Shown here: positions 1 to 64,000 of the stretch, piece after piece | How positions within the stretch are numbered: position 1 is the stretch's first letter | Layout: each line of letters starts with the position of its first letter | Assembly: GCA_944324965.1 (NCBI GenBank) | Contig: CALUYH010000004.1 | Location: forward strand, 1-64,000 | DNA length: 64,000 nt | Direction: 5' to 3' | From: Candidatus Avelusimicrobium gallinaceum | GTDB taxonomy: Bacteria; Elusimicrobiota; Elusimicrobia; Elusimicrobiales; Elusimicrobiaceae | Position numbers and translations under genes: made by a program | Notes under the pieces: model-generated | Told to the model about the DNA's origin: nothing | The model's input: only the letters and a program-made list of their open reading frames with translations | The model's database searches: none

Positions 1-2
1 GC

Positions 3-185
3 GCGGCTGCACGAAAAGATGAAGAATTATTTGATGCGCCTCCGGGTACGTCGGATATAGTTAGTGTAGGCGCAATCAGCCAAAAATCAACCCTGCCGCC
101 CGAAATGTTGACGGCCTGGATACCGGCAAAAATAAAAATTGGGGAATATCCCGATGGTTTGAACAGGGAGAAAGGCTGGAGTTAA
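3..185 (+). CDS. C-terminal end of an unknown protein (5' truncated)
   Basis: An open frame enters from the left edge and runs 60 codons to a TAA at 183-185 without interruption. The translated tail ends ...GLNREKGWS and includes a stretch PPEMLTAWIPAKIKIGEYP. The start lies outside the window. I do not recognise the family; there is no visible motif, membrane segment or repeat. It was kept because the frame is open from the edge, composition looks protein-like, and the terminator at 311-338 follows it in the right orientation. A short chance frame cannot be excluded. Confidence 0.5.
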   Translation, partial: AAARKDEELFDAPPGTSDIVSVGAISQKSTLPPEMLTAWIPAKIKIGEYPDGLNREKGWS

Positions 186-310
186 AAAATAAAAGAGGCG
201 CAAAACGCTGAGGCACTGCGTGATGTCGTACAATGCGAGATGCGCCCCCTTGCGTCGGATTATTCATCCGCGCAAAAAACGTTTTGAGGTGCGGACGAGC
301 AGATTTAACA

Positions 311-338
311 AAACACCCCGCGCTCCCGCGGGGTGTTT
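311..338. terminator. Bidirectional hairpin terminator
   Basis: A 12-bp perfect stem (311-322 with 327-338) around a CTCC loop, with A-rich sequence on the left and T-rich sequence on the right. It sits between two convergent genes and can serve both. Confidence 0.8.
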
Positions 339-347
339 TAAATCCTT

Positions 348-572
348 TTATTTAGCGTTTACCATTTTAGCTCTGGAAATATCACCCTTCTTGTCCAAGA
401 AGTAGAGATATCCTTTTTCTTTTTTGATACCGCATTTTTCTACTTTTTTCGGTTTGCCGCCTTTTTTGCCGCCTCTGGCCATTTGCACACGGGCGATGTC
501 GCCGTCTTTGTCAATGTAGTAGAGGAAGCCGTCTTCGCGGTCCATTCCAACTTTCAGTACTTTTTCTGCCAT
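348..572 (-). CDS. 74-residue protein of two tandem DG-rich repeats
   Basis: Start chosen at 572 because an AAGGAGG ribosome site (about 582-588) precedes it; a longer in-frame extension to 716 has none. The protein is two copies of a ~28-residue unit, residues 4-31 and 43-70, following KVxKxG-xxxExGaLYaaDKxGDI-xRxxM (a, aromatic or aliphatic), joined by a basic Gly/Lys linker (GGKKGGKPK). No signal peptide or membrane segment; very basic. Two of its four Arg codons are AGA, rare elsewhere here but common in rplM, suggesting strong expression. It has no gene partner. I do not know a function; the pattern suggests a small beta-hairpin repeat protein, perhaps nucleic-acid or protein binding, which is inference only. 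Confidence 0.85.
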   Translation of the reverse strand: MAEKVLKVGMDREDGFLYYIDKDGDIARVQMARGGKKGGKPKKVEKCGIKKEKGYLYFLDKKGDISRAKMVNAK

Positions 573-722
573 GTAGCTAATCCTCCTTTTAAGGAAAACA
601 GTCTTACCGAAAAAGTCTAATAAAATTTGCCGTGCTTTGCAAGGGATTTTTTTCGTCGGAGTCTCTTCGGACGGATTTTTGACAGTACGCGTAGGAGCGC
701 CGACCGACGGCCGCAAGGGCGG

Positions 723-754
723 TTTCCCTATATTGTATAGGGAAATGCTATAAT
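723..754 (+). promoter_or_regulatory. smc promoter with palindromic candidate operator
   Basis: An extended -10 box, TGCTATAAT, lies at 746-754. Directly upstream, 723-732 (tttccctata) and 736-745 (tatagggaaa) form a perfect 10-bp inverted repeat around TTG, covering the whole spacer and -35 region. No T-tract follows, so it is not a terminator. A regulator-binding site is the simplest reading. Confidence 0.6.
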
Positions 755-781
755 CAAAATATATCTACCTGAGGGGACCTT

Positions 782-3700
782 ATGTATCTGAAAGCTATTG
801 AAATTATGGGTTTTAAATCCTTCGCCGACAAATCCCGCCTGGACTTTGAACCCGGCATTACCTGCGTTGTCGGCCCGAACGGCTGCGGCAAATCCAACGT
901 GATTGATTCCGTCCGCTGGGCCATTGGTGAGATGAGCTGGAAGTCCCTCCGCTCGTCTTCTATGGTAGATATTATTTTTAACGGTACGGCCAAGCGCGCT
1001 CCTTTAAATATGGCGCAGGTGAGTATGGTGTTTGATAACGCCACCCGCCAGCTGCCGCTGGATTTTGACGAAATCACCGTCACGCGCAAAATTTTCCGCT
1101 CCGGCGAAAGCGAATACTATTTAAATAAGGTGCAGTGCCGCCTGCGCGACATCCGCGATTTGTTTTTGGACACGGGTATCGGCGGCGAAGGCTACGCCAT
1201 TATTGACCAGGGCGGCGTGGAAAGCGTGCTTTCCGCCTCGCCGGAACAGCGCCGCGAAATGTTTGAAGAAGTCGCCGGCGTTTCCAAATACAAAGCCAAA
1301 CGCGAAGAATGCATCAAGCGCTTGGAACGCGTGGATTTGGACTTGGCCCGCCTGGCCGACACGGTGGCCCTCATTGAAGAACAGATTAAAAAATTAGACA
1401 GCGAAGCCAAAAAAGCCCGCCTGTACCAACGTTACCGCGACGAACTGAAAGAAAGCGAAATTGCCATTTCCGTCTGCTCCATTAAAGAGTCGGACGCGTT
1501 AATCGCCAAGCACACGGCCGAGCTGGAACCCGTTTTGCGCAAGCTGGAAGATTTGGAAGCGCGCATTTCCGCGCAGGAAGGCGCCGCCGCGGCGTTGGAT
1601 TTAAATTTAACGCACAAGCAAAAAGAAGCCGCCGAATTTAACGAAAAAATTTCCGCCAGCAAATACCAGGTGGGTTTATTGGAAGGCGCCATTAAAAACT
1701 GTGACAATTTAACCGCCGAATTGACGGCGCAAATCGCCTCCTCCGGTGCCGAGGCCCAACGCGGCCAAAGCCGCTTGCAGGAGCTGGCCCCCGCCATTGC
1801 CAAACTCAAGGAACAGTTGGCCGCCGTGGCCGCCGAGCTGACGCCCTTGCAGGAAAATTACAACACCCAGGTGGCGCAGGCGCAGCAATTGGAAAACGAC
1901 CTCCGCCAGGCGGAAGGGGAAATGCAGCGCGTGTCCAACGAGCTGATGACGCTGGTGCGCAAACAGATGGAAGTTTCCAACCGCATCTCGTTGGAAGAAT
2001 CTTCCGCCCAGCGCGAAAATGAAGATTTAATCACGGCCGAAAAAACCAGCCAAACGCAAACGGAAGGCTTAAGCGCGCTGCACCAGGCGCTGGAAGAAAT
2101 CGCCGGCCGCCTGCAGGCCAAGCAGCACGAAGCGGACGAAGCCCGCCGGGCCATCACCGCGGGCGAAGAAACCCTGCGCAATTTGCAAACGCAGCGTACC
2201 GCGCTGAACGACAAGCTGTCCGCCGTCAAATCGGCCCGCGCCGCGTTAAACGCCAAGCTGGAAATGATTCAAACCCAGGGCAAAAACGACCCGTACTGGG
2301 TGGGCGCCAAAACGGTGGCTCAAAGCAATTTGCCCGGCGTGAAAGGTACGCTCCGCAAAGCGCTTAAATACCCGGCCGCGTTAAGCGTGGCGGTGGAAGA
2401 AGCCTTCGGCAAATACCTGGACGCCGTCTTGTGCGCGGACGAACAAACGGTGCAGCAGGCTTTGAATTTGTTAAAACAGCACGGCAAAGCACGTGCCAAA
2501 TTTATCATCTTGTCTGCCGTGCCGCAAACGGCGGACGCGGGCGCGGAAAATGCACTTAAAAAGCAGCTGACGTACGCGCCGGAACTGGAAAATTTAATTA
2601 ACTGCCTGATCGGCGGGTATTCTTACCAAGACGGGGCCGTAAAAGGCGGATTTTTTGTGGGCGGCGGCGCGGCGGACGTACGCGCGCCGGAAGCCTACTG
2701 GGGCGAAGAAGAAACCGTCCGCGGCGAAATGGAGGCCAAGGCGGCCGAAGAAGACGCCGTGTCCAAAGAAATCATCGCCAATTACGACGCCCTGACCAAA
2801 GCCGATGAAGCCCTGAAAAACCTGCGTGCCAAATCGCAGGAAGCGGTGGTGGCGCTCAACTCCGTGCAGAACGAACGCGCCAACAAAGAACGCGAATTAA
2901 ATACGGCGCAGGAAACGCTCAAGCGCGCCGCCGCGCGCAAGCAGGAAATTTTGCTGCGGGTGGAAAGCCGCAAGAAAAACGTGGAAGGCCTTAAAAAACA
3001 ACTGGAAGACCTGAAAAACACCCACGCGCAAACGGCCGCCAAAGGCGAAGAACTCAAAACCAAACAAGCCACTTTGCGGCAAAACGCGGAAAAAATCAAA
3101 AGCGACATCAACGCCCTAAGCGCCAAGCTCTACGAAGTAAAAATCAAAAAGAACAACGTGGAGTTGGATTTAAAATCCACCGAGTACGAATTTAACAGCT
3201 TAACCGACAGCGAAGGCAAACGCAACGAAAAAATCGCCTCTTCCAACCTGCGCTTAAAAAGCCTGGCGGAAGAAAAACTTTCCACCCAGGCCAAGCTGTC
3301 TGCCGAGCGTGACACGCTGGCCAAATTGGAAGTGGACGAACACAAAATGCGCGCCGACCTGGAAGCCCTGAAAAAGGAATACAGCGACAAAACGGCCGCG
3401 TTAAACGCCTGCAAAAAAGAATCGTCCGAGCTGGCCATTAAAAAGAACGATTTGGAAAACGCCCTCACCAATGCCCGCCGCCAGCGCACCACCGTGGTGA
3501 ACAATATGTTTGAAAGCTGGAACATCACCCCGGAAGAAGCTCAAATGAACTACGGTGACAAAACGGTGGACTACGAACGCGTGAAAATGATGCGCAAACG
3601 CATTGAAAATATGGGCGCCGTGAACATGACCGCACCGGAAGAATACGACGCGCTGACCGAACGCCACACCTTCCTGCGTACGCAAATTGCGGACTTGGAA

Positions 3701-4264
3701 GGCGCCAAGAAAGATTTAAAATCCGCCATCAACAAAATCAACCAAACCACGCGCGAAAATTTCAAATACACGTTTGAACAAGTGCGTATGCATTTTAAAA
3801 ACATTTATCAAACGCTGTTCCGCGGCGGCGAGTGCGATTTGGTACTCACCCAGCCCGAAAACCTGCTGGAAACCGGCATTGAAATCTATGCACAACCCCC
3901 GGGCAAAAAACTGCTGAACATTTCCTCTATGTCCGGCGGCGAGAAAACGCTTACCGCTATGTCTTTGCTGTTTGCGTTCTTTACGCACAACCCGTCCCCG
4001 TTCTGCATTATGGACGAGGCCGACGCCGCCCTGGACGAAGCCAACGTGGAACGCTATGTGAACCTGATTAAAGAATTCTCCAAGACCACGCAGTTCATCG
4101 TGGTCACGCACAACAAACGCACGATGGAAGCCGCCCGGATGCTCTACGGGATTACGATGGAAGAAAGCGGCGTGTCCAAGGTGATGTCCGTCAACCTGGA
4201 AGACCGCACCAACCCGGAGGCCGCCAAAAAGAAAGAAGCCATCGAGGCCATGGCGGAGGCGTAA
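782..4264 (+). CDS. smc: Chromosome segregation SMC ATPase
   Basis: Structural maintenance of chromosomes protein, the ATP-driven DNA-loop organiser of the nucleoid. At 1160 residues it has the full family layout: N-terminal ATPase half with Walker A GPNGCGKSNVID (residues 31-42), a long first coiled coil, a Gly-rich hinge about residues 505-650 (DPYWVGAKT onward), a second coiled coil, and a C-terminal half with the signature SSMSGGEKTL (about 1047-1056) and Walker B FCIMDEADAALDE (about 1074-1086). A GAGGGG site precedes the ATG. The kleisin partners scpA/scpB are not in the window. The stop codon overlaps the next ATG (TAATG), so the phosphoesterase is probably translationally coupled. Confidence 0.97.
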   Translation: MYLKAIEIMGFKSFADKSRLDFEPGITCVVGPNGCGKSNVIDSVRWAIGEMSWKSLRSSSMVDIIFNGTAKRAPLNMAQVSMVFDNATRQLPLDFDEITVTRKIFRSGESEYYLNKVQCRLRDIRDLFLDTGIGGEGYAIIDQGGVESVLSASPEQRREMFEEVAGVSKYKAKREECIKRLERVDLDLARLADTVALIEEQIKKLDSEAKKARLYQRYRDELKESEIAISVCSIKESDALIAKHTAELEPVLRKLEDLEARISAQEGAAAALDLNLTHKQKEAAEFNEKISASKYQVGLLEGAIKNCDNLTAELTAQIASSGAEAQRGQSRLQELAPAIAKLKEQLAAVAAELTPLQENYNTQVAQAQQLENDLRQAEGEMQRVSNELMTLVRKQMEVSNRISLEESSAQRENEDLITAEKTSQTQTEGLSALHQALEEIAGRLQAKQHEADEARRAITAGEETLRNLQTQRTALNDKLSAVKSARAALNAKLEMIQTQGKNDPYWVGAKTVAQSNLPGVKGTLRKALKYPAALSVAVEEAFGKYLDAVLCADEQTVQQALNLLKQHGKARAKFIILSAVPQTADAGAENALKKQLTYAPELENLINCLIGGYSYQDGAVKGGFFVGGGAADVRAPEAYWGEEETVRGEMEAKAAEEDAVSKEIIANYDALTKADEALKNLRAKSQEAVVALNSVQNERANKERELNTAQETLKRAAARKQEILLRVESRKKNVEGLKKQLEDLKNTHAQTAAKGEELKTKQATLRQNAEKIKSDINALSAKLYEVKIKKNNVELDLKSTEYEFNSLTDSEGKRNEKIASSNLRLKSLAEEKLSTQAKLSAERDTLAKLEVDEHKMRADLEALKKEYSDKTAALNACKKESSELAIKKNDLENALTNARRQRTTVVNNMFESWNITPEEAQMNYGDKTVDYERVKMMRKRIENMGAVNMTAPEEYDALTERHTFLRTQIADLEGAKKDLKSAINKINQTTRENFKYTFEQVRMHFKNIYQTLFRGGECDLVLTQPENLLETGIEIYAQPPGKKLLNISSMSGGEKTLTAMSLLFAFFTHNPSPFCIMDEADAALDEANVERYVNLIKEFSKTTQFIVVTHNKRTMEAARMLYGITMEESGVSKVMSVNLEDRTNPEAAKKKEAIEAMAEA

Positions 4265-5001
4265 TGAAAATAGGCGTATTTTCGGACGTGCACGGCAACC
4301 TGGAAGCGCTTACCGCGTGCCTGGCCCGCTACAAAAAAGAAGGCGTAAAAAACTTTATTTATTGCGGCGATATGATTGGCTACGGCCCAGACCCGGAAAA
4401 ATGCGTGCGCAAAATTGCCGACCTGCACCTGCTTGCCTGTGTGTTGGGCAATCACGATGCGGTGTTTGTGCAGCCCGAATTGGAGGCCTTTTTTAATTAC
4501 GACGCCAAAGCCGCCCTGGAAGAAAACAAAAAAATCCTGAGCGAAAAATCCATCCGCTATTTGTCTTCCTTGCCCAGCGTGGAACACGGCACCGATTTTA
4601 CCGTAGTGCACGGCACGCCGGCGGATCCTATTAAAGAGTATTTCTCCAGCTGTTCGCAGTTTCAGGACAATTATCCGCTGTGGACGGGGCGCGTGTGCTT
4701 TGTGGGGCATACGCATTTGCCGTTCTATATGAAGGGCACCTCCCGCTCCTGCCTGATTTATTTAAACAAAAAAGAGGACGCCACCGTGCGCCTGACGGAT
4801 AAATTCCGCTATGTCATCAATCCGGGCTCGGTAGGCAAGCCGCGGGACAACAACCCGCAGGCCTCCTTCGGCATTTGGGATACGACCGCCAAAACGTTTC
4901 GCTTTTTGCGCCAATCGTACGACTTCCGCCCCACGCAGGAAAAAATGCGCCAGCAAAAAATGCCTTCCTTTCTGGTGGACAGTTTGGCCCTCGGCTTATA
5001 A
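4264..5001 (+). CDS. Calcineurin-like metallophosphoesterase
   Basis: A 245-residue cytosolic two-metal phosphoesterase. Metal-binding motifs appear in order: SDVHGN (D8, H10), CGDMIGYGPDP (D36), LGNHD (N63, H64), VVHGTP (about 116) and VGHTHLP (about 145). The C-terminal NPGSVGKPRDNNPQASF segment is typical of the bacterial YfcE/DUF2436-like group of diadenosine-tetraphosphatase-related enzymes. The substrate cannot be told from sequence. It overlaps the smc stop by one base and shares its transcript; a terminator follows at 5017. Nothing links the activity to SMC apart from position. Confidence 0.88.
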   Translation: MKIGVFSDVHGNLEALTACLARYKKEGVKNFIYCGDMIGYGPDPEKCVRKIADLHLLACVLGNHDAVFVQPELEAFFNYDAKAALEENKKILSEKSIRYLSSLPSVEHGTDFTVVHGTPADPIKEYFSSCSQFQDNYPLWTGRVCFVGHTHLPFYMKGTSRSCLIYLNKKEDATVRLTDKFRYVINPGSVGKPRDNNPQASFGIWDTTAKTFRFLRQSYDFRPTQEKMRQQKMPSFLVDSLALGL

Positions 5002-5016
5002 ATTTAACATAAAAAT

Positions 5017-5039
5017 GCCCGCCGTAAGGCGGGCTTTTT
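5017..5039. terminator. Hairpin terminator between convergent genes
   Basis: GCCCGCC, GTAA loop, GGCGGGC, then TTTTT; an A-run on the other side lets it act on both strands. Confidence 0.9.
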
Positions 5040-5044
5040 AACGG

Positions 5045-6400
5045 TTATTTGGAACGGCGAAACAGGCATTTTCGCTTTTGCCACAGCTGCGCCGCGGCAA
5101 TCCCCGCCAATATGCACAGCACAAATTCAAACGGCGCCCGGAAGCGCGCATACGCCCCGAAAAACGTGGAGCCTATCATCCAAAAATAGAGGCAGTAAAC
5201 GCCCAAAAAGAACGCCTCCGCCCGTTGCTTCTTCCATACCAGCCACCATCCCGCAAGGCTCAAAAGGACCGTCACAAATACCTGCCCGGCGGCCAGGCAA
5301 AACAAGATTTTGGCTTTCCAGCCTTGCAGCCACCCCGCGTGCACGGCCGCCGTTTGGTTCAACATTTGCGCGTCCAAGGCTTCTTCGGTGGCCGTACCGC
5401 CGTTTAGCAGGCGGGATAAATGCACAAAATTGGCTCCAAACAGCGTTTTGGCCGCCCACAGCGGGGCGTGTGTCAGTTTATACCAAAAGCCTTCCCAAAT
5501 GAGCGGTTTGGCCAGCGCTTTGTAGAGCCGCACCTGTTGCGCCGCCGGCAAATCGTGGAACCCGGGCGGGAGCGCTTGCTGCAACGCTTCGTGCGCCTGT
5601 GTGACGGATACATTTCCTTTGTGGGCCAGGTAATCTTCGTTCCACATATACAGGTTGTAGGCCCCCACGCTGGTAAACCCGCCGAACCCGGTTTGGACGG
5701 CGTTGCGAATTTGCCACGGGACGATACATAAAACCAGCGGCACGACAAAAAAGAGCAAAATTTTGCGGACGGGAAAACGTATCAACTTGCCCGCGCTGAA
5801 ACACGCCAGAATGACCGCGGACGCAAACATCCAGTAGTAAGCGGCCGGACGCACATAAACGGCGGCGGCCAGCAGAACGGCGGCGGCGGCTAAATCGCGC
5901 CCGCGGGGGTGTGAAAAAAAACGGATGATAAAATATACGCTCCACGCCAGCAAAAACACGCACAGGGTTTCGGTCAGCACCGCAAAGGACAGCGTGAAAT
6001 ACAGCACGCTTACAGCGCAAAAACCGGCGGCCCAGCGGGCGGCGTTTTGGGTGGCTAATTGGCGGGCGATGAGATAGACCGGAATAAGCAGCAAAAGCGA
6101 CAACAGGTTTTGTACGATTGTCACCGCCCACGTAAGGTTGCCCGCCAGCGCTTGGATAAGCGCCAGGAAAAACGGATAGCCCGGCGTGCGTAAGAGCATC
6201 GGGGCGACGGATACGGCCTCCCACATTTGTCCGTATTGCAGCAGCGTTTGCGCCGGATACACATATGTAAGCGAGTCCGGGAACGCCAGCACGCTTTCCC
6301 CCAGCGGGTTGCAAAAATACACGTATGCGCAGGCCGCCGCTTTCAGTGCGGCCAGCGCAATAAAAATCCGGCGGAATACGCGGTCTTTAAAAAGAGGCAT
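5045..6400 (-). CDS. GT-C fold membrane glycosyltransferase (GT39/83-like)
   Basis: A 451-residue multi-pass membrane protein with about ten hydrophobic segments. The first periplasmic loop carries the acidic motif FPDSLTYVYPA and RTPGYPFFLAL, the hallmark of polyprenyl-phosphate-sugar-dependent glycosyltransferases (PMT/ArnT type), which modify cell-envelope glycans, lipids or proteins on the outer face of the inner membrane. Acceptor unknown. The frame remains open into tRNA-Ala, but Met at 6400 (MPLFKDRVF) is the sensible start: a TACAAT box at 6407-6412 lies 6 bases upstream, implying a leaderless transcript. Another in-frame ATG at 6460 abuts the tRNA terminator and has no ribosome site. 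Single gene; shares the 5017 terminator. Confidence 0.85.
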   Translation of the reverse strand: MPLFKDRVFRRIFIALAALKAAACAYVYFCNPLGESVLAFPDSLTYVYPAQTLLQYGQMWEAVSVAPMLLRTPGYPFFLALIQALAGNLTWAVTIVQNLLSLLLLIPVYLIARQLATQNAARWAAGFCAVSVLYFTLSFAVLTETLCVFLLAWSVYFIIRFFSHPRGRDLAAAAVLLAAAVYVRPAAYYWMFASAVILACFSAGKLIRFPVRKILLFFVVPLVLCIVPWQIRNAVQTGFGGFTSVGAYNLYMWNEDYLAHKGNVSVTQAHEALQQALPPGFHDLPAAQQVRLYKALAKPLIWEGFWYKLTHAPLWAAKTLFGANFVHLSRLLNGGTATEEALDAQMLNQTAAVHAGWLQGWKAKILFCLAAGQVFVTVLLSLAGWWLVWKKQRAEAFFLGVYCLYFWMIGSTFFGAYARFRAPFEFVLCILAGIAAAQLWQKRKCLFRRSK

Positions 6401-6412
6401 ATCTTTATTGTA
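6401..6412 (-). promoter_or_regulatory. Candidate leaderless promoter of the glycosyltransferase
   Basis: On the minus strand TACAAT (6412-6407) is followed by AAAGAT and then the ATG at 6400. No Shine-Dalgarno sequence fits in the interval. Confidence 0.5.
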
Positions 6413-6460
6413 TGAAATTGCGGCGGGAAATTTGGCGTTGGGGGAATAAAAATTGCCCAT

Positions 6461-6485
6461 AAAAAAACCCCGCTTTACGCGGGGT
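6461..6485 (-). terminator. Terminator of tRNA-Ala
   Basis: Minus-strand ACCCCGC, GTAAA loop, GCGGGGT followed by seven T. It begins just downstream of the tRNA 3' end. Confidence 0.85.
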
Positions 6486-6496
6486 AAAATAAAAAA

Positions 6497-6572
6497 TGGT
6501 GGACCTGACAAGGATCGAACTTGCGACCTCCTGCATGCCATGCAGGCGCTCTCCCAGCTGAGCTACAGGCCC
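6497..6572 (-). tRNA. tRNA-Ala (anticodon GGC)
   Basis: A 76-base cloverleaf: acceptor gggcctg paired with caggtcc, discriminator A and an encoded CCA, D-arm with AGCTCAGCTGGGAGAGC, anticodon loop ATGGCAT (anticodon GGC, reads GCC/GCU), T-arm GTTCGATCC. Flanked by a good promoter and a terminator, so transcribed alone. Confidence 0.97.
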
Positions 6573-6588
6573 TTCTCACTACCTAATT

Positions 6589-6617
6589 ATTATAACAGTT
6601 TTTAAATAAAAGTGCAA
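6589..6617 (-). promoter_or_regulatory. tRNA-Ala promoter
   Basis: TTGCAC (6617-6612), 17-base spacer, TATAAT (6594-6589) on the minus strand, 16 bases before the mature tRNA 5' end. A model sigma-70-type promoter for this genome. Confidence 0.85.
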
Positions 6618-6630
6618 CTTTTCCTCCTAA

Positions 6631-6658
6631 CAGAAAAGGCCCTTGCGGGCCTTTTCTG
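6631..6658. terminator. Hairpin terminator after the autotransporter gene
   Basis: A 12-bp stem, CAGAAAAGGCCC with GGGCCTTTTCTG, around TTGC. It follows the stop at 6680 on the minus strand and separates it from the tRNA promoter. Confidence 0.85.
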
Positions 6659-6679
6659 GAGTGGTTAAAAACCGGGAGA

Positions 6680-9600
6680 TTAGAACTGGAACGAAATGTT
6701 CACTTCTCCGCCGAACCCTTCGCGTTTGCCTACCTGGCCGAACACCGTCATGACCGTGTAGAGCGGCAGGAAGGAATCGTGGTTCTGGTAGATGAGCGAG
6801 AATTCGCCGCGTCCGCTCATGCCTTTCATGGAAGCGTCGTCGTTGCTCATTCCGTCTACGGATACGGTGGACTTGCCGTCAAATTCGTAGAGGCCGCTTA
6901 CGCCCAACGAGGGGGTCAACCCGCCCAGATCCAGCGAGCGGAACACATAATCCGCCCCGAAGCGCAAGGCTAAACTCTGCATCGCCGAGAACTGAATTTT
7001 CTGGTCCAAGCTGTCGGAGATGTCTTCGCTGGCTTTGCGGTACCATTGGATATTGGCGAACAAGTCCAAATCTTGGATTAAATTTTCCACAAATCCGGCG
7101 GAAGCCCCGTAGTACATACCGTTGCTGTCAAACGCGGAAAGCAATTCGCTGGAGTTGAAGTCCATATCCATATAGCCTACTTCGGCGCTCAATTCCAAGC
7201 GGCCGGTGTCGCTGTAACGCAGAGAGGTCATCAGACCGCCGCCGCCGGCATTGGCATCACCGGAAACTTTAATCGGGAACGTATCGTACGAACCGGTGGC
7301 GTATTTGGCAAAGAAGCCCAACACCCAATCGTCCGTAAATTTCTTCCAGGCACCCGCCTGCACCAGGCCGGAGTCCAAGTCAAAGCCGCTGCCGGTTTTG
7401 TAGCGCAGGTTATGATACGCCCCGTTTAAGAACGTGTTTTGCTCGGTGTCGCTTTGCCAAATATCGTTCATCGTTTGGCTGATCATTTCCGGCCCATCGC
7501 TGATCAAAGCCAACCCCACCAGCGGCAGCTGGCCGTACATTTCCACGTTGGCTTTATCTTTAACGGAAGAAAGCGTCCATTCCAAGGTATCGCCGTTTAA
7601 TTCCGGCGTCAGGGTAAAAGAATAAGCACCCAAGCGGTTGTTCGCTAACGACACGTCCGAAGTGTATTTAATACAATTCGGATCGCCGTTGCATTCCACC
7701 GGGCCGTAGCCGTCCAAAATTTCACCGGGGGTTAAGATGATCTTCTGGGAATCTTCTTTCATCGCCGTGGAATCCAAGGTTAAGCTGGCGTGAATGTCTC
7801 CGCCGGTGATTTCCAGGCGGGTGTCAAAGTCGCCGTAGATAGAAACCAGCGAGTTGAAATTTTTGAAGTTCGTCATATCGTAGGAAACGAAGTTGTTTCC
7901 GTCGGCGATATGGCTAAATACCAATTTATTGGTATCCGCATAATAAGGATTAGAACCGCCGTAAACCATCCCGTTGATTTGGGTGTTTCCCGCCAAAATA
8001 ACGGTATTGTTTTGGGCGAGCATATTTTCTTGTTTCAGCTCGGCTCCGTCTACATAGCCGCCATACACGTTGCCGGTTAAATTGACGTCGGAAAGCAGAA
8101 TCGTGTTGCCGGAGGCGCTCAATTGATCGTCAATTTGTTCAGCCGTTTTGGTAGAGGTTTCCGTTTCAGTGGTTGCCGTTCCTGCATCATCATACGTATA
8201 AGTGGTAGTTACCGTGGTGGTTACCAAGCCGTTTTTAGATACTTTTTTCTCTTCGGTTATACGGCCCTGGTCGTCCACTTGCTGGGTGGTGTAGTTGACC
8301 TCGCGAACGTATGAAGCAAATCCGCCCACAACGTTTGCGTTAATTGTGCCGTTTTGCAATACGACTGTATTATAGTCAGAAGCCGTTCCAAACCCTTGAA
8401 TGATTTTTTCCGGTTCCGTATCGGTAGGTATTGTATTGGTTTGGCTGATATAATCCGAGGTGGCACCGCCAAAAATATAGCCGTTGGAAGTGCTTAATAC
8501 AGGGGAAATCTGGTTGCCTAAAGCCGTTTTTGTGCCCAGCAGCGCCTGGTTGGTAAGTGAGGCGATGTCCATCACGCCGCCCAAGGCTTCGTCGCTGTTG
8601 TAATTGAGGGTAATGTTGGAGCCGCTGATATTGACGGCGTTGTTGCTGGGGCTTCCGGTAAAGTTAATTGCCCCGCCGATTTCATAAGCTGTCATCGGCG
8701 TATTGGTGATGTTTAACGTGTTGTAATCGGTAGTGCCGCCAATGGTGGAAGAATTGTCTTCCTGCCCGTGAAGCATTTTAACGGCATATAAGGTGCCGTC
8801 GGAAACCGTGGAATTTTGGATATTCATCACGTTATAGCTGGCGTTGTTGTTGACCGCGGATACCGCAGCGGCGGAATTAACGCTAGAGCCATTTAATAAA
8901 TCCAGGCGGTTGTGGTCAAATGTGCCGGTGGATTGTTCTCCGTCGTAAAGAGAGAACCCGCTCTGCGCCGCAAACACGCTGCCGTTTACGGTTGCTTTAT
9001 TTAAGATAACGACGTTGTAGTCGCCGGATACGCCGCCCAGCGAACCATATATATCGCCGTTCACGGTAGAATTGGTGAGGTTGACCGTATTATTATTGTT
9101 GTCACGGTCGGCGGTAATATCGGGGTGGTTATCCACTTCCTCTTGGGTGGTATTTACATACGACAATCCACCTACGATGCCGCCGGTGATGGTGGAGTCC
9201 GTAATGTTGACGGTGTTTCCGGCCGCGTTCCCGACGAAGTATTGGGTTGCCCCGCCGGCTACGGCAACAGGATTTCCATTGATATCAAAAACGCTTTGTC
9301 CCGTTTGCGGATTGACATTAATGGTAGCGCCCGTAATGTTTACGGTATTGTTGGTGGCGTTGCCGGTGTCCCATTTTTCGGCATCTACGGCATCGGCCCG
9401 ATTGGTGCGGGCCAAACCGCCGGCGACTGCTCTACCGGAGATATTCGCATCGGTAATGTTTACCGTGTTGCCTGTGGCGGTATTGTTATACACGGCACCG
9501 CCTGCGATATAATGGTTGTACTGTCCTTCCGGAATGGTGGTGTCCGTCTCCGTAATATCCGTAGAAATATTAAGGGTGTTGTTTGAGGCTGTGTTGTTTA

Positions 9601-9772
9601 TAGAAGCACCGCCTGCAATCATCATATTGGTAGCCTCTTGGGTGAGAGGTTTGCTGATTGTTACGGTTTCGCCTTCTACCGGACCGACTTTTTCAATCGG
9701 AATCCAGGTTTGTGCATTCGCAATAGAAGCGAAAGAAAGCGCAAGGATGAGTCCTGCAGTCAAATTCTTCAT
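6680..9772 (-). CDS. Autotransporter with repeat-rich beta-helix passenger
   Basis: A 1030-residue surface or secreted protein. Signal peptide MKNLTAGLILALSFASIANA, then about 700 residues of irregular repeats built on GNTVNITdstItGxiyGG (Asn/Thr/Gly-rich, 25-45 residues each), predicted to stack as a right-handed beta-helix. The final ~280 residues (from about 750) have alternating aromatic/polar strands and end in NISFQF, the C-terminal Phe recognised by the BAM machinery: an autotransporter beta-barrel. A Thr-rich insertion with TTTVTTTYTYDD and TETETSTK lies near the middle. One Cys pair sits at CNGDPNC. A GGAGG site and TATAAT at 9816-9811 support the start at 9772. Ligand unknown; adhesion or host interaction is a guess from the class. 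Confidence 0.88.
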   Translation of the reverse strand: MKNLTAGLILALSFASIANAQTWIPIEKVGPVEGETVTISKPLTQEATNMMIAGGASINNTASNNTLNISTDITETDTTIPEGQYNHYIAGGAVYNNTATGNTVNITDANISGRAVAGGLARTNRADAVDAEKWDTGNATNNTVNITGATINVNPQTGQSVFDINGNPVAVAGGATQYFVGNAAGNTVNITDSTITGGIVGGLSYVNTTQEEVDNHPDITADRDNNNNTVNLTNSTVNGDIYGSLGGVSGDYNVVILNKATVNGSVFAAQSGFSLYDGEQSTGTFDHNRLDLLNGSSVNSAAAVSAVNNNASYNVMNIQNSTVSDGTLYAVKMLHGQEDNSSTIGGTTDYNTLNITNTPMTAYEIGGAINFTGSPSNNAVNISGSNITLNYNSDEALGGVMDIASLTNQALLGTKTALGNQISPVLSTSNGYIFGGATSDYISQTNTIPTDTEPEKIIQGFGTASDYNTVVLQNGTINANVVGGFASYVREVNYTTQQVDDQGRITEEKKVSKNGLVTTTVTTTYTYDDAGTATTETETSTKTAEQIDDQLSASGNTILLSDVNLTGNVYGGYVDGAELKQENMLAQNNTVILAGNTQINGMVYGGSNPYYADTNKLVFSHIADGNNFVSYDMTNFKNFNSLVSIYGDFDTRLEITGGDIHASLTLDSTAMKEDSQKIILTPGEILDGYGPVECNGDPNCIKYTSDVSLANNRLGAYSFTLTPELNGDTLEWTLSSVKDKANVEMYGQLPLVGLALISDGPEMISQTMNDIWQSDTEQNTFLNGAYHNLRYKTGSGFDLDSGLVQAGAWKKFTDDWVLGFFAKYATGSYDTFPIKVSGDANAGGGGLMTSLRYSDTGRLELSAEVGYMDMDFNSSELLSAFDSNGMYYGASAGFVENLIQDLDLFANIQWYRKASEDISDSLDQKIQFSAMQSLALRFGADYVFRSLDLGGLTPSLGVSGLYEFDGKSTVSVDGMSNDDASMKGMSGRGEFSLIYQNHDSFLPLYTVMTVFGQVGKREGFGGEVNISFQF

Positions 9773-9810
9773 TTGTCCTCCGGTCTGAATTAAAAATCTT
9801 ATATACAACC

Positions 9811-9816
9811 ATTATA
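9811..9816 (-). promoter_or_regulatory. -10 box of the autotransporter gene
   Basis: TATAAT on the minus strand, 38 bases before the ATG, leaving a leader that contains GGAGG. The -35 region is weak. Confidence 0.5.
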
Positions 9817-9928
9817 CAGAATTTACGACAAAAAGAAAGGGGTTTTTAGAGGGAAATTCCGCCCAAGCCTCCGGCAGGCGTTTTTGCTCCGGGGCCGCGC
9901 GGCGGGCCCCGTCGGGGGAAAATTAAAG

Positions 9929-9940
9929 TATAATAACAAA
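9929..9940 (+). promoter_or_regulatory. Candidate leaderless promoter of the methyltransferase
   Basis: TATAAT (9929-9934), AACAAA, then ATG at 9941. No ribosome site and no recognisable -35 box. Confidence 0.55.
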
Positions 9941-10672
9941 ATGGACGCTATTTACACCGATGGTTCGTATTTAAAGGCCAACCCCGGCTGGCACAAGCAG
10001 GACGCGGCGTGGAAACTGGCCCATGTACAGCGCGCACTGGCGCAGGCCCGAATGGCCCCCCAAACGGTTTGCGATATAGGCTGCGGCAGCGGGGAACTGA
10101 TTAAAATTTGGGCGCGGGAGCAGCCGCACATGCGGTTTGTCGGGTGCGACATTTCCCCGCAGGCGTATGCCTTATGCGTGCAGGACGCGCCGCAAACGGT
10201 GCGTTTTGTGCAGGGGAAGGAACCGGACGGAGGGCCTTTTGACGTGGCCCTGGCCATAGATGTATTGGAGCATGTGCCGGAGCCGGAAGCCTTTTTGAAC
10301 GTCTTGCAAAAACAAGCCGAGGCAGCGGTGCTGCACGTGCCGCTGGATTTGGCTTTTCGCACCTTGATTAAACCTGAAATTTTGGAAGAAGAACGCCGCA
10401 CCGTAGGGCATATCCACTCCTATACGGCCGCCTATTTAAAGCGCGTGTTGCGCCGGCAAGGGTACGAAATCGTCAGTTGGCACTATACCAATAAGTATGT
10501 GGAGTGTCCGCCTCCGCAGCTGCACGGGCGCAGCCGAATCGGCATGTTCATCCGCCGGTTGGCGCATTACGGTTTGCCGCGCGCATGGGCGGCATGGTGG
10601 GTGGGCGGATACAGCGTAATGACGGTGGTCCGCCGCGTACGTTCGGTTACGGCCGGTAAAGCCGGCGCATGA
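9941..10672 (+). CDS. Class I SAM-dependent methyltransferase
   Basis: A 243-residue cytosolic methyltransferase of the Methyltransf_23/11 type. Motif I is [14 protein letters not shown] (about residues 39-52), followed by [10 protein letters not shown] (motif II) and [20 protein letters not shown] (motif IV). Small-molecule, lipid or quinone substrates are all possible; nothing in the sequence decides. Start set at 9941 ([10 protein letters not shown]) from the -10 box 6 bases upstream. The 3' end overlaps the convergent endonuclease IV gene by 26 bases, so the two transcripts are complementary at their ends. Confidence 0.87.
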
Positions 10673-11477
10673 GGGCAATTTCCCGCGCGTAGCCGGCCAG
10701 GTCGTTCGGCGTTTCCAGGCAGAAAGGCAAGTGTTTGAGCGCCGGATGGTTGATCGCGCCCGCCAGCACCTCGGTGCCGATGGTGCCTTGCCCGATGGGG
10801 GCGTGGCGGTCTTTGTGGGAGCCTGGCGGGTTTAAACTGTCGTTTAAGTGGACGGCTTTCAGACGCGAGAGTCCGATTTGCTTGTCAAAGGCCGTCAGCG
10901 TGTCGTCCAGCTCCGCCAGCGAGTAGCCCGCGTCGTGCACGTGGCACGTATCCAGGCAAACGCCCATTTTGTCGTTTTCTTTTACGCCGTCCAAAATCTG
11001 TTTGAGTTCTTCAAAACTGCGTCCGATTTCACTTCCTTTCCCGGCCATGGTTTCCAACAGCACCGTGGTGTGCAGGTCCGGGGTCAAAATTTCATTTAAC
11101 GTATCAATAATCAGGCGGATGCCCGCTTCCGCCCCTTGGCCGACGTGGCTGCCGGGGTGAAAATTGTACAAGTTGCCGGGCAGATATTCCATGCGCTGTA
11201 AATCGTCGGCTAACGTTTGACGGGCAAATTCCCGCGTTTTGGAGTCGGCCGAGGCCGGGTTGAGCGTATAGGGAGCGTGGGCAATCAGCGGGGCAAAGTG
11301 GTGTTCGGCCAGCAGTTGGCGCAAGGCTTGGACGTCTTGCGGGTCAATGTCTTTGGCACGGCTGCCGCGCGGATTGCGGGTGAAAAACTGGAACGTGTCC
11401 GCCCCGATTTCCAGCGCCGTGCGGCCCATGGCCTCAAACCCTTTGGAAGCGGATAAATGGCAGCCGATGTGCAGCAT
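10647..11477 (-). CDS. nfo: Endonuclease IV (AP endonuclease)
   Basis: A 276-residue Zn-dependent apurinic/apyrimidinic endonuclease for base excision repair, TIM-barrel fold. Signatures in order: [10 protein letters not shown] at the N-terminus, [47 protein letters not shown], and the H/E-rich KAVHLNDS...[13 protein letters not shown] block, ending near LETPND. Together they provide the His, Glu and Asp ligands of the trinuclear Zn centre. Start at 11477 is set by the TAATATG junction with the threonine aldolase gene; upstream in-frame ATGs lie inside that gene. Confidence 0.95.
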
Positions 11478-11478
11478 A

Positions 11479-12525
11479 TTACAGCTCGGCCGCATATTTG
11501 CGGATGTCGTTGGCCAGTTGGCGGGCGTCTTCTTCGCGCGTGGCCCAGCTGGTGCAAATGCGGATGGCAATCATCCCGCGGTCCAAGCGTTGGGTGTGCG
11601 CAAAGGCGTATTCTTCTTCCAATCGTTTGACCAGTTTTTGCGGCATAATGGGAAATTGCTGGTTGGTGGGAGAATCGTACAAAAAGCGGAAGCCGGCTTC
11701 CTGGCAGGCCTGGCGGATGATTTGGGCCATATCGTCGGCGTGTTTGGAAATTTTAAAATAAATATCGTTTTCAAACAACGCCAAAAATTGCAGCCCCAGC
11801 ACGCGGCCTTTGGCCAACATGGCGCCTTTTTGCTTCATAAAATAACGGAAATCTTTTTGGAGTTTCGGGTTGACGATGACGACCGCTTCCCCTAACAGTG
11901 CACCGATTTTGGTGCCGCCGATGTAGAACACGTCGCAGCAGGCGGCAATATCGGCCAGGGTAAGGTCGTTGCCCGGGGCTTCCAGCCCGTAGCCCAGGCG
12001 GGCGCCGTCCATAAATAAATATAGGTTGTTTTCGTCGCAGGCACGGCGAATGGCGGTCAGTTCCGCCTTGGAATACAGGGTGCCGTATTCGGTCGGGAAA
12101 GAGAGGTAAACCAGTTTGGGCTGGGGGGCAAATTCCGGGTTGTCATCCTGCCAGTGGGCCTGGCAGCAGCGGGTGATTTGTTCGGCCGTAATTTTGCCGT
12201 TTTGCTCGGGCACGGCAATCACGCGGTGGCCGGTGGCCTCTATGGCGCCGGTTTCGTGCACGTTGATGTGCCCGGACGTGGCCGAAAGGACCCCTTGGTA
12301 CGGGCGCAGACAGGCGGCAATCACCGTCAGGTTGGTCTGGGTTCCGCCGGCCAAAAAATGTACTTCGGCCTGCGGGGTTTTGCAAAGCGTTTTGATGAGG
12401 TCCGCCGCGCGGCGGCAATAAATATCCTGCCCGTAGCCGGGCGTTTGTTCCAAATTGGTCAGCGCGAGCTTTTCCAAAACGGCGGGATGGGCTCCTTCGC
12501 TGTAATCACAGTTAAATCGTATCAT
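11479..12525 (-). CDS. ltaE: Low-specificity L-threonine aldolase
   Basis: A 348-residue PLP enzyme of the aspartate aminotransferase fold (beta-eliminating lyase family) that splits threonine or allo-threonine to glycine and acetaldehyde. Visible: the N-terminal [26 protein letters not shown] cofactor-phosphate region, the [12 protein letters not shown] Asp that holds the pyridine nitrogen, and [11 protein letters not shown] containing the Schiff-base Lys. The SEGAHP N-terminal variant resembles the Firmicutes/Bacteroidetes-type beta-eliminating lyase-like aldolases. An AGGAA site precedes the ATG. First gene of a two-gene operon with nfo. Confidence 0.9.
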
Positions 12526-12548
12526 ACGGTTCCTGGTTGCGAAAAGGA

Positions 12549-12577
12549 AATTTACTCTATTATACTTTTTCTGTCAA
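12549..12577 (-). promoter_or_regulatory. Promoter of the threonine aldolase-nfo operon
   Basis: A consensus TTGACA (12577-12572), 17-base spacer and TAAATT (12554-12549). A TATAAT lies inside the spacer and could act as an alternative -10. Confidence 0.65.
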
Positions 12578-12594
12578 AAGCCGCGTGCGTGCAA

Positions 12595-12906
12595 TTACGA
12601 GCGGGCGGCACGTCTTCTGGCGGCGCGCAGCTGGGCGTGGCGCTGGCGGAACACATCCAGCTTGGTGTAGCGGATCATCAGGCACAGGTCAATCAGCACC
12701 ATCACAAAGTTCAGCACGTACAGCCAAAACACCAAATCGTAATTGTACAGGATTTTGTGAATCATCCCGCAAATATAGGCAAATTCAATCGTAATCATAA
12801 ACAGGAAACTTTTCCCTGCGGCGGTTTTGGTGCGCAGCGAACGGCTGATATTAAACGGCCACGCCAACCCAAAGCCCAACATCATCAGCGCTTCAAAAAT
12901 ACTCAT
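12595..12906 (-). CDS. Small PQ-loop/SWEET-like membrane protein
   Basis: 103 residues with three hydrophobic segments and a basic, Arg-rich tail. It starts MSIFEALMMLGFGLAWPFNI and continues SLRTKTAAGKS, which resembles the small bacterial GFGxAWPxNxxKSxRxKTxxGKS membrane proteins related to PQ-loop (SemiSWEET-type) carriers. A family link is my recollection of that pattern, and no substrate is implied. Start at 12906 is backed by AGGAGG; the longer frame to 13005 is not. Confidence 0.75.
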   Translation of the reverse strand: MSIFEALMMLGFGLAWPFNISRSLRTKTAAGKSFLFMITIEFAYICGMIHKILYNYDLVFWLYVLNFVMVLIDLCLMIRYTKLDVFRQRHAQLRAARRRAARS

Positions 12907-13113
12907 ATCCAGGCTCCTCCTGCCGCGGGATTGCGGCTTATATCTATATTTTACTTTTTTTGAAGACGTCCGGCTGGCGGACGGGGCCCCTGTAAAACGG
13001 TCCATGAGGCCTAGGCATTTTTGGGCCTAAAGGCCCTGGCAACGTGCGCGCAGATGCGGTAAGATAACAAATAACCGGTTGTTCCCAAACAAACGGTGAA
13101 CGGGAGCGAGCTT

Positions 13114-14316
13114 ATGATACATACATCCGGATATAATCCCAAAAAACGCGTGTGGTTGTTGCTGGTGCTGGCCGGCATTTTGCTGCTGGGCATGCAACCG
13201 GCCTGGGCGGGCAACCCGCTGAAAACGGTGTTTAAAGGCGCCAAAAAAGTTTCCGCCCCCCGTAAATTTTCTTCCCAACAATTAGAAAGAATTTTGGCCA
13301 ACCGCGCGCAAATAAGCCGCCAGAAATTTCCGCCTTTATCTGCCCAGCAGCGGTTACGGGTATATGATACAGACTTGCCGGTGAAAAGCATTTTGAGATG
13401 GGACGTATCCCGCGGGCCGCAAGTGTCTTACGAAAAACTGCCTTTTTGGCGAAAACTTTCCGAACAGGGCAAATATAATTATTTCTTGGCCGCCAACAAC
13501 CGCGCTTCCAAGCGGGCCGTTGCCATGCGTTTGCGCGCAGTGGAAAACATTCAAAAAAATGTAAAAGAACTGTGGAATAAACGCCAAACGATTCCTGCGG
13601 AATTGCCGGAACAAACCCTGCTGCGGGCGATTAAACCGCAAGACCGGTATATTTTGATTGGGGAAGAACACGACACCCCGGAAGTGCAAGATTTTTTGAT
13701 TCGGTTTTTAAAAACCTATCAGGCCAAATACAGCGGACGCAAAATTGTGCTGCTGACGGAATTTTTGCCGGCCGGTAAAGACAAAACCTATATTGTGCAG
13801 GAAAAGCGTTCCATGGACCCGGCCTACGGCAATTTCTTCGTGTGGGCGCAGGCACACGGCATCAATATAAAAGGCGTGGAGCCGCGGTATGTGTTCTTCC
13901 AAAATGCGTTTGCGGCGGCGGACCCGGTGTTTAAAACGGAAGAAGCCACTCAAGATTTATGGATTTTGCCGGAAAGTATGCGGCTGCGCAATACGTTTTG
14001 GGTAGAGCAAATCCAAAAGTGGCGCGAGCAGTATCCCGATGCGGTATTTATCCTGTATGCCGGTGCGGAGCACGTGGCGTACAATGCGCCTTTTTCGGTG
14101 GCCGATATGCTCCCTGCCGAAAGCACATTCGTCGCGCATGTGTTCGGGCCGCGCGGGCCTGGCGAAAACCCGGGGTATGACTTTTTGGATGAAATCGGCG
14201 GTCTTCAGTATCCGTTCTGCAAACAGCGGATTCTTTCGTGGGACAGCCCTGCGTTAAGGCGGATAGCCGGGTTTGATATGCGCCTGATTGTGAAAGGGAC
14301 CCAATCCAACAAATAA
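13114..14316 (+). CDS. Secreted GEEH-type protein 1 (ChaN/TIKI/EreA-like fold predicted)
   Basis: 400 residues. Signal peptide ending ...GMQPAWA, then a mature protein with GEEH (residues 182-185), LLTEFLP, KGVEPRYV (about 254-261), RLRNTFWVEQI and FILYAGAEH (about 312-320), and a closing YPFC...AGFDMRLI. Spaced H, E, E and H on alternating beta-strands are the pattern of the haem-binding-uptake/TIKI superfamily (ChaN, EreA, TraB), whose members bind haem or act as metal-dependent hydrolases. Activity here is unknown. Start chosen at 13114 from GGGAGCG upstream. The next gene is a clear paralogue, 67 bases downstream. Confidence 0.72.
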   Translation: MIHTSGYNPKKRVWLLLVLAGILLLGMQPAWAGNPLKTVFKGAKKVSAPRKFSSQQLERILANRAQISRQKFPPLSAQQRLRVYDTDLPVKSILRWDVSRGPQVSYEKLPFWRKLSEQGKYNYFLAANNRASKRAVAMRLRAVENIQKNVKELWNKRQTIPAELPEQTLLRAIKPQDRYILIGEEHDTPEVQDFLIRFLKTYQAKYSGRKIVLLTEFLPAGKDKTYIVQEKRSMDPAYGNFFVWAQAHGINIKGVEPRYVFFQNAFAAADPVFKTEEATQDLWILPESMRLRNTFWVEQIQKWREQYPDAVFILYAGAEHVAYNAPFSVADMLPAESTFVAHVFGPRGPGENPGYDFLDEIGGLQYPFCKQRILSWDSPALRRIAGFDMRLIVKGTQSNK

Positions 14317-14383
14317 AAACGGGCGCTGCCCACCCCGGACCCGGATGCACGGTTTAAACCGGCGCCCCGATGGGAGAAAACGA

Positions 14384-15640
14384 ATGAAAAGGAAACCGAA
14401 CACTATATTTTTATTTTCTGCCGTTGCGCTGGCGGGCCTGTGTGTTTGGGGCGGGCAGCCGGCGGCGGCGCAGCGCTTTCCCAAGACGGCGCTGAAATGG
14501 AAATTTTCTTTTTCCCACCAATTGACGGCGGCGAAAGTGGAACGCATTTTGGCGGAGCGCGTAAAACGCACGGCCAAACAACTGCCGCCCATTCCCAAAC
14601 AGTATTTGCGCGCTTGGGGCGCGGAAGAACTCCCTGCCGAGAATCCCGTTTACTGGAAGGCGCGGCGGCCTTTTGCAGGGCCTTATGATGAGGTGCCTTT
14701 TTGGGATAGGCTTTCCCCGCAAGCCAAGCAGAACTATTTTCTGTCCGCCAATAACCGTGCTTTGCAAACACTAATCCGGGACCGCACGCGCGCGTTGGAC
14801 AATGTCCGCCGTCTGGGCCCCGATTTGTGGAAGCAGCGCGTTCGCTTTCCGCAGCGCACGTGGGACATAGCCGCCCTGAGCCAGTTTATGCTGCAACGCG
14901 TGCCCAAAGACGTAGATTACTTATTGTTGGGCGAAGAACACAACCAGCCGGTTATTCAGGCGCTGGTACTGCGCTTTTTGCGGCAGTACAAAGCGCAAAA
15001 CCCGGAGCGGAAAATTTTTCTGTTGACGGAATTTTTGCCTAAGGGCGGGGTTAAAAATTTGACGTTAAAACAAGAGGAACGACTCTTCCCGCGCTACGCG
15101 CGTTTATTGGCCTCGGCACAAAAGGCGGGGCTGTATGTGCGCGGGTTGGAACCGCCGTTTGCCGTTTATTCGCAAAGTGGTACGGTAGTGGACTCCCGCG
15201 TGCTGGATTGCGGGGAAGATGTATCGGTAGTGGACACGTTTTCCATGCCCGAAGGGGTGCGCTTGCGCAACCGTGCGTGGCTGGAAGAAATAAAATCTTT
15301 GCGTAAACAATATCCGGATGCCCTGTTTATTATTTATGCGGGGGATATGCATTTAAATTATGAATCTTCGCAGTCGGTGGGCGTCCAGCTGCCTCCAGAA
15401 AAAACATTCTTCATCAGCGTGTTGTTCCGCACCAAAGAGGAACGCCCGATTATGCATACGCTGGACCTGCTGCCTCAATCCCGCTACCCGTTTTGGAACC
15501 AAAAAGTGCTGACATGGGAAGATCCTGCCTTGCGCCGCGCGGCCGGGTTTGATATACGCATCCTCCTTACGCCGGAAGACGCAGTGCGGCCGGCCAACGT
15601 CCGAAAGCCTTTGCCCGGGGGAAATAGCAACAGGCGATAA
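14384..15640 (+). CDS. Secreted GEEH-type protein 2, paralogue of its neighbour
   Basis: 418 residues with signal peptide MKRKPNTIFLFSAVALAGLC...AAA, start fixed by GGGAGAA. It aligns with protein 1 along its length: KVERILAERVK, VPFWDRLS, NYFLSANNRA, LLLGEEHNQP (GEEH about 183-186), IFLLTEFLPKGG, VRGLEPPFAVY, GVRLRNRAWLEEI, FIIYAGDMH and AAGFDIRI. The N-terminal SxQLxxxKVERILAxR helix is shared with protein 1 but not with protein 3. The tandem arrangement implies duplication; differences outside the motif core suggest old divergence or different ligands. Confidence 0.72.
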   Translation: MKRKPNTIFLFSAVALAGLCVWGGQPAAAQRFPKTALKWKFSFSHQLTAAKVERILAERVKRTAKQLPPIPKQYLRAWGAEELPAENPVYWKARRPFAGPYDEVPFWDRLSPQAKQNYFLSANNRALQTLIRDRTRALDNVRRLGPDLWKQRVRFPQRTWDIAALSQFMLQRVPKDVDYLLLGEEHNQPVIQALVLRFLRQYKAQNPERKIFLLTEFLPKGGVKNLTLKQEERLFPRYARLLASAQKAGLYVRGLEPPFAVYSQSGTVVDSRVLDCGEDVSVVDTFSMPEGVRLRNRAWLEEIKSLRKQYPDALFIIYAGDMHLNYESSQSVGVQLPPEKTFFISVLFRTKEERPIMHTLDLLPQSRYPFWNQKVLTWEDPALRRAAGFDIRILLTPEDAVRPANVRKPLPGGNSNRR

Positions 15641-15666
15641 CGCCACAAGTATTCATTCTTCAAAAC

Positions 15667-15694
15667 AAAAACCCGGCGCAAAGGCCGGGTTTTT
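15667..15694 (+). terminator. Terminator of the GEEH tandem pair
   Basis: AAAAACCCGGC, loop GCAAAG, GCCGGGTTTTT, 27 bases after the stop codon. Confidence 0.85.
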
Positions 15695-15711
15695 GTGCCG
15701 GCAAAGGATTG

Positions 15712-15737
15712 TTTACAAACGGCCGGCCGTTTGTAAA
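15712..15737. repeat. Perfect 26-bp palindrome
   Basis: tttacaaacggcc is followed without a gap by its exact reverse complement. It lies between two terminators in a ~330-base stretch (15641-15971) that otherwise holds only those terminators, tRNA-Val and its promoter. No T-tract follows, so a dimeric-protein site is likelier than a terminator. Confidence 0.7.
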
Positions 15738-15773
15738 GACTATTGTAGCTACACTTCCGAATTTTTCTCAAAC

Positions 15774-15803
15774 AAAAATCCCCGCCTTTCGGCGAGGATT
15801 TAA
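15774..15803 (-). terminator. Terminator of tRNA-Val
   Basis: Minus-strand AAATCCTCGCC, GAAA tetraloop, GGCGGGGATTTTT, starting at the tRNA 3' end. Confidence 0.85.
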
Positions 15804-15804
15804 A

Positions 15805-15879
15805 TGGTGCCCAGTATAGGGATCGAACCTATGACCTTTCCCATGTCAAGGGAACGCGCTACCGCTGCGCCAACTGGGC
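15805..15879 (-). tRNA. tRNA-Val (anticodon GAC)
   Basis: A 75-base cloverleaf: acceptor gcccagt/actgggc, discriminator A with encoded CCA, anticodon stem TTCCC/GGGAA with loop TTGACAT (anticodon GAC, reads GUC/GUU), T-loop GTTCGATCC. Confidence 0.96.
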
Positions 15880-15903
15880 TTAAATCGGTTTGAATACCTA
15901 TTT

Positions 15904-15931
15904 ATTATAGCAAATTGCGGTTTATTTACAA
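15904..15931 (-). promoter_or_regulatory. tRNA-Val promoter
   Basis: TTGTAA (15931-15926), 16-base spacer, TATAAT (15909-15904) preceded by TGC. Its -35 box overlaps the ankyrin-gene terminator. Confidence 0.75.
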
Positions 15932-15962
15932 AAGCCCCGCCGCGGAAATCCGGGCGGGGTTG
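15931..15962 (-). terminator. Terminator of the ankyrin-repeat gene
   Basis: Minus-strand ACCCCGCC ... GGCGGGGCTTTT with an 11-base loop, just after the stop at 15972. Confidence 0.7.
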
Positions 15963-15971
15963 TGGTGGTTA

Positions 15972-16904
15972 TCAATAAAACTTTATGATCAAGGAGCAGT
16001 GTTTGGGCCCGTATTTCTGCAGCAGACGGACAATATCCGGGTGGTCATTTTGTTCGGCCAAAAATAAAGCAGTTTCTCCCTCTTCGTTTACGCGGGCTGG
16101 ATCTGCCCCGGCTTTAAGCAACAACTTAGCAATTTTTGATTCACCCTCTTGGCTAGCGCCCATTAAGGCGGTGAAGCCGTTTTTTGTTTCTGTGTTGGGG
16201 TTGGCCCCGGCCTGGAGCAAAAGTTTAACGATAGCGGTGTAGCCACGAAAACTGGCACTGATTAAGGGCGGATAGCCCCAGCAGTCTTCTCCGTCTGTTT
16301 TGGCCCCGGCTTGCAGCAATAATTTAACGATTTTTGTGTGTCCGTTCATGATGGCCCCCATTAAGGGTGAATTTCCCAAGGGGTCTTTTCCGTCTGTTTT
16401 GGCCCCGGCTTGCAGCAATAATTTAACGATTTTTGTATGCCCGTTCATGCTGGCAACTAGTAAGGGGGTCAGGCCGGTGCCCTGGTCCGGGTCCACGGTA
16501 AATCCTTGCCGCGGGTTCGCCCCGGCCTCTAACAATAATTTAACCGTTTTCGTTTGCCCCGCTGTGGAAGCCAGCAGCAAAGCGGAATTATCATCCGACG
16601 TGGTTTGATTGGGGTCCGCTCCCGAACGGAGCAGTAATTCCACAATTTTGGTATAGCCGTGGTTGCTGGCTGCCATTAACGCCGTAAAGCCCGTGGAGTC
16701 TGTTTCATTGGGATTAGCCCCTTGGGCAAGCAGCTGGCGTACCGTTTTCAAGTCGTTGGCGTCGCTGGCTTGTATAAGGGGTGGCGTGGCAGCTGCCGAA
16801 TTTTCGGCCACGGGTTGTATAGAGTCAGGAACAGGTTCGGCGGCAAGGTTTGGGGCGACGGACAACAAAAAAGGGACCAACAAGAGCGACAGATATTTTC
16901 TCAT
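15972..16904 (-). CDS. Exported ankyrin-repeat protein
   Basis: 310 residues: signal peptide MRKYLSLLLVPFLLSVAPNLAA, a short linker, then about eight 33-residue ankyrin repeats, each of the form G-TPLxxAsxxGhtkIVklLLqaGAnpn. Repeats scaffold protein-protein contacts; this one would act in the periplasm or outside. Two neighbouring repeats share about 50 identical bases at a 99-base period (16291 and 16390), so one copy is recent. A GGGAGG site supports the start. Single gene. Exported ankyrin proteins are frequent in host-associated bacteria, but no partner can be named. Confidence 0.88.
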   Translation of the reverse strand: MRKYLSLLLVPFLLSVAPNLAAEPVPDSIQPVAENSAAATPPLIQASDANDLKTVRQLLAQGANPNETDSTGFTALMAASNHGYTKIVELLLRSGADPNQTTSDDNSALLLASTAGQTKTVKLLLEAGANPRQGFTVDPDQGTGLTPLLVASMNGHTKIVKLLLQAGAKTDGKDPLGNSPLMGAIMNGHTKIVKLLLQAGAKTDGEDCWGYPPLISASFRGYTAIVKLLLQAGANPNTETKNGFTALMGASQEGESKIAKLLLKAGADPARVNEEGETALFLAEQNDHPDIVRLLQKYGPKHCSLIIKFY

Positions 16905-16991
16905 AAGGCCTCCCGATAGCGCCCGAACATACGGGCCCCATCAGATAGTATAAGAACCAAACGCCAAAAAACAATTGGTTCCTTCTCTGAG

Positions 16992-19900
16992 TTATTTAAA
17001 GCTCCAGGTACTGCCCAGGGTGTCTTCAATAAACTCCAGCAGGCCTTTGTGCAGCAAAATGCGTTTGTTGGTGCGGATGCGGTGGATTTTGCCCGGGTTT
17101 TCTTTGGAAGGCACTTCCAAAACCACCACGGTGGTGCCGCGGGTCATATCCAGGTAGCTTTTGAGTTTTTGCAAAGTGAGTTTGGAGCAATTGGCCGGAA
17201 TGCGGATGGTGAATTCCTTGGCGACGTTGGAAATCAAATCCGTTACGTTGTGGGCGTCTTTTAAATTCAGTTCTATGCGGGCGCTTTCGTCGTCCACGCG
17301 GATGTCCCCCACAAAGTTCAAAATGGCGTTGGGCGCTAATTTGTGGGATAAATTTTTGTAGGAACCCGCAAACGCGTTAACCATAATGGAACCGGTGCAA
17401 TCTTCTATCACCATTTGGGCCCATTCTTCCTTCTTTTTGTTTTGGCGTTTTTTAAACAAAGTGATAATGCCCAGCACATTCAGCCGCCCGCTGGCGCGTC
17501 CTTCCAGAATGTCAATGATGGGCGTGCAGTGCAGCTTGTCCAAGTACGGCTGGTATTTGGCCATCGGGTGCCCGCTGAAGAAAAGTCCCAGCACTTCTTT
17601 TTCGTAGTTCAGCAGTTCGCTTTGGGTCAGCGGTCTGGCCGTTACCGGGGCGCTTTTTTTGACGCTGAGCACGGCGGAAAAATCATCGCCGAACAGGTTG
17701 CCGGTGTTTTTTTCTTTTTCTTTGGCTACCAGGTGGGCCATATCCACGGCGTTGTCAATGTTGGCCAAAATGTTGGCGCGGGTGATTTTGGGGTCCTGGC
17801 CCGGGGCGGTGCTGTCCAGCGCGCCGGCTTTGGTTAAACTTTCAATGGTTTTTTTGTTGGCCTGGAACAAATCAATGCGGTTGCAAAAATCTTCCAGCGA
17901 TTTGTACGGACCGTTTTTTTCGCGTTCGTGCACGATGGACAAACAGCCTTCTTCGCCGGCGTTTTTGATGGCTTCCAGCGCGTAGCGGATGTATTCCTTG
18001 TCGCCGATTTTTTCCACGGAAAATTCCGGTTGGGATTTGTTGATATCCGGCGGCAGGGTTTCAAAACCCATACTGCGGGCTTCCCCCAAGTAGGTGACGA
18101 TTTTGTTTTCCTTGTCGTCTGCGCCGATGGCGTTGTGGCCGATTTCGTTGGTCAGCGCGGCGCACATAAATTCAATGGGGTAATTGGCTTTTAAATAGGC
18201 CGTTTGATACGACACCAACCCGTACGCAAACGAGTGCGATTTGTTGAACCCGTACCCGGCGAAGGCTTTCATCTGTTCGTAAATGTGGGTGGCGGTTTTT
18301 TCGGAAATGTGGTTTTTCAAACATCCGCCCACGAATTTTTTACCGAACTTTTCCATCACGTCCAGTTTCTTTTTACCCATGGCTTTGCGCAGGGTATCGG
18401 CTTCCCCGGGGGTGAAGCCGCCCAGACGTTTGGAAATTTCCATAATCTGTTCCTGGTACACCATACAACCGTAGGTGTCCTTCAATACGTCTTCCAACAA
18501 CGGGGTTTCGTAGACAATCTTTTCCTGCCCGTTTTTGCGGCGCACGAACATATCCATCATGCCCGATTCCATCGGGCCGGGGCGATACAGCGCCACCAAG
18601 GCCGATACGTCGCTGAATTTGGTGGGATGCAGCTTTTTGATCAGGTCGCGCATGCCGCCTCCTTCCAGCTGGAAGATCCCCAGCGTTTTGCAAGCGCAGA
18701 GCAAATCGTAGGTTTTTTTGTCGTCTAACGGGATTTTGTTGATGTCAAAATTGGGGTCGTGGCGGGCGCGAATCATCTTTTCGGCGTTATCAATAACCGT
18801 TAACGTGCGCAGACCCAGAAAGTCCATTTTCAGCAACCCCAGGTTGGAGCAGGGTTCACCTTCAAACTGGGTGGTAATGGCGTCGCGCGCGCCGCGGGCC
18901 AGCGGCACGTATTCCGATACGGCCTCTTTGGTAATCAGCACGCCGGCCGCGTGAATGCCCGTGTGGCGTTTTAAACCTTCCAGCTTGCGCGCCATTTCAA
19001 ACAGGCGTTTGCTTTGGGGGTTCTTTTCTACCTCGTTTTTCAGTTCGTTGATTTCCAACGCTTTTTCCAACGTCATTTTGGGATCGTTGGGAATCATTTT
19101 GGCGATGCGGTTGGCTTCGGCCACCGGGATGTCCATCGCGCGGGCCACGTCTTTTAACACCAGTTTGGCTTTCATCGTGCCGAACGTGATGATTTGCGAT
19201 ACTTTATCGTGCCCGTATTTGTGGCGCACGTAGTCAATCACGCGTTCGCGCCCGGCGTCGGACATATCAATATCCAAATCCGGCATGCTCACGCGGTCCG
19301 GGTTCAAAAAGCGTTCAAACAACAGTTTGTTTTGAATGGGGTCCACGCGCGTAATATCCAGGCTGTACGCCACCAGCGAGCCGGCGCCCGAACCGCGGCC
19401 GGGCCCTATCGGAATGCCGTTGGCGCGGGCCCAGTTGATGAAGTCCTGCACGATGAGGAAGTAGCAGTCAAACCCCATGGTGATGATGACGTTAAATTCG
19501 TATTCCAGCTGCTTCCAATAGTTATCCGGCACGTGGCCGTTCATTTTTTTGGTCAGGCCCTTGCGGCACAAATCTTTAAAGTATTCGGCCGAGTTGGGAA
19601 ACTCGGGCGGAATATCAAATTTAGGCAAAATAAACCCGTGCTTGGGAAATTCCAAATTGCACTTTTCGGCAATTTCCAGCGTGTTGGTGCAGGCTTCGGG
19701 CGTGTGGGAAAAAAGGGCGCACATTTCTTCGGGCGATTTGAAATACAGCTCGTGGGACATTTTCATCCGTTTCGGGTCGTTAAGCGTCTTTCCCGTGGCG
19801 ATGCACACGTGTACGTCGTGCGCTTCCCAATCTTCTTTCTTTTCGTAGTGGCAGTCGTTGGTGGCCACCACGGGGATGCCGGTGCGTTTGGCCACGTCCT

Positions 19901-20483
19901 TTAAAAGGGGCAGCGCTTCTATTTCTTCGCGGATGCCGTGGTCCATCAGCTCAATGTAGTAATTGCCTTTGCCGAAGATGTCCTCGTATTCTTTGGCCAG
20001 CTGGCAGGCTTTTTCAAAGCCGCCTTCTTCGCGCACGTATTGGGACAAAAAGCCTTTCAAACAGCCCGACAGGCACAACAGCCCGCCGCTGTGCTGGGCC
20101 AGGATTTCTTTGTCTATGCGGGGGTGATAGTAATAGCCGTCCACCCACGCCATAGAGTTCAGCTTCATCAGGTTTAAATAGCCTTCGTGGTTGCGGACCA
20201 AAATCGTCAGGTGCCCGGTGCGGGATTTGTCTTTTTCGTTGTATTTGCCTTCGGTGATGTAGAACTCGCAGCCGATGATGGGCTTAATGCCGGCGGCGCG
20301 GGCCGAATCGTAAAAGTCCAGCGCGCCGTACATGTTGCCGTGGTCGGTGATGGCCATGGCCGGAATGCCTTGGGCCGCCAAACCTTGCAAAAAGGGGGAA
20401 GGTTTGTGGTTGTTGGAGATGCGCAGCATACCGTCCAACAGGGAGTATTCCGTATGGTTGTGCAGTTGTACAAATTGAGGCAT
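16992..20483 (-). CDS. dnaE: DNA polymerase III alpha subunit
   Basis: The replicative polymerase catalytic subunit, 1163 residues, DnaE type. N-terminal PHP domain (HNHTEYSLLDGML, AITDHGNMYGA), polymerase core with GPGRGSGAGSLVAY (about 360) and the catalytic triad segment PDLDIDMSD (about 400-405), fingers, a tandem HhH region, and a C-terminal OB fold and tail. No DnaQ-type exonuclease insertion, so it is not PolC. AAGGA lies 10 bases before the ATG. Convergent with nothing; divergent from the Nudix gene across 79 bases. Confidence 0.97.
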   Translation of the reverse strand: MPQFVQLHNHTEYSLLDGMLRISNNHKPSPFLQGLAAQGIPAMAITDHGNMYGALDFYDSARAAGIKPIIGCEFYITEGKYNEKDKSRTGHLTILVRNHEGYLNLMKLNSMAWVDGYYYHPRIDKEILAQHSGGLLCLSGCLKGFLSQYVREEGGFEKACQLAKEYEDIFGKGNYYIELMDHGIREEIEALPLLKDVAKRTGIPVVATNDCHYEKKEDWEAHDVHVCIATGKTLNDPKRMKMSHELYFKSPEEMCALFSHTPEACTNTLEIAEKCNLEFPKHGFILPKFDIPPEFPNSAEYFKDLCRKGLTKKMNGHVPDNYWKQLEYEFNVIITMGFDCYFLIVQDFINWARANGIPIGPGRGSGAGSLVAYSLDITRVDPIQNKLLFERFLNPDRVSMPDLDIDMSDAGRERVIDYVRHKYGHDKVSQIITFGTMKAKLVLKDVARAMDIPVAEANRIAKMIPNDPKMTLEKALEINELKNEVEKNPQSKRLFEMARKLEGLKRHTGIHAAGVLITKEAVSEYVPLARGARDAITTQFEGEPCSNLGLLKMDFLGLRTLTVIDNAEKMIRARHDPNFDINKIPLDDKKTYDLLCACKTLGIFQLEGGGMRDLIKKLHPTKFSDVSALVALYRPGPMESGMMDMFVRRKNGQEKIVYETPLLEDVLKDTYGCMVYQEQIMEISKRLGGFTPGEADTLRKAMGKKKLDVMEKFGKKFVGGCLKNHISEKTATHIYEQMKAFAGYGFNKSHSFAYGLVSYQTAYLKANYPIEFMCAALTNEIGHNAIGADDKENKIVTYLGEARSMGFETLPPDINKSQPEFSVEKIGDKEYIRYALEAIKNAGEEGCLSIVHEREKNGPYKSLEDFCNRIDLFQANKKTIESLTKAGALDSTAPGQDPKITRANILANIDNAVDMAHLVAKEKEKNTGNLFGDDFSAVLSVKKSAPVTARPLTQSELLNYEKEVLGLFFSGHPMAKYQPYLDKLHCTPIIDILEGRASGRLNVLGIITLFKKRQNKKKEEWAQMVIEDCTGSIMVNAFAGSYKNLSHKLAPNAILNFVGDIRVDDESARIELNLKDAHNVTDLISNVAKEFTIRIPANCSKLTLQKLKSYLDMTRGTTVVVLEVPSKENPGKIHRIRTNKRILLHKGLLEFIEDTLGSTWSFK

Positions 20484-20548
20484 AAAACGAAATCCTTACA
20501 AGGTTGCTGGGCGCGGCGGCCGCGCGGGACCGGGAAGGTCCAAAATGT

Positions 20549-20562
20549 TATAAGATGTATAT
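20549..20562 (+). promoter_or_regulatory. Promoter of the Nudix gene, very short or no leader
   Basis: TGT-TATAAG (20546-20554), 8 bases, then ATG at 20563; no ribosome site. Confidence 0.45.
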
Positions 20563-21105
20563 ATGAAACATTATAGTAAATTAAAAGAAACAAAAATTTC
20601 TTCCAAAACGCTCTATCGCGGCGTGCTGGGGGTAAAGCTGGACGAGGTAAAATTGCTGAACGGCCGTACCTCTACGCGCCTGTATTTTGACCACCGCGGC
20701 GCCAGCGGCATTTTGCCGGTGGAAGACGGTTGTGTGTACCTGGTGCAGCAATACCGCTACCCCATTCACCAGGCCACGTGGGAAATTCCGGCCGGCAAGC
20801 GCGAAAAAGGGCAAACCTTTTTGGCCTGCGCCAAGGCGGAACTCAAGCAGGAAACGGGGCTGACGGCCAAATCGCTGAAAGAAATTCTGGTGTTTCACCC
20901 GTGCAATGCGTTTTCCAACGAGGAACAGCACCTCTATCTGGCCACGGGCTTAACGCGCGGCAAGGACCAGCCGGACGAAGACGAATTTTTAAATTTGCAA
21001 AAATTTCCGCTGGAAAAAGCCTATAAGATGATAGAAAAGGGGGAAATCACCGACGCCAAAACGATTATCACCCTGCAGTGGTACCGTATCCACGGCAAAA
21101 ATTAG
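20563..21105 (+). CDS. Nudix hydrolase, ADP-ribose pyrophosphatase type
   Basis: 180 residues. The Nudix box is GKREKGQTFLACAKAELKQE followed by TGL, preceded by IPA as in ADP-ribose pyrophosphatases (NudF/YqkG), with FSNEEQHLYLATGL downstream as in that family. Compared with GX5EX7REUXEEXGU, three charged positions are changed (E to Q, R to A, E to Q), while two Glu remain, so metal binding may be weakened. The likely reaction is ADP-ribose to AMP plus ribose-5-phosphate. The stop overlaps by three bases the stop of the convergent thermonuclease gene. Confidence 0.85.
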   Translation: MKHYSKLKETKISSKTLYRGVLGVKLDEVKLLNGRTSTRLYFDHRGASGILPVEDGCVYLVQQYRYPIHQATWEIPAGKREKGQTFLACAKAELKQETGLTAKSLKEILVFHPCNAFSNEEQHLYLATGLTRGKDQPDEDEFLNLQKFPLEKAYKMIEKGEITDAKTIITLQWYRIHGKN

Positions 21106-21599
21106 TTCCAGCTTTTTTTGGTCCCGCCTTCATAGGCATAGCCCAAGCCGTGGCGGATGAGCTCTTCGGCCAAATCCTGCCCGCCGGCATTGGTTACGCC
21201 GCAGAGCAGGCGGAAGTATTTATCCCGCCCGCAATCCGTCAGGGTGATGGGTTTTTGGGACAGAAATGCTTTGGTAAAAGCCTTGGCCTCTTGGGCCAGG
21301 GCTTTTTCTTTGGCGGATTTTCCTTTTATTTCCGGGCAATCCACGCCGCGCACGCGCACGGGTACTTTTTCGCAGTACACGGCCAGGGAGCAGTTTAAAT
21401 TGATTTTAAACGTGTCCCCGTCGTAGATGGACGCAACGGACACGTTGCGCAGCAGGTCGCCGTCTTCCACGGGGCCGGTTTGGGTAAGCGGTTTGCCCCG
21501 CTGCTGCAGGAAAAACAGCACGCACGCCGCAATCACCGACGCCCAAAATTTGGCGCGGCGGTTTAAACGCAGGGTGTTTTTTCGTCTTCTTCGGGTCAT
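21102..21599 (-). CDS. Membrane-anchored thermonuclease (SNase family)
   Basis: 165 residues: a basic N-terminus (MTRRRRKN), one hydrophobic segment ASVIAACVLFFL, then an SNase OB-fold domain with ASIYDGDTFKINL, VPVRVRGVDCPEIKGK and the C-terminal GLGYAYEGGTKKSW. The Asp and Arg positions of the staphylococcal nuclease active site (DGDTF, RVRGVD, and the later DKYFRLLCGV Arg) are present. Ca-dependent DNA/RNA cleavage at the periplasmic face is expected. Start at 21599 comes from the TAATATG junction with the upstream gene. Confidence 0.85.
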   Translation of the reverse strand: MTRRRRKNTLRLNRRAKFWASVIAACVLFFLQQRGKPLTQTGPVEDGDLLRNVSVASIYDGDTFKINLNCSLAVYCEKVPVRVRGVDCPEIKGKSAKEKALAQEAKAFTKAFLSQKPITLTDCGRDKYFRLLCGVTNAGGQDLAEELIRHGLGYAYEGGTKKSWN

Positions 21600-21600
21600 A

Positions 21601-22491
21601 TTACAGGCACGGCAGCCACACACGCAGGGCGGCCGGTTCCACGGCAATGTCCAGCCGGTCTTGTGTTTTGCGGGGTTCGCCGTCTATGTGGTAGACGATT
21701 TCGCCGGGTTGGATAATGCGCGCCTGTTTGACCCGTTTGGTTTGCGTAATGCCGAACGGGCGCCAATGGTCCGTAAAGAACGACGGTGCCGCCAGCGCGA
21801 GCTTCCATTTGGGGGCGTCGGCCACGGCTACCATATCCAGTTCGCCGTCGGTCAGGCTGGCTTCGGGCGCGATTTTAAAGTTGCTTCCGTACTGGCGGCC
21901 GTTGGCAAACACCAAGGTCAGCGGTTCCATAAATTCTTCCGGCTGGCCGTCCGTTTGCACGCGCAGCATATGCGGTTTGTAGGTAAACGCCGTTTTGGCG
22001 CCGATTTTAAAATACGGCCACATTCCGCGCGCGCCGTTTTTGCCCTGTTCCATAAACTGCCAGGCAATGTCGGCCTCTATGCCGACGCCGGCCAGATTTA
22101 AAAAGAGTTCCCCGTTAATTCGTCCGACGTCGCACATCGTGGGGCGCGGTTTTTGCAGGCGGGCCAGTGCTTCGGGCACCAAAAGCGGCATGCCCAGTTC
22201 CCTCGCAAACCCGTTGCCCGAGCCGTGGGGAATGACCGCCAGGGCTGTAGCGGTGCCCACCAGGCCGCGGGCGGTTTCGTTGATGGTGCCGTCGCCGCCG
22301 ATGGCCACGGCCGCGTCGCAGCCTTGCTGGGCGGCTTCGCGGGCCAGTTCCGTGGCGTGGCCGGGGGCTTGGGTCAGGCGCATATCCGCCCCGGGAAAGT
22401 TGAGCTGTATGGCCGCGGCCAGCGCGGAAATTTTGTCCGTGTTTCCGTTTAATTTGCCGCTGTGCGGATTTAAAATAAAGCGAAGTTTCAT
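21601..22491 (-). CDS. Diacylglycerol kinase-like lipid kinase (YegS/DgkB family)
   Basis: 296 residues with the DAGK catalytic fold: FILNPHSGK at the start, AIGGDGTINETARGL (the GGDGT nucleotide motif, about residues 70-84), AVIPHGSGNGFARELG, and a C-terminal beta-sandwich ending in VEPAALRVWLPCL. It probably phosphorylates diacylglycerol or a related lipid at the inner membrane surface. It overlaps the preceding membrane protein gene (ATGA) and is coupled by TAATATG to the thermonuclease gene, so all three share an mRNA. Confidence 0.88.
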   Translation of the reverse strand: MKLRFILNPHSGKLNGNTDKISALAAAIQLNFPGADMRLTQAPGHATELAREAAQQGCDAAVAIGGDGTINETARGLVGTATALAVIPHGSGNGFARELGMPLLVPEALARLQKPRPTMCDVGRINGELFLNLAGVGIEADIAWQFMEQGKNGARGMWPYFKIGAKTAFTYKPHMLRVQTDGQPEEFMEPLTLVFANGRQYGSNFKIAPEASLTDGELDMVAVADAPKWKLALAAPSFFTDHWRPFGITQTKRVKQARIIQPGEIVYHIDGEPRKTQDRLDIAVEPAALRVWLPCL

Positions 22492-22835
22492 AATTTGCTC
22501 ACCTGGTCCTTGTTTTGCAGGGCGGAGGGATTTTCCCGCAGGGCGTCGTAAATCCGTTCGGCTTTGAGCAGGCCGTTGCCGGTGCCCGCCAGCTTGGCGC
22601 CTACGCTTAACACAAAGGCCATAAATACCGCAAAAAGCAGCAAATTAATGACCTGGGAAATGCTTTTCATCGGCACCAATACGGGGCCGTACGCCGTGTT
22701 TAACTGCATATCGGCCAGTTGAACAATGGGCATGACGGCGTTGCCGCCGGCAAATACTTTGTACATACCGATTAACGCAAAAAACGCCAGCAAAAGCCCG
22801 GCGCAAATCAGCAAATAACCAAAAATTTTATTCAT
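22488..22835 (-). CDS. Small membrane protein of unknown function
   Basis: 115 residues with an N-terminal hydrophobic segment (YLLICAGLLLAFFALIGMY) and a second one (INLLLFAVFMAFVLSVGAKLA) separated by a ~40-residue loop, then a cytosolic tail ending QNKDQVSKL. I do not recognise a named family. Start at 22835 has AAAGGAG in front; the longer frame has not. The -10 TATAAT at 22860-22855 lies over the stop codon of the upstream HAD gene, giving this three-gene group its own promoter. Confidence 0.78.
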   Translation of the reverse strand: MNKIFGYLLICAGLLLAFFALIGMYKVFAGGNAVMPIVQLADMQLNTAYGPVLVPMKSISQVINLLLFAVFMAFVLSVGAKLAGTGNGLLKAERIYDALRENPSALQNKDQVSKL

Positions 22836-22854
22836 AGAAAAACGCTCCTTTCCC

Positions 22855-22860
22855 ATTATA
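22855..22860 (-). promoter_or_regulatory. -10 box overlapping the HAD gene stop
   Basis: TATAAT on the minus strand contains the TAA stop of the upstream gene; 19 bases separate it from the next ATG, with GGAAAGGAG between. Confidence 0.45.
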
Positions 22861-23554
22861 ACAAAACAGGCAGCAAGTCCGGCAACGCGGCAATTTTCAG
22901 GTAGGCCGGTTGTTCGGGCTCGTCGCTTTCTTCGTGCTTCCAGTTGCACGCACAGGGCAAATACGCGGCCTGCGCGCCGGCTTCCATCGCCGGGAAAACG
23001 TCGGACTTGAGCGAATTGCCCACCATCAGCACTTCGGCCGGTTTGGCCCCCAACCGCACAAACAGCGCGCGGTAGGCGGCGGGCGTTTTCTCGCTGACGA
23101 TTTCCACATGGTTAAAAAGCGGCAGCAGCCCGGAATTTTTTAATTTGCGTTCCTGGTCCAACAAATCCCCTTTGGTAATCACGGACAAATGATACTTGCC
23201 GGCCAGTTTTTCCAAGGTGGAGCGCACCCCGGGCAGCAGTTCCACCGGGTGCAGGATGAGCTCCCGGCCGATGCGCAAAATTTTCTGCACGGCGGGCGCC
23301 GCCTGCTCGGGCGGCACAATTTGCAGGGCCGTTTGCACCATAGAAAGCATAAAACTTTTGGCCCCGTAACCGAAAACGGCCAAATTGTCCATTTCGGTGT
23401 TAAACAGCGCCTCTATGGCTTGCGCGGGCGGCATTCGGCCTGCCGCCAGGCGGGCAAATTGTTGTTCGGCTTGGCGGTAAAATTCTTCGTTTTTCCATAA
23501 CGTATCGTCCGCGTCAAAGCACACATAGCGGACGTTTGCAGCGTGAATCGGCAT
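22856..23554 (-). CDS. HAD-superfamily phosphatase
   Basis: 232 residues. HAD motif I DADDTLW near the N-terminus (two Asp four apart in D-x-D-x-T), a helical cap, motif II in SVITKGD, motif III Lys in VSEKTPAAY and motif IV in VLMVGNSLKSDVFPAMEAG, giving a complete active site. FDADDTLWxNE resembles the YjjG/PhnX-like group acting on small phosphoesters. Start at 23554 from CAGGAGTG; the extension to 23653 runs into the alaS promoter and is rejected. Divergent from alaS. Confidence 0.87.
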   Translation of the reverse strand: MPIHAANVRYVCFDADDTLWKNEEFYRQAEQQFARLAAGRMPPAQAIEALFNTEMDNLAVFGYGAKSFMLSMVQTALQIVPPEQAAPAVQKILRIGRELILHPVELLPGVRSTLEKLAGKYHLSVITKGDLLDQERKLKNSGLLPLFNHVEIVSEKTPAAYRALFVRLGAKPAEVLMVGNSLKSDVFPAMEAGAQAAYLPCACNWKHEESDEPEQPAYLKIAALPDLLPVLL

Positions 23555-23595
23555 GGCCACTCCTGCGGGCGGCGCGCGGAGCGTCCCCCGTATTT

Positions 23596-23603
23596 GATAT
23601 ACT
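23596..23603 (+). promoter_or_regulatory. alaS promoter -10
   Basis: Extended -10 TGATATACT, 36 bases before the ATG; AAGGT serves as ribosome site. Confidence 0.5.
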
Positions 23604-23639
23604 TTATTATATATGTTTATTTGGTAACAAGAAGGTTTT

Positions 23640-26252
23640 ATGAAAACAAGCACAGAAATTAGAAACGGTTATCTCCAATTTTTCCATTCCAAAGGGCTGC
23701 CGATTATCGCCTCCAGCTCGCTGATTCCGCACTCGGACCCGACGCTGTTGTTTACTTCGGCCGGTATGGTGCAGTTTAAGGCCAACCTGCTGGGGATTGA
23801 TAACTCCCTCAAAAACGCCACCACCTGCCAAAAATGCGTGCGCACCACGGATATTGACAGCGTGGGTTTTACCGAACGGCATTTAACGTTTTTTGAAATG
23901 CTGGGCAACTTTTCGTTCGGCGATTATTTTAAAAAAGAAGCCATTGATTGGGCCTGGGAATACCTGACCAAAGTGCTGGGTATGCCGGCCGACAAACTCT
24001 ACGTCAGCATTTACAAAGGCGGCATTGCCCCGCGCGACGCCGAAGCGTACGAAGAATGGCTGAAATACGTGCCGGCCGAACGCATTTTTGAATTGGACGA
24101 AGCCGACAACTTCTGGACGATGGGCCCCACCGGCCCGTGCGGCCCGTGCACCGAAATTTATTACGATTTCGGTCCCAACGGCTGCAAAAATCCGCATTGC
24201 GACATTACGTGCAACTGCGGGCGCTTTGTGGAAATTTGGAACATCGTGTTTGAAAGCTACAACCGCCAGGAAGACGGCACCTTTAAACCCCTGCCGCACA
24301 ACAACATTGATACGGGCATGGGCCTGGAACGCTTGTGCATGGCGGTGCAAGGGGCCAAAAACGTGTTTGAAACGGACCTGTTCGCCCCGCTGATCCGCCA
24401 GGCGCAAAAAGATTTGCACATCCAGGGCAAAACCAAAGAAGAAGTTTCCGCCCTGCGCATTATTGCGGACCATGTACGCAGCTCCAGCTTTTTGATTGCC
24501 GAAGGCATTTTGCCTTCCAACGAAGGCCGCGGCTACATCTTGCGCCGCTTAATCCGCCGCGCCGCGCGCTACGCCAAACTGATGGGGAACGATAAACCCT
24601 ACCTCTACACGCTGGTGCCGGTCGTGCAGCAGATTTTTGCGGGCCTGTACCCGGAAATTGACAAAAACATGTCCCACATTCAGGACGTGTTAAAGCAGGA
24701 AGAAACCACCTTCTTAAAAACGCTGGTCACCGGCGAGGAAAAACTCTCGGCTCTGCTGGCTTCCTGCGGCAAAACCTTGCCCGGCGAAGAAGCCTTCCAC
24801 CTGCACGAAACGTTCGGTTTCCCGCTGGAATTGACGCGCGAAATCGCCGCCGCCAAGGGCGTGACCGTGGACGAAAAGGGCTACGAAAAAGCCAAAACGT
24901 CTGCCCAGGCCAAAAGCCGCTCGTACGCGGATGAATTCAGCAAAGAAAAAGCGATGATGATGCAAAAGCTGGAAAACGGCTACCCCGCCACGCATTTTAC
25001 CGGCTACGAAACCTTGCAGGACCAGGCCGAAGTGCTGGCGTTACTCAACGACAAATTTGAACCGACGGATGCAATTTGCGGCGAAGGGTATGCAGTGTTT
25101 AACCAGACGCCCTTTTATGCCGAATCGGGCGGCCAGGTGGGTGATAAAGGCGTCATCCTGGCGGGTGGCAAAGAAGCGGCCCGCGTGGAAGACGTGCAAA
25201 AACCGCTGGGCAAAGTGTACGTGCACAAGGTAAACGGTACGCTTAAAAAAGGCGAAAAAGTCACCCTGTCGGTGGACGCGGCCCTGCGCAAACGCTGCAT
25301 GGCCAACCACAGCGCCATCCACTTGGTCAACGCGGCCCTGCGCCAGGTGTTCGGTACGTCCGTGCACCAGAGCGGGTCTTACGTGTCGCCGGAGCGTTTC
25401 CGCTTTGACTATACGCTTTCCAAAACCCCGTCGGCCGAAGAATTGAACCGCGCGTGGGCGATTGCCAACCAGGCGGCCGAAGCGGCCCTGCCCGTTACGT
25501 GCCAGGTGCGCCCGCTGAAAGACGCCGAAAAATTAGGTGCCGTTACGCTGTTGGGCGAAACATACGCCGACCCGGCCCGCTTTGTGCTGATGGGCGGCGA
25601 TTTTGACCACCCGGAACAAAAATACAGCCTGGAATTGTGCGCCGGTACGCACGTGAAGAACACGTCCGAAGTCATCACCGTCCTGGTGCTGAAAGAAGGC
25701 TCCGTGTCTGCGGGCGTGCGCCGTATTGAAGGCGTGGCCGGTTATGCCGCGCTGGACTATTTAAAGAACGTCAACCGCCAGGCCGACGAATTGGCCGGGC
25801 GCTTGGAAGTGCCGGCCAAAGACGTGTTTACCCGCGTGAGTGCGATTATGGACGAGCTGAAAGAAGTCAAACGCCGCTATACGCAATTCCGCGAAAAAGC
25901 ACTGGCGGCCGGCGGCATGGACGAAATTTCGTTCACGATGAAAAACGGCTCCGTGCTGGTGCTGCGCCGGGCGGACGGTGCCGAACCCAAAGAACTGCGC
26001 ACCATTGCCGATACAGTGGCCCAAAAGCACAAACAGGCGTTGGTTATTGTTACGTGCGATAAAGACGGCAAACGCTCGTTTGTGGTCAAGATGGCGGGCA
26101 AACTGCCCAATGTGAACGCGGTGACCGTGGCTAAACAAATCGCGGCGGACCTGAACGGCCGCGCCGGCGGTCGGCCCGATTTTGCCCAGGGCGGCGGCGA
26201 AGCCAAGCGCCCGTGGCAGGATGTCATCGGCCAACTGAAAGACACGCTGTAA
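23640..26252 (+). CDS. alaS: Alanyl-tRNA synthetase
   Basis: 870 residues, the usual size. Class II catalytic core at the N-terminus (FTSAGMVQFKANLLG, ATTCQKCVRTTDID, MGPTGPCGPCTEIYYDFG, NIDTGMGLERL), a tRNA-binding helical domain, then an editing domain with HSAIHLVNAALRQV (the HxxxH-like pair; here H-S-A-I-H) and CAGTHVKNT, and a DHHA1-type C-terminal domain ending KRPWQDVIGQLKD. It charges tRNA-Ala and hydrolyses mischarged Ser- and Gly-tRNA. A second Zn-knuckle-like Cys set (CKNPHCDITCNCG) sits in the core. Monocistronic. Confidence 0.98.
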   Translation: MKTSTEIRNGYLQFFHSKGLPIIASSSLIPHSDPTLLFTSAGMVQFKANLLGIDNSLKNATTCQKCVRTTDIDSVGFTERHLTFFEMLGNFSFGDYFKKEAIDWAWEYLTKVLGMPADKLYVSIYKGGIAPRDAEAYEEWLKYVPAERIFELDEADNFWTMGPTGPCGPCTEIYYDFGPNGCKNPHCDITCNCGRFVEIWNIVFESYNRQEDGTFKPLPHNNIDTGMGLERLCMAVQGAKNVFETDLFAPLIRQAQKDLHIQGKTKEEVSALRIIADHVRSSSFLIAEGILPSNEGRGYILRRLIRRAARYAKLMGNDKPYLYTLVPVVQQIFAGLYPEIDKNMSHIQDVLKQEETTFLKTLVTGEEKLSALLASCGKTLPGEEAFHLHETFGFPLELTREIAAAKGVTVDEKGYEKAKTSAQAKSRSYADEFSKEKAMMMQKLENGYPATHFTGYETLQDQAEVLALLNDKFEPTDAICGEGYAVFNQTPFYAESGGQVGDKGVILAGGKEAARVEDVQKPLGKVYVHKVNGTLKKGEKVTLSVDAALRKRCMANHSAIHLVNAALRQVFGTSVHQSGSYVSPERFRFDYTLSKTPSAEELNRAWAIANQAAEAALPVTCQVRPLKDAEKLGAVTLLGETYADPARFVLMGGDFDHPEQKYSLELCAGTHVKNTSEVITVLVLKEGSVSAGVRRIEGVAGYAALDYLKNVNRQADELAGRLEVPAKDVFTRVSAIMDELKEVKRRYTQFREKALAAGGMDEISFTMKNGSVLVLRRADGAEPKELRTIADTVAQKHKQALVIVTCDKDGKRSFVVKMAGKLPNVNAVTVAKQIAADLNGRAGGRPDFAQGGGEAKRPWQDVIGQLKDTL

Positions 26253-26266
26253 TTTACGCAGAAACT

Positions 26267-26300
26267 AAAAAACGCCCCGGGTTGCCCCGGGGCGTTTTTT
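26267..26300. terminator. Bidirectional terminator after alaS
   Basis: AAAAAACGCCCCGGG, short loop, CCCGGGGCGTTTTTT; also serves the convergent lipoprotein gene. Confidence 0.92.
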
Positions 26301-26312
26301 GTCGGATAAAAT

Positions 26313-26966
26313 TTACTTTTGGCGGGAGGCGTCCCTTGCTTTTTGCAAGGCTTGTTTGTTCTGTTTTACAAAAGAAATCAAATCCTTTATTCCTTCGGCC
26401 CGCCGTTTGGCTTCAGGCAGTTTGGCGGCGTCCAGCTGGCCCGCTGGGACGGCCTGAAACGGGTCAAACGGGTGGGTGTGCTCAAACACCAGCGCCCGCT
26501 CCATTTGGGCCACCCAATTATCCATATTGCTGCCGGCGTACCCGTTAATGGTTACGCCCAGGCCGGATTGGATAAAATGGTACAGCTGCTCCCTTTTTAT
26601 GCCGCGGCCCAGTACCACCATTTTGCCCAGTACCGGGATGCCGGCTTCGGCCGCCAGGTGTTGGTAGAGTTCGGGCGACAGGGCGCCGTTGCCTTTTTCC
26701 ATAATGCTGATTATCAGGGCGCGGTATTGCGCCACGTAAAACCAAAAAACCGCCTCGTCTTTTTGTCCGCTTTTAAACAAATCGTTGGCGTAAATAAACA
26801 AATACGCCGGGTCCAGTTGGTTCAGCCGGGTGGCGTGTTGCTCGTACTTGGCGTTTACAAACTGTACGGGGCGTCGGGCCTCCTCGTCTTGGGGGGCCGT
26901 GCGCCCGCAGCCGAGCAGGAGGCTGCCGGCCAAAACAAGCGGAAAAAGGGCGTTGCGTATGCGCAT
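26313..26966 (-). CDS. Lipoprotein of unknown function
   Basis: 217 residues with a lipoprotein signal peptide (MRIRNALFPLVLAGSLLLGC, acylated Cys at 20). The mature part is largely helical, with DPAYLFIYANDLFKSGQKDE and EAVFWFYVAQYRALI, which resembles a single TPR-like hairpin, and ends in a basic tail. I do not recognise a family. AGGAG precedes the ATG and a TAGAAT -10 with weak TTAGAC -35 lies about 45 bases upstream. It shares the alaS terminator and stands alone. Confidence 0.82.
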   Translation of the reverse strand: MRIRNALFPLVLAGSLLLGCGRTAPQDEEARRPVQFVNAKYEQHATRLNQLDPAYLFIYANDLFKSGQKDEAVFWFYVAQYRALIISIMEKGNGALSPELYQHLAAEAGIPVLGKMVVLGRGIKREQLYHFIQSGLGVTINGYAGSNMDNWVAQMERALVFEHTHPFDPFQAVPAGQLDAAKLPEAKRRAEGIKDLISFVKQNKQALQKARDASRQK

Positions 26967-27117
26967 GAATACACTCCTGAAATCAAACGGAATTATTTTA
27001 TTCTAGCTTAATGCGGGGGGCTTGTCTAATAAAAAAAAGAGTATTTTGCCCTTGAGCGGTAAAGGCACGACCGGGCGTTTGGCCGGCCGGTGCCACAGAT
27101 TTTTCTGCCGCTTATAA

Positions 27118-27154
27118 CAAAACCCCGCGTTTGCCGGTAGCATCCGCGGGGTTT
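27118..27154 (-). terminator. Terminator of tRNA-Tyr
   Basis: Minus-strand AAACCCCGCG, 15-base loop, CGCGGGGTTTTG directly after the tRNA. The rest of the 26967-27157 gap holds the lipoprotein promoter and a GC-rich hairpin at about 27062-27092 without a T-tract. Confidence 0.75.
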
Positions 27155-27157
27155 AAA

Positions 27158-27244
27158 TGGTGGTAGGAATAGGATTCGAACCTATGTAGGGCGTAGCCCG
27201 ACGGTTTTACAGACCGTTGCTTTTGACCGCTCAGCCATCCTACC
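27158..27244 (-). tRNA. tRNA-Tyr (anticodon GTA)
   Basis: 87 bases with a long variable arm (CGGGCTACGCCC), acceptor ggtagga/tcctacc, discriminator A and encoded CCA, anticodon stem ACGGT/ACCGT with loop CTGTAAA. Class II architecture plus GTA identifies tyrosine. Confidence 0.97.
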
Positions 27245-27301
27245 AAACAAATTTTTGCCGAGGCATTCGCCCCGGCTTTACTTAAACAACTAGGTACAAA
27301 T

Positions 27302-27330
27302 ATTATAACAAAATTTTTATTTTGTGTCAT
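27302..27330 (-). promoter_or_regulatory. tRNA-Tyr promoter
   Basis: ATGACA (27330-27325), 17-base spacer, TATAAT (27307-27302). It is 57 bases from the mature 5' end; the leader folds into a GCCGGGGC/GCCTCGGC hairpin that precursor processing must remove. Confidence 0.8.
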
Positions 27331-27396
27331 CAGCCCGTGCGGGCGCGCGGGGCGTTGTTCGGCTGTGTTTTCCGTCGGGCAATAAGTCCGCAAAAT

Positions 27397-27411
27397 TGCT
27401 AGAATATCACT
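27397..27411 (+). promoter_or_regulatory. Candidate leaderless promoter of mutS
   Basis: Extended -10 TGC-TAGAAT (27397-27405), ATCACT, then ATG at 27412. No room for a ribosome site. Confidence 0.6.
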
Positions 27412-29976
27412 ATGCCAAAGACCTCTCTTACCCCTTTAATGAAACAATACTACGATATCCGGGCCCAACACCCGGGCATTGTGTTGTTCTTCCGGCTAGG
27501 TGATTTTTATGAAATGTTTGACGAGCAGGCCCGCGAAGTAAGCGCGCTGTTGGGCCTTACGCTCACCGCGCGCAACGGCACCCCGATGTGCGGCATTCCG
27601 TACCACGCGGCCAACAACTACATTATACGGCTTCTTAACGCCGGGAAGAAAATCGGCATTTGCGAGCAAACCAGCTCGGTAATGGACAAAAACACCAAAC
27701 TTTTTGAACGCAAAGTCATCCGCGTCATCACCCCCGGCACGCTGATGGAAGACACCCTGCTGGACGCCAATCAATCCAACTATCTGGTGGCGCTAAGTAT
27801 TGAGCCCAACGGATGGGCGCTTTCGTGCGTGGAGGTGTCCACCGGCGAATTTTGGGTCAACCAAAACGATAAAGACCCGACTTTAACCAATTTAGCCGCC
27901 GCCCTGGCGGCCATCAACCCCTCGGAAATTCTGGGGGACAAAAACACCCTGCAAGCCCTGAAGGCCAAAGTGGTGCTGCCCGGCAACTTAACGCTTACCG
28001 AGCAGGAGCCTTTTGACGGGGACTATACATTGCCCGCCGATTGGCCCGCCCTGGGCGCGTGGGGCAACAAACGCAAAGCCCTGGCCTGCGCCTTGCAGAC
28101 GATGAAGTATTTGAGCGTTACCGAGCCCAGTTTTAAAACCGTTTTAATCCCTTCCTACCGCGAGCTGAAAGAATGCTTACAGGTGGACGAGAATGCCGTT
28201 TCCGCCCTGGAACTGGTAAAAAGCCAGGAAGGCGGCCGCAAGGGCAGCCTGTGGGCGCTGTTGGACAAAACCAAAACCGCCGTGGGCAGCCGCAAACTGA
28301 AAGAATGGATTTTGCACCCGCTGATGGACCCCGGCGAAATTGCCCAGCGGCAGGATTGTGTGGAAGGGTTTGTAAAGAACCAAGCCGCCATTGCCGATTT
28401 AACGGCCCTGCTGGAAAACATTTCCGACGTGGAGCGCATTATGACGCGCACCGCCACGGGCACGGCCTCGCCGCGGGATATGTCGGGGCTGCGTCAGTCG
28501 CTTTTGAATGTGGACCCGCTGGCCCGCTGGTTTGAAACATACGGCGCGGCGGTGGCCCCGCATTTGCAGGCGCGTTTTGCGGCCATCCTGCCGGTGCTGC
28601 AGCAAATGGCCCGCGTGCTGTACGACGCCATAGACGAAAACCCGCCCATCCGCCTGTCGGACGGGCACGTCATCCGCAAAGGCTACAATGCCGAGCTGGA
28701 CGAACTGCGCTCGCTTAAATCCAACGGCAGCAAAACGATGGAAGAGCTCTGCGCCCGCGAACGCGAAAAAACGGGCATTTCCACGATGAAGGTGGGGTAC
28801 AATTCCGTATTCGGTTACTATTTTGAAGTGACCAAATCCCACATCAGCAAGGTCCCTTATTCGTACGTGCGCAAGCAGACGCTCGTCAATGCCGAGCGTT
28901 TTATTACCGAAGAGCTCAAAGCCTTGGAAGACAAAATTTTAAACGCGGAGCAAAAAATCCTGCGTTTGGAAAGCGCCCTTTTTGACGAGGTGCGCAAAAC
29001 CTTGGCCACGCAAATAAACGATTTAAAAACGTTTGCGCAAATCGTGTCCGAGCTGGACGTATACGTTTCGCTGGCGTTGTGTGCCATGCAAGGCAACTGG
29101 GTAAAACCGGTGGTGGATAACGGCACCGAAATCCATTACGAAAACGGCCGCCACCCGCTGGTGGAAGCCACTTTGCCTGCCGGCAGCTTTGTGCCCAACA
29201 GTTTGGACATCGGCACCCCGCAAACCCAAATTATGCTCATCACCGGCCCCAATATGGGCGGCAAAAGCGTGTTTTTAAAACAGACGGCCATTCTGGTCAT
29301 TCTGGCGCAGATGGGCAGCTTTGTGCCGGCCACTTCGGCACGGGTGGGCGTGGTGGACAAAATTATGACGCGTATCGGCGCGCACGACGCGCTGGGCCGC
29401 GGCAATTCCACTTTTATGGTGGAGATGAACGAAACCGCGCACATTTTGGCGTCTATGACGCCGCGCAGCCTGATTTTGCTGGATGAAGTCGGCCGCGGGA
29501 CGTCCACTTTTGACGGCATTTCCATTGCGTGGGCGATTGTAGAGTATTTGTACAAGCCGCACGGCGGCCCCAAGGTGCTGTTTGCCACGCACTATTTTGA
29601 ACTGGTGGATTTGGAAAACAAATACGAAAGCGTGCGCAACTACCACGTGGAGGCCAAGGAATACAAAGACGCCGCCGGCAACAGCCGCCTGGCCTTTTTG
29701 TACCAAATTTTGCCCGGCGCGGCGGACCGTTCCTACGGTATACACGTGGCCGAAATTGCGGGCCTCCCGGCGGCGTGCACGCTGCGCGCCAAAAAAGTGC
29801 TCAAAGACCTGGAAGCCAAAAAAGGCGCCAAAATTTCCGCCAAAGAAAAAGATATGGTCAAGGACTTGTTCTCCTCGCCCATTGTGGAAGAAATCAAAAT
29901 GGCTGACCCGAACAAACTGACCCCGATGGAAGCCTTGCAGTTAATTTGCGAATGGAAGAAACGGATTAATGAGTAA
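27412..29976 (+). CDS. mutS: DNA mismatch repair protein MutS
   Basis: 854 residues, normal length. Mismatch-contacting N-terminus [20 protein letters not shown] followed by [10 protein letters not shown] with the Phe-x-Glu wedge motif, connector, core and clamp domains, then an ATPase with Walker [14 protein letters not shown] (about 611-623), Walker [17 protein letters not shown] and ATHYFEL. The C-terminal HTH tail ends [13 protein letters not shown]. It recognises mismatches and recruits MutL. Start chosen from the -10 box six bases upstream. It overlaps mutL by 8 bases. Confidence 0.98.
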
Positions 29977-31909
29977 CATACACGTACTGGACGAAAAAAC
30001 AGCCGGCAAAATCGCCGCGGGCGAAGTGATTGAACGCCCGGCGGGCGTGCTTAAAGAACTGCTGGAAAACGCCGTGGACGCCGGCGCCACCAGCATCAAC
30101 GTGGATATTGAAGGCTCCGGCCGGGATTTAATCCGCGTAAACGACAACGGCTGCGGCATGAGCGCGGAAGATTTGGAATTGTGCGTCCTGCGCCACGCCA
30201 CCAGCAAAATCCGTGCGTTTGGGGACTTGGCCCACTTGCACACATTCGGTTTCCGCGGCGAGGCGCTTTACTCGGCGGCGGCCGTTTCGCGCCTGACGCT
30301 CACCAGCTGCACCGGGGACGGTTCCGGCCACCGCCTGGAACTGCACGCCGGCAAAGTCGTGGCCAAAAGCCCGGCGCCGGCCATCAAAGGCACTACGGTG
30401 GAAATACGCAACCTGTTTTACAATGTGCCCGCCCGTTTGAAATTTTTAAAAAGCGACGCGTACGAACGTGCCTGCCTGCTAAAAGTAATAGAGGAAAGCG
30501 CCCTGGCCAATCTGTCCGTCAGCTACCGGGTGCACGTCAACGGCCGCGCCGTGTACGACCTGCCCGCGCAAACCGGCCCGCTGCCGGACGCCGTCAAAGC
30601 GCGCGCCAAACAAATTCTGGGCGACGAAGTAGCCTCCACTTTGCTGTTTAAAGAATTTGACGAAATGGGCCTTAAACTGTTTGTCACGCCGGTCGACAAG
30701 CTGGTCACCGTGCGCGATATGCAGTATGTGTTCGTCAACCGCCGCCCGATTGATTCCAAAACCGTCCAACAGGCCGTGTACAAAGCCTATCAAAACGTCC
30801 GCCCCAAGGACCGCCACCCGGCGTTCTTGGTGTATCTGACGCTGGACCCCGCGGATTTTGACGTCAATATCCACCCGCAAAAGCGCGACATCCGTTTTGT
30901 AAACGAAAATAAAGTGTTTGCGTTTTTAATGCACGCGGTGGGCGAAACGGTGTTTTCCAACGCCCGCCCGGTGGATGTGTCCGTTCCCGCGCCGTCCGTC
31001 ACGCTGCCGCCGCCGGCACAGCCCGCGGCCGAGCAGCTGTTTAAACCGGCCGTTCCCGCGCCGTCCGTCACGCTGCCGCCGCCGGCACAGCCCGCGGCCG
31101 AGCAGCTGTTTAAACCGGCCGCTCCCACGCCGATGGAAACGTACGCCGCTTCCTGCCGGCCGGACAAAACGCCGCACGGCGCCTTTGCCCCCAAACCGCA
31201 TTTTGTAGCCAAGGAAACGGAAGAACCCGTGGAATATGTGGCCCGCGCGGCCGCCTTCGCGCCGGCCGAACCCGCGCCCGAAGCACCGGTGCAGCCGGCC
31301 GATTTGCATGCCCAAGGGGACCCGGCCTGGTATCACGGACCGTACCATTATTTGGGGCAGTTGCAGCGCAGCTACCTGCTGTTTGAAAATCCGGAAGGCC
31401 TGGTGGTGATAGACCAACACGCCGCGCAGGAGCGTGTGCTGTTTGAACATTACCTGGACGCGTTTGACCGCCGGGACGTAAAAGTGCAAAAGTTGCTTTT
31501 CCCCGTGCACGTAGATTTGCCGCCGTCCAACGCCGAGACGCTTTTGTCGTGGGCCGATTGGCTGGAAACAGCCGGATTTGAATTGGAACCTTTTTCGGCC
31601 CATACCGTGCTGGTGCGCACCATGCCGCATATGATTCGCTTTAAAGAAGACGATATGAAAGCGTTTATTGTTTCGCTTTCGCAAGTAGTTGGGGACCCGT
31701 CCAAATCCACCGAAAGTCTGAAGCGCAAAATGGTGGCCATGCTGGCCTGCAAAAAAGCCATCAAAGCGCACGACGCCATTTCACCTGCCGAGGCCGAGGC
31801 GCTGCTGGACAATATGAAGAAGTGCAAAGACGGTATGCACTGCCCGCACGGGCGGCCCTGTGTGGCGCAGCTGAATATGAAACAGCTGGATAAATTATTC
31901 GGAAGATAA
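29969..31909 (+). CDS. mutL: DNA mismatch repair endonuclease MutL
   Basis: 646 residues. GHKL ATPase domain with [32 protein letters not shown] and TFGFRGEAL; a transducer domain; a Pro/Ala-rich linker (about 330-445); and a C-terminal dimerisation domain with the endonuclease motif [12 protein letters not shown] and the CPHGRPC Zn motif. With no MutH in view, MutL itself should nick the new strand. The linker holds an exact 69-bp tandem duplication (30981-31049, 31050-31118). Starts inside the end of mutS; coupled by TAATATG to the next gene. Confidence 0.97.
30981..31118 (+). repeat. Exact 69-bp tandem duplication in the mutL linker
   Basis: Two identical units, each coding [18 protein letters not shown] plus five residues, followed by the start of a decayed third unit at 31119. 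In frame, so it only lengthens the linker. Confidence 0.95.
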
Positions 31910-31910
31910 T

Positions 31911-32699
31911 ATGAACATTACTAAACTTTCGGTCGTATTTTTCAGCGCCACGGGGCGCACGCACAAAGCGGCGGAAGCTTTCGTCAAAGCGTTGCCGCTG
32001 CCGGCCCGATGGATAGACGTAACGGCCGCCAGCACGGCGGAGCAGGCCCATACGTTCGGGCCGGAAGAACTGGTGGTTTTCGCCGCGCCGGTGTACGGCG
32101 GGCGCATCCCGGCCCAGGCGGCCCAACGCTTTGCCCGGCAGAAAGGCACCCAAACGCCCGCGGTGTTGCTGGCGGTGTTCGGCAACCGCGATTATGACGA
32201 CGCCCTGCTGGAAATGCAAGAAGTGGCCCAAGCGGCCGGATTTGTGCCGTTTGCCTGTGCGGCGCCGGTGGCGGAACACTCGCTGATGCCCGGCGTGGCC
32301 GTTGGCCGCCCGGACGAAGCGGACGCGCAAAAACTGGCGGAATTTGCCGGGCGCGTGTGGCAAACGCTGGCGGCGGCTCCGTCTGCGCACGCGTTAGCGG
32401 TGCCCGCGGTCAAAGGCAACCGCCCGTACAAAGCCTACCCCTCTATTCCGTTTAAGCCGATGGCTTCCAAAGCCTGCGTGCAATGCGGTGCGTGTGCCCG
32501 CGCCTGCCCGACGGGAGCAATCCCCTTGGATCACCCCAACCAGACCGATAAAACGCGTTGCATTTCCTGCATGCGGTGCGTGGCTGTCTGCCCGCACGGG
32601 GCGCGCGGCGTGAACAAACTGTTGCTGGAGGCGGCGGGGAAAGTGTTTGCTCTCAAGTTTGGCGCGCGCAAAGAACCTGAATTCTTTATCGGCAAATAA
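31911..32699 (+). CDS. EFR1-type flavodoxin-ferredoxin fusion
   Basis: 262 residues: a flavodoxin-like domain (SVVFFSATGRTHKAAEAF FMN loop, VVFAAPVYGGRIPAQA) joined to two [4Fe-4S] clusters, CVQCGACARACPTGAI and CISCMRCVAVCPHGAR. This is the EFR1 ferrodoxin layout, an internal electron carrier of anaerobes whose partner is generally unknown. It is translationally coupled to mutL by TAATATG, a placement that probably reflects transcript sharing rather than repair. Followed by a strong terminator. Confidence 0.9.
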   Translation: MNITKLSVVFFSATGRTHKAAEAFVKALPLPARWIDVTAASTAEQAHTFGPEELVVFAAPVYGGRIPAQAAQRFARQKGTQTPAVLLAVFGNRDYDDALLEMQEVAQAAGFVPFACAAPVAEHSLMPGVAVGRPDEADAQKLAEFAGRVWQTLAAAPSAHALAVPAVKGNRPYKAYPSIPFKPMASKACVQCGACARACPTGAIPLDHPNQTDKTRCISCMRCVAVCPHGARGVNKLLLEAAGKVFALKFGARKEPEFFIGK

Positions 32700-32713
32700 A
32701 AAACAAACCCAAT

Positions 32714-32748
32714 AAAAACTCCGGGTAATCGGTTTACCCGGAGTTTTT
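32714..32748. terminator. Bidirectional terminator
   Basis: AAAAACTCCGGGTAA, five-base loop, TTACCCGGAGTTTTT: a perfect 15-bp stem between convergent genes. Confidence 0.93.
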
Positions 32749-32763
32749 GGTTTGTATAGGGTG

Positions 32764-34167
32764 TTAAATGTACGAGTCGCCGTAGCGCAGGCTGTCCCGG
32801 TTTTTGAGCCTGGGGGACACTTTCGGCAATCCATCTATGGATTTAGGGGCGACCGGGCGCAGTTTTTGGGGCGAAGCGGCGGGTTGCTCCTGTTGCGGCC
32901 GGGAAGCATTCGGCTCCTTTTTGGGCTGCGGCTTGATTTCGGGCATTTTTACGCCGTCCAACGGCAGGTAAATAAGGACCTCTTTGCCGGGGATATTTTT
33001 GTTGTATAAGGGGAAAAATGAGTTGGTCTGCCCCCAAAACGGCTTTTTAGGGTCGGTCCATTCTCCCGATATTTCCGTTTGATCTAACAATACTTGGTCT
33101 GTTTGGTCTTTCAGTTCATAGGATTGGTCAAACGCCCCCAGATTTTGCCGATAAGTGCTTTCCGCGACGGATATGTACGTTTGTTCTTCGTCGGGATTGG
33201 TGTCTTCTGTCGGGACAAAAACCAGGTTAACAAAGTCCGGCGTATCCAACAAGGCGGGCAAATCGTTAGATAACGTGTTTACTATATGCCCTTGGCCGGC
33301 GTATATTACAATGATGTCATAAAACGGCTGTACTGCTTTGATGTAGCGCACCCATTGGCGGTTGCGTTCCAAAATGCCAAAAGGAGAGGACCCCACCGTC
33401 ATTTCAAGGACGGGATATAATTCTTGGATATTGGCTTCTTCTTGACGCGTCAGGTAGCGCTTTACAAGGTATTTCCCGCATTGGATAAGCAAAAAAGACC
33501 CGTGGCCGTCTTCTTCCCAGCTGACATAGCGGCTGTCTAATCCCAGTTGGTCAATGTTTAAGGCATCGGCGGCTTGGTTTACTTCTGGGTAGAGGTTAGC
33601 CATGAGGTGAATCTCATTGGCTTGCACCAAAGGAGAGTCGTTTGGTTTCTCTGTCACAGAAAATTCCGACGCCAACAAAATGCGCTTGTCTGGGTGCAGC
33701 TTGCGCAGGGCCTGCAAGAGGCGAACTGTTTCCGCCGGGGTGGACGTAGTGCCATGCTCTTCCCCTATATAGATGTGGGTAAACCCTTTTAACAGCTCTG
33801 TATAATCCGGCCAAGAGTTCTGAAAAGCTATTTTGTCTTTGTCCGCGGCAGACTGTTGCTGCGCTAATTTTAAATCCATTTTCAGGGAAACGAGCTCCCG
33901 TTCTTTGGCCCGGTTGTTTAAGGCTTTAAATTCTTTCCAGGAAATAGTTTTTATCGGGTTTTTTTGCATCACATCCTGCAGCGCTTTTTGGGCACCGGAG
34001 AAGTACGAATCCTGGCGTGGGGCCTGTTTTTTTATTTGTTCTTCAATTTTTGAGGCAATTTTGCCTGCAGGCCCTTTTGGTGGAACGGAAGGCAGGCCCG
34101 GGAGAACTTGTGCTGCCGCCAGAATAGGGCAGAGGGACAGTAATAACAGAAGGGTAATGTGTTTCAT
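32764..34167 (-). CDS. Secreted GEEH-type protein 3
   Basis: 467 residues. Signal peptide MKHITLLLLLSLCPILAAA, a charged helical region, then the family core: HIYIGEEHGT (GEEH about 135-138), RILLASEFSV, LGLDSRYVSWEE, RNRQWVRYIK and IIVIYAGQGH (about 286-295). It continues into a ~170-residue C-terminal extension that is Pro/Lys/Gln-rich near its end and is absent from proteins 1 and 2. One Cys (LIQCGKYL) in the core. Start at 34167 follows from a TATCAT box 6 bases upstream. Single gene. Function unknown; a metal- or haem-binding TIKI/ChaN-like fold is inferred from the H/E spacing. Confidence 0.7.
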   Translation of the reverse strand: MKHITLLLLLSLCPILAAAQVLPGLPSVPPKGPAGKIASKIEEQIKKQAPRQDSYFSGAQKALQDVMQKNPIKTISWKEFKALNNRAKERELVSLKMDLKLAQQQSAADKDKIAFQNSWPDYTELLKGFTHIYIGEEHGTTSTPAETVRLLQALRKLHPDKRILLASEFSVTEKPNDSPLVQANEIHLMANLYPEVNQAADALNIDQLGLDSRYVSWEEDGHGSFLLIQCGKYLVKRYLTRQEEANIQELYPVLEMTVGSSPFGILERNRQWVRYIKAVQPFYDIIVIYAGQGHIVNTLSNDLPALLDTPDFVNLVFVPTEDTNPDEEQTYISVAESTYRQNLGAFDQSYELKDQTDQVLLDQTEISGEWTDPKKPFWGQTNSFFPLYNKNIPGKEVLIYLPLDGVKMPEIKPQPKKEPNASRPQQEQPAASPQKLRPVAPKSIDGLPKVSPRLKNRDSLRYGDSYI

Positions 34168-34196
34168 ACTTATATGATAGGTAAAAAAGCCTATCA
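34168..34196 (-). promoter_or_regulatory. Leaderless promoter with overlapping inverted repeat
   Basis: Minus-strand TATCAT (34179-34174), ATAAGT, ATG at 34167. TGATAGG (34175-34181) and CCTATCA (34190-34196) form a 7-bp inverted repeat with an 8-base spacer across the -10 box, a plausible repressor site. Confidence 0.5.
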
Positions 34197-34321
34197 AAAA
34201 CAGGGACGAAAGACCCAGGGCCTTCTGGGCCCGGGCAGCGGGGGGAGCCCGGGGCGCCGGGCGGCTTTATTTTCGGGCGAAAAAAAGGTATCCTTTATGT
34301 ATATTCTCTATTGGAGGGCTT

Positions 34322-34849
34322 ATGCCTGAAAATCCCATTTTGGAACGTGTATTATTTTCGGAAGAACAACTCGCCAAGCGGGTGTCTGAACTGGGCCGCC
34401 AAATCTCGGCCGATTACCGCGGGAAAATGCCGCTTTTTGTGGGGATTTTGCGCGGATGTATTTTGTTCTATTCCGATTTGATGAAGAACATCAGCGTGGA
34501 TTGCAATATGGATTTTATGTGTCTGTCGTCGTATTCGGGCACTTCCAGCACGGGCCAGGTGCGCACGATGCTGGACTTGCGCGAAAGCATCAAAGGCCGC
34601 CATGTTGTGGTGGTGGAAGACATTGTGGATACGGGGCTGACGCTTAATTATTTATTGGGCAATTTAAAAAACCGCGGTGCTGCCAGCATTGAAATTTGCT
34701 GTCTGCTGGATAAGCCGTGCAACCGCAAAGCGGACATTCACCCCAAATACGTGGGGTTCACCGTGGGGGATGAGTTTGTCATCGGATACGGGTTGGATTA
34801 CAACGAACTGTACCGCAACTTGCCGTTTATAGGGGTATTTAAGAAATAA
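34322..34849 (+). CDS. hpt: Hypoxanthine phosphoribosyltransferase
   Basis: 175 residues, type I PRTase. PRPP-binding motif [14 protein letters not shown] (about 96-109), flexible-loop region [11 protein letters not shown], and the purine-contacting [19 protein letters not shown] near the C-terminus. It salvages hypoxanthine and guanine to IMP and GMP. TTGGAGGG precedes the ATG. The stop overlaps the ftsH start (TAATG). The hpt-ftsH pair is a widespread arrangement; the tilS gene that often precedes it is absent here. Confidence 0.96.
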
Positions 34850-36780
34850 TGAAGAACAACAAAAATCAGAACAACCGCCGGATTGTTTCCGTTGGGCAAA
34901 TTGTAGGATGGGTGGCTGTGTTTGCGCTGGCTGTACTTTTGTTTAACAAGCCGGGCGCCAAGCAAGTAGTGCTGGACTATTCCGAATTTAAAGACAAAGT
35001 GGCCGCGGCCGAAGTGTCGGACTTAACGGTCGCCCCGGGCGTCATTTCCGGGATGTACAAAAACGAGAAAGGGGAATTTGCGCCGTTTAAAACCGTGCGT
35101 ATGGAAGACCCGGAACTCGTCAACCAGCTCTCTGCCGCCAAAATCAAATACAAAGCCGAACAAGATAACAGCTGGCTGGGAAACATTCTGTTTAATTTGT
35201 TGTGGATTTTCCTGTTAATCGGGTTGTGGTGGTTCATTTTCCTGCGCCCGCAAAGAAGCGACGGCCGCAGCGCGATGAACTTTGCCCGCTCCAAAGCCAA
35301 AATGCAGGACCCTTCCCAGCAGACGGTAACGTTTAAAGACGTGGCCGGGTGCGAAGAAGCCAAAGAAGAACTGCAGGACGTGATTAAATTTTTGAAAAAC
35401 CCCAAAAAATTCCAAAAGCTGGGCGGCAAACTGCCCAAAGGCGTGCTGCTGTACGGCGCGCCCGGCACGGGCAAAACGCTGCTAGCCAAAGCCGTCGCGG
35501 GCGAAGCCGGCGTGGCGTTTTTCTCGGCTTCGGCTTCCGAATTTGTGGAAATGTTCGTGGGCGTGGGCGCCGCGCGCGTGCGCGATTTGTTTGACCAGGC
35601 CAAAAAGAATTCCCCGGCCATCATTTTTATTGACGAATTGGATGCGGTCGGCCGGCGCCGTTTTGCCGGTATCGGCGGCGGGCACGACGAACGCGAACAA
35701 ACGCTCAACCAATTGCTGATTGAGCTGGACGGTTTTGAAAGCAAACAGGGCATTATTTTGATGGCGTCCACCAACCGCCCCGACGTGTTGGACCCGGCGC
35801 TCATCCGCCCCGGCCGTTTTGACCGCCACATCTCCGTGCCGGCGCCGGACTTAAAAGGCCGCGAAGACATTTTGAAAGTGCACGCCCGCAAAGTAAAACT
35901 GGGCCCGGATGTGGACTTGAAAGTAGTCGCCAAAAGCACGCCCGGTTTTGTGGGGGCGGATTTGGCCAACGTCGTGAACGAAGCCGCCATTTTGGCCGCC
36001 CGCGCCGATAAAGACGCCGTGACCAAAAGCGATATGGACGAAGCGGTGGAACGCGTGATTGCCGGCCCGCAAAAGAAGAGCCGCATTATTTCCAAAAAGG
36101 AACTGCGCATTATCGCCGCACACGAAGTGGGCCACACCGTGGTTGCCCGCTTGACGCACCATTCCGACCCGGTGCACAAAGTGTCCATCATCCCGCGGGG
36201 CCAGGCGTTGGGTTACACGCTGCAGCTGCCGCTGGAAGACAAATTTTTAACCAGCAAGTCCGAACTGTTGGACAAGCTGTGCATCTTGCTGGCCGGCCGC
36301 GCCGCGGAAGAAATTGTGTTTGGCGAAATTACTTCCGGCGCCAGCGACGATTTGAATAAAACAATGGCTTATGCCCGCAAAATGGTGATGGAACTGGGCA
36401 TGAGCGAAAAACTCGGGCCGATTGCCCTCCCGACGGGGGACGACGGCGAAGTATTTTTGGGGCGCGATTTGTCCCGCCACAACACGTACTCGCAGGAATT
36501 GGCCCGCGAAATTGACGAAGAAATTATGCATTTGATTAAGTCGTCCTATGCCCGCGCGAAAGACATCATCACCAAAAACCGCGCCGCATTCGACAAATTG
36601 GTGGAAAGGCTGCTCGAAAAAGAAGTGGTCGACGCCGCCGAGATTGACGACATATTGGGCTTAAAACCCGCGGCAAAAGAGGACGCTTTGCCGCAGCCCG
36701 CGGCGGAAGAACCCGCAAAAGAGGAACCGAAGGCGCCGAAAGCTCCCCAGCCGGAGGCACAACAGGCGGAACTCTTTTAG
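34849..36780 (+). CDS. ftsH: ATP-dependent zinc metalloprotease FtsH
   Basis: 643 residues, membrane-bound AAA+ protease that degrades unassembled membrane proteins and regulators. First membrane segment near residues 14-27, a ~75-residue periplasmic domain, second segment ([16 protein letters not shown]), then the AAA domain with Walker [11 protein letters not shown] (about 203), Walker [15 protein letters not shown] and [19 protein letters not shown], and the protease domain with HEVGH (about 424-428). The tail is Pro/Ala/Glu-rich. The junction with hpt implies coupled translation. Confidence 0.97.
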
Positions 36781-36860
36781 GGCCCTCAACGCACGAAGGG
36801 AAATTGCCGCGCCGCGGCCGGGGCAGTACGGGCCCGCGTCCGGCGCAAAAGGAAGTTTGT

Positions 36861-38213
36861 ATGGGAAAATACTTCGGAACCGACGGGGTACGGGCGGTAG
36901 CAGGCCAGTTCCCGTTGGTGGATGATTTCATCCAAAAATTGGGCTATGCCGCCTTGCGCGAATTGCAGGAATATGCCAAAGACGAGCATTTAAAGCCCCA
37001 AGTCATCATCGCGCAGGACTCCCGCGCGTCCGGTCCGGCCATTTTGGCCGCGCTGGAAAAAGGCATCCGCGCCAGCGGCGCGGACGTCATCAGCGTAGGC
37101 ATCGCGCCCACCCCGGCCGTTGCCTATTTGGTTAAATACACCGGCAGCTTGTGCGGCGTGGTCATTTCCGCCAGCCACAATCCGGCCGAATTTAACGGCA
37201 TTAAATTTTTTACCAACCACGGCACCAAGCTCCCCGAAGAATTGGAAAATTCCATTGAAACGGAAATTGAAACGCTCAAAACCGTCCCCGCCCCCAAAGG
37301 GACGTTTAAAGAGGATGTATCCTTGGTCAAAGCGTACGAAAAATTCCTGATGTCTACGGTGGACGCGTCTTTATTAAAAGGGACCAAAGTCGTGCTGGAC
37401 TGCGCCAACGGCGCCAGCTCCAAAGTGGCGGTCAACGTGTTTGCCGGGTTGGGAATGGAAGTCGTGGTGACGGGCGCCAAGCCGGACGGCACCAACATCA
37501 ACAAAAACGTGGGCGCCCTGCATACCGAATTTATGCAGCAGCTGACCAAAAAGGAAGGCGCGTTTGTCGGGTTCAGTTTTGACGGCGACGCGGACCGCGT
37601 GATCGCGTCCGACGAAAACGGCCGCCAGCTGGACGGCGACAATATCATCGCTTCTTCCGCCTTGTGCATGAAGCAGGCCGGCCTGTTAAACGGCAACAAA
37701 GCCGTGCTGACCATTATGGCCAACCTGGGCTGCATTAATTATTTAAAAGAACACGGCGTGGATGTGGAACTGACCACCGTGGGCGACAAATACGTTTCCG
37801 AAGCGTTGGAAAAAGAAAACCTTTCCATCGGGGGAGAAACGTCCGGCCACATTATTTTCCGCCGGTTTGCCAACACGGGGGACGGCATTTTGTCCGCGTT
37901 GCAGTTTTTGCAATTTGTCAAAAAATCCGGTCATCCGGTCAGCTGGTTTGCCGACCGCTGGAAAAAATATCCCAGCAAACTCAAAGCCGTGCACGTCACG
38001 CAAAAAACGCCGCTGGACAAGCTGGACGGTTTTTTGCCGGGCGTAGCCGAAATTGAAAAGACCATGAACGGCCGCGGGCGCGTAGTCGTGCGTTACAGCG
38101 GCACCGAGCCCAAACTGCGCATTTTGGTAGAGGGCGACGACGAAACCGTGGTGGACCGCGTGATGAACCAAGTGGAAACGCTGTTCCGCCAAAAAGCGGA
38201 GGTATGCAAATGA
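36861..38213 (+). CDS. glmM: Phosphoglucosamine mutase
   Basis: 450 residues, alpha-D-phosphohexomutase fold. KYFGTDGVRA at the start, catalytic phospho-Ser loop VISASHNPAEFNGIKFF (about 98-114), metal-binding DGDADR, substrate loop GGETSGHII and phosphate loop RYSGTEPKLRILVEG. It converts glucosamine-6-phosphate to glucosamine-1-phosphate for UDP-GlcNAc. Start at 36861 is backed by AAGGAAG. With glmS two genes on, it forms an amino-sugar supply operon. The 80 bases after ftsH hold no clear promoter or terminator. Confidence 0.97.
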   Translation: MGKYFGTDGVRAVAGQFPLVDDFIQKLGYAALRELQEYAKDEHLKPQVIIAQDSRASGPAILAALEKGIRASGADVISVGIAPTPAVAYLVKYTGSLCGVVISASHNPAEFNGIKFFTNHGTKLPEELENSIETEIETLKTVPAPKGTFKEDVSLVKAYEKFLMSTVDASLLKGTKVVLDCANGASSKVAVNVFAGLGMEVVVTGAKPDGTNINKNVGALHTEFMQQLTKKEGAFVGFSFDGDADRVIASDENGRQLDGDNIIASSALCMKQAGLLNGNKAVLTIMANLGCINYLKEHGVDVELTTVGDKYVSEALEKENLSIGGETSGHIIFRRFANTGDGILSALQFLQFVKKSGHPVSWFADRWKKYPSKLKAVHVTQKTPLDKLDGFLPGVAEIEKTMNGRGRVVVRYSGTEPKLRILVEGDDETVVDRVMNQVETLFRQKAEVCK

Positions 38214-38926
38214 GTTTGAAATTAGGGGTAAATATCGATCACATCGCTACGCTGCGCCAAGCGCGCCGCGCGCCGTGGCCGGACCCGATAGACGCTGCGG
38301 CCGTGTGCCTGGCCACCGGGGCGGACTACATTGTGGTGCACTTGCGCAAAGACGCGCGCCACATCAACGAAAAGGACGTTGCCCTGCTGTGCAAAACGTT
38401 CCCGGGCAAAATCCATTTGGAATGTTCCTACACGCCGGAATTGGAAAAAGCCGCATTGAAGTACAAACCGTTTTCCGTGTGCATCGTGCCGGAAGAACCC
38501 GGCGAAGTAACCACCACGGGCGGCCTGAAGTTTACGCCCAAGGTAACCAAACGGTTGCTGGAAATGATTGAACACCTGCACAAAAAAGGCATTTTAGTCA
38601 GCCTGTTCATCAGCCCGGACGCCGACTCTGTGCGCACCGCCGCCAAATTGGGGGCGGACATTGTGGAGTTGTGCACGCGCGATTACAGCGAGGCGACTTC
38701 CGCCAAGCAAACACGCAAGCTGCTGCAGGATTTGGCGCTTTCCACGCTGCTGGCCAAGGAGCTGGGGCTGGAAGTGCACGCCGGGCACGGATTGGATTAC
38801 CACAACGTGCTGGCGGTGGCGGACATTGGCGGAATGGCCTGTATGAACATCGGTTTTTCCATCATCACCCGCTCGCTTTTTGCGGGTCTGCCGGCAGCCG
38901 TCAGCGAAATGAAGGGCTTGTTATAA
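38210..38926 (+). CDS. pdxJ: Pyridoxine 5'-phosphate synthase
   Basis: 238 residues, TIM barrel. Motifs LGVNIDHIATLRQARR, DYIVVHLRKDARHINEKD, HLECSYTPE and VHAGHGLDYHNV cover the phosphate and substrate sites. It condenses 3-amino-2-oxopropyl phosphate with DXP to make vitamin B6. Two ATGs compete (38204, 38210); GGAGG at 38198-38202 is only 1 base from the first and 7 from the second, so the second is chosen, giving an ATGA overlap with glmM. Confidence 0.96.
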   Translation: MSLKLGVNIDHIATLRQARRAPWPDPIDAAAVCLATGADYIVVHLRKDARHINEKDVALLCKTFPGKIHLECSYTPELEKAALKYKPFSVCIVPEEPGEVTTTGGLKFTPKVTKRLLEMIEHLHKKGILVSLFISPDADSVRTAAKLGADIVELCTRDYSEATSAKQTRKLLQDLALSTLLAKELGLEVHAGHGLDYHNVLAVADIGGMACMNIGFSIITRSLFAGLPAAVSEMKGLL

Positions 38927-38935
38927 GGAGCGTTT

Positions 38936-40776
<1,841 letters not shown>

Positions 40777-40777
<1 letters not shown>

Positions 40778-41124
40778 TGCGGATTATCGGCTTGGGGACG
40801 GATATTATAGAAGTAAAACGGATTGAACAATTCGCCCAAAAGCCGGGTGCGCTGGAGCGCATTTTTACCCCGCAGGAAATTGCCTACTGCCAGGCGCGCA
40901 AGAACCGGTACCAGCATTTGGCGGCACGTTTTGCCGCCAAAGAAGCCGTGTACAAGGCCTTGCCGTTTGGCGGGGTGGCGTTTACAAACATCCGGGTCAC
41001 CAACCTGGAGGACGGCCGTCCCGTCGTGTCGGTAGCCGACGAACGGTGCAAGGACTTGCAAGTTTTGCTTACGCTGTCGCATACGGACACGTATGCCACG
41101 GCTACGGCGGTGGTGCAACAATGA
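40777..41124 (+). CDS. acpS: Holo-[acyl-carrier-protein] synthase
   Basis: 115 residues. Both family motifs are present: GLGTDIIEVKRIE with the Mg-binding Asp, and RFAAKEAVYKALP with the catalytic Glu/Lys. It transfers 4'-phosphopantetheine from CoA to ACP for fatty acid synthesis. Overlaps glmS (TAATG) and nnrD (ATGA). Near-universal partner of pdxJ and nnrD in bacterial operons, which matches this layout. Confidence 0.95.
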
Positions 41125-42026
41125 AACAAATCACACGTGATATTTTCCGCTCGCTTTTGCCCAAGCGTCCGCGCCAGGCGCACAAAGGTTCGTTTGGCCG
41201 GGTGCTGGTGGTGGCCGGTTCGCGCACGATGTGCGGGGCCGGGTTTTTGTGCGCCAAAAGCGCCTTGCGGGCCGGAGCGGGCCTGGTGTTTTGGGCGTTG
41301 CCGGAAAGTATGCAGCCTGCGTTTGCGGCCGCGTTGCCGGAAGTCATTACGCTGCCGATGCCGCAGAACCGCCGCGGGGAAATCGCGGCCGAAGCCTTTG
41401 GCCTGTTGGCGGATTTTATTCGGCTGCGCCAGCCGTCTTTGATGGTGCTGGGGCCGGGCATGGGCGAAAGCCCGCTGCTGCCCCCGGTGCTTACGCAGGG
41501 GACGCTGCCCCTGGTGGCGGATGCCGACGCACTGAATGCGCTCGCCAGGCAGAACGGATGGGACCAAACGTGGCCCCGCCAACGGCCGTGCATTTTTACG
41601 CCGCACCCCGGCGAAATGGCCCGCCTGTTGGGCACGCGCACCGCAACGGACGAAGCCGCCCGCAAGGAACAGGCCGAAATGCTGTGCCAACTGACGGGAA
41701 GTGTGAGCATTTTAAAAGGCGCCGGCACTTTGGTGTGCGCCCAGCGGGAAGGACAGTTATACCTGTGGCAGAACACGACCGGCGGTCCGGCCTTGGCCAA
41801 GGCGGGCTCCGGTGATGTGCTGTCCGGCGTGATTGCCGGGTTGTGGGCGCAACTGGGCACCGCGGAAGGATTTAATACGCAAACCGCCCTTAAAGCCGCT
41901 TTGTGCGGGGTTTATTTGCACGGGCTGGCGGGCGATTTGGCCGCCGTCAAACGCACCGATTACGGCGTGTTGGCGGGCGACACGGCCGATTCTATACCGC
42001 AAGCGTTTTTGGAAACGCTGGCGTAA
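41121..42026 (+). CDS. nnrD: ADP/ATP-dependent NAD(P)HX dehydratase
   Basis: 301 residues, ribokinase-like fold. KGSFGRVLVVAGS, LGPGMGES, FTPHPGEMARLLG, LKGAGTLVCA and AKAGSGDVLSGVIAGLWAQ are the family motifs. It restores NADH and NADPH from their damaged hydrates. Only the dehydratase domain is present; the NnrE epimerase domain fused to it in many bacteria is missing and is not next door. Start at 41121 follows from the ATGA junction. Confidence 0.93.
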   Translation: MKQITRDIFRSLLPKRPRQAHKGSFGRVLVVAGSRTMCGAGFLCAKSALRAGAGLVFWALPESMQPAFAAALPEVITLPMPQNRRGEIAAEAFGLLADFIRLRQPSLMVLGPGMGESPLLPPVLTQGTLPLVADADALNALARQNGWDQTWPRQRPCIFTPHPGEMARLLGTRTATDEAARKEQAEMLCQLTGSVSILKGAGTLVCAQREGQLYLWQNTTGGPALAKAGSGDVLSGVIAGLWAQLGTAEGFNTQTALKAALCGVYLHGLAGDLAAVKRTDYGVLAGDTADSIPQAFLETLA

Positions 42027-42047
42027 TTTGGTTGGGAAGGAGCAGGT

Positions 42048-42947
42048 ATGAACCCTATCTTGTATGTGATTTTGGCAATTGTATGTGCGTTGGCACTGGT
42101 GGCGCTGGGCACGGTCTATTTTTGTATGCGCACGGCCAAAAAGGTGCTGCACCCGGCGTCCAAGCGCAAACCGTTAGACGCCTGGCCGGACCAGTTCGGC
42201 CTGCCGTATGAAAACATTTATTTCAAGACCGAAGACAAAGTGCAAATCAAGGGTTGGTTTATCCCCAGCGAACAAGAATCCAACAAAACCATTATTTTAA
42301 TGCACGGTTGGGGGATGAACCGCGCGGATATTTTGAAAAATACCTACTTTCTGCACGATTTGGGTTTTAACTTGATGTACTTTGATTTCCGCGCGCTGGG
42401 GGAAAGCGGCGGCAAGACGAGCTCTATCGGCTACCTGGAACTGAAAGACGTGGCCGCTGCGGTGCGGTTTTTAAAGGAAACGCGCCCGCAGCTGTGCGAG
42501 CGCATCGGCCTGTACGGCCTGTCCATGGGCGGGATGGTGGCCATTTGCGAAGCCGCCCGCAACCCGGAAATCGTGTGCGTGGTGGCGGAAGCGTCGTATT
42601 ATTCGTTCCGGCGGGTCGTGTCCCGCTGGGCGTGGGTGCACAACCGGGTACCGTATTTCCCGCTGATTCCGATTATCTTGCACTACATCCGCAAATACCT
42701 GCGCGTCAATCCGGAGCGGTACAGCCCCAAATACAATATCCCCAAAATCGCGCCGCGGCCGGTGTTTATCATCCACGGCCGTTACGACAATTTAGTCCCC
42801 GCCGCGCAAGCCAAAATGCTGTTTAAAAAAGCCGGCGAACCCAAGGAAATCTGGCTCGTGCCCGGCGCCAAACACAACAAATGCGCCGAGGTGGGCGGGT
42901 TTGAATACAAACAGCGGCTGGCGGATTTTTTCCGCAAGTATTTATAA
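42048..42947 (+). CDS. Membrane-anchored alpha/beta hydrolase
   Basis: 299 residues. One N-terminal membrane segment (LYVILAIVCALALVALGTVY), then an alpha/beta-hydrolase domain: IILMHGWGMNRADIL oxyanion loop, YFDFRALGESGG, nucleophile elbow GLYGLSMGGMV, acid Asp in IHGRYDNLVP and the catalytic His in PGAKHNKCAEV. Resembles BAAT/YqkD-type serine hydrolases; substrate unknown. AAGGAG precedes the ATG. Last gene of the glmM operon, closed by the terminator at 42957. Confidence 0.88.
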   Translation: MNPILYVILAIVCALALVALGTVYFCMRTAKKVLHPASKRKPLDAWPDQFGLPYENIYFKTEDKVQIKGWFIPSEQESNKTIILMHGWGMNRADILKNTYFLHDLGFNLMYFDFRALGESGGKTSSIGYLELKDVAAAVRFLKETRPQLCERIGLYGLSMGGMVAICEAARNPEIVCVVAEASYYSFRRVVSRWAWVHNRVPYFPLIPIILHYIRKYLRVNPERYSPKYNIPKIAPRPVFIIHGRYDNLVPAAQAKMLFKKAGEPKEIWLVPGAKHNKCAEVGGFEYKQRLADFFRKYL

Positions 42948-42956
42948 ATTTATTCA

Positions 42957-42980
42957 CCCGCCGCTTTGGGCGGGCCTTTT
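42957..42980 (+). terminator. Terminator of the glmM-nnrD operon
   Basis: CCCGCC, loop GCTTTG, GGCGGG then CCTTTTG. The next ATG is only 17 bases away, so readthrough may feed gph. Confidence 0.7.
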
Positions 42981-42996
42981 GTAAGAGGAGTGAAGT

Positions 42997-43653
42997 ATGG
43001 CAGGAACAGAGTTAGTGATTTTTGATTTGGACGGTACGTTGCTGGACACCATTTCCGACTTGGCCGCCGCCGCCAACGCGGCACTGCAGGCCAACGGGTT
43101 CCCGGTCCGCACGCAGGAAGAATGCCAGCAATTTGTGGGCAACGGCGTGACCAAACTGTTGGAACGGGCCTTGCCGGAAGGGCACAAAACGGCGCAAGAG
43201 GTGGAAAAAATCCGCCCGGCTTTTTTTGCCTATTACGACCAACATTTAACGGACGTCACCCGCCCCTATCCCGGTATGCCGCAATTGCTGGAAAATCTGC
43301 AAAAGCGGGGGGTAAAATTGGCGGTTGCGTCCAACAAATACCAAAGCGCCACCACGCGGCTGGTCAAGCATTTCTTTCCGAACATTTCCTTTTGTGCGGT
43401 GCTGGGCCAGCGCGAAGAAATTGCCGTAAAGCCGGACCCGGCCATTGTGGACGAAATTTTGTGGACGTCCGGCGCCGCGCGCGAAAACACCCTGTACGTG
43501 GGGGATTCGGACGTGGATATGCAAACGGCCCACAACGCGGGCGTGCGCGTGTGCGCGGTGCTGTGGGGGTTCCGCACGCGGGAAGAATTGGTTCCCTACA
43601 AACCGGATTTTTTGGCCTCCCAACCGGCCGACATTGCCGAGATGGTGGCCTGA
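42997..43653 (+). CDS. gph: Phosphoglycolate phosphatase-like HAD hydrolase
   Basis: 218 residues. Motif I IFDLDGTLLDT with helical C1 cap, motif II VASNKYQ, motif III Lys in AVKPDPA and motif IV YVGDSDVDMQTAHNAG. The LDTISDLAAAANAALQANGF N-terminal segment is characteristic of Gph, which removes phosphate from 2-phosphoglycolate left by DNA repair. AGAGGAG precedes the ATG. The exact substrate of HAD enzymes is hard to fix from sequence. Confidence 0.85.
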   Translation: MAGTELVIFDLDGTLLDTISDLAAAANAALQANGFPVRTQEECQQFVGNGVTKLLERALPEGHKTAQEVEKIRPAFFAYYDQHLTDVTRPYPGMPQLLENLQKRGVKLAVASNKYQSATTRLVKHFFPNISFCAVLGQREEIAVKPDPAIVDEILWTSGAARENTLYVGDSDVDMQTAHNAGVRVCAVLWGFRTREELVPYKPDFLASQPADIAEMVA

Positions 43654-43672
43654 AGATTGGTCTGCTAAAAAC

Positions 43673-43708
43673 AAACGGGAAACGTCTAAAAACGTTTCCC
43701 GTTTTTGT
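43673..43708. terminator. Bidirectional terminator
   Basis: AAACGGGAAACGT, loop CTAAAA, ACGTTTCCCGTTT and a T-run; serves gph and, from the other strand, glxK. Confidence 0.9.
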
Positions 43709-43742
43709 TTTTAATGGAAAAATTTTGCCGATTGACAACCGG

Positions 43743-44846
43743 TTACAGGGCGTTGACCAGGCGGCGCAAATATGCGGCCGTGTGTTGCATACACGCGGCG
43801 GCGTTAGGCGCAAAATCCGTCAAAACAGCCAGTTGCGTCGGTGCCAGCGGTTGGTTGGCCAGGGCCTTTTCTTCCACTTGTCCGCAAATAAACAGCACCG
43901 GCTTTTTGTGTTTTTTGGCCAGCTTCAATACCGCCAGCGGCGCCTTGCCGTAAAAAGTTTGGCGGTCCAGCTTTCCTTCGGTCGTAATGACTAAATCCGC
44001 CCAATCAAACTGTTCTTCCAGGTGCGCTTTTTGGAACAGGAAATCCGCGCCTAACAATAATTGCGCCCCGAAACATCCGTACAGCCCCGCGGCAATGGCC
44101 CCGGCGGCCGCCGTGCTGGGGGTGTGGGCCATATCCCGCCCGCTGGCTTGCTTTACGACGCGTGCCCACCGGGCCATGACTTTATCCAAAATTTTCACTT
44201 GTTCCGGCGTCGCCCCTTTCTGCGGGCCGAACACTTTGGCTGAACTTTTGGGCCCCAACAGCGGGTTGGTTACGTCTGCCACGGCGTAAAAGCGGACGGA
44301 TTTTATTTGTTCTTGTAAGGGGGTTAAATCTACGCGCGCCAATTGCAAAAGCGGCTCGGCCCCGAGGGGAATTGGGCGGCTGGTTTTGTCCAGCAAGTGG
44401 GCTCCGCACGCCGCGGCCATCCCGGCGCCGCCGTCGTTGCAGGCCACGCCGCCAAGCCCCACATAAATCGTTTTGGCGCCTTCTTGGACGGCGCGCAAAA
44501 TGGCTTGCCCTACCCCAAAGCTGGAGGCGCCCAGCGGGTCCAGTTCTTCTTTTTTGGCCGTTCCCAGCCCGCAAATGCGGGCGGTTTCTATAATGGCGGT
44601 TTTTCCGTCAGACAAAAGCAAAAAAGACGTGCGGCGCGGTTTTAAAAAGGCGTTTTTGGCGGTGAGAAAAATCGGTTTGGCCTGCGGGTCCAATGTGCGG
44701 AAAAAATCGGTAAATCCGTCCCCTCCGTCCGAAAGCGGATAGGCCCGCACGGTGTGTTTTTGGGCTAATGTTCGGGTAAGGGCCTGTGCGGCCGCACGCG
44801 CGCTTAAAGAACCTTTAAACGCGTTGGGCAAAACGAGTATGTTCAT
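43743..44846 (-). CDS. glxK: Glycerate kinase
   Basis: 367 residues, glycerate kinase type 1 (GarK/GlxK). VLPNAFKGSLSARAAAQAL at the start, YPLSDGGDGFTDFF, LGGVACNDGGAGMAAACG and a C-terminal DLVITTEGKLDRQTFYGKAP are family hallmarks. It phosphorylates D-glycerate for entry into glycolysis or serine routes. The start overlaps the stop of the upstream outer-membrane protein gene (TAATG), so translation is coupled although the functions look unrelated. Confidence 0.93.
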   Translation of the reverse strand: MNILVLPNAFKGSLSARAAAQALTRTLAQKHTVRAYPLSDGGDGFTDFFRTLDPQAKPIFLTAKNAFLKPRRTSFLLLSDGKTAIIETARICGLGTAKKEELDPLGASSFGVGQAILRAVQEGAKTIYVGLGGVACNDGGAGMAAACGAHLLDKTSRPIPLGAEPLLQLARVDLTPLQEQIKSVRFYAVADVTNPLLGPKSSAKVFGPQKGATPEQVKILDKVMARWARVVKQASGRDMAHTPSTAAAGAIAAGLYGCFGAQLLLGADFLFQKAHLEEQFDWADLVITTEGKLDRQTFYGKAPLAVLKLAKKHKKPVLFICGQVEEKALANQPLAPTQLAVLTDFAPNAAACMQHTAAYLRRLVNAL

Positions 44847-46183
44847 TAAAATTTCCAGCTAAACTGGGCCTGCACCACGGTGTTGGACGCGGCGGATTCT
44901 TTCAGCTCATCCTGCCGTGCGGCAAATACCTGGCGCACTTCCAACCCCAGCATTAAATCGTCCACCCATGTTTCCACACCAACACCCACCGAGCCGGCAA
45001 ACGTGTTGGAAGATATGGTATCGCGAAATCCGGTAGTGGTCGGCTGCGCGGTAGAGGAATCGGTCACGGTGCCGCGGTAGTTCAGCGTCAGCATTTCGTA
45101 CGCGGCGGAACCGGTTAAATAAAACGTAAAGCGGCTGGCCGGATTTAAATAGTAGTTCACGTTGGCGCCGATGGTCAAAATGTTGCCGCTGCTGCTGGCG
45201 TCCAAGGTATTGGTTCCTTTCGTACCGGCAAACGAGTGGTTGGAAATGCTTGCAAAGGAAAGCGTCGGCCCCAGCCAGAAGTTGCTTTCCTTGATGCGCC
45301 ATAAAAATTTGGAAGATATCACCGCGCTCGTGCCGCCCACGTCCACGGTTTTGTCGCCCAGTTCTACGGTATACAAATCACCCAGTTTAATGGTCCCGCT
45401 GAGGTTTAAGTCCAGCGGCATGGCGCCGGCTTCAATGGCAAAGTATTTATCAAAATTTTTTTCTTTGTAGTTTTTCTTCGGGGTTTCTTTTTTGGCCGGT
45501 TTTTTGGAAGCCAGTTCCTGCTTGGCGGCCGCGGCGTAATCCTGCTGGCTTACTTCGCCGGTTTTTACGCTTTTTACAAAGGCTTCTTCGTCCGTTGCGG
45601 TGCGCGGGGCCGGCACTTCTTTTACGGCGGCAGATACGCCGGGCGTGACCACCCGGCCGTTTACCACGGTAGCTTTTTGCGCGTCAAACACCTGGTCAAT
45701 ATCGGAATCAAACGTCAGCCCGCCGGCGGCTTGTACCACGTTGTCCTGGCCGGATTGCGCGGCCGCTTGCGCCGCGGCTTGGGCGGCCTGTTGCTGCTGG
45801 ATGTTTTGCTGGACGAACTCCTGCTGGGCTTTGGCGCCTTGGTCGTAGTCATATGTTTCAATGGATACGATTTGGGGCATATCAATGTTGACGGTGGCGC
45901 CGTCATCGGTTTGGAGTTTTAAGTTAAATTCGTCCAAGTCCAAAATCACGCCCACCAGCTGCGTGCCGCCTTTTAAAATAATGCGGTGCTTGTCGGGCAG
46001 GATTTGTTCAATTTCGCGTTGGTTGAGCGTGATGTTGCCGTACGAGGTGGCCAGGTTCAGCGTGTATTCGGTCTGGGATAAAATAGACCCGCTGATCAGT
46101 TCCCCGGTTTTCATTTTAATCGTTTCCGCCGACGCCGCAACGGCCGCCAGCAGCAAACATACGGCTAACACACTTTTTTTCAT
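44846..46183 (-). CDS. Outer-membrane beta-barrel protein with Sm-like N-terminal repeats
   Basis: 445 residues. Signal peptide MKKSVLAVCLLLAAVAASA; two short beta-modules (residues ~20-60, KTGELISGSILSQTEYTLNL, and ~70-115, KGGTQLVGVILDLDEFNLKL) like the VxGxI repeats of Sm-like periplasmic domains; an Ala/Gln-rich coiled segment (~125-150); a Lys-rich linker; then about 200 residues of alternating strands ending VVQAQFSWKF with a terminal Phe, typical of BAM-inserted barrels. Function unknown; a wall-binding or envelope-spanning role would fit the layout. GAGGT precedes the start at 46183. Confidence 0.75.
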   Translation of the reverse strand: MKKSVLAVCLLLAAVAASAETIKMKTGELISGSILSQTEYTLNLATSYGNITLNQREIEQILPDKHRIILKGGTQLVGVILDLDEFNLKLQTDDGATVNIDMPQIVSIETYDYDQGAKAQQEFVQQNIQQQQAAQAAAQAAAQSGQDNVVQAAGGLTFDSDIDQVFDAQKATVVNGRVVTPGVSAAVKEVPAPRTATDEEAFVKSVKTGEVSQQDYAAAAKQELASKKPAKKETPKKNYKEKNFDKYFAIEAGAMPLDLNLSGTIKLGDLYTVELGDKTVDVGGTSAVISSKFLWRIKESNFWLGPTLSFASISNHSFAGTKGTNTLDASSSGNILTIGANVNYYLNPASRFTFYLTGSAAYEMLTLNYRGTVTDSSTAQPTTTGFRDTISSNTFAGSVGVGVETWVDDLMLGLEVRQVFAARQDELKESAASNTVVQAQFSWKF

Positions 46184-46205
46184 ACAACCTCGCATGGATA
46201 AAAAC

Positions 46206-46238
46206 AAAAAGGGGCGGCGCGGGGGTTCCGCGCCGCGC
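46206..46238 (-). terminator. Terminator after the 117-residue membrane protein gene
   Basis: Minus-strand GCGGCGCGG, loop, CCGCGCCGC followed by CCCCTTTTT. Confidence 0.75.
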
Positions 46239-46242
46239 AACA

Positions 46243-46596
46243 TTATTTGGATTCTTGTTCTACAACTTTTTCGGTTTCGGATTCGGCGGGTTTTTCTTCC
46301 GCTTCTTTCATCGCGCAGCCGCACGGAGCTACGGTTTTTTTAATTTTGCGCAGCACCTGCAGGATTTTGGCAATGGTCAGGAAACCGATGGCGGTAAACA
46401 CGTCGGTCAGCACGTACACGGCCGCGGCCATCCACATTTCGCTCCCGGAAAGCTGCGGATGCGTGAAGATCGCATACGCCTGGAACACCGCATACGCCAA
46501 CGCGATGTAGAAAAATACGACAAACAGCACGTACAACCCTTTCAGGCAAAGCCAGTTGTGCGGCCACCATTTACAAGATTTGCAGCATTTAGACAT
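46243..46596 (-). CDS. Small membrane protein, PHNWL family copy A
   Basis: 117 residues: a Cys-rich start (MSKCCKSCKWW), then WPHNWLCLKGL, two membrane segments and a Glu-rich cytosolic tail preceded by CGC. Its first half is related to the 101-residue protein at 46672 (shared PHNWL-hL-x3-ahxxFY). The Cys set (C4, C5, C8 and a later C-G-C) could bind metal. AAGGAG and an extended -10 TGATACAAT (46649-46644) support an independent start. Unknown family to me. Confidence 0.78.
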   Translation of the reverse strand: MSKCCKSCKWWPHNWLCLKGLYVLFVVFFYIALAYAVFQAYAIFTHPQLSGSEMWMAAAVYVLTDVFTAIGFLTIAKILQVLRKIKKTVAPCGCAMKEAEEKPAESETEKVVEQESK

Positions 46597-46643
46597 AGTT
46601 CACTCCTTTTTATGGGGAAAAACGCCTTACCCCCTATGTTCAT

Positions 46644-46649
46644 ATTGTA
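46644..46649 (-). promoter_or_regulatory. -10 box of the 117-residue membrane protein gene
   Basis: TGA-TACAAT on the minus strand, 47 bases before the ATG. Confidence 0.45.
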
Positions 46650-46671
46650 TCAAAAGAAGATGAGTTGTGCG

Positions 46672-46977
46672 CTAGTTGCGCGGGTCGGCTTTGGAAAGGA
46701 TTTGCGTCAGGGTGCCCAACAGACAGATAAACAGCGACCAACCCACACACGCCAGCATGGCCTGCAGGGCGGCCAGCCCGTAAATGCGGCGCAGCGGGGC
46801 GGATTGAGCGGCCAGCGTGGCCGGGTCCGTCCAAAAGGTGGCCAGCCAATTGAAGGCCGCATATACACCCACAAACAACGTGGCGTAAAACAGCACCGTA
46901 AACAACCGTTTCAGACTGGTGAGGCCCAGCCAGTTGTGCGGCAGAAAAGCATGAAAATTTTTAAATCCGTTTGGCAT
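46672..46977 (-). CDS. Small membrane protein, PHNWL family copy B
   Basis: 101 residues: MPNGFKNFHAFLPHNWLGLT, then two or three hydrophobic segments (LFTVLFYATLFVGVYAAF; a second after WTDP) and a short polar end. Paralogous to copy A, but without its Cys-rich ends. The start at 46977 lies inside the last 17 bases of recN, so it is expressed as the final gene of the nadK-recN operon. Function unknown. Confidence 0.75.
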   Translation of the reverse strand: MPNGFKNFHAFLPHNWLGLTSLKRLFTVLFYATLFVGVYAAFNWLATFWTDPATLAAQSAPLRRIYGLAALQAMLACVGWSLFICLLGTLTQILSKADPRN

Positions 46978-48619
46978 CGTGCAACAGCTCCTTGGCGTGT
47001 GAGAAAGCGGCGGAATGTTTGTCCGCATTGCCGCCCAGCATACGGGCAATTTCGGCAATTAAGCCTTCGCCCGAGAGCGGCGTAATGGAAACGTCCGTAG
47101 CGTTTTGGGTGGCCTTTTTGGCCACGTGGAAGTTGTGGTCCGCCTGGGCGGCCACTTGCGCCAAGTGCGTGACGCACAATACTTGGCGCCCTTTGGCGGC
47201 CGCGTGCAATTTTTGCCCGACCAGGTGCCCCGTTTCGCCGCCGATGCCCGCGTCCACTTCGTCAAACACCATGACGGGCACGGTGGGGGCCAATACGGTT
47301 TTTAAGCCCAGCATCACGCGGGAAATTTCCCCGCCCGAAGCGATGTTTTTAAGCGGCCGCAAGGATTGGCCCGGGTTGGGCGAAAACAAAAATTCCACTT
47401 TGTCCGCCCCGGTGGGGCCGAGGTTTTCCTCGTCCATTTCCACCGCTACGGAAAAGCGCACCGCGTTAAAGCCCAGCGGGCGGATTTCTTCGGTAATGCG
47501 GGCGGAAAGTTTTTGGGCGGCCTGCAAGCGTTTTTCATGCAGTTCGCGCGCCAGTTTTAAAAGGGTTTGGTGGGTGCGGTCCACTTCGGCCAGCAGTTCC
47601 TGTTCTCGTTCTTCGCCGTGTTGGAGCTGGTCAATGCGGGCGCGCAGTTCTTCTGCCGTGCGCAGTACGTCTTGGATGTCCGGGCCGTATTTGGCTTTTA
47701 AGCGTTTGATTTTTTCGTGCCGGGAAAGCATTTTGTCCAAGGCGTCGGGCTCCAAATTGATGTCGTCTTTATACGAGGAAAGCGTGGACGCCGCGTCCTC
47801 CAGTGTTAGCAGCGCGGAATTTAAATCTTGCGCCAGCGGGGCCAGGTTTTCGTCCAGCTCTGCCATATTTTGCAGTTCGCGCAGCGCTTTGCCCGCGCGG
47901 GACGTGGCGGAATCTTCGGCGGCGTACAATTCGTAGTAAGCGTTTTCGGCCCCTTCCAACAGCCGGCCGGCGTGCTTCATTTTGGGCAGGGCCTGTTCCA
48001 GTTGCAAATCTTCATCCGCCGTCGGGTTGACGTCTTCTATTTCCTTTAGCTGATATTGGCTCATATCCAGCAGGCGTTCTTTTTCCTGTTCGCTCATGCG
48101 GGCGGCGTTTAATTTGGCCAGTGCGTCCTGGTGTTGGCGGTAGGCGTCTTCGGTTTTTTGCACGAGCGCGTCGTGCTTGGCAAATTTGTCCAATAGCGCC
48201 AAATGCACCGAAGCGTGCAGCAAGCTCTGGTGTTCGTGCTGGCCGTGAAAGTCCACCAGTGCGCGCCCGATGCGCGCCAAGGCCGCCACCGTGATGGCGC
48301 GCCCGTCGGCCGAGGCTTTGCTTTTGCCTTTGCGGTCCAATTCGCGCTTGAGGGTAAACGCGTCGCCCGTCAGTTGGTATTCGCGGCGCAATTCGTCCGG
48401 CAAATCGGCGCCCGAAAACACGGCCGATACGCTCATTTTGTCGGCGCCGTCTTTGATGACGGACACGTCCCCGCGCGCCCCCAGCACAAAGCTGAGCGCT
48501 TCTATGACGATGGACTTGCCGGCGCCCGTTTCGCCCGAGAATACGTTGAGCCCGGGTTCAAAATCAAGCGACAGATCCGAGATAATGGCAAAGTTTTGTA
48601 CGCGCAGGCGCAAGAGCAT
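46961..48619 (-). CDS. recN: DNA repair ATPase RecN
   Basis: 552 residues, SMC-like. N-terminal MLLRLRVQNFAIISDLSLDF and Walker A GETGAGKSIVIEAL (about 29-42), two coiled coils, signature SGGEISRVMLGLK (about 430) and Walker B VMVFDEVDAGIGGETG, followed by CVTHLAQVAA. It works at double-strand breaks with RecA. Start at 48619 overlaps the nadK stop (TGATG), discarding a longer frame inside nadK. The pairing nadK-recN is common in bacteria. Confidence 0.96.
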   Translation of the reverse strand: MLLRLRVQNFAIISDLSLDFEPGLNVFSGETGAGKSIVIEALSFVLGARGDVSVIKDGADKMSVSAVFSGADLPDELRREYQLTGDAFTLKRELDRKGKSKASADGRAITVAALARIGRALVDFHGQHEHQSLLHASVHLALLDKFAKHDALVQKTEDAYRQHQDALAKLNAARMSEQEKERLLDMSQYQLKEIEDVNPTADEDLQLEQALPKMKHAGRLLEGAENAYYELYAAEDSATSRAGKALRELQNMAELDENLAPLAQDLNSALLTLEDAASTLSSYKDDINLEPDALDKMLSRHEKIKRLKAKYGPDIQDVLRTAEELRARIDQLQHGEEREQELLAEVDRTHQTLLKLARELHEKRLQAAQKLSARITEEIRPLGFNAVRFSVAVEMDEENLGPTGADKVEFLFSPNPGQSLRPLKNIASGGEISRVMLGLKTVLAPTVPVMVFDEVDAGIGGETGHLVGQKLHAAAKGRQVLCVTHLAQVAAQADHNFHVAKKATQNATDVSITPLSGEGLIAEIARMLGGNADKHSAAFSHAKELLHDAKRI

Positions 48620-49446
48620 CAGCGGTTCCCCCATTTGAGTTTGCGGTTTAAAATTGAGAAAAATCCGCGCTCCGGCAAGCAGAATAATTTGGCTTTTACC
48701 GGGCTGCGGGTAATTTGCACGCGCGCCTGTGCCGGCAGGGTAAGGTTGATTTGCCCGTCTATGCTGCACAGGGCGCGGTCGGTTTCGTTTTTAAAAGAAG
48801 GCGTCATCGCCAGCGTCCCGCCGGCCGACAGCACCAGCGGCCGCTGGTTGAGCGTGTGCGGACAAATCGGGGTGATAATAAGTACGTCCACCCCCGGCTC
48901 CACAATCGGCCCGCCCGAAGCCAGCGAATACGCCGTAGAACCCGTGGGCGTGGACACGATCACCCCGTCCCCGAAATAAGACGGCATTTCCGTTCCGTTC
49001 CACGCGGCTTCCACCAAAAACGCCCGCGGCGCGGCGGAGCGGAGCACGCAATCGTTAAAAGCGATAAAGTCGCGCGTGTGGGCGCCCGGCGCAGATACCT
49101 GCACGTGCAGCATAAACCGTTCGTTTAGGGTGCACTTACCGGCGAGCAACGTTTGCAAGGACGGCAGCGCATCGGCCTGTTCGCACGCGGCCAAAAAGCC
49201 CAGCGTGCCGCAGTTGATGCCGAAAATCGGTATGCCCAAGGGGGCTGCGGCGCGGGCGCAATAGAGCATGGTGCCGTCCCCGCCCATACTCACGAGCAAA
49301 TCGGTTTCGGCCGTCAGGCCGTTTAAATCGGTGATGAGTTCCGTCTGCACGCCGTGTTGGCGCAAAAAAGCGCACACTTCTTCCCCCAGCGGGGCGGTGC
49401 GGGTTTTGCGGGCATTGTAAAAAACGGAAGCGTGCTTAAAATTCAT
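48619..49446 (-). CDS. nadK: NAD kinase
   Basis: 275 residues. SMGGDGTMLYCARAAA (GGDGT motif), GINCGTLGFL, the FNDCVLRSA segment at the usual NE/D position, and DGVIVSTPTGSTAYSLASGGPIV. It phosphorylates NAD to NADP. No ribosome site precedes the ATG; TGC-TAAAAT (49464-49456) lies 9 bases upstream, so the mRNA leader can be only two or three bases. First gene of the nadK-recN-PHNWL operon. Confidence 0.96.
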   Translation of the reverse strand: MNFKHASVFYNARKTRTAPLGEEVCAFLRQHGVQTELITDLNGLTAETDLLVSMGGDGTMLYCARAAAPLGIPIFGINCGTLGFLAACEQADALPSLQTLLAGKCTLNERFMLHVQVSAPGAHTRDFIAFNDCVLRSAAPRAFLVEAAWNGTEMPSYFGDGVIVSTPTGSTAYSLASGGPIVEPGVDVLIITPICPHTLNQRPLVLSAGGTLAMTPSFKNETDRALCSIDGQINLTLPAQARVQITRSPVKAKLFCLPERGFFSILNRKLKWGNR

Positions 49447-49455
49447 CGTATCTTT

Positions 49456-49464
49456 ATTTTAGCA
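49456..49464 (-). promoter_or_regulatory. nadK promoter, near-leaderless
   Basis: Extended -10 TGC-TAAAAT on the minus strand, 9 bases before the ATG, with no Shine-Dalgarno sequence. Confidence 0.5.
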
Positions 49465-49517
49465 AAAAGCGCTGGGGGAAGAACGCCCCACCGCGGGCTA
49501 ACCGCCCAAAGGCAAAA

Positions 49518-49526
49518 TGGTATAAT
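49518..49526 (+). promoter_or_regulatory. nifU-nifS promoter
   Basis: Extended -10 TGG-TATAAT followed by a 27-base leader that carries GGAAAGGGGG. Confidence 0.6.
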
Positions 49527-49553
49527 TAATATATATAGGAAAGGGGGTCCAGT

Positions 49554-50405
49554 ATGTGGGACTATACAGACAAAGTAATGGATCATTTTAGAAATCCGCG
49601 CAACGTGGGAGCCATTCCCAACGCCGACGGCACGGGCCAAGTCGGCAGTCTGGTGTGCGGCGACGCGCTGAAGCTGACCATCAAAGTAAACAAAGACACC
49701 GATGTGATTGAAGACGCCAAGTTTGAAACCTTCGGCTGTGCCAGCGCCATTGCCTCCTCTTCCATTTTAACGGAAATGATTAAAGGCAAAACCATTGCCG
49801 AAGCGTCCAAAATTACCAACCAGGATATTGCCGATGCGTTGGGGACGCTGCCGGCCGAAAAAATGCACTGCTCCGTGATGGGCATGGAAGCCTTGGAAGC
49901 GGCCGTAAAAAGCTACCGCCAGGGCGGGCAGCCGGTCGTGTTTGAACAACAGGAAGAAAAAATCGTCTGCCATTGTTTCAACGTGTCCGAAGAAACCATC
50001 ATCAAAGCCATCCGCGCCAACCATTTAAAAACGGTGGACGACGTAACCCACTTTACCAAAGCCGGCGGCGGCTGCGGCCGGTGCAAAGGGGAAATCCAAA
50101 AGATTTTGGATAAAGTAAACGGCGCCAGTGCGGCTCCGGCCACCGGGGAAAAGAAACCGTTTGCCCAGATGACGGTGGTGGAAAAAATCAAAACCATTGA
50201 ACTCGTGCTGGAAGAAGACGTCCGCCCGAAACTGAATATGGACGGCGGCTCGGCCGAGCTGGTGGATTTGGACGGAACGACCGTAAAAATCCGCCTGACG
50301 GGTATGTGCAGCGGCTGCGCCGGTGCGGCGGGCACGCTCAAGAATTTTATTGAAAAAACGCTGAAGGAAAAGGTGGATCCGTCCCTCACCGTGGAGCAGG
50401 CTTAA
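49554..50405 (+). CDS. nifU: NifU-type Fe-S scaffold, three domains
   Basis: 283 residues. IscU-like N-terminal domain with the three scaffold Cys (LVCGD, FGCASAIAS, MHCSVMG); a central [2Fe-2S] BFD-like domain (KIVCHCFNVSE, GGGCGRCKGEI); and an Nfu-type C-terminal domain with MCSGCAGAAGTL. It receives sulfur from the adjacent NifS and passes clusters to targets such as the hydrogenase and ferredoxins. This form is typical of anaerobes and microaerophiles. No nitrogenase genes are near, so a general Fe-S role is likely. Coupled to nifS by TAATATG. Confidence 0.95.
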   Translation: MWDYTDKVMDHFRNPRNVGAIPNADGTGQVGSLVCGDALKLTIKVNKDTDVIEDAKFETFGCASAIASSSILTEMIKGKTIAEASKITNQDIADALGTLPAEKMHCSVMGMEALEAAVKSYRQGGQPVVFEQQEEKIVCHCFNVSEETIIKAIRANHLKTVDDVTHFTKAGGGCGRCKGEIQKILDKVNGASAAPATGEKKPFAQMTVVEKIKTIELVLEEDVRPKLNMDGGSAELVDLDGTTVKIRLTGMCSGCAGAAGTLKNFIEKTLKEKVDPSLTVEQA

Positions 50406-50406
50406 T

Positions 50407-51576
50407 ATGAAAGTGATTTACTTGGATAACAACGCTACCACCCAATGTGCTCCGGCCGTGGTGGAAGCGATGCTGCCGTATTTTTCCGAAAAGTACGGCA
50501 ACGCCTCCAGTATGCACACATTTGGCGGCAACAACCGCCACGTGATTGATCACGCCCGCCAGCAGGTGGCGGATTTTATCGGCGCCGCACACGCGGACGA
50601 GATTATCTTTACTTCCTGCGCCACGGAAAGCGACAACACCGCCATTTTTTCCGCCGTGCGCACCCAGCCCAAAAAGAAACACATCATTACGTCCGCCGTG
50701 GAACACCCGGCTATTATGGAACCTTATAAATACCTGGAAGCCAAAGGTTACCGGGTGGATTTTATCGGGGTGGATTCGCTGGGGCGTTTTGATATGGAAC
50801 GCTTTAAAAACGTGCTGGATGAGGACACGGCCCTCGTATCCGTGATGTGGGTCAACAGCGAAACGGGAACGATTTTCCCCATTGCCGAGATTGCCCGCCT
50901 GACGCACGAAAAGGGCGCGCTCTTTCATACGGACGCCGTACAGGCTGTGGGCAAAATTCCGGTCAACGTGCAGGAAGCGGGGGTGGATATGCTTTCGCTC
51001 TCCGGGCACAAATTCCACGGGCCGAAAGGCGTGGGCGCCTTGTACGTGCGCCGCGGCACGCTGTTTATGCCGTATTTGATGGGCGGCCACCAGGAACGCC
51101 ACCGCCGCGCCGGCACGGAAAACGTACCGTATATTGTGGGATTAGGCAAAGCGGCCGAACTGGCCCAAAAACGCCTGACGGACGGAACGACCGAGCGGAT
51201 TGCCGCCCTGCGCGACAAGCTGGAAAAAGGCATTTTGGCTACGGTGCCGGACGTGAAAGTAAACGGCGACCCGGAACACCGCGTGCCCAACACCACCAAC
51301 ATCAGCTTCGGCTACATTGAAGGCGAATCTATTTTGATGTACTTAAACGATTTGGGCGTTTGCGCCTCGTCCGGTTCGGCGTGCACGTCCGGCTCGTTGG
51401 AGCCTTCGCACGTGCTGCGCGCGATGGGCGTGCCGTTCCAATTTGCGCACGGGTCCATCCGGTTTTCGCTGTCGGACCAAACGACCGAGGCCGATATTGA
51501 CCTGGTGCTCAAAGAATTACCGGCGATTATTGAACGGCTGCGTAAAATTTCGCCTTTCTCGCGTTTGGCCGCTTGA
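50407..51576 (+). CDS. nifS: Cysteine desulfurase
   Basis: 389 residues, PLP enzyme of class V. YLDNNATTQCAPAVVEAM at the start, FTSCATESDNTAI, HTDAVQAVGKIPV, Schiff-base Lys in LSGHKFHGPKGVGALYV (about 203) and the active Cys loop ASSGSACTSGSLEPSHVL (about 324). It takes sulfur from cysteine for cluster assembly on NifU. The operon ends at the terminator at 51581. Confidence 0.96.
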   Translation: MKVIYLDNNATTQCAPAVVEAMLPYFSEKYGNASSMHTFGGNNRHVIDHARQQVADFIGAAHADEIIFTSCATESDNTAIFSAVRTQPKKKHIITSAVEHPAIMEPYKYLEAKGYRVDFIGVDSLGRFDMERFKNVLDEDTALVSVMWVNSETGTIFPIAEIARLTHEKGALFHTDAVQAVGKIPVNVQEAGVDMLSLSGHKFHGPKGVGALYVRRGTLFMPYLMGGHQERHRRAGTENVPYIVGLGKAAELAQKRLTDGTTERIAALRDKLEKGILATVPDVKVNGDPEHRVPNTTNISFGYIEGESILMYLNDLGVCASSGSACTSGSLEPSHVLRAMGVPFQFAHGSIRFSLSDQTTEADIDLVLKELPAIIERLRKISPFSRLAA

Positions 51577-51580
51577 TTTG

Positions 51581-51612
51581 ACCGCGCTCCTTTGGGAGCG
51601 CGGTTTTGTTTT
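51581..51612 (+). terminator. Terminator of nifU-nifS
   Basis: ACCGCGCTCC, TTTG loop, GGAGCGCGGT, TTTGTTTT; only 10 bases before the next ATG. Confidence 0.88.
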
Positions 51613-51621
51613 ATACCGCGT

Positions 51622-53085
51622 ATGAAGAAACTTCTTTTGCTGCTGGGGTGTTTGTTTTTCGGCCTTGTGTTGCAGGCCAAAACCGTCACGCTCTATCACA
51701 CCGGGGATACGCACGGGTTTTTCTATCCCCAAAACGGCACCGGCGGGGCGGCCGCGCTGGCGGCGGTGCTTGCCCGGGAGAAAGCGCCTTACCTGCTGCT
51801 GGACAGCGGGGACTTTGCCGAAGGCACCGTGGAAACCCAGCGTTCCCAAGGGTTAAAAGCCGTCCAATTAATGAACTTTCTGCACTACGATGCCGCCACC
51901 GTGGGCAACCACGAATTTGCCTTCCAAGACAGCGGTTTTGACGCCTTGCTCCATGCGGCCGATTTTGCCGTATTGGCCGCCAATTTAAAAGATGCCCAAA
52001 CGGGCCAATATCCCCCCGATGTGCTGCCGTACAAAATGTTTACGGTAAACGACGTAAAAGTGGCGGTGATAGGGCTGGCCCATCAAAATCCCACCCGCAA
52101 AACCCGCAAGTATATTCTTTCCGCGCCGTTTGCCGCGCTGAAAAAAGCGCTGGCGGAAGCCGAAAAAAAGCACCCGCAGGTGGTCGTGGTGTTGGCGCAC
52201 GATTCGCTGGCGGAGGACCGCCCCGGCCATCCCTTTTATATGGGAAACATCGGGCGGAAACTGGCCGGCCGCGTGCATGTGGTGTTGGGCGGGCACGCAC
52301 ATCAGATTTTGCAAAACGAACACCGCGGCGGCGTTTTGTTTGCCGAAAGCGGAAGCAATTTCCAAAACGTAACCAAAGTAACCGTGGAAACGGATGATAA
52401 AACCGGCCGGGTGGTGAAAGCGCGGTCTGAACAGATTCCTTTGGATATTTCCCAAACCGGCGAAAATGCCCGGGTGAAAAAATACGCCGAAACGCTGCGG
52501 GAAAAAGACGCGGACGAAGTTGTCGGCCGGACCTCCGCCGCGCTTTACAAACGGTCGTGGGTACCCGGACAAATGGATTCCCCCGCAGACAATTGGGTGG
52601 CCGACGCCACCTGCCGCTACGCTCCGGCCGATGTGTGCATCCACAACACGGGCGGGGCCCGCACGGGGTTGCCCAAAGGCAACATCACCCGCCGCGATAT
52701 TTTTGATTTGTATCCGTTTGATAACACGGTGGTTACGGCGCAGGTCAGCGGAGCTTTTTTAAAAAAGCTGGTGGCGGGGGGACTCGTGCCGCGGAACCGG
52801 CTGGCGTATGCAGGGCTAAGTGTGGCGTACTGCAAAACCAAAAGCGGCAAAATCAAAAACCTGCAAATTTGGGTGCGCGGCGAGCGGTTGCAAGAGGATA
52901 AACAATACACGGTGGCCGTTAATTCCTATGTGGCGGGCCGCGGGCGCGAAGGAAAATTATTTAACACCCTGCCCAAAGGGGCGCTCCGCTCGGCCGGGGC
53001 CAAAACGGTGCGCCAGGTGTTGGAGGATGACTTGAAAAACGGCGTGCTGGTTCCGCCCGCCACGGGACGCATCACGGAAAAATAA
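51622..53085 (+). CDS. Exported 5'-nucleotidase-like phosphoesterase 1
   Basis: 487 residues, UshA family. Signal peptide MKKLLLLLGCLFFGLVLQA; metallophosphatase domain with YHTGDTHGFFYP, LLLDSGDFAEG, VGNHEFAF, VVLAHDS and LGGHAHQI supplying all two-metal ligands; then a nucleotide-binding domain with IHNTGGARTGL and YPFDNTVVTA. It probably strips phosphate from extracellular or periplasmic nucleotides. No ribosome site is visible before the ATG, which follows the nifS terminator by 10 bases. First of three tandem relatives. Confidence 0.88.
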   Translation: MKKLLLLLGCLFFGLVLQAKTVTLYHTGDTHGFFYPQNGTGGAAALAAVLAREKAPYLLLDSGDFAEGTVETQRSQGLKAVQLMNFLHYDAATVGNHEFAFQDSGFDALLHAADFAVLAANLKDAQTGQYPPDVLPYKMFTVNDVKVAVIGLAHQNPTRKTRKYILSAPFAALKKALAEAEKKHPQVVVVLAHDSLAEDRPGHPFYMGNIGRKLAGRVHVVLGGHAHQILQNEHRGGVLFAESGSNFQNVTKVTVETDDKTGRVVKARSEQIPLDISQTGENARVKKYAETLREKDADEVVGRTSAALYKRSWVPGQMDSPADNWVADATCRYAPADVCIHNTGGARTGLPKGNITRRDIFDLYPFDNTVVTAQVSGAFLKKLVAGGLVPRNRLAYAGLSVAYCKTKSGKIKNLQIWVRGERLQEDKQYTVAVNSYVAGRGREGKLFNTLPKGALRSAGAKTVRQVLEDDLKNGVLVPPATGRITEK

Positions 53086-53091
53086 ATTTTT

Positions 53092-53123
53092 GCCGTTTGC
53101 CTTGAACGGGAAACGGCGTTTTT
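53092..53123 (+). terminator. Terminator between nucleotidases 1 and 2
   Basis: GCCGTTTGCC ... GGGAAACGGC (one mismatch, 7-base loop) followed by GTTTTTG. The second gene therefore may have its own promoter in the ~40 bases left. Confidence 0.65.
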
Positions 53124-53163
53124 GTTACCATACAAGTATCCGTACGGCAAGGAGAAACGGCTT

Positions 53164-54630
53164 ATGAAAAAAACTTGGTTGCTATTAGTTGCAGTTTTAC
53201 TTGCGCCGCTTATTTTAACGGCCAAAACGACTACGATTTATCACACCAGCGACGTGCACGGGTTTTTCTACCCGCAGCACGGGCAGGGGGGCTACGCCGC
53301 GTTGGAAGCGGTCATCAAGTCCGGCCCGGCCAGCTATATGCTGCTAGACAGCGGGGACTTTTCCAACGGTACCGTGGAAACCCGCAACTCCAAAGGATTA
53401 AAAGGCGTGCAAATGATGAACCGCATGAACTACGATGCGGCCACCATCGGCAACCACGAGTTTGATTTCAAAGGCGAAGGCTTGGCCCCGCTGTTGGCCA
53501 ATGCGCAGTTTGCGGTGCTGGCGGCTAACTTTTTTGAAGCCGCCACCGGCAAGTATCCGCCGTCGGTACTTCCGTATAAAGTGTTTGACGAAAACGGTGT
53601 GAAAGTGGCCGTGATCGGGCTGGCCAACCGCGAGCCGACGAATCCTTCCAAACTCTACACCTACGGCAAACCGCTCGTAGCGCTGGAAAAAGCGTTGACC
53701 GAAGTGGAAGCCAAAAACCCCAACATTGTGATCGTGCTGGTGCACGACTCCTTGCAGGATGAAAAACACGGCACCAAATCCTACGTGCAGGACATCGGCC
53801 GCAAGTTCGGCGGGCGCGTGCATGTGGTGCTCGGGGGGCACGCACATCAGATTTTCCAAAACCAATACATCGGCGGTACGCTGTTTGTGGAAAGCGGCTG
53901 CAATTTGCAAAACGTCAGCCGCGTGACGGTAGAAACCGACGATAAAACCGGCAAAGTGGTGTCGGCCAAATCCCAACTGATTCCGCTCGTGGTGGCCCAA
54001 ACCGGCGAAGACGAAGCCGTCAAAGAATATGCCGACTCCCTGCGCGAACCGGGCGTGGATGAAGTGCTGGGCGAAGCGGCCGAAACGCTTTCCCGCACGC
54101 CCCAACAAGCCGACCGCCAGGACGCGCCGCTTAATGATTGGATTGCCGATTTAATCCGCTCCTACGCCGGCACGCAAATTGCCGTGCACAACAATGGCGG
54201 CACCCGCGTGGATATGGTAAAAGGTCCGGTGACCAAACGGGATTTGATTGAAATCCACCCCTTTGACAATACCGTTACGCTGGTGACGGTGGACGGCAAA
54301 TTTTTGAAAAAATTTATCAAAAAAAGTTTCGCGCCCGACAGCTTGTATTCGTATTCCGGGCTGACGATTACGTATAAGAAAAACAAAAAAGGCAAAATCA
54401 AGGATTTGAAAATTTTTGTAGACGGACAGCCTGTCCAAAACCGGCGCAAATACACGCTGGCCACCAACACGTACATCGCGGGCGGCGGCAGCGAAGGCTG
54501 GATGTTTAAACGCATTTCGGACAAAGACAAAAAAGCCGTCGGTTCAAAAACCATCCGCGATTTGATGGAAGACGCCTTACGCCAAGGCAAGGTCTCCGCG
54601 CCGGAAACCGGGAGGATTCGCCAGCGGTAA
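53164..54630 (+). CDS. Exported 5'-nucleotidase-like phosphoesterase 2
   Basis: 488 residues, close paralogue of its upstream neighbour. Signal peptide MKKTWLLLVAVLLAPLILTA; YHTSDVHGFFYPQ, LLDSGDFSNG, IGNHEFDF, VLVHDS and LGGHAHQIFQN keep every metal ligand; C-terminal domain with VHNNGGTRVDM and HPFDNTVTLV for base stacking and ribose contacts. AAGGAG precedes the ATG; the frame extends upstream to 53122 but without a ribosome site. Coupled by TAATATG to the third member. Confidence 0.9.
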   Translation: MKKTWLLLVAVLLAPLILTAKTTTIYHTSDVHGFFYPQHGQGGYAALEAVIKSGPASYMLLDSGDFSNGTVETRNSKGLKGVQMMNRMNYDAATIGNHEFDFKGEGLAPLLANAQFAVLAANFFEAATGKYPPSVLPYKVFDENGVKVAVIGLANREPTNPSKLYTYGKPLVALEKALTEVEAKNPNIVIVLVHDSLQDEKHGTKSYVQDIGRKFGGRVHVVLGGHAHQIFQNQYIGGTLFVESGCNLQNVSRVTVETDDKTGKVVSAKSQLIPLVVAQTGEDEAVKEYADSLREPGVDEVLGEAAETLSRTPQQADRQDAPLNDWIADLIRSYAGTQIAVHNNGGTRVDMVKGPVTKRDLIEIHPFDNTVTLVTVDGKFLKKFIKKSFAPDSLYSYSGLTITYKKNKKGKIKDLKIFVDGQPVQNRRKYTLATNTYIAGGGSEGWMFKRISDKDKKAVGSKTIRDLMEDALRQGKVSAPETGRIRQR

Positions 54631-54631
54631 T

Positions 54632-56122
54632 ATGCGTGCAAAAAGTTTTTTGGGAGTGTTGGCCGGGTTGATTTTATTGGGTGCGTGCGGACGGGATGCG
54701 CGCACCCATATAGACGTATTTTTTACGGCGGACGTACAAGGCTTTTATTGGTCCCGCCCGGAGCCCCGCTGGGATAACCGCGAAGCGGGCGGCTACGCCG
54801 TTTTGAAAAACTTCCTGCAAAAACACGAAGGAGCGTTTTTGCTGTTTGACGGCGGCAACTGGTTCGGCTCCGCGCCCGAAGGCACCATGACCAAAGGCGC
54901 CTACGTGGCCGAGCTGGCCGATACTTTGCCGTACACGGCGGGCACCATCAGCGACAAAGATTTGGTGTACGGTTGGCCTTCGCTGCGCAATATCGTGGAG
55001 AAGCTGCCGTATCCGTTTGTCGTGTCCAACCTGCGGCTGGAAAACCAAATCCCATGGCCGATGCACGACTATCAAATCCGCACGGTAAACGGCATTAAAA
55101 TCGGTATCTTCGGTTTGATAGACCCGCAAACCGTCAACAAAAACAAAGCCCGTCTGCTGGGGTTGCAAGCCTTGGACCCCGTGCAGGTGGCGCAGGAAAT
55201 GACCGCCCTGCTGCGGGAAAAGGGCGTGGACGCGGTCATCGTGCTCAGCTCGTTGGCAGCCTCGCAGGAAAACAGCGTGAGCGAAACCTCCATCGCCGAA
55301 GAAACCCCCGGCATTGATTTGATTTTAAGTTCCAATAAAGACCGCGAAAACGCCGAAACCGACCAAATCAACCAAACGCTCATCGTTTATCCGGGCTCCA
55401 AGTTGGACAGTGTGGCCCACATCCGCCTGTCCTTTGACAAAAACAAACAGCTGCGTGAAATGACGTTTGAAGATGTCGCCCTCGTCAAAGAAACCTACGG
55501 CGAGGACGCCGACATCGCCCAACGGGCCGCCACACTGCGGGCCGGAACACGCCGGAAGATGAACGCGCGCGTGGCCGAATTGCCGGCGGAAATCACCACC
55601 TCGCTCACGCAGGAATCTGCGTTGGGGGACCTGCTGACGCAGTGCATGTACAAATGGTCGCGGCTGGACGGCGCTATTTTAAATTCGGACTCTATCCGCA
55701 GTTCGCTCCCCGCCGGCAAACTGACCGAATACGATTTGTACAAAGCCTACCCGTACGGGGACAACATTACGTTTATCACTATTAAGGGGGAAGCCTTTTT
55801 AAAAGCGTTGGAATCTTCGTTAAACGCCAAGGACAACTTCCCGCAGATTGCGGGTTTTTCCGTGACGTATGCCGACACGCCCCGCGGCCGCAAAATCCGC
55901 CGCGTCACGCTGGACAACGGCCGGGTGATTCGCCCGCAGGATACGTACCGCTTTGCCGTGACGGACCATATTTTGGCCGGCGGTTTCGGACACGATGATT
56001 TTATTGATTCGCTGGAATTTAAAAACACTTTTGTGGAAGCCCGCCAGATTATGCGTTCCTGCCTGGTCCGCCAAAAAACCGTAGTGGCGCCGGAAACGGG
56101 ACGCTGGAAAAAAGTACCATGA
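54632..56122 (+). CDS. Lipoprotein pseudo-5'-nucleotidase
   Basis: 496 residues. Lipoprotein signal peptide (GLILLGAC, acylated Cys) instead of the plain signal peptides of its neighbours. It aligns with them throughout, but each metal ligand is replaced: D-x-H is DVQ (FTADVQG), GDF is GNW, GNHE is SDKD (TISDKDLVYG), the HDS His is Ser, and GGHAHQ has become SSNKDREN. The C-terminal nucleotide-binding half (LNSDSIRSSLPAG, YPYGDNI) is retained. Probably a membrane-anchored, non-catalytic nucleotide or partner-binding subunit; enzyme activity is unlikely. Overlaps dus by 4 bases. Confidence 0.85.
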   Translation: MRAKSFLGVLAGLILLGACGRDARTHIDVFFTADVQGFYWSRPEPRWDNREAGGYAVLKNFLQKHEGAFLLFDGGNWFGSAPEGTMTKGAYVAELADTLPYTAGTISDKDLVYGWPSLRNIVEKLPYPFVVSNLRLENQIPWPMHDYQIRTVNGIKIGIFGLIDPQTVNKNKARLLGLQALDPVQVAQEMTALLREKGVDAVIVLSSLAASQENSVSETSIAEETPGIDLILSSNKDRENAETDQINQTLIVYPGSKLDSVAHIRLSFDKNKQLREMTFEDVALVKETYGEDADIAQRAATLRAGTRRKMNARVAELPAEITTSLTQESALGDLLTQCMYKWSRLDGAILNSDSIRSSLPAGKLTEYDLYKAYPYGDNITFITIKGEAFLKALESSLNAKDNFPQIAGFSVTYADTPRGRKIRRVTLDNGRVIRPQDTYRFAVTDHILAGGFGHDDFIDSLEFKNTFVEARQIMRSCLVRQKTVVAPETGRWKKVP

Positions 56123-57141
56123 AATACATCCGCCCGCTGACAATCGGCTCGTTCACGGCGGCCAACAATTTGCTGTTGGCGCCGATGGCGGGCATTACGG
56201 ATTCGCCTTTTCGCGTGTTGTGCCTAAAAGGCGGGGCGGGGATCGTCTGTGCGGAAATGGTGTCTGCCCACGCATTGCACTACGGTAACGCCAAAAGCGG
56301 GCGTATGCTGCGCGTCAACCCGAAAGAGCACCCCGTTTCTATGCAAATTTTCGGCTCGGACGAAGCCACCATCGCCGAGGCCGCCCGCAACGCCGAAGCC
56401 CAGGGGGCCGATATTGTGGATTTAAATGCGGGTTGTCCCGTTAAAAAAATCAACAAAGCCGGCGCCGGCTGCGTACTGATGAAGGACGAAGCCAAACTGG
56501 GGCGGCTGGTAGAGGCGGCGGTAAAAAGCGTCAAAATTCCGGTCACGCTCAAAACGCGCATCGCGCTGACGCACAAAGAAATTTTAAGCGTACGGTTGGC
56601 TAAACTGGCCGAGAACGCCGGCGCTTCGGCCGTAATTTTGCACGCGCGCGCGGCGGTGGACGTTCATTCCGGGCCGCCCAATGTGCCCGCGGTGGCCGAG
56701 GCGTGCGCAGCGGTCAAAATTCCGGTCATCGGTAACGGCGGTATTGTGGACGCGCAAACCGCAAAACCTTTTTTGGACGCCGGCTGTGCGGGCGTGATGA
56801 TTGGCCGCGGCGCGGTGGGGAATCCGTTTGTGTTTCGGGATATTGCGGACGCGTTTGCAGGCAAAACCCCTTCGTCCCACACGCCCATTAGCCGCCTGCG
56901 CATTTACCGGGACCTCATCCGCGAAAACGTGGCCTATTACGGCGAGCGCATTGGCGTAAACCGCAGCCGCAAGACGGCCGGCTACTGGATACGGGATTTC
57001 GCCGGCGCGGCGGATGTGCGCGGCACGTTTGTGCGGTTGGACACCCTGGCCGATATAGAGGCCCTGTTTGCCCAAACGCTGGCCCGGCTGGAACGCGACG
57101 AAGAAAACCTCCCCGGCATTTCCGTGCAAAAAAACAGCTAA
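56119..57141 (+). CDS. dus: tRNA-dihydrouridine synthase
   Basis: 340 residues, FMN TIM barrel. LLAPMAGITDSPFR, VCAEMVSAHAL, DLNAGCPVKKINKAGAGCVL with the catalytic Cys, VTLKTRIA and VILHARA for substrate, and IPVIGNGGI with MIGRGAVGNPFVF for FMN phosphate, then a helical tRNA-binding tail. It reduces uridines in the tRNA D-loop. Closest in pattern to DusB. ATGA overlap with the pseudo-nucleotidase gene places it in the same operon. Confidence 0.95.
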   Translation: MKYIRPLTIGSFTAANNLLLAPMAGITDSPFRVLCLKGGAGIVCAEMVSAHALHYGNAKSGRMLRVNPKEHPVSMQIFGSDEATIAEAARNAEAQGADIVDLNAGCPVKKINKAGAGCVLMKDEAKLGRLVEAAVKSVKIPVTLKTRIALTHKEILSVRLAKLAENAGASAVILHARAAVDVHSGPPNVPAVAEACAAVKIPVIGNGGIVDAQTAKPFLDAGCAGVMIGRGAVGNPFVFRDIADAFAGKTPSSHTPISRLRIYRDLIRENVAYYGERIGVNRSRKTAGYWIRDFAGAADVRGTFVRLDTLADIEALFAQTLARLERDEENLPGISVQKNS

Positions 57142-57145
57142 ATTT

Positions 57146-57200
57146 TGATATAATATATAGGAAACCACGAGTCATTAAGACAGCGGCCACCACTCCGCTG
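57146..57200 (+). promoter_or_regulatory. rplM-rpsI promoter and leader
   Basis: Extended -10 TGA-TATAAT (57146-57154) followed by a ~72-base leader with a small hairpin, CAGCGG (57181-57186) and CCGCTG (57195-57200). Ribosomal leaders often bind the encoded protein; whether this one does is unknown. Confidence 0.5.
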
Positions 57201-57232
57201 CGCATTAATTACACAAGGTAGAAACAAAAATT

Positions 57233-57658
57233 ATGACAAAAACTTTTTTGCCTTCCGTCAAGGAAGTTGAAACCACCCGCAAATGGCATCACATTGACGC
57301 CACGGGCCAGACCCTGGGCAGATTGGCTTCTCAAATTGCCGTTTTGCTGATGGGCAAACACAAAAAAACCTATACGCCGAATATGGACTGCGGCGATTTC
57401 GTCGTTGTGACCAACGCCGGCAAAATCAAATTGACCGGTAAAAAAATGGAACAGAAGGTTTACTTCTCTCACTCCGGTTACGCCAAAGGCGCCAAAGAAA
57501 CGCCGGTAAAAAGAGTGTTGGAAAAGAACCCCACCAGAGTATTGGAATTGGCCGTTAAGAGAATGTTGGACGAAAACAAACTCCGCGCGCCCAGAATGAA
57601 ACGCTTGAGACTGTTCGCCGGCGAAGAACATGCCTTCACCGAACGCTTTGGTAAATAA
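57233..57658 (+). CDS. rplM: Ribosomal protein L13 (uL13)
   Basis: 141 residues. WHHIDATGQTLGRLASQIAV, GKHKKTYTPNMDCGDFVVV, VYFSHSGYAKGAKETP and the C-terminal RMLDENKLRAPRMKRLRLFAG are diagnostic. A primary 23S-binding protein of the 50S subunit. Arg is often AGA here, unlike the CGC-dominated neighbours. Followed after 15 bases by rpsI, the standard pair. Confidence 0.97.
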   Translation: MTKTFLPSVKEVETTRKWHHIDATGQTLGRLASQIAVLLMGKHKKTYTPNMDCGDFVVVTNAGKIKLTGKKMEQKVYFSHSGYAKGAKETPVKRVLEKNPTRVLELAVKRMLDENKLRAPRMKRLRLFAGEEHAFTERFGK

Positions 57659-57673
57659 GAGGGATAGAAATTT

Positions 57674-58069
57674 ATGAACAATATGAAAGAACTCAAAACC
57701 GGAAGAAGAAAAACCTCCGTCGCCCAGGTAGAATTAGTAAAAGGTAAAGGCGTCATCACCGTCAACGCCAAATCCCTGGACGAATACTTCGGCAACCACG
57801 CCCGCTGCAAAGCCGCCGTTAAGGCGCCGCTCGTGGTGACCAACCTGGAAAAAGAATACGACGTCAACGCCAAAGTAATGGGCGGCGGCGTATCCTCTCA
57901 GGCCGGCGCGTTGCGCCACGCGATTGCGCGCTCCTTGGCCGCGATCAGCGAAGATCTTAAAAAAGCCGTCAAGAAGGCCGGTTATCTTACCCGCGATCCT
58001 CGTATGGTGGAAAGAAAGAAACCCGGTCAGCCCGGCGCCCGCAAACGCTTCCAGTTCTCCAAACGTTAA
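57674..58069 (+). CDS. rpsI: Ribosomal protein S9 (uS9)
   Basis: 131 residues. KTGRRKTSVAQVELV at the start, TVNAKSLDEYFG, and the invariant C-terminal tail LTRDPRMVERKKPGQPGARK with FQFSKR, whose last Arg contacts P-site tRNA. GAGGGATAG precedes the ATG. Ends at the 58103 terminator. Confidence 0.97.
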   Translation: MNNMKELKTGRRKTSVAQVELVKGKGVITVNAKSLDEYFGNHARCKAAVKAPLVVTNLEKEYDVNAKVMGGGVSSQAGALRHAIARSLAAISEDLKKAVKKAGYLTRDPRMVERKKPGQPGARKRFQFSKR

Positions 58070-58102
58070 TCGTTGGCTGGAAACTTGCAGGAGATGTTTT
58101 AC

Positions 58103-58130
58103 AAACCCCGCTCTTTGGAGCGGGGTTTTT
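58103..58130 (+). terminator. Terminator of rplM-rpsI
   Basis: AAACCCCGCTC, TTTG, GAGCGGGGTTTTTT. Confidence 0.93.
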
Positions 58131-58132
58131 TG

Positions 58133-58138
58133 TATAAT
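58133..58138 (+). promoter_or_regulatory. -10 box for the frameshifted exported-protein gene
   Basis: TATAAT directly after the rpsI terminator, 27 bases before the ATG at 58166; the leader carries GGGAGC. Confidence 0.45.
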
Positions 58139-58165
58139 AAATAAATCTTATACCTGGGAGCAATT

Positions 58166-58767
58166 ATGAAAAAACTTTTTTACTGGTCTGTGCCTTATGG
58201 TTGGGCGCAACCTGGGCGGCGGGACAGGAATACCCCGAATGGGTGAGCGAGGTGCAACAAACGGCCCGGCAGGCACATCAGGGCCAACTGCCCACCGATT
58301 TGTACCGGGCGCGGGCCGCGCGGGAAAGCCTGTACATCGGTTTGTGTTATGATTTTTTTATGCAAGAAACCAGCCCTTTTGTACAATATGTAAAAACCGC
58401 TATGCCGGACCGGGCGGACAATTATTTGCAGTGGGCGTATACCTTGGCCAAAGGGCGGCGTGAATGGCTGCAATCGGACGCCGCCGCCGGCCCTTTGTTT
58501 GCGCACTATGCCGTGATGGCGGCCCGCCCGTTGGACTTGGTGGATATGAGCGAAGAAGGCTTTTTAAAACTGCGGGAACTGCTGCGGGGGGAATTCCCTG
58601 CGGCGCGCATTTTCCGGGCGCCGCGCACGGAGCGGCAGGGCAGCACGGTGATGGTATGGTTTACCAATTGGACCAACCGGGACAAAGTGCTCCGGCTGGC
58701 GTTTAATACGGATCTGTATGTATTGGACGTCTGCCGCAACGATTGCGAGGAAAATCCGTTCCGGTAA
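58166..58767 (+). CDS. Exported protein with a one-base frameshift in its signal peptide
   Basis: A GGGAGC site and ATG at 58166 lead into ATG-A6-C-T6. In that frame translation reads MKKLFYWSVPYGWAQPGRRD and soon stops. One more A or T would give MKKLFLLVCALWLGATWAAG (or MKKTFLLVC...), an ideal signal peptide, continuing into the 180-residue open frame that fills 58201-58767 (QEYPEWVSEVQQTARQAH ... ENPFR). The mature protein is of unknown family with one C-terminal Cys pair (CRNDC). Explanations: slippage-based phase variation, transcriptional slippage, recent inactivation, or a sequencing error in a homopolymer. A TTG at 58201 could start it without a signal peptide. Confidence 0.7.
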
Positions 58768-58862
58768 AGGGAATACCTGCCGCGGACAGCGTCGGCTGAA
58801 GGCGGCGGTACGGATGGCGGAGATAATAAGCTGTAAATAATTCTTATTTAAAAGGGAGAAAT

Positions 58863-59348
58863 ATGAAGAAAGGATTTACGTTAATAGAATTGCTGGTAGT
58901 GGTGTTGATTATCGGTATTCTGGCGGCAGTGGCGTTGCCGCAGTACGAAACCGCGGTGCTCAAATCGCGCTTTGCCACCATTCGCACCGTAGCGGAAAAC
59001 CTGAAAAAAGCGGAAGAAGTGTATTATCTGGCCAACGGGTATTACGAGGCCAATTCCAGTAAATTGGATTTTGATTATGACAATGTCTGTTCCGGCACGG
59101 ACGTCATTCAGTGCGAAAACTATTTTTATGTGGACATTATCAGCGGTTCCGGGGTGAGTACTACGCCGTCTAGCAACTTTATTGCGGTGTATTACTGCCC
59201 GGATATATCCTGGGAGACTTGCAGAACCCAATGGGATTTTTCCTATCAGATCTGGCTGGACAATTCTTCCCATCCCGGGGAGCGCAACTGCTCCTCCCGC
59301 ACCGATAAAGGCGCCAAAATGTGCAAAGTGATTCAAGCTTCCAATTAA
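58863..59348 (+). CDS. Type IV pilin-like / pseudopilin protein
   Basis: 161 residues. Class III signal: MKKG before the peptidase cleavage, then FTLIELLVVVLIIGILAAVA with Glu5, a long N-terminal helix (ETAVLKSRFATIRTVAENL) and a globular part with two Cys pairs (CSGTDVIQC, CPDISWETC) likely forming disulfides. Processed by PilD and assembled by a type IV pilus or type II secretion system encoded elsewhere. GGGAGAA precedes the ATG. The 95 bases before it show no convincing promoter. Isolated pilin-like genes in many copies are characteristic of Elusimicrobiota. Confidence 0.92.
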   Translation: MKKGFTLIELLVVVLIIGILAAVALPQYETAVLKSRFATIRTVAENLKKAEEVYYLANGYYEANSSKLDFDYDNVCSGTDVIQCENYFYVDIISGSGVSTTPSSNFIAVYYCPDISWETCRTQWDFSYQIWLDNSSHPGERNCSSRTDKGAKMCKVIQASN

Positions 59349-59365
59349 GGATTTTGAAAGGCAAT

Positions 59366-59396
59366 AAAAAACCCCGCTCGTTGGAGCGGGGTTTTT
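59366..59396. terminator. Bidirectional terminator
   Basis: AAAAACCCCGCTC, GTTG, GAGCGGGGTTTTT between convergent pilin and hydrogenase genes. Nearly the same hairpin as at 58103. Confidence 0.93.
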
Positions 59397-59409
59397 GTTT
59401 AAAAGCACC

Positions 59410-60876
59410 TTATTTGGTTTCTTTCTTTTCGTCCAGCGCGCAAGGCACTTTGGGGCTTTGGGCCACCAGGTCCTTAATCGGCTTAATGACGGCTGCCTGC
59501 TTTTTGATTGTGCAGGGCCCGCCAATGCATCCGCCTTTGCAGCTCATCACTTCCAACAGTTGGAAGTCGCCCGCGCCTTTGGCATACGCGTTTAACAGCA
59601 TCATCGTCTTTTTATCCAAGCCGTTGATGGCCATTTTCTTGAACGGACGTTTGCCGGCGATGGCGTTTTCCACCGCTTGGGCCACGCCGCCCGTTACGCC
59701 GTAGTAGCGCGCTTCGCCGGAGATTTTGGGGTCCAGCGGGGTTTCTTCGCATTCGGCCGGGTTGATGCCCTTGGCGTCCAGCATGGCGCCGAGTTCTTCG
59801 TAGGTCATCACAAAGTCAATGTTCGGGTCTTCCATTCCTTCCACGCGTTTGGAAACGCACGGCCCCACAAACACGGTGACGAACCCGTTTTTCTTTTCAA
59901 TTTCGGCCGTATAGCCCGCCGGAGTCTTGGTGTTGGACACAAATTCTTTCAGCGCCGGCAAGTGCTTTTTGACGGCCTGAATCCACGCCGCACAGCAGGA
60001 AGTGGTCATAAACCGGGCGCCTTTTTCCAGGCGTTCCACCAGTTCGCGCGCTTCGTTGGCGGTGGTGATGTCGGCCCCTTCGGCAACTTCGGTCACTTTG
60101 TCAAAGCCGGCCTTTTTGATGGCGGTAATCAGCTGCGGGAGCGTGCAATCAAACTGCCCCACGATAGAAGGCGCAATCATCGCGCAGACTTTGTTGCTGC
60201 TTTCCATCTGGCTTAAAATATCAATCAGCTGGCTGCGTTCCATAATGGCGCCGAACGGGCACGCGTCCATGCAGTGGCCGCAGGAAATGCATTTGTCAAA
60301 ATCAATTTGGGCAAACCCGTTGTCGCCTTTGTGGATGGCGTTTACCGGGCAGGATTGTTCGCACGGAACCGGCACATACGTAATGGCGTTGTACGGGCAG
60401 ACGGCTTTGCACTGCCCGCAGTTTTTGCATTTGTCCGGGTCAATGTGGGATCTGCCGTCCGCAAACGAAATGGCACCGAATTTGCACGCCTGCTGGCACG
60501 GACGCGCCAAGCAGCCTTGGCAGGCGTCGGTGACGATGTGGCGCGCCTTGATACAGCCCTTGCAGGCAATGTCCATTACGGTCAGCGGCACTTCCGGCAC
60601 CGCTTTGCGCAAGAGCGCCTGTTTGGCGTAATCGTTTAGCGAGGTGGCTTCGTCGTCCTTTTCTACGCTGCAGCCCATAGCGGCCAACGTGCGCGCACGG
60701 AAGACGGCGCGTTCTTTATAAATACAGCAGCGCACCGCGGATTTGGAATCCGGGGGAATCACTTCAAAGGGAATACGGTACGCACTTTTTTCCAGCGTGC
60801 CTTTGTCAAAAGCCTCTACGACTTTTTTTAAGGCTTCGCGTTTAAAATACACGGCTTTATTGTCTGATGTGTTCAT
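59410..60876 (-). CDS. Monomeric [FeFe] hydrogenase
   Basis: 488 residues. N-terminal GTLEKSAYRIPFEVIPP region with CCIYKERA, then a Cys-rich ferredoxin part with four [4Fe-4S] motifs (CKGCIKARH..., CQGCLARPCQQACKFGAI, CKNCGQCKAVCPYNAI, CISCGHCMDACPFGAI). The H-cluster domain has L1 TTSCCAAWIQAV, L2 FVGPCVSKRVE and L3 LEVMSCKGGCIGG, so all H-cluster Cys are present; L1 has Ala where the canonical TSCCPxW has Pro. It resembles the poorly studied group B monomeric enzymes of fermentative anaerobes, using ferredoxin to evolve or sense H2. TGG-TAGAAT lies 10 bases before the ATG, with AGGT between. Confidence 0.92.
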   Translation of the reverse strand: MNTSDNKAVYFKREALKKVVEAFDKGTLEKSAYRIPFEVIPPDSKSAVRCCIYKERAVFRARTLAAMGCSVEKDDEATSLNDYAKQALLRKAVPEVPLTVMDIACKGCIKARHIVTDACQGCLARPCQQACKFGAISFADGRSHIDPDKCKNCGQCKAVCPYNAITYVPVPCEQSCPVNAIHKGDNGFAQIDFDKCISCGHCMDACPFGAIMERSQLIDILSQMESSNKVCAMIAPSIVGQFDCTLPQLITAIKKAGFDKVTEVAEGADITTANEARELVERLEKGARFMTTSCCAAWIQAVKKHLPALKEFVSNTKTPAGYTAEIEKKNGFVTVFVGPCVSKRVEGMEDPNIDFVMTYEELGAMLDAKGINPAECEETPLDPKISGEARYYGVTGGVAQAVENAIAGKRPFKKMAINGLDKKTMMLLNAYAKGAGDFQLLEVMSCKGGCIGGPCTIKKQAAVIKPIKDLVAQSPKVPCALDEKKETK

Positions 60877-60886
60877 AATTACCTAT

Positions 60887-60895
60887 ATTCTACCA
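60887..60895 (-). promoter_or_regulatory. Hydrogenase promoter, very short leader
   Basis: Extended -10 TGG-TAGAAT on the minus strand, 10 bases before the ATG. Confidence 0.5.
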
Positions 60896-60923
60896 TATTA
60901 GGCGTAACGTTCGGGAAGGGCGG

Positions 60924-61670
60924 CTAGCGGATTTCCAGCCGGGCCAGCAGGGGGTTATGGTCCGAGGCGTCCGTCACGCGCACGCCTGCCGCCAGCACTT
61001 TTAATCCGCGCACGAACAAGTAATCCACCGGGCGGCCCCAAAAGCGGGTGCGGGCGTCCGGCTCAAAGGCTACTTCGCTTAGTCCTGCCGTTTTGGCCGT
61101 GCATTGCAGCAAGCGGCGGCGTTTGCTGCTCCAGGAATTGAAATCTCCGCCCAATAACACCGGGCCGTTAAACCCCAGCAACAGTTCGGCCGCGCAGCGC
61201 AGGTTTTTTTCAAACGTTTTTAAACCGGTAAAGTTGATGGCGTGCACGTTGATGACCAACAGCGAATGTTTGCTGTGCTGTAAGGGGACCAGGGTGGCCA
61301 GCGTCATTTTGGGCATACGCAAAATGGGCTCGCGCTGGGCGGCCGAAAAGGCCACTTGCGCGGGTTTTGCCGTGCAGCCGGTGGCCACGCCGATGGGGCT
61401 GTTGTCTTTGAGTGAAAAGAAACTGACTGCGCCCGTCCAATAATACGGGGCGGCATCCATAACCGTTTGCACTTTGTCGGTGCGGTGCACTTCCTGCGCC
61501 AGAAACAAATCGGCCGCGGCAGAAATTTTTTGAAAGTCCTCCGTCCAGCTTTTTTGTTTGCACTTTTGCCAGTTCCAAATGCACACGGTAAACCGCCGCG
61601 GCAGGGCGTCCTGCGTGGGGCGGCCGTGTGCGGTGAGAACTTCTGCCGGGCGGGGTTGTTTGTAAAGCAT
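60924..61670 (-). CDS. Endonuclease/exonuclease/phosphatase family protein
   Basis: 248 residues with the DNase I-like fold: VCIWNWQKCK, FLAQEVH (metal-binding Glu), VINVHAINF, LLGGDFNSW (Asp, Asn) and VTDASDHNPLLARL (Asp-His). These cover the metal and catalytic positions of the EEP family (exonuclease III, sphingomyelinase, phosphoinositide phosphatases). No signal peptide is obvious, so it is probably cytosolic. Coupled by TAATATG to the phospholipase D family gene, which hints at a shared lipid or phosphodiester role but does not prove one. Confidence 0.83.
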   Translation of the reverse strand: MLYKQPRPAEVLTAHGRPTQDALPRRFTVCIWNWQKCKQKSWTEDFQKISAAADLFLAQEVHRTDKVQTVMDAAPYYWTGAVSFFSLKDNSPIGVATGCTAKPAQVAFSAAQREPILRMPKMTLATLVPLQHSKHSLLVINVHAINFTGLKTFEKNLRCAAELLLGFNGPVLLGGDFNSWSSKRRRLLQCTAKTAGLSEVAFEPDARTRFWGRPVDYLFVRGLKVLAAGVRVTDASDHNPLLARLEIR

Positions 61671-61671
61671 A

Positions 61672-63111
61672 TTAATAATAAGGCGTCAGCAGGCGCAGCG
61701 TATTGTCCGCCAGCGTGCGCCACAGGGACGGATGGAGGTGGTCCTCCAGTTTTTCCATACGGGCGTTTTCTTTTTTACGGGCGATAATCTGGCCGATTTG
61801 CTGGGCCAGCGTTTTATCAAAGCATTCCAAATTGCACTCAAAATTCAGCTTAAAGCTGCGCACGTCCCAGTTGGCCGAACCGACGAACACCCACACGCGG
61901 TCCACCAACATCATTTTGCTGTGGTCAAACGGCGGCTGCGTGCGGTAGATTTTAACGCCCTTTTTAAGTAACCGCGCAAAATTGGCGCGCATGGCGCCGT
62001 CCATCCCCAAGATGTTGCTCTTGGACGGCAAAATAATTTCCACATCCACCCCGCGCATGGCGGCCAGCTCCAGGTTGACCAGCATTTCGTTTTCGGGCAG
62101 GAAATACGGCGTAACGATTTGCACCGTTTTTTGCGCGCAGGTTAAAGCGCCCAACATCATCTGTTCAATTTTGCCGTAATCGGCATCCGGCCCGTCCGGG
62201 ATAATACGCGCGGGCATTTTGCCGGGCAGCGGCCCTTTGGCACGGAATGAAGCCGGGATAAAGTGTTTCTTGCCGGAGAAAATCCAATCTTCCTCAAACA
62301 CGCGCGACATTTGGTCCACCACCGGCCCCTGCACGTGGAAGGTAACGTCTTGGATGGGTTCTTTGGGGTTCGTGCTGACCAGGTTTCCCTCGGCCACGTT
62401 CATCCCGCCAAAGACGGCTTCCTGCCCGTCCACGATTAAAATTTTGCGGTGGTTGCGCAAATTGACAAACGGCAAATCAATCGGTTTTTTGGAAGGCAAA
62501 AAGACCGAAAATTCCACTCCCGGCAACCGCTTGAGGGCGGCGGCAATCGTGGGTTTGGAATAGTTGAGCCCCACGCCGTCTACCAGCACTTTCACTTTGG
62601 CTCCGTTTTTGGCGGCTTGCCGCAGGGCGTCTGTAAACATTTTTCCGGCGCGGTCGTTATTAAAAATATAGCTTTGCATCAGCACTTCTTTTTGGGCGCC
62701 GGCAATCAGCTTGCACATGGCGGGGTAGGCTTCGTCCCCGTTCACGTACGCGCGGGCCGTGTTGCCCAAGGCAAAGCGCTGGGGGTGCACTTTGTAGCCC
62801 AGGTGCATTAATTGCAAAAAGGGGCGGGGAATTTCCTGCTGGATTTCTTCTTCCGTTTTGCCGGTGAGGGTAAAAATATCCGGCCCTTTGTTGCGCAGGG
62901 AAAGGGCTTTGCGGCGGATACGGTTGATGCCGAACACGACGTAAATGATACTGCCCAAAAGCGGGGTAAGCCACACGAGGCCAATCCAGCCGAAAGAACT
63001 TTTTACGTCGTCCTTACGGCAAATGATATGCCCGGTTACTACAATTTGCAAAATTAAATACAGTAACCCGGCTATTCCAAAAGAGGACATTGAAACAGGA
63101 TCCATATGCAT
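61672..63111 (-). CDS. cls: Cardiolipin synthase / phospholipase D family protein
   Basis: 479 residues. Two N-terminal membrane segments (IAGLLYLILQIVVTGHIIC; SFGWIGLVWLTPLLGSIIYV), then two PLD domains with HKD motifs NHRKILIVDGQEAVFGG (about 217) and DHSKMMLVDRVWVFVGSAN (about 395). This is the architecture of bacterial Cls, which joins two phosphatidylglycerols into cardiolipin. MHMDPVS start: TATAAT lies 6 bases before the first ATG (63111), so a leaderless mRNA is likely. First gene of a pair with the EEP protein. Confidence 0.93.
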   Translation of the reverse strand: MHMDPVSMSSFGIAGLLYLILQIVVTGHIICRKDDVKSSFGWIGLVWLTPLLGSIIYVVFGINRIRRKALSLRNKGPDIFTLTGKTEEEIQQEIPRPFLQLMHLGYKVHPQRFALGNTARAYVNGDEAYPAMCKLIAGAQKEVLMQSYIFNNDRAGKMFTDALRQAAKNGAKVKVLVDGVGLNYSKPTIAAALKRLPGVEFSVFLPSKKPIDLPFVNLRNHRKILIVDGQEAVFGGMNVAEGNLVSTNPKEPIQDVTFHVQGPVVDQMSRVFEEDWIFSGKKHFIPASFRAKGPLPGKMPARIIPDGPDADYGKIEQMMLGALTCAQKTVQIVTPYFLPENEMLVNLELAAMRGVDVEIILPSKSNILGMDGAMRANFARLLKKGVKIYRTQPPFDHSKMMLVDRVWVFVGSANWDVRSFKLNFECNLECFDKTLAQQIGQIIARKKENARMEKLEDHLHPSLWRTLADNTLRLLTPYY

Positions 63112-63123
63112 ATTTCCATTATA
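63112..63123 (-). promoter_or_regulatory. Candidate leaderless promoter of cls
   Basis: Minus-strand TATAAT (63123-63118), GGAAAT, then ATG at 63111. Confidence 0.6.
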
Positions 63124-63159
63124 GGAAATACAAGCCCCTTGGAAAGGAGAAAATTTAGG

Positions 63160-64000
63160 TTAGCTGCTTTGCGGGTTGATAAGCGGCGTGCCCGCCGGGA
63201 TTTTGCTGGGGGTTAAGGCCGGCAACGGCGTGGCGTTTACGGCGCGGGGCATATACATTTGGTCTTCCCCCGTGCCGCCGGAAACGAGCGCTTTGCGCAC
63301 GGGGCGGTTGGCGCGTTCCAAGGCTTCCTGGCGCTGCTTTTGCAGTTGGGCCTGGCGTTGCTGTTCGGCCGCTTTTTGTTGGGCGGTCAGTTTTTTGTTG
63401 CCGGCGGAAATCTGGCCCACAAACGCGTAGTAGGCGTCATCCCCGGCAAAGGTGCGCACCAGCGTGTCCTGGTCAAACATAAAATAATGCGGGGTGGGTT
63501 TTTTGTTGTTGATATCCGAATAGTTCATTTGGTAGACGGTGTATGTCTTGCCGACGGTATTATCCACCAGGTTCATCAGCGTGGCTTGTTGTGCGTAGGC
63601 TTGCAAAAAATCGTTCCGGTCCACGCCCAGGTTCACTTTGTATTTTTTGTTTACGGCCAGGACGTCTGCAATGTTGGCGGCGCAGGCTACAAAGGTTTGC
63701 GGATCTTCGGCCTTGAACAAAAATTTGCGGTAACTGCCGTCGTCACTGCCGTAGCGGACATAGGCATATTCTTTGCCGTCTTCGGAAGAGAGAATATCGT
63801 CTTTGGTGGATACGTTTTCCACGTGGTAAAGCACGTAGGTGCGGTCTTTGCCGCGGAACAGACGCGTGAGCTGCGGGGCGGTTTTGTCCCAAATGGACAC
63901 GGACGGCCGCGCAGCCGCCGGTTCCCCGTGCATTTCAATCACGATTTCATCTTCCGCATTTTCGTAATGCTGGGCCGCAATGGGCAGACACACTGCACAC
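63160..64000 (-). CDS. Exported protein of unknown function (N-terminus outside the window)
   Basis: At least 280 residues; the frame is still open at the right edge. The first visible residues (CAVCLPIAAQHYENAED) look like the end of a signal peptide with cleavage near AAQ, so the start should lie about 15 codons beyond 64000; a GTG at 63993 is not a credible start. Mature part: mixed alpha/beta region, a DDILSSEDGKEYAYVRYGSD loop, then a Gln/Ala-rich coiled coil (KLTAQQKAAEQQRQAQLQKQ) and a Pro-rich tail. I do not recognise a family. Confidence 0.72.
   Translation of the reverse strand, partial: CAVCLPIAAQHYENAEDEIVIEMHGEPAAARPSVSIWDKTAPQLTRLFRGKDRTYVLYHVENVSTKDDILSSEDGKEYAYVRYGSDDGSYRKFLFKAEDPQTFVACAANIADVLAVNKKYKVNLGVDRNDFLQAYAQQATLMNLVDNTVGKTYTVYQMNYSDINNKKPTPHYFMFDQDTLVRTFAGDDAYYAFVGQISAGNKKLTAQQKAAEQQRQAQLQKQRQEALERANRPVRKALVSGGTGEDQMYMPRAVNATPLPALTPSKIPAGTPLINPQSS

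What the first reader, a model, noticed from the sequence alone, without database searches (positions are those of the whole stretch)
13114..15640. Tandem secreted GEEH...YAGxxH proteins: a candidate undescribed family
Two adjacent paralogues, both with signal peptides, share IxGEEH, LLTEF, G[VL]EP, RLRN..W..EI and [FI]I.YAG..H, with GEEH at almost the same residue number. The alternating H/E pattern suggests the ChaN/TIKI/EreA fold, in which members bind haem or cleave peptides or esters, but the N-terminal ~150 residues (KVERILAxR, NYFLxANNRA) match nothing I know. Two copies side by side and a third at 32.8 kb suggest an expanded envelope or host-facing function.
Basis: partly seen in the sequence, partly recalled or inferred. 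Interest (0 to 1): 0.65.

Follow-up and report, generated by a model that had tools for sequence, protein, structure and literature searches.

The report
Expanded secreted Tiki/Ere-like hydrolase family
Two neighbouring genes of an uncultured gut bacterium encode exported proteins with the fold and conserved active-site residues of the erythromycin-esterase/ChaN/Tiki superfamily, and they belong to a very large, fast-diverging family in this genus, much of which sits in one fixed slot inside a phage-derived, gene-transfer-agent-like gene cassette.

Summary
Window 13114-14316 and 14384-15640 (+) encode two exported paralogues (38% identical) with the shared motif chain; the third copy (32764-34167, -) is a true member. 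AlphaFold models (pLDDT 89.8 and 85.5) match EreA/ChaN/Tiki-superfamily structures (HopBA1, BcR135, RRSP, ChaN, EreC). Across 71 relatives H199, E229, R308, G333 and H336 of P0002 are invariant, and order and spacing fit the EreC catalytic set E47/H50/E78/R261/H289. Pfam ChaN (PF04187) matches both window proteins only below threshold; NCBIfam has nothing. Best reading: exported hydrolase; substrate unknown, catalysis not shown. The family is almost confined to one gut genus of Elusimicrobiaceae (40 of 53 genomes, 1-26 copies; 12 in this genome). Unexpectedly, in at least 15 genomes, and in this one, runs of 1-10 members lie between the terminase and portal genes of a phage structural cassette. 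That cassette is single-copy in about 50 of 53 genomes, absent from sister genera, at conserved loci, under strong purifying selection, without integrase or replication genes: gene-transfer-agent-like. The window pair belongs to a separate chromosomal branch. Fold and catalytic constellation are known; the expansion and its link to this cassette appear new.

The parts
13114..14316 (+). Paralogue 1 (P0001, 400 aa): exported Tiki/Ere/ChaN-like protein; signal peptide about residues 1-32; putative active-site residues E184, H186, E216, R292, H320
   Evidence: invariant columns; model pLDDT 89.8; fold matches
14384..15640 (+). Paralogue 2 (P0002, 418 aa from the better start; 431 aa from ORF start 14345); putative active-site residues E197, H199, E229, R308, H336 (431-aa numbering)
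   Evidence: model pLDDT 85.5; fold matches
13669..13671 (+). Codon of H186 (GEEH), proposed catalytic base of paralogue 1
   Evidence: analogy to EreC H50
14939..14941 (+). Codon of H199 (GEEH), proposed catalytic base of paralogue 2
   Evidence: analogy to EreC H50
15671..15694 (+). Stem-loop with T run after paralogue 2: probable end of a two-gene operon (28-bp gap between the two ORFs as listed)
   Evidence: read directly; not listed by the consensus scan
32764..34167 (-). Third paralogue (P0003): GEEH, SEF, RNRQW, YAGQGH; C-terminal proline-rich tail; best start ATG at 34167
   Evidence: (E 4.9e-83 with the family profile)

Best explanation
P0001 and P0002 are exported (periplasmic or extracellular) hydrolases of the EreA/ChaN/Tiki superfamily. 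An alpha/beta core carries an active site made of GExH (His as general base, oriented by the preceding Glu), a Glu at the end of the next strand, an Arg and a second G..H His, which activates water to cleave an ester, amide or peptide bond; a variable N-terminal helical region and the long loops between the motifs set the substrate. The family multiplied by gene duplication in one gut genus of Elusimicrobiaceae so that each cell exports several differently tuned enzymes. Shown: sequence family, predicted fold, invariant residues, expansion, branch structure. Inferred: export, catalysis, catalytic roles, substrate diversification.
For: Confident models of both proteins; apart from P-loop proteins, the top Foldseek matches are superfamily members: HopBA1 E 3.5e-5, RRSP 1.2e-4, BcR135 1e-3, PMT C-region 2.2e-3, ChaN 2.6e-3, EreC 3.1e-3 (similar). 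H199, E229, R308, G333, H336 are invariant in 71 sequences mostly 20-30% identical to the query. The EreC mechanism uses E47, H50, E78, R261, H289 (PMC7979712); spacing H-E is 30 here against 28, R-H 28 or 32 here against 28. Conserved residues follow successive predicted strands (H199 after 192-197, E229 in 224-233, E269 ending 264-269, H336 after 327-333), as expected for one pocket. Profile-profile comparison with canonical ChaN of sister genomes aligns the same His, Glu and G..H (prob 85, E 6.1e-6). Signal peptides, no lipobox.
Against: No biochemical data. Model coordinates could not be read, so clustering of the residues in space is inferred from topology. Foldseek E-values are modest (1e-5 to 1e-3) and global TM-scores low (0.3-0.4 of the query). 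The superfamily also contains non-enzymatic members (ChaN). One paralogue (C5 copy, L015:7627-8637) keeps Glu and Arg but has lost both His, so not every copy can work this way.
Confidence: 0.62

Rival explanations
1. They are haem- or cofactor-binding, non-catalytic proteins like ChaN of Campylobacter jejuni.
For: PF04187 (named for ChaN) is the only Pfam family that matches consistently, 57 of 71 members at E<=0.01; ChaN structure 2g5g is among the fold matches.
Against: Full conservation of His-Glu-Arg-His fits a hydrolase; the sister-family ChaN has Trp where these have invariant Arg; no lipobox; no haem-uptake gene recognised beside the copies read (gene lists without full annotation). 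Twelve haem carriers in a 1.5-Mb genome would be odd.
Confidence: 0.12
2. They are binding or adhesin-like surface proteins on a hydrolase scaffold, diversified by selection for variable surfaces rather than for catalysis.
For: Very fast divergence, tandem arrays, copy number 0-26 between related genomes; one copy has lost both His.
Against: The proposed active-site residues are the only strictly invariant positions in 71 sequences, with one Gly, which a pure binding role would not require.
Confidence: 0.15
3. They are effectors against competitors or host cells, exported and released when the phage-like cassette lyses the cell.
For: Arrays lie in the terminase-portal slot of a cassette that also has an endolysin-like gene; the nearest folds include bacterial effectors (HopBA1, RRSP).
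Against: The window pair is not in the cassette; no immunity or delivery genes identified; nearest-fold similarity does not carry function.
Confidence: 0.11

Closest known systems
Erythromycin esterases EreA/EreC and BcR135/BcR136 (PF05139)
   Same: Predicted core fold; order and spacing of Glu/His, Glu, Arg, His (EreC E47/H50, E78, R261, H289; PMC7979712).
   Different: No PF05139 match in any of 100 genomes of the phylum; the Glu is two residues before the His here, three in EreC; extra helices are N-terminal rather than the minor lobe of EreC; exported; substrate unknown.
ChaN, haem-binding family (PF04187)
   Same: GExH, following Glu, G..H; profile-profile match E 6.1e-6; sub-threshold Pfam match.
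   Different: No lipobox; invariant Arg where sister-family ChaN has Trp; about 150 extra N-terminal residues; multicopy. The environmental sister family keeps 1-3 PF04187 genes, the best at E about 1e-55, which this genus lacks.
Tiki / TraB / RRSP peptidase branch of the superfamily
   Same: Same superfamily; RRSP is a close fold match of P0001.
   Different: No TraB-family Pfam match; no evidence on peptidase activity.
Gene transfer agents (for example RcGTA) and domesticated prophages, for the cassette that holds the arrays
   Same: Single copy, conserved locus, packaging, head, tail and lysis genes, no integrase or replication genes, purifying selection, tracks a host core gene.
   Different: Podovirus type (capsid 41% identical to BcepC6B, 40% to phiV10); has a slot filled by a secreted-hydrolase array; gene transfer not shown.

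Membership tests
EreA/ChaN/Tiki superfamily | Common alpha/beta core fold | tested here: met
   AlphaFold models of both proteins and Foldseek matches
EreA/ChaN/Tiki superfamily | GExH ... Glu ... (Arg) ... G..H constellation | tested here: met
   Invariant or nearly so in 71 sequences
EreA/ChaN/Tiki superfamily | Conserved residues meet in one pocket | tested here: inconclusive
   Strand order fits but coordinates were not readable
ChaN (PF04187) | Pfam gathering score | tested here: not met
   21.9 and 22.6 bits against 27.7; some paralogues pass
ChaN (PF04187) | Lipoprotein anchor (as I know it for C. jejuni ChaN) | tested here: not met
   Signal peptides end AWA|G and AAA|Q, no lipobox Cys
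ChaN (PF04187) | Haem binding | not testable with these tools
   Needs purified protein
Erythromycin esterase (PF05139) | PF05139 domain | tested here: not met
   No PF05139 match in own genome or 100 genomes; none in the Pfam scan
Erythromycin esterase (PF05139) | Catalytic Glu, His, Glu, Arg, His | tested here: met
   By order and spacing only, not by superposition
Gene transfer agent (cassette, not the window pair) | Single-copy, vertically kept structural cassette at a conserved locus | tested here: met
   Portal in 49/53 and capsid in 50/53 genomes, capsid 0/18 in sister genera; conserved flanks; Mantel r 0.85 with DnaE, 0 of 300 permutations
Gene transfer agent (cassette, not the window pair) | No integrase or replication genes | tested here: met
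   Gene lists of the regions of 10 genomes with annotation of the cassette genes
Gene transfer agent (cassette, not the window pair) | Packages and transfers host DNA | not testable with these tools
   Needs particles

The most novel reading that the evidence does not exclude
Gut Elusimicrobiaceae carry a podovirus-derived gene transfer agent whose terminase-portal slot is an evolving store of secreted Tiki/Ere-like hydrolases: the agent and the enzymes are co-expressed, lysis releases the enzymes, and members occasionally move from the slot to chromosomal loci.
Probability: 0.25. Interest if true: 0.85.

Novelty: new variant of a known kind. Interest (0 to 1): 0.6.

Why it matters
It gives an uncultured gut lineage a dominant, largely unannotated exported enzyme family (up to 26 copies in about 1.4 Mb) with a testable active site, and it ties that family to a cassette that behaves like a gene transfer agent. 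No description of such an agent in Elusimicrobiota was found in the held library. If it is one, it would add a phylum and a phage type to the known agents, with a cargo slot.

Tried and rejected
PDB sequence search with the family profile: nothing relevant. NCBIfam: no match. PF05139 in the phylum: none. Viral contigs with A3: no relative; phage records with a slot protein: none; PHROGs with family members: nothing meaningful; the viral fold library gave two weak matches. The first genome-contig query (A2) was too diverse to search with. Idea that the pair is a very recent duplication: rejected; they are 38% identical and paralogue 1 groups with the single copy at the same locus in L025. Idea that the cassettes are ordinary scattered prophages: unlikely given one copy per genome, conserved flanks and the DnaE-like history. 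One PHROG call failed on wrong coordinates and was repeated.

Full report
What is there. Two adjacent + strand genes encode exported proteins of 400 and 418 residues (431 from the ORF start), 38% identical over 387 residues. They are separated by 28 bp as ORFs and followed by a stem-loop with a T run at 15671-15694, so they are probably one operon. The shared motif chain occurs in three window ORFs, the third being 32764-34167 (-), and in none of 172,000 shuffles. A tRNA-Val gene lies just downstream on the other strand (15805-15879).

Family. Own-genome searches found 12 members in 1.49 Mb: four on contig C4 (three in the window), one each on C1, C5 and C16, and five in a row on the 9-kb contig C25. 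In the genus, 40 of 53 genomes (at least 85% complete) have 1-26 copies and 13 have none at E 1e-12; outside the genus only three genomes of the family have one or two weak ones. Named relatives are Elusimicrobiaceae/Elusimicrobiales metagenome genomes (records titled Elusimicrobium sp., Elusimicrobiales bacterium, UBA1436 and others). That the genus is gut-associated is inferred from these record names and from general knowledge of the group.

Superfamily. Pfam's ChaN family PF04187 matches below its cut-off for the window pair, for 57 of 71 relatives at E<=0.01, and above the cut-off for some copies; NCBIfam has nothing. Models of both proteins are confident (pTM 0.82 and 0.84).

Active site. 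In 71 sequences mostly 20-30% identical to P0002, H199, E229, R308, G333 and H336 are invariant, and G196, E197, E269, N309, W312, Y331 and D403 nearly so. EreC uses E47 and H50 (base), E78, R261 and H289 (PMC7979712). Order and spacing agree: H to E 30 residues here against 28; R to H 28 (mostly chromosomal branch) or 32 (mostly slot branch) against 28. This is analogy, not superposition. Compared with canonical ChaN of sister genomes, His, Glu and G..H align but Arg is Trp there. The C5 copy has lost both His and keeps Glu and Arg: a natural pseudoenzyme candidate.

Evolution. The environmental sister family has one to three PF04187 genes, the best at E about 1e-55, which this genus lacks; descent from such a gene is plausible but not shown. 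The tree separates chromosomal and slot members: 4 label changes against 27 in shuffles. The window pair is in the chromosomal branch with the single copy at the same locus (between aldolase/endonuclease IV-like and ankyrin/dnaE genes) in L025. Slot members form three clades, and two groups seem to have left the slot for the chromosome, one being the own copy at C4:95.5 kb. Several long branches, the third window copy among them, are unsure.

The slot. In L032-L038, G007, G028, G069, G034 and G020 the arrays lie beside a terminase large-subunit gene upstream and/or a portal (head-tail adaptor) gene downstream, followed by scaffold, major capsid, tail, internal virion, tail-fibre and endolysin-like genes; the full order terminase-array-portal was read in G007, G028, G069, G034 and G020. 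Matching contig positions of family and portal hits gives at least 15 genomes with members next to the portal. In six genomes without an array the terminase-portal gap is 0.4-1.0 kb. The own contig C25 has terminase pieces (in two frames), five family genes, and ends in the first 71 bases of the portal gene. Caution: a genome of nearly the same species (98.97% over 9.7 kb) has a different array and terminase (75% identity), so C25 is either a swapped allele or mis-binned.

The cassette. Portal in 49 of 53 and capsid in 50 of 53 genomes, nearly always one copy, capsid in none of 18 genomes of sister genera. It lies in one of two conserved chromosomal neighbourhoods, next to type IV pilus genes or next to ksgA-like and MatE-like genes, usually with the same O-antigen-ligase-like gene nearby (gene names from reading the sequences). 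Capsid distances follow DnaE distances (r 0.85, 0 of 300 permutations), and the capsid changes more slowly than DnaE; capsid dN/dS is 0-0.04 against 0.12-0.30 for slot enzymes, the latter with nearly saturated dS. No integrase or replication gene is in the 17-18-kb cassette. Gene order matches phage BcepC6B, which has no such array. This is what a gene transfer agent looks like in sequence; transfer is untested.

Judgement. Fold and family placement are well supported, hydrolase function is likely, substrate is open. The window pair by itself is a new branch of a known superfamily; the wider pattern is the more surprising part.

Noticed in passing
L014, L032-L038, L051, L053, L084-L103: Phage structural cassette (terminase to endolysin, 17-18 kb), one copy in nearly every genome of the genus, without integrase or replication genes: candidate gene transfer agent.
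   Followed up: yes
L045:5005-9138 (G000:C11): Three tandem exported trypsin-like proteins; one passes Pfam Trypsin_2. Where GDSGGP is expected they read GLCG[SC]P or similar, so the nucleophile may be Cys.
   Followed up: partly
L048:4808-6070 and L048:8021-8965 (G000:C9): Two further exported proteins with GEDH...VEF...RN...GGALH and RHG...VERE...GAGH, possibly other Tiki-like branches; Pfam gives nothing, and the profile comparison gives E 2.9e-4 for the first and nothing for the second.
   Followed up: partly
family signal peptides (alignment A4); own-genome stretches: 64 of 71 members have Gln at the aligned position just after the signal peptide (A.A|Q), and Gln is also the commonest +1 residue in a crude scan of other exported ORFs; recalls the Q-rule known from Bacteroidota.
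   Followed up: partly
L017:2191-3192 and L024:9721-10749: An exported trypsin-family protein (Pfam Trypsin 33.7 bits for L017) follows the family gene or array at the rplA locus in two species.
   Followed up: no
L030:419-4975: Two long exported proteins (719 and 788 aa) with partial matches to the family (E 2e-23 and 5e-28) next to normal copies.
   Followed up: no
L046:3778-8681 (G000:C5): Four tandem ORFs of about 400 aa on one strand, not identified.
   Followed up: no
L016, L018, L031, L038, L051: Type IV pilin-like genes (GFTLIELLVVVLIIGI) repeatedly lie near family genes and at the cassette ends.
   Followed up: no

Follow-up and report, generated by a model that had tools for sequence, protein, structure and literature searches.

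The window analysed here, a stretch of 64,000 nucleotides from the gut bacterium Candidatus Avelusimicrobium gallinaceum, contains a run of three UshA-like genes, M1 (51622..53085), M2 (53164..54630) and M3 (54632..56122), all on the forward strand. This run and the full length of its third member had been proposed in an earlier sequence-only reading of the DNA and were confirmed by the ORFs. The M2 stop lies 1 nt upstream of the M3 start, and the M3 stop overlaps by 4 nt with a further forward-strand ORF (56119..57141) for what is, judging from its sequence, presumably a tRNA-dihydrouridine synthase (dus), a gene that also adjoins M3 in host-family loci. The three UshA-like genes account for all three 5_nucleotid_C proteins of the host genome (1.49 Mb, 89.75% complete). 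M2 is a UshA-like 5'-nucleotidase with a complete active site and a signal peptide without a lipobox; M1 is 52% identical to it. Both match the Metallophos and 5_nucleotid_C domains of Pfam and, as had been claimed, both hold every two-metal ligand (7/7 each in the alignment). M1 carries Ala at the position of Asp120 in GNHEFD, which we take to be a residue of the catalytic dyad. This substitution is found in 17/17 M1-type proteins, the other 113 active homologues having Asp, and M1-type paralogues may thus be slow or altered enzymes. In two related loci an active gene is broken into two frames, M1 in L047 (2911-4448) and M2 in L058 (3133-4611), with the M3 of each locus intact; these breaks could be assembly errors.

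M3 encodes a protein of 496 aa, predicted to be lipid-anchored, that is 22% identical to M1. The lipobox, L-G-A-C at residues 16-19 (54677..54688) with Gly directly after the Cys, was found as described, and M1 and M2 have none at the end of the signal peptide. Alignment with M1 and M2 places D34-V-Q36 (54731..54739) at the metal motif DxH, G-N-W (54854..54862) where the actives have G-D-F, S-D-K-D (54950..54961) for G-N-H-E, S-S-L (55247..55255) for H-D-S and SSNKDREN (55328..55351) for GGHAHQ. Every motif change listed in the sequence-only reading was therefore seen, but its claim that all ligands had been replaced needs amending, as Asp34 remains as one of seven; this Asp is invariant in the M3s of the host genus (55/55). 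Both residues of the catalytic dyad are absent. The sole Pfam match of M3 is 5_nucleotid_C (PF02872, 55592..55990; 91.2 bits against a cut-off of 23.6), Metallophos being unmatched. Two cysteines, Cys338 (55643..55645) and Cys477 (56060..56062), are candidates for a disulfide on the basis of their joint conservation.

To place these changes among relatives, proteins were pooled from the fetched loci, copies with identical last 350 residues were removed, and NF041198-like rows and shorter fragments were dropped beforehand, leaving 94 M3-type proteins from the host genus, host family and sister family and 130 active homologues, all longer than 440 aa. The M3-type proteins retain none (n=23), one (n=65), two (n=5) or five (n=1) of the seven metal ligands. 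All seven are present in 130/130 active homologues, a class that was defined by D84, N116 and H117 (DNH), so that the other five ligand columns form the independent test. Loss of the site comes back in the 94 M3-type proteins along with the lipobox and the position, and the 130 actives are intact; it is beyond chance. Recent decay or an assembly error in M3 was ruled out by this recurrence in independent genomes together with the dN/dS values given below. Replacement residues are kept within the genus (K109 in 47/55, S206 in 51/55 and N235 in 51/55 M3s) and are unlike between genera (e.g. GGD..., ASNAEK..., RQN...). The one copy with five of seven ligands (L089:7452-8999, forward strand) is without N116, H117, D120 and H252. 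It is possible that this copy represents a halfway stage, and its half-lost site makes the route of loss testable; its placement in the tree is weakly supported (89/66), which leaves a single loss and parallel losses indistinguishable.

A single branch separates the dead proteins from the rest, with support of 100/98 in a 53-protein mixture-model tree and of 100/100 in a 47-protein LG tree, the ligand columns having been left in for both. M3 did not group with the M2s of its own order, and an AU test of duplication within the order gave no rejection (p 0.327). While this test neither shows nor rejects such a duplication, synteny supports it. Several loci outside the order have a single active copy near rplM-rpsI; the sister family has the order rplM-rpsI-M2-M3, and most host-family loci have M2-M3-dus-rplM-rpsI or M2-M3-dus. 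This shared place near rplM-rpsI makes M2 look like the positional orthologue and M3 like the tandem copy. An active gene lies upstream on the same strand in 89/94 M3 loci, at a spacing of -8 to +13 nt in 83 of these 89 (modes -4 and +1) and of 60-268 nt in the other six. Five loci have no upstream active gene: four (L019, L088, L095, L130) are at contig ends or have an active gene that is cut short, and L108/L145 has a genuine M3 without an adjacent M2. Conversely, L115 has the active gene and no M3. Small proteins lie between rpsI and the nucleotidase in two sister-family loci (L145:9364-9912 and L138:6555-7016), with no Pfam match over the cut-off.

Retention of M3 was examined across the order. 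A protein search, which was not specific to M3, found a homologue of some kind in 87/90 host-family genomes and in 51/51 of those of good quality, with no internal stops in M3 among the matches listed. A profile built on 32 proteins, all M3-type, gave matches of at least 350 bits in 83/90 host-family and 46/59 sister-family genomes by hand count, the line having been drawn after seeing a gap between 327 and 352 bits, where 327 bits was the best other match among those listed. The host-family genomes below this line comprise three without a match (completeness 64-66%), three with matches cut by contig ends (G014, G017, G069) and one (G089) with a divergent protein that is nonetheless dead and has a lipobox (L095). 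In the sister family, 13/59 genomes were without a strong match to the M3 profile.

Nei-Gojobori dN/dS was 0.046-0.132 for M3 (12 pairs) and 0.044-0.090 for M2 (11 pairs), with dS above 1 in several pairs, so that single values are rough, and with none near neutrality. By half, the M3 values were 0.030-0.141 (N-terminal) and 0.032-0.126 (C-terminal). These values indicate that the dead half of M3 is constrained about as tightly as the active enzyme M2. The proposal that M3 is under selection thus held, on dN/dS, order-wide retention and a confidently predicted fold; frame-disrupting changes in orthologues, which had been named in advance as the sign of simple decay, were absent among the matches listed, and this favours function. 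M3 is best read as an ancient pseudoenzyme kept by selection, and it stands for a family of putatively lipid-anchored pseudo-nucleotidases that spans the order and on which purifying selection is strong. The initial observation was right and is more general than first claimed. Since M3 has been kept intact beside M2 through a whole order of bacteria, this protein of a gut bacterium very probably has a non-catalytic job. The contrary reading of M3 as a decaying pseudogene, for which the lost catalytic residues are the sole point, can be dismissed as already refuted by the lack of internal stops among the listed matches, dN/dS near 0.05-0.13, the conserved lipobox and cysteine pair, and retention throughout the order.

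The predicted structure of M3 (AlphaFold, 99 sequences; pLDDT 92.4, pTM 0.79) has the two-domain UshA/CD73 fold. Foldseek and VIA-align matched this model over near full length to UshA, CD73, 3ivd, 2z1a, NadN and SoxB (Z approximately 31-35), and phmmer against solved structures gave 3ivd as the top match (E 1.5e-24). A sister-family M3, 24% identical, also gave a two-domain model (pLDDT 90.6, pTM 0.81) with similar structure matches. The fate of the nucleotide-binding half was less simple than the sequence-only reading had it: the domain is kept, as its Pfam score attests, but its contact residues are altered. At the positions that we take to be nucleotide contacts of UshA (in what we assume to be UshA numbering), genus M3s keep R410, have F429 changed to Y and N431 to D, mostly have F498 changed to H, and have D504 changed to F or A, rarely L. 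The GGxG loop and NSDSxR motif have gone from sister-family M3s, in which the contact site is largely lost and the rest of the domain stays. The claim that loss was confined to the catalytic half is therefore not borne out in that form. Elements common to the M3 group are the lipid Cys, a glycine-rich N-terminal core, a G..T..DLY...P turn, and ADC...W and EF.N...R...C elements with two cysteines. Such a pattern, we infer, points to conservation of a scaffold or surface more than of a single ligand.

A strict lipobox is present in 93/94 M3-type and 3/130 active proteins, and a relaxed pattern (hydrophobic signal and Cys after Gly, Ala or Ser) in 94/94 M3-type proteins. In E. coli, Asp after the lipid Cys causes retention in the inner membrane. 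This residue is never Asp in the M3-type proteins (94/94) and, by the E. coli rule, the outer membrane is indicated. Cys338 and Cys477 are both present in 91/94 M3-type proteins and in 11 class-level actives. A disulfide as a novelty specific to M3 was rejected because these 11 actives outside the order hold both cysteines too; the pair is probably ancestral, and would then have been lost on the M2 side.

The mechanism that we consider most likely, and propose tentatively as falling somewhat short of probable, is that M3 is a partner of M2, which it binds, anchors and/or tunes. On this view an old tandem duplication of the gene for M2, a secreted 5'-nucleotidase, would have given rise to M3, which became a pseudoenzyme among the ancestors of the order (Elusimicrobiota) and acquired a lipid anchor. 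M3 would be made in step with M2, exported and lipidated, and would probably reside at the outer membrane, facing the periplasm. There it may bind soluble M2, and also M1 in genomes that have it, without being a catalyst itself, so that bound M2 would be held at the membrane and/or have its activity tuned, as by dead paralogues of other enzyme families. The sequence-only reading had raised two hypotheses for M3, anchoring of its active paralogues and capture of nucleotides; the operon pairing and the split between a soluble protein and a lipoprotein fit anchoring. Adjacent genes are often co-translated although their products do not bind each other. The M3 of L145 without an adjacent M2, the M2 of L115 without an M3, and the 13/59 sister-family genomes without a strong M3 argue against a partnership.

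Evolutionary rates were compared for covariation across the 55 branches of a fixed 29-species tree, with the background of neighbouring genes removed. M2-M3 covariation (r 0.22, p 0.11; Spearman 0.27, p 0.045) was not above that of control pairs (NifU-NifS 0.51, NadK-M3 0.53, Dus-M3 0.48), and was therefore rejected as proof of partnership; these low values give no support for a special bond between M2 and M3. A correlation between the M2 N-domain and the M3 C-domain (r 0.44, p 8e-4) was one among six domain pairs tried and is not built on.

This absence of a special M2-M3 signal would fit a reading of M3 as a structural or scaffolding lipoprotein of the envelope whose partner is not M2, adjacency being a relic of the tandem duplication. 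The M3 of L145 without a neighbouring M2 and the conservation of M3 motifs outside the former active-site motifs (e.g. EFKNT...R...C) are consistent with such a role. However, the pair has stayed within a few nt in 83/89 loci across two families, longer than a mere relic predicts, and we regard this alternative as unlikely, if deserving of attention. Also unlikely, and slightly more so, is that M3 serves as a membrane-anchored binder of a nucleoside, nucleotide or related compound, which it would capture or sense at the envelope with no hydrolysis. The retained C-terminal domain, the R410, Tyr at F429 and common His at F498 of genus M3s, and the presence of R356, Y375, D377 and H454 in this domain among the best-conserved positions of these proteins favour a ligand. 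Against this, the changes N431 to D, F498 to H and D504 to F differ from UshA and vary between genera, and the disappearance of GGxG and NSDSxR from the sister family makes a common ligand across the order unlikely. Highly improbable is a different catalysis through a rearranged site (e.g. Asp34, Gln/Glu36, Asn76, Asp108, Lys109, Asn235): while the constancy of D34, K109, S206 and N235 in the genus would fit a new site, the replacements differ between genera in a manner unlike a shared one.

In the sister family a second phosphatase seems, from its motifs, to have died in the neighbourhood of M3. The gene that follows M3 in this family (L104, L111, L116, L127-L138, L141-L145) encodes a short membrane-anchored HAD-like protein in which what we take to be motif I has Glu for the presumed Asp nucleophile in 20/20 genomes, reading FEYDDG in most, and motif IV is changed too. 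Outside the order the same gene stands beside a lone active nucleotidase (L097-L102, L106, L107, L109, L112, L113) and the motif I Asp is kept in 9/11 loci. By Pfam this protein resembles acid phosphatase B weakly, at E approximately 1e-3 and below the cut-off. The HAD-like gene had no tblastn match among the fetched host-family loci and none in 40 host-family genomes in a search run without a positive control. As a more doubtful extension of the partnership between M3 and M2, there may be an order-wide envelope module in which the pseudo-nucleotidase (with the HAD pseudo-phosphatase in the sister family) assembles with and controls the soluble 5'-nucleotidase.

Pseudoenzymes as such are well known. 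Among the titles and starts of abstracts listed from the open-licence literature there was no description of a pseudoenzyme of the UshA family, and the single paper there with both 'nucleotidase' and 'pseudoenzyme' concerns APRT. A literature survey that covered ushA-like genes has '- -' in its Elusimicrobiota row (PMC10454023), the meaning of the columns being taken from the title of the survey; on this reading the active enzymes of these bacteria appear to have been overlooked too. The persistence of M3 beside an active twin through a whole order provides a natural experiment on which parts of a fold outlast its chemistry.

Among known families, the NCBIfam entry NF041198 (UshA_like_PCGU (seleno)protein) resembles M3 in being UshA-like with altered metal motifs, and its profile scores the catalytic half of M3 at 85.6 bits as compared with 43.4 and 40.7 for M1 and M2. 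Membership was rejected, as 85.6 bits is far from the 275-bit cut-off, a value exceeded by no match in 149 genomes of the phylum. Ten high scorers for this profile in Elusimicrobiota were examined: eight have a thioredoxin-like front and SNDD...HHQ, and the other two, L124 and L126, are nucleotidases with an intact site. The UshA-like proteins of L117-L123 and L125, with a thioredoxin-like front and partly altered metal motifs, are related to NF041198 and fall under its cut-off. With the UshA/CD73-type 5'-nucleotidases (PF00149 and PF02872) M3 shares the two-domain fold over its full length (3ivd, 2z1a, UshA, CD73), but it is without six of seven metal ligands, the dyad and a Metallophos match and, where these enzymes have a plain signal peptide, M3 is a lipoprotein by its lipobox. 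A further parallel is the AdoMetDC prozyme of T. brucei, for which binding and activation by a dead paralogue are reported as proven (PMC5201418). M3 differs from the prozyme in being a bacterial lipoprotein with a putative partner role, and resembles it as a dead paralogue kept beside an active relative.
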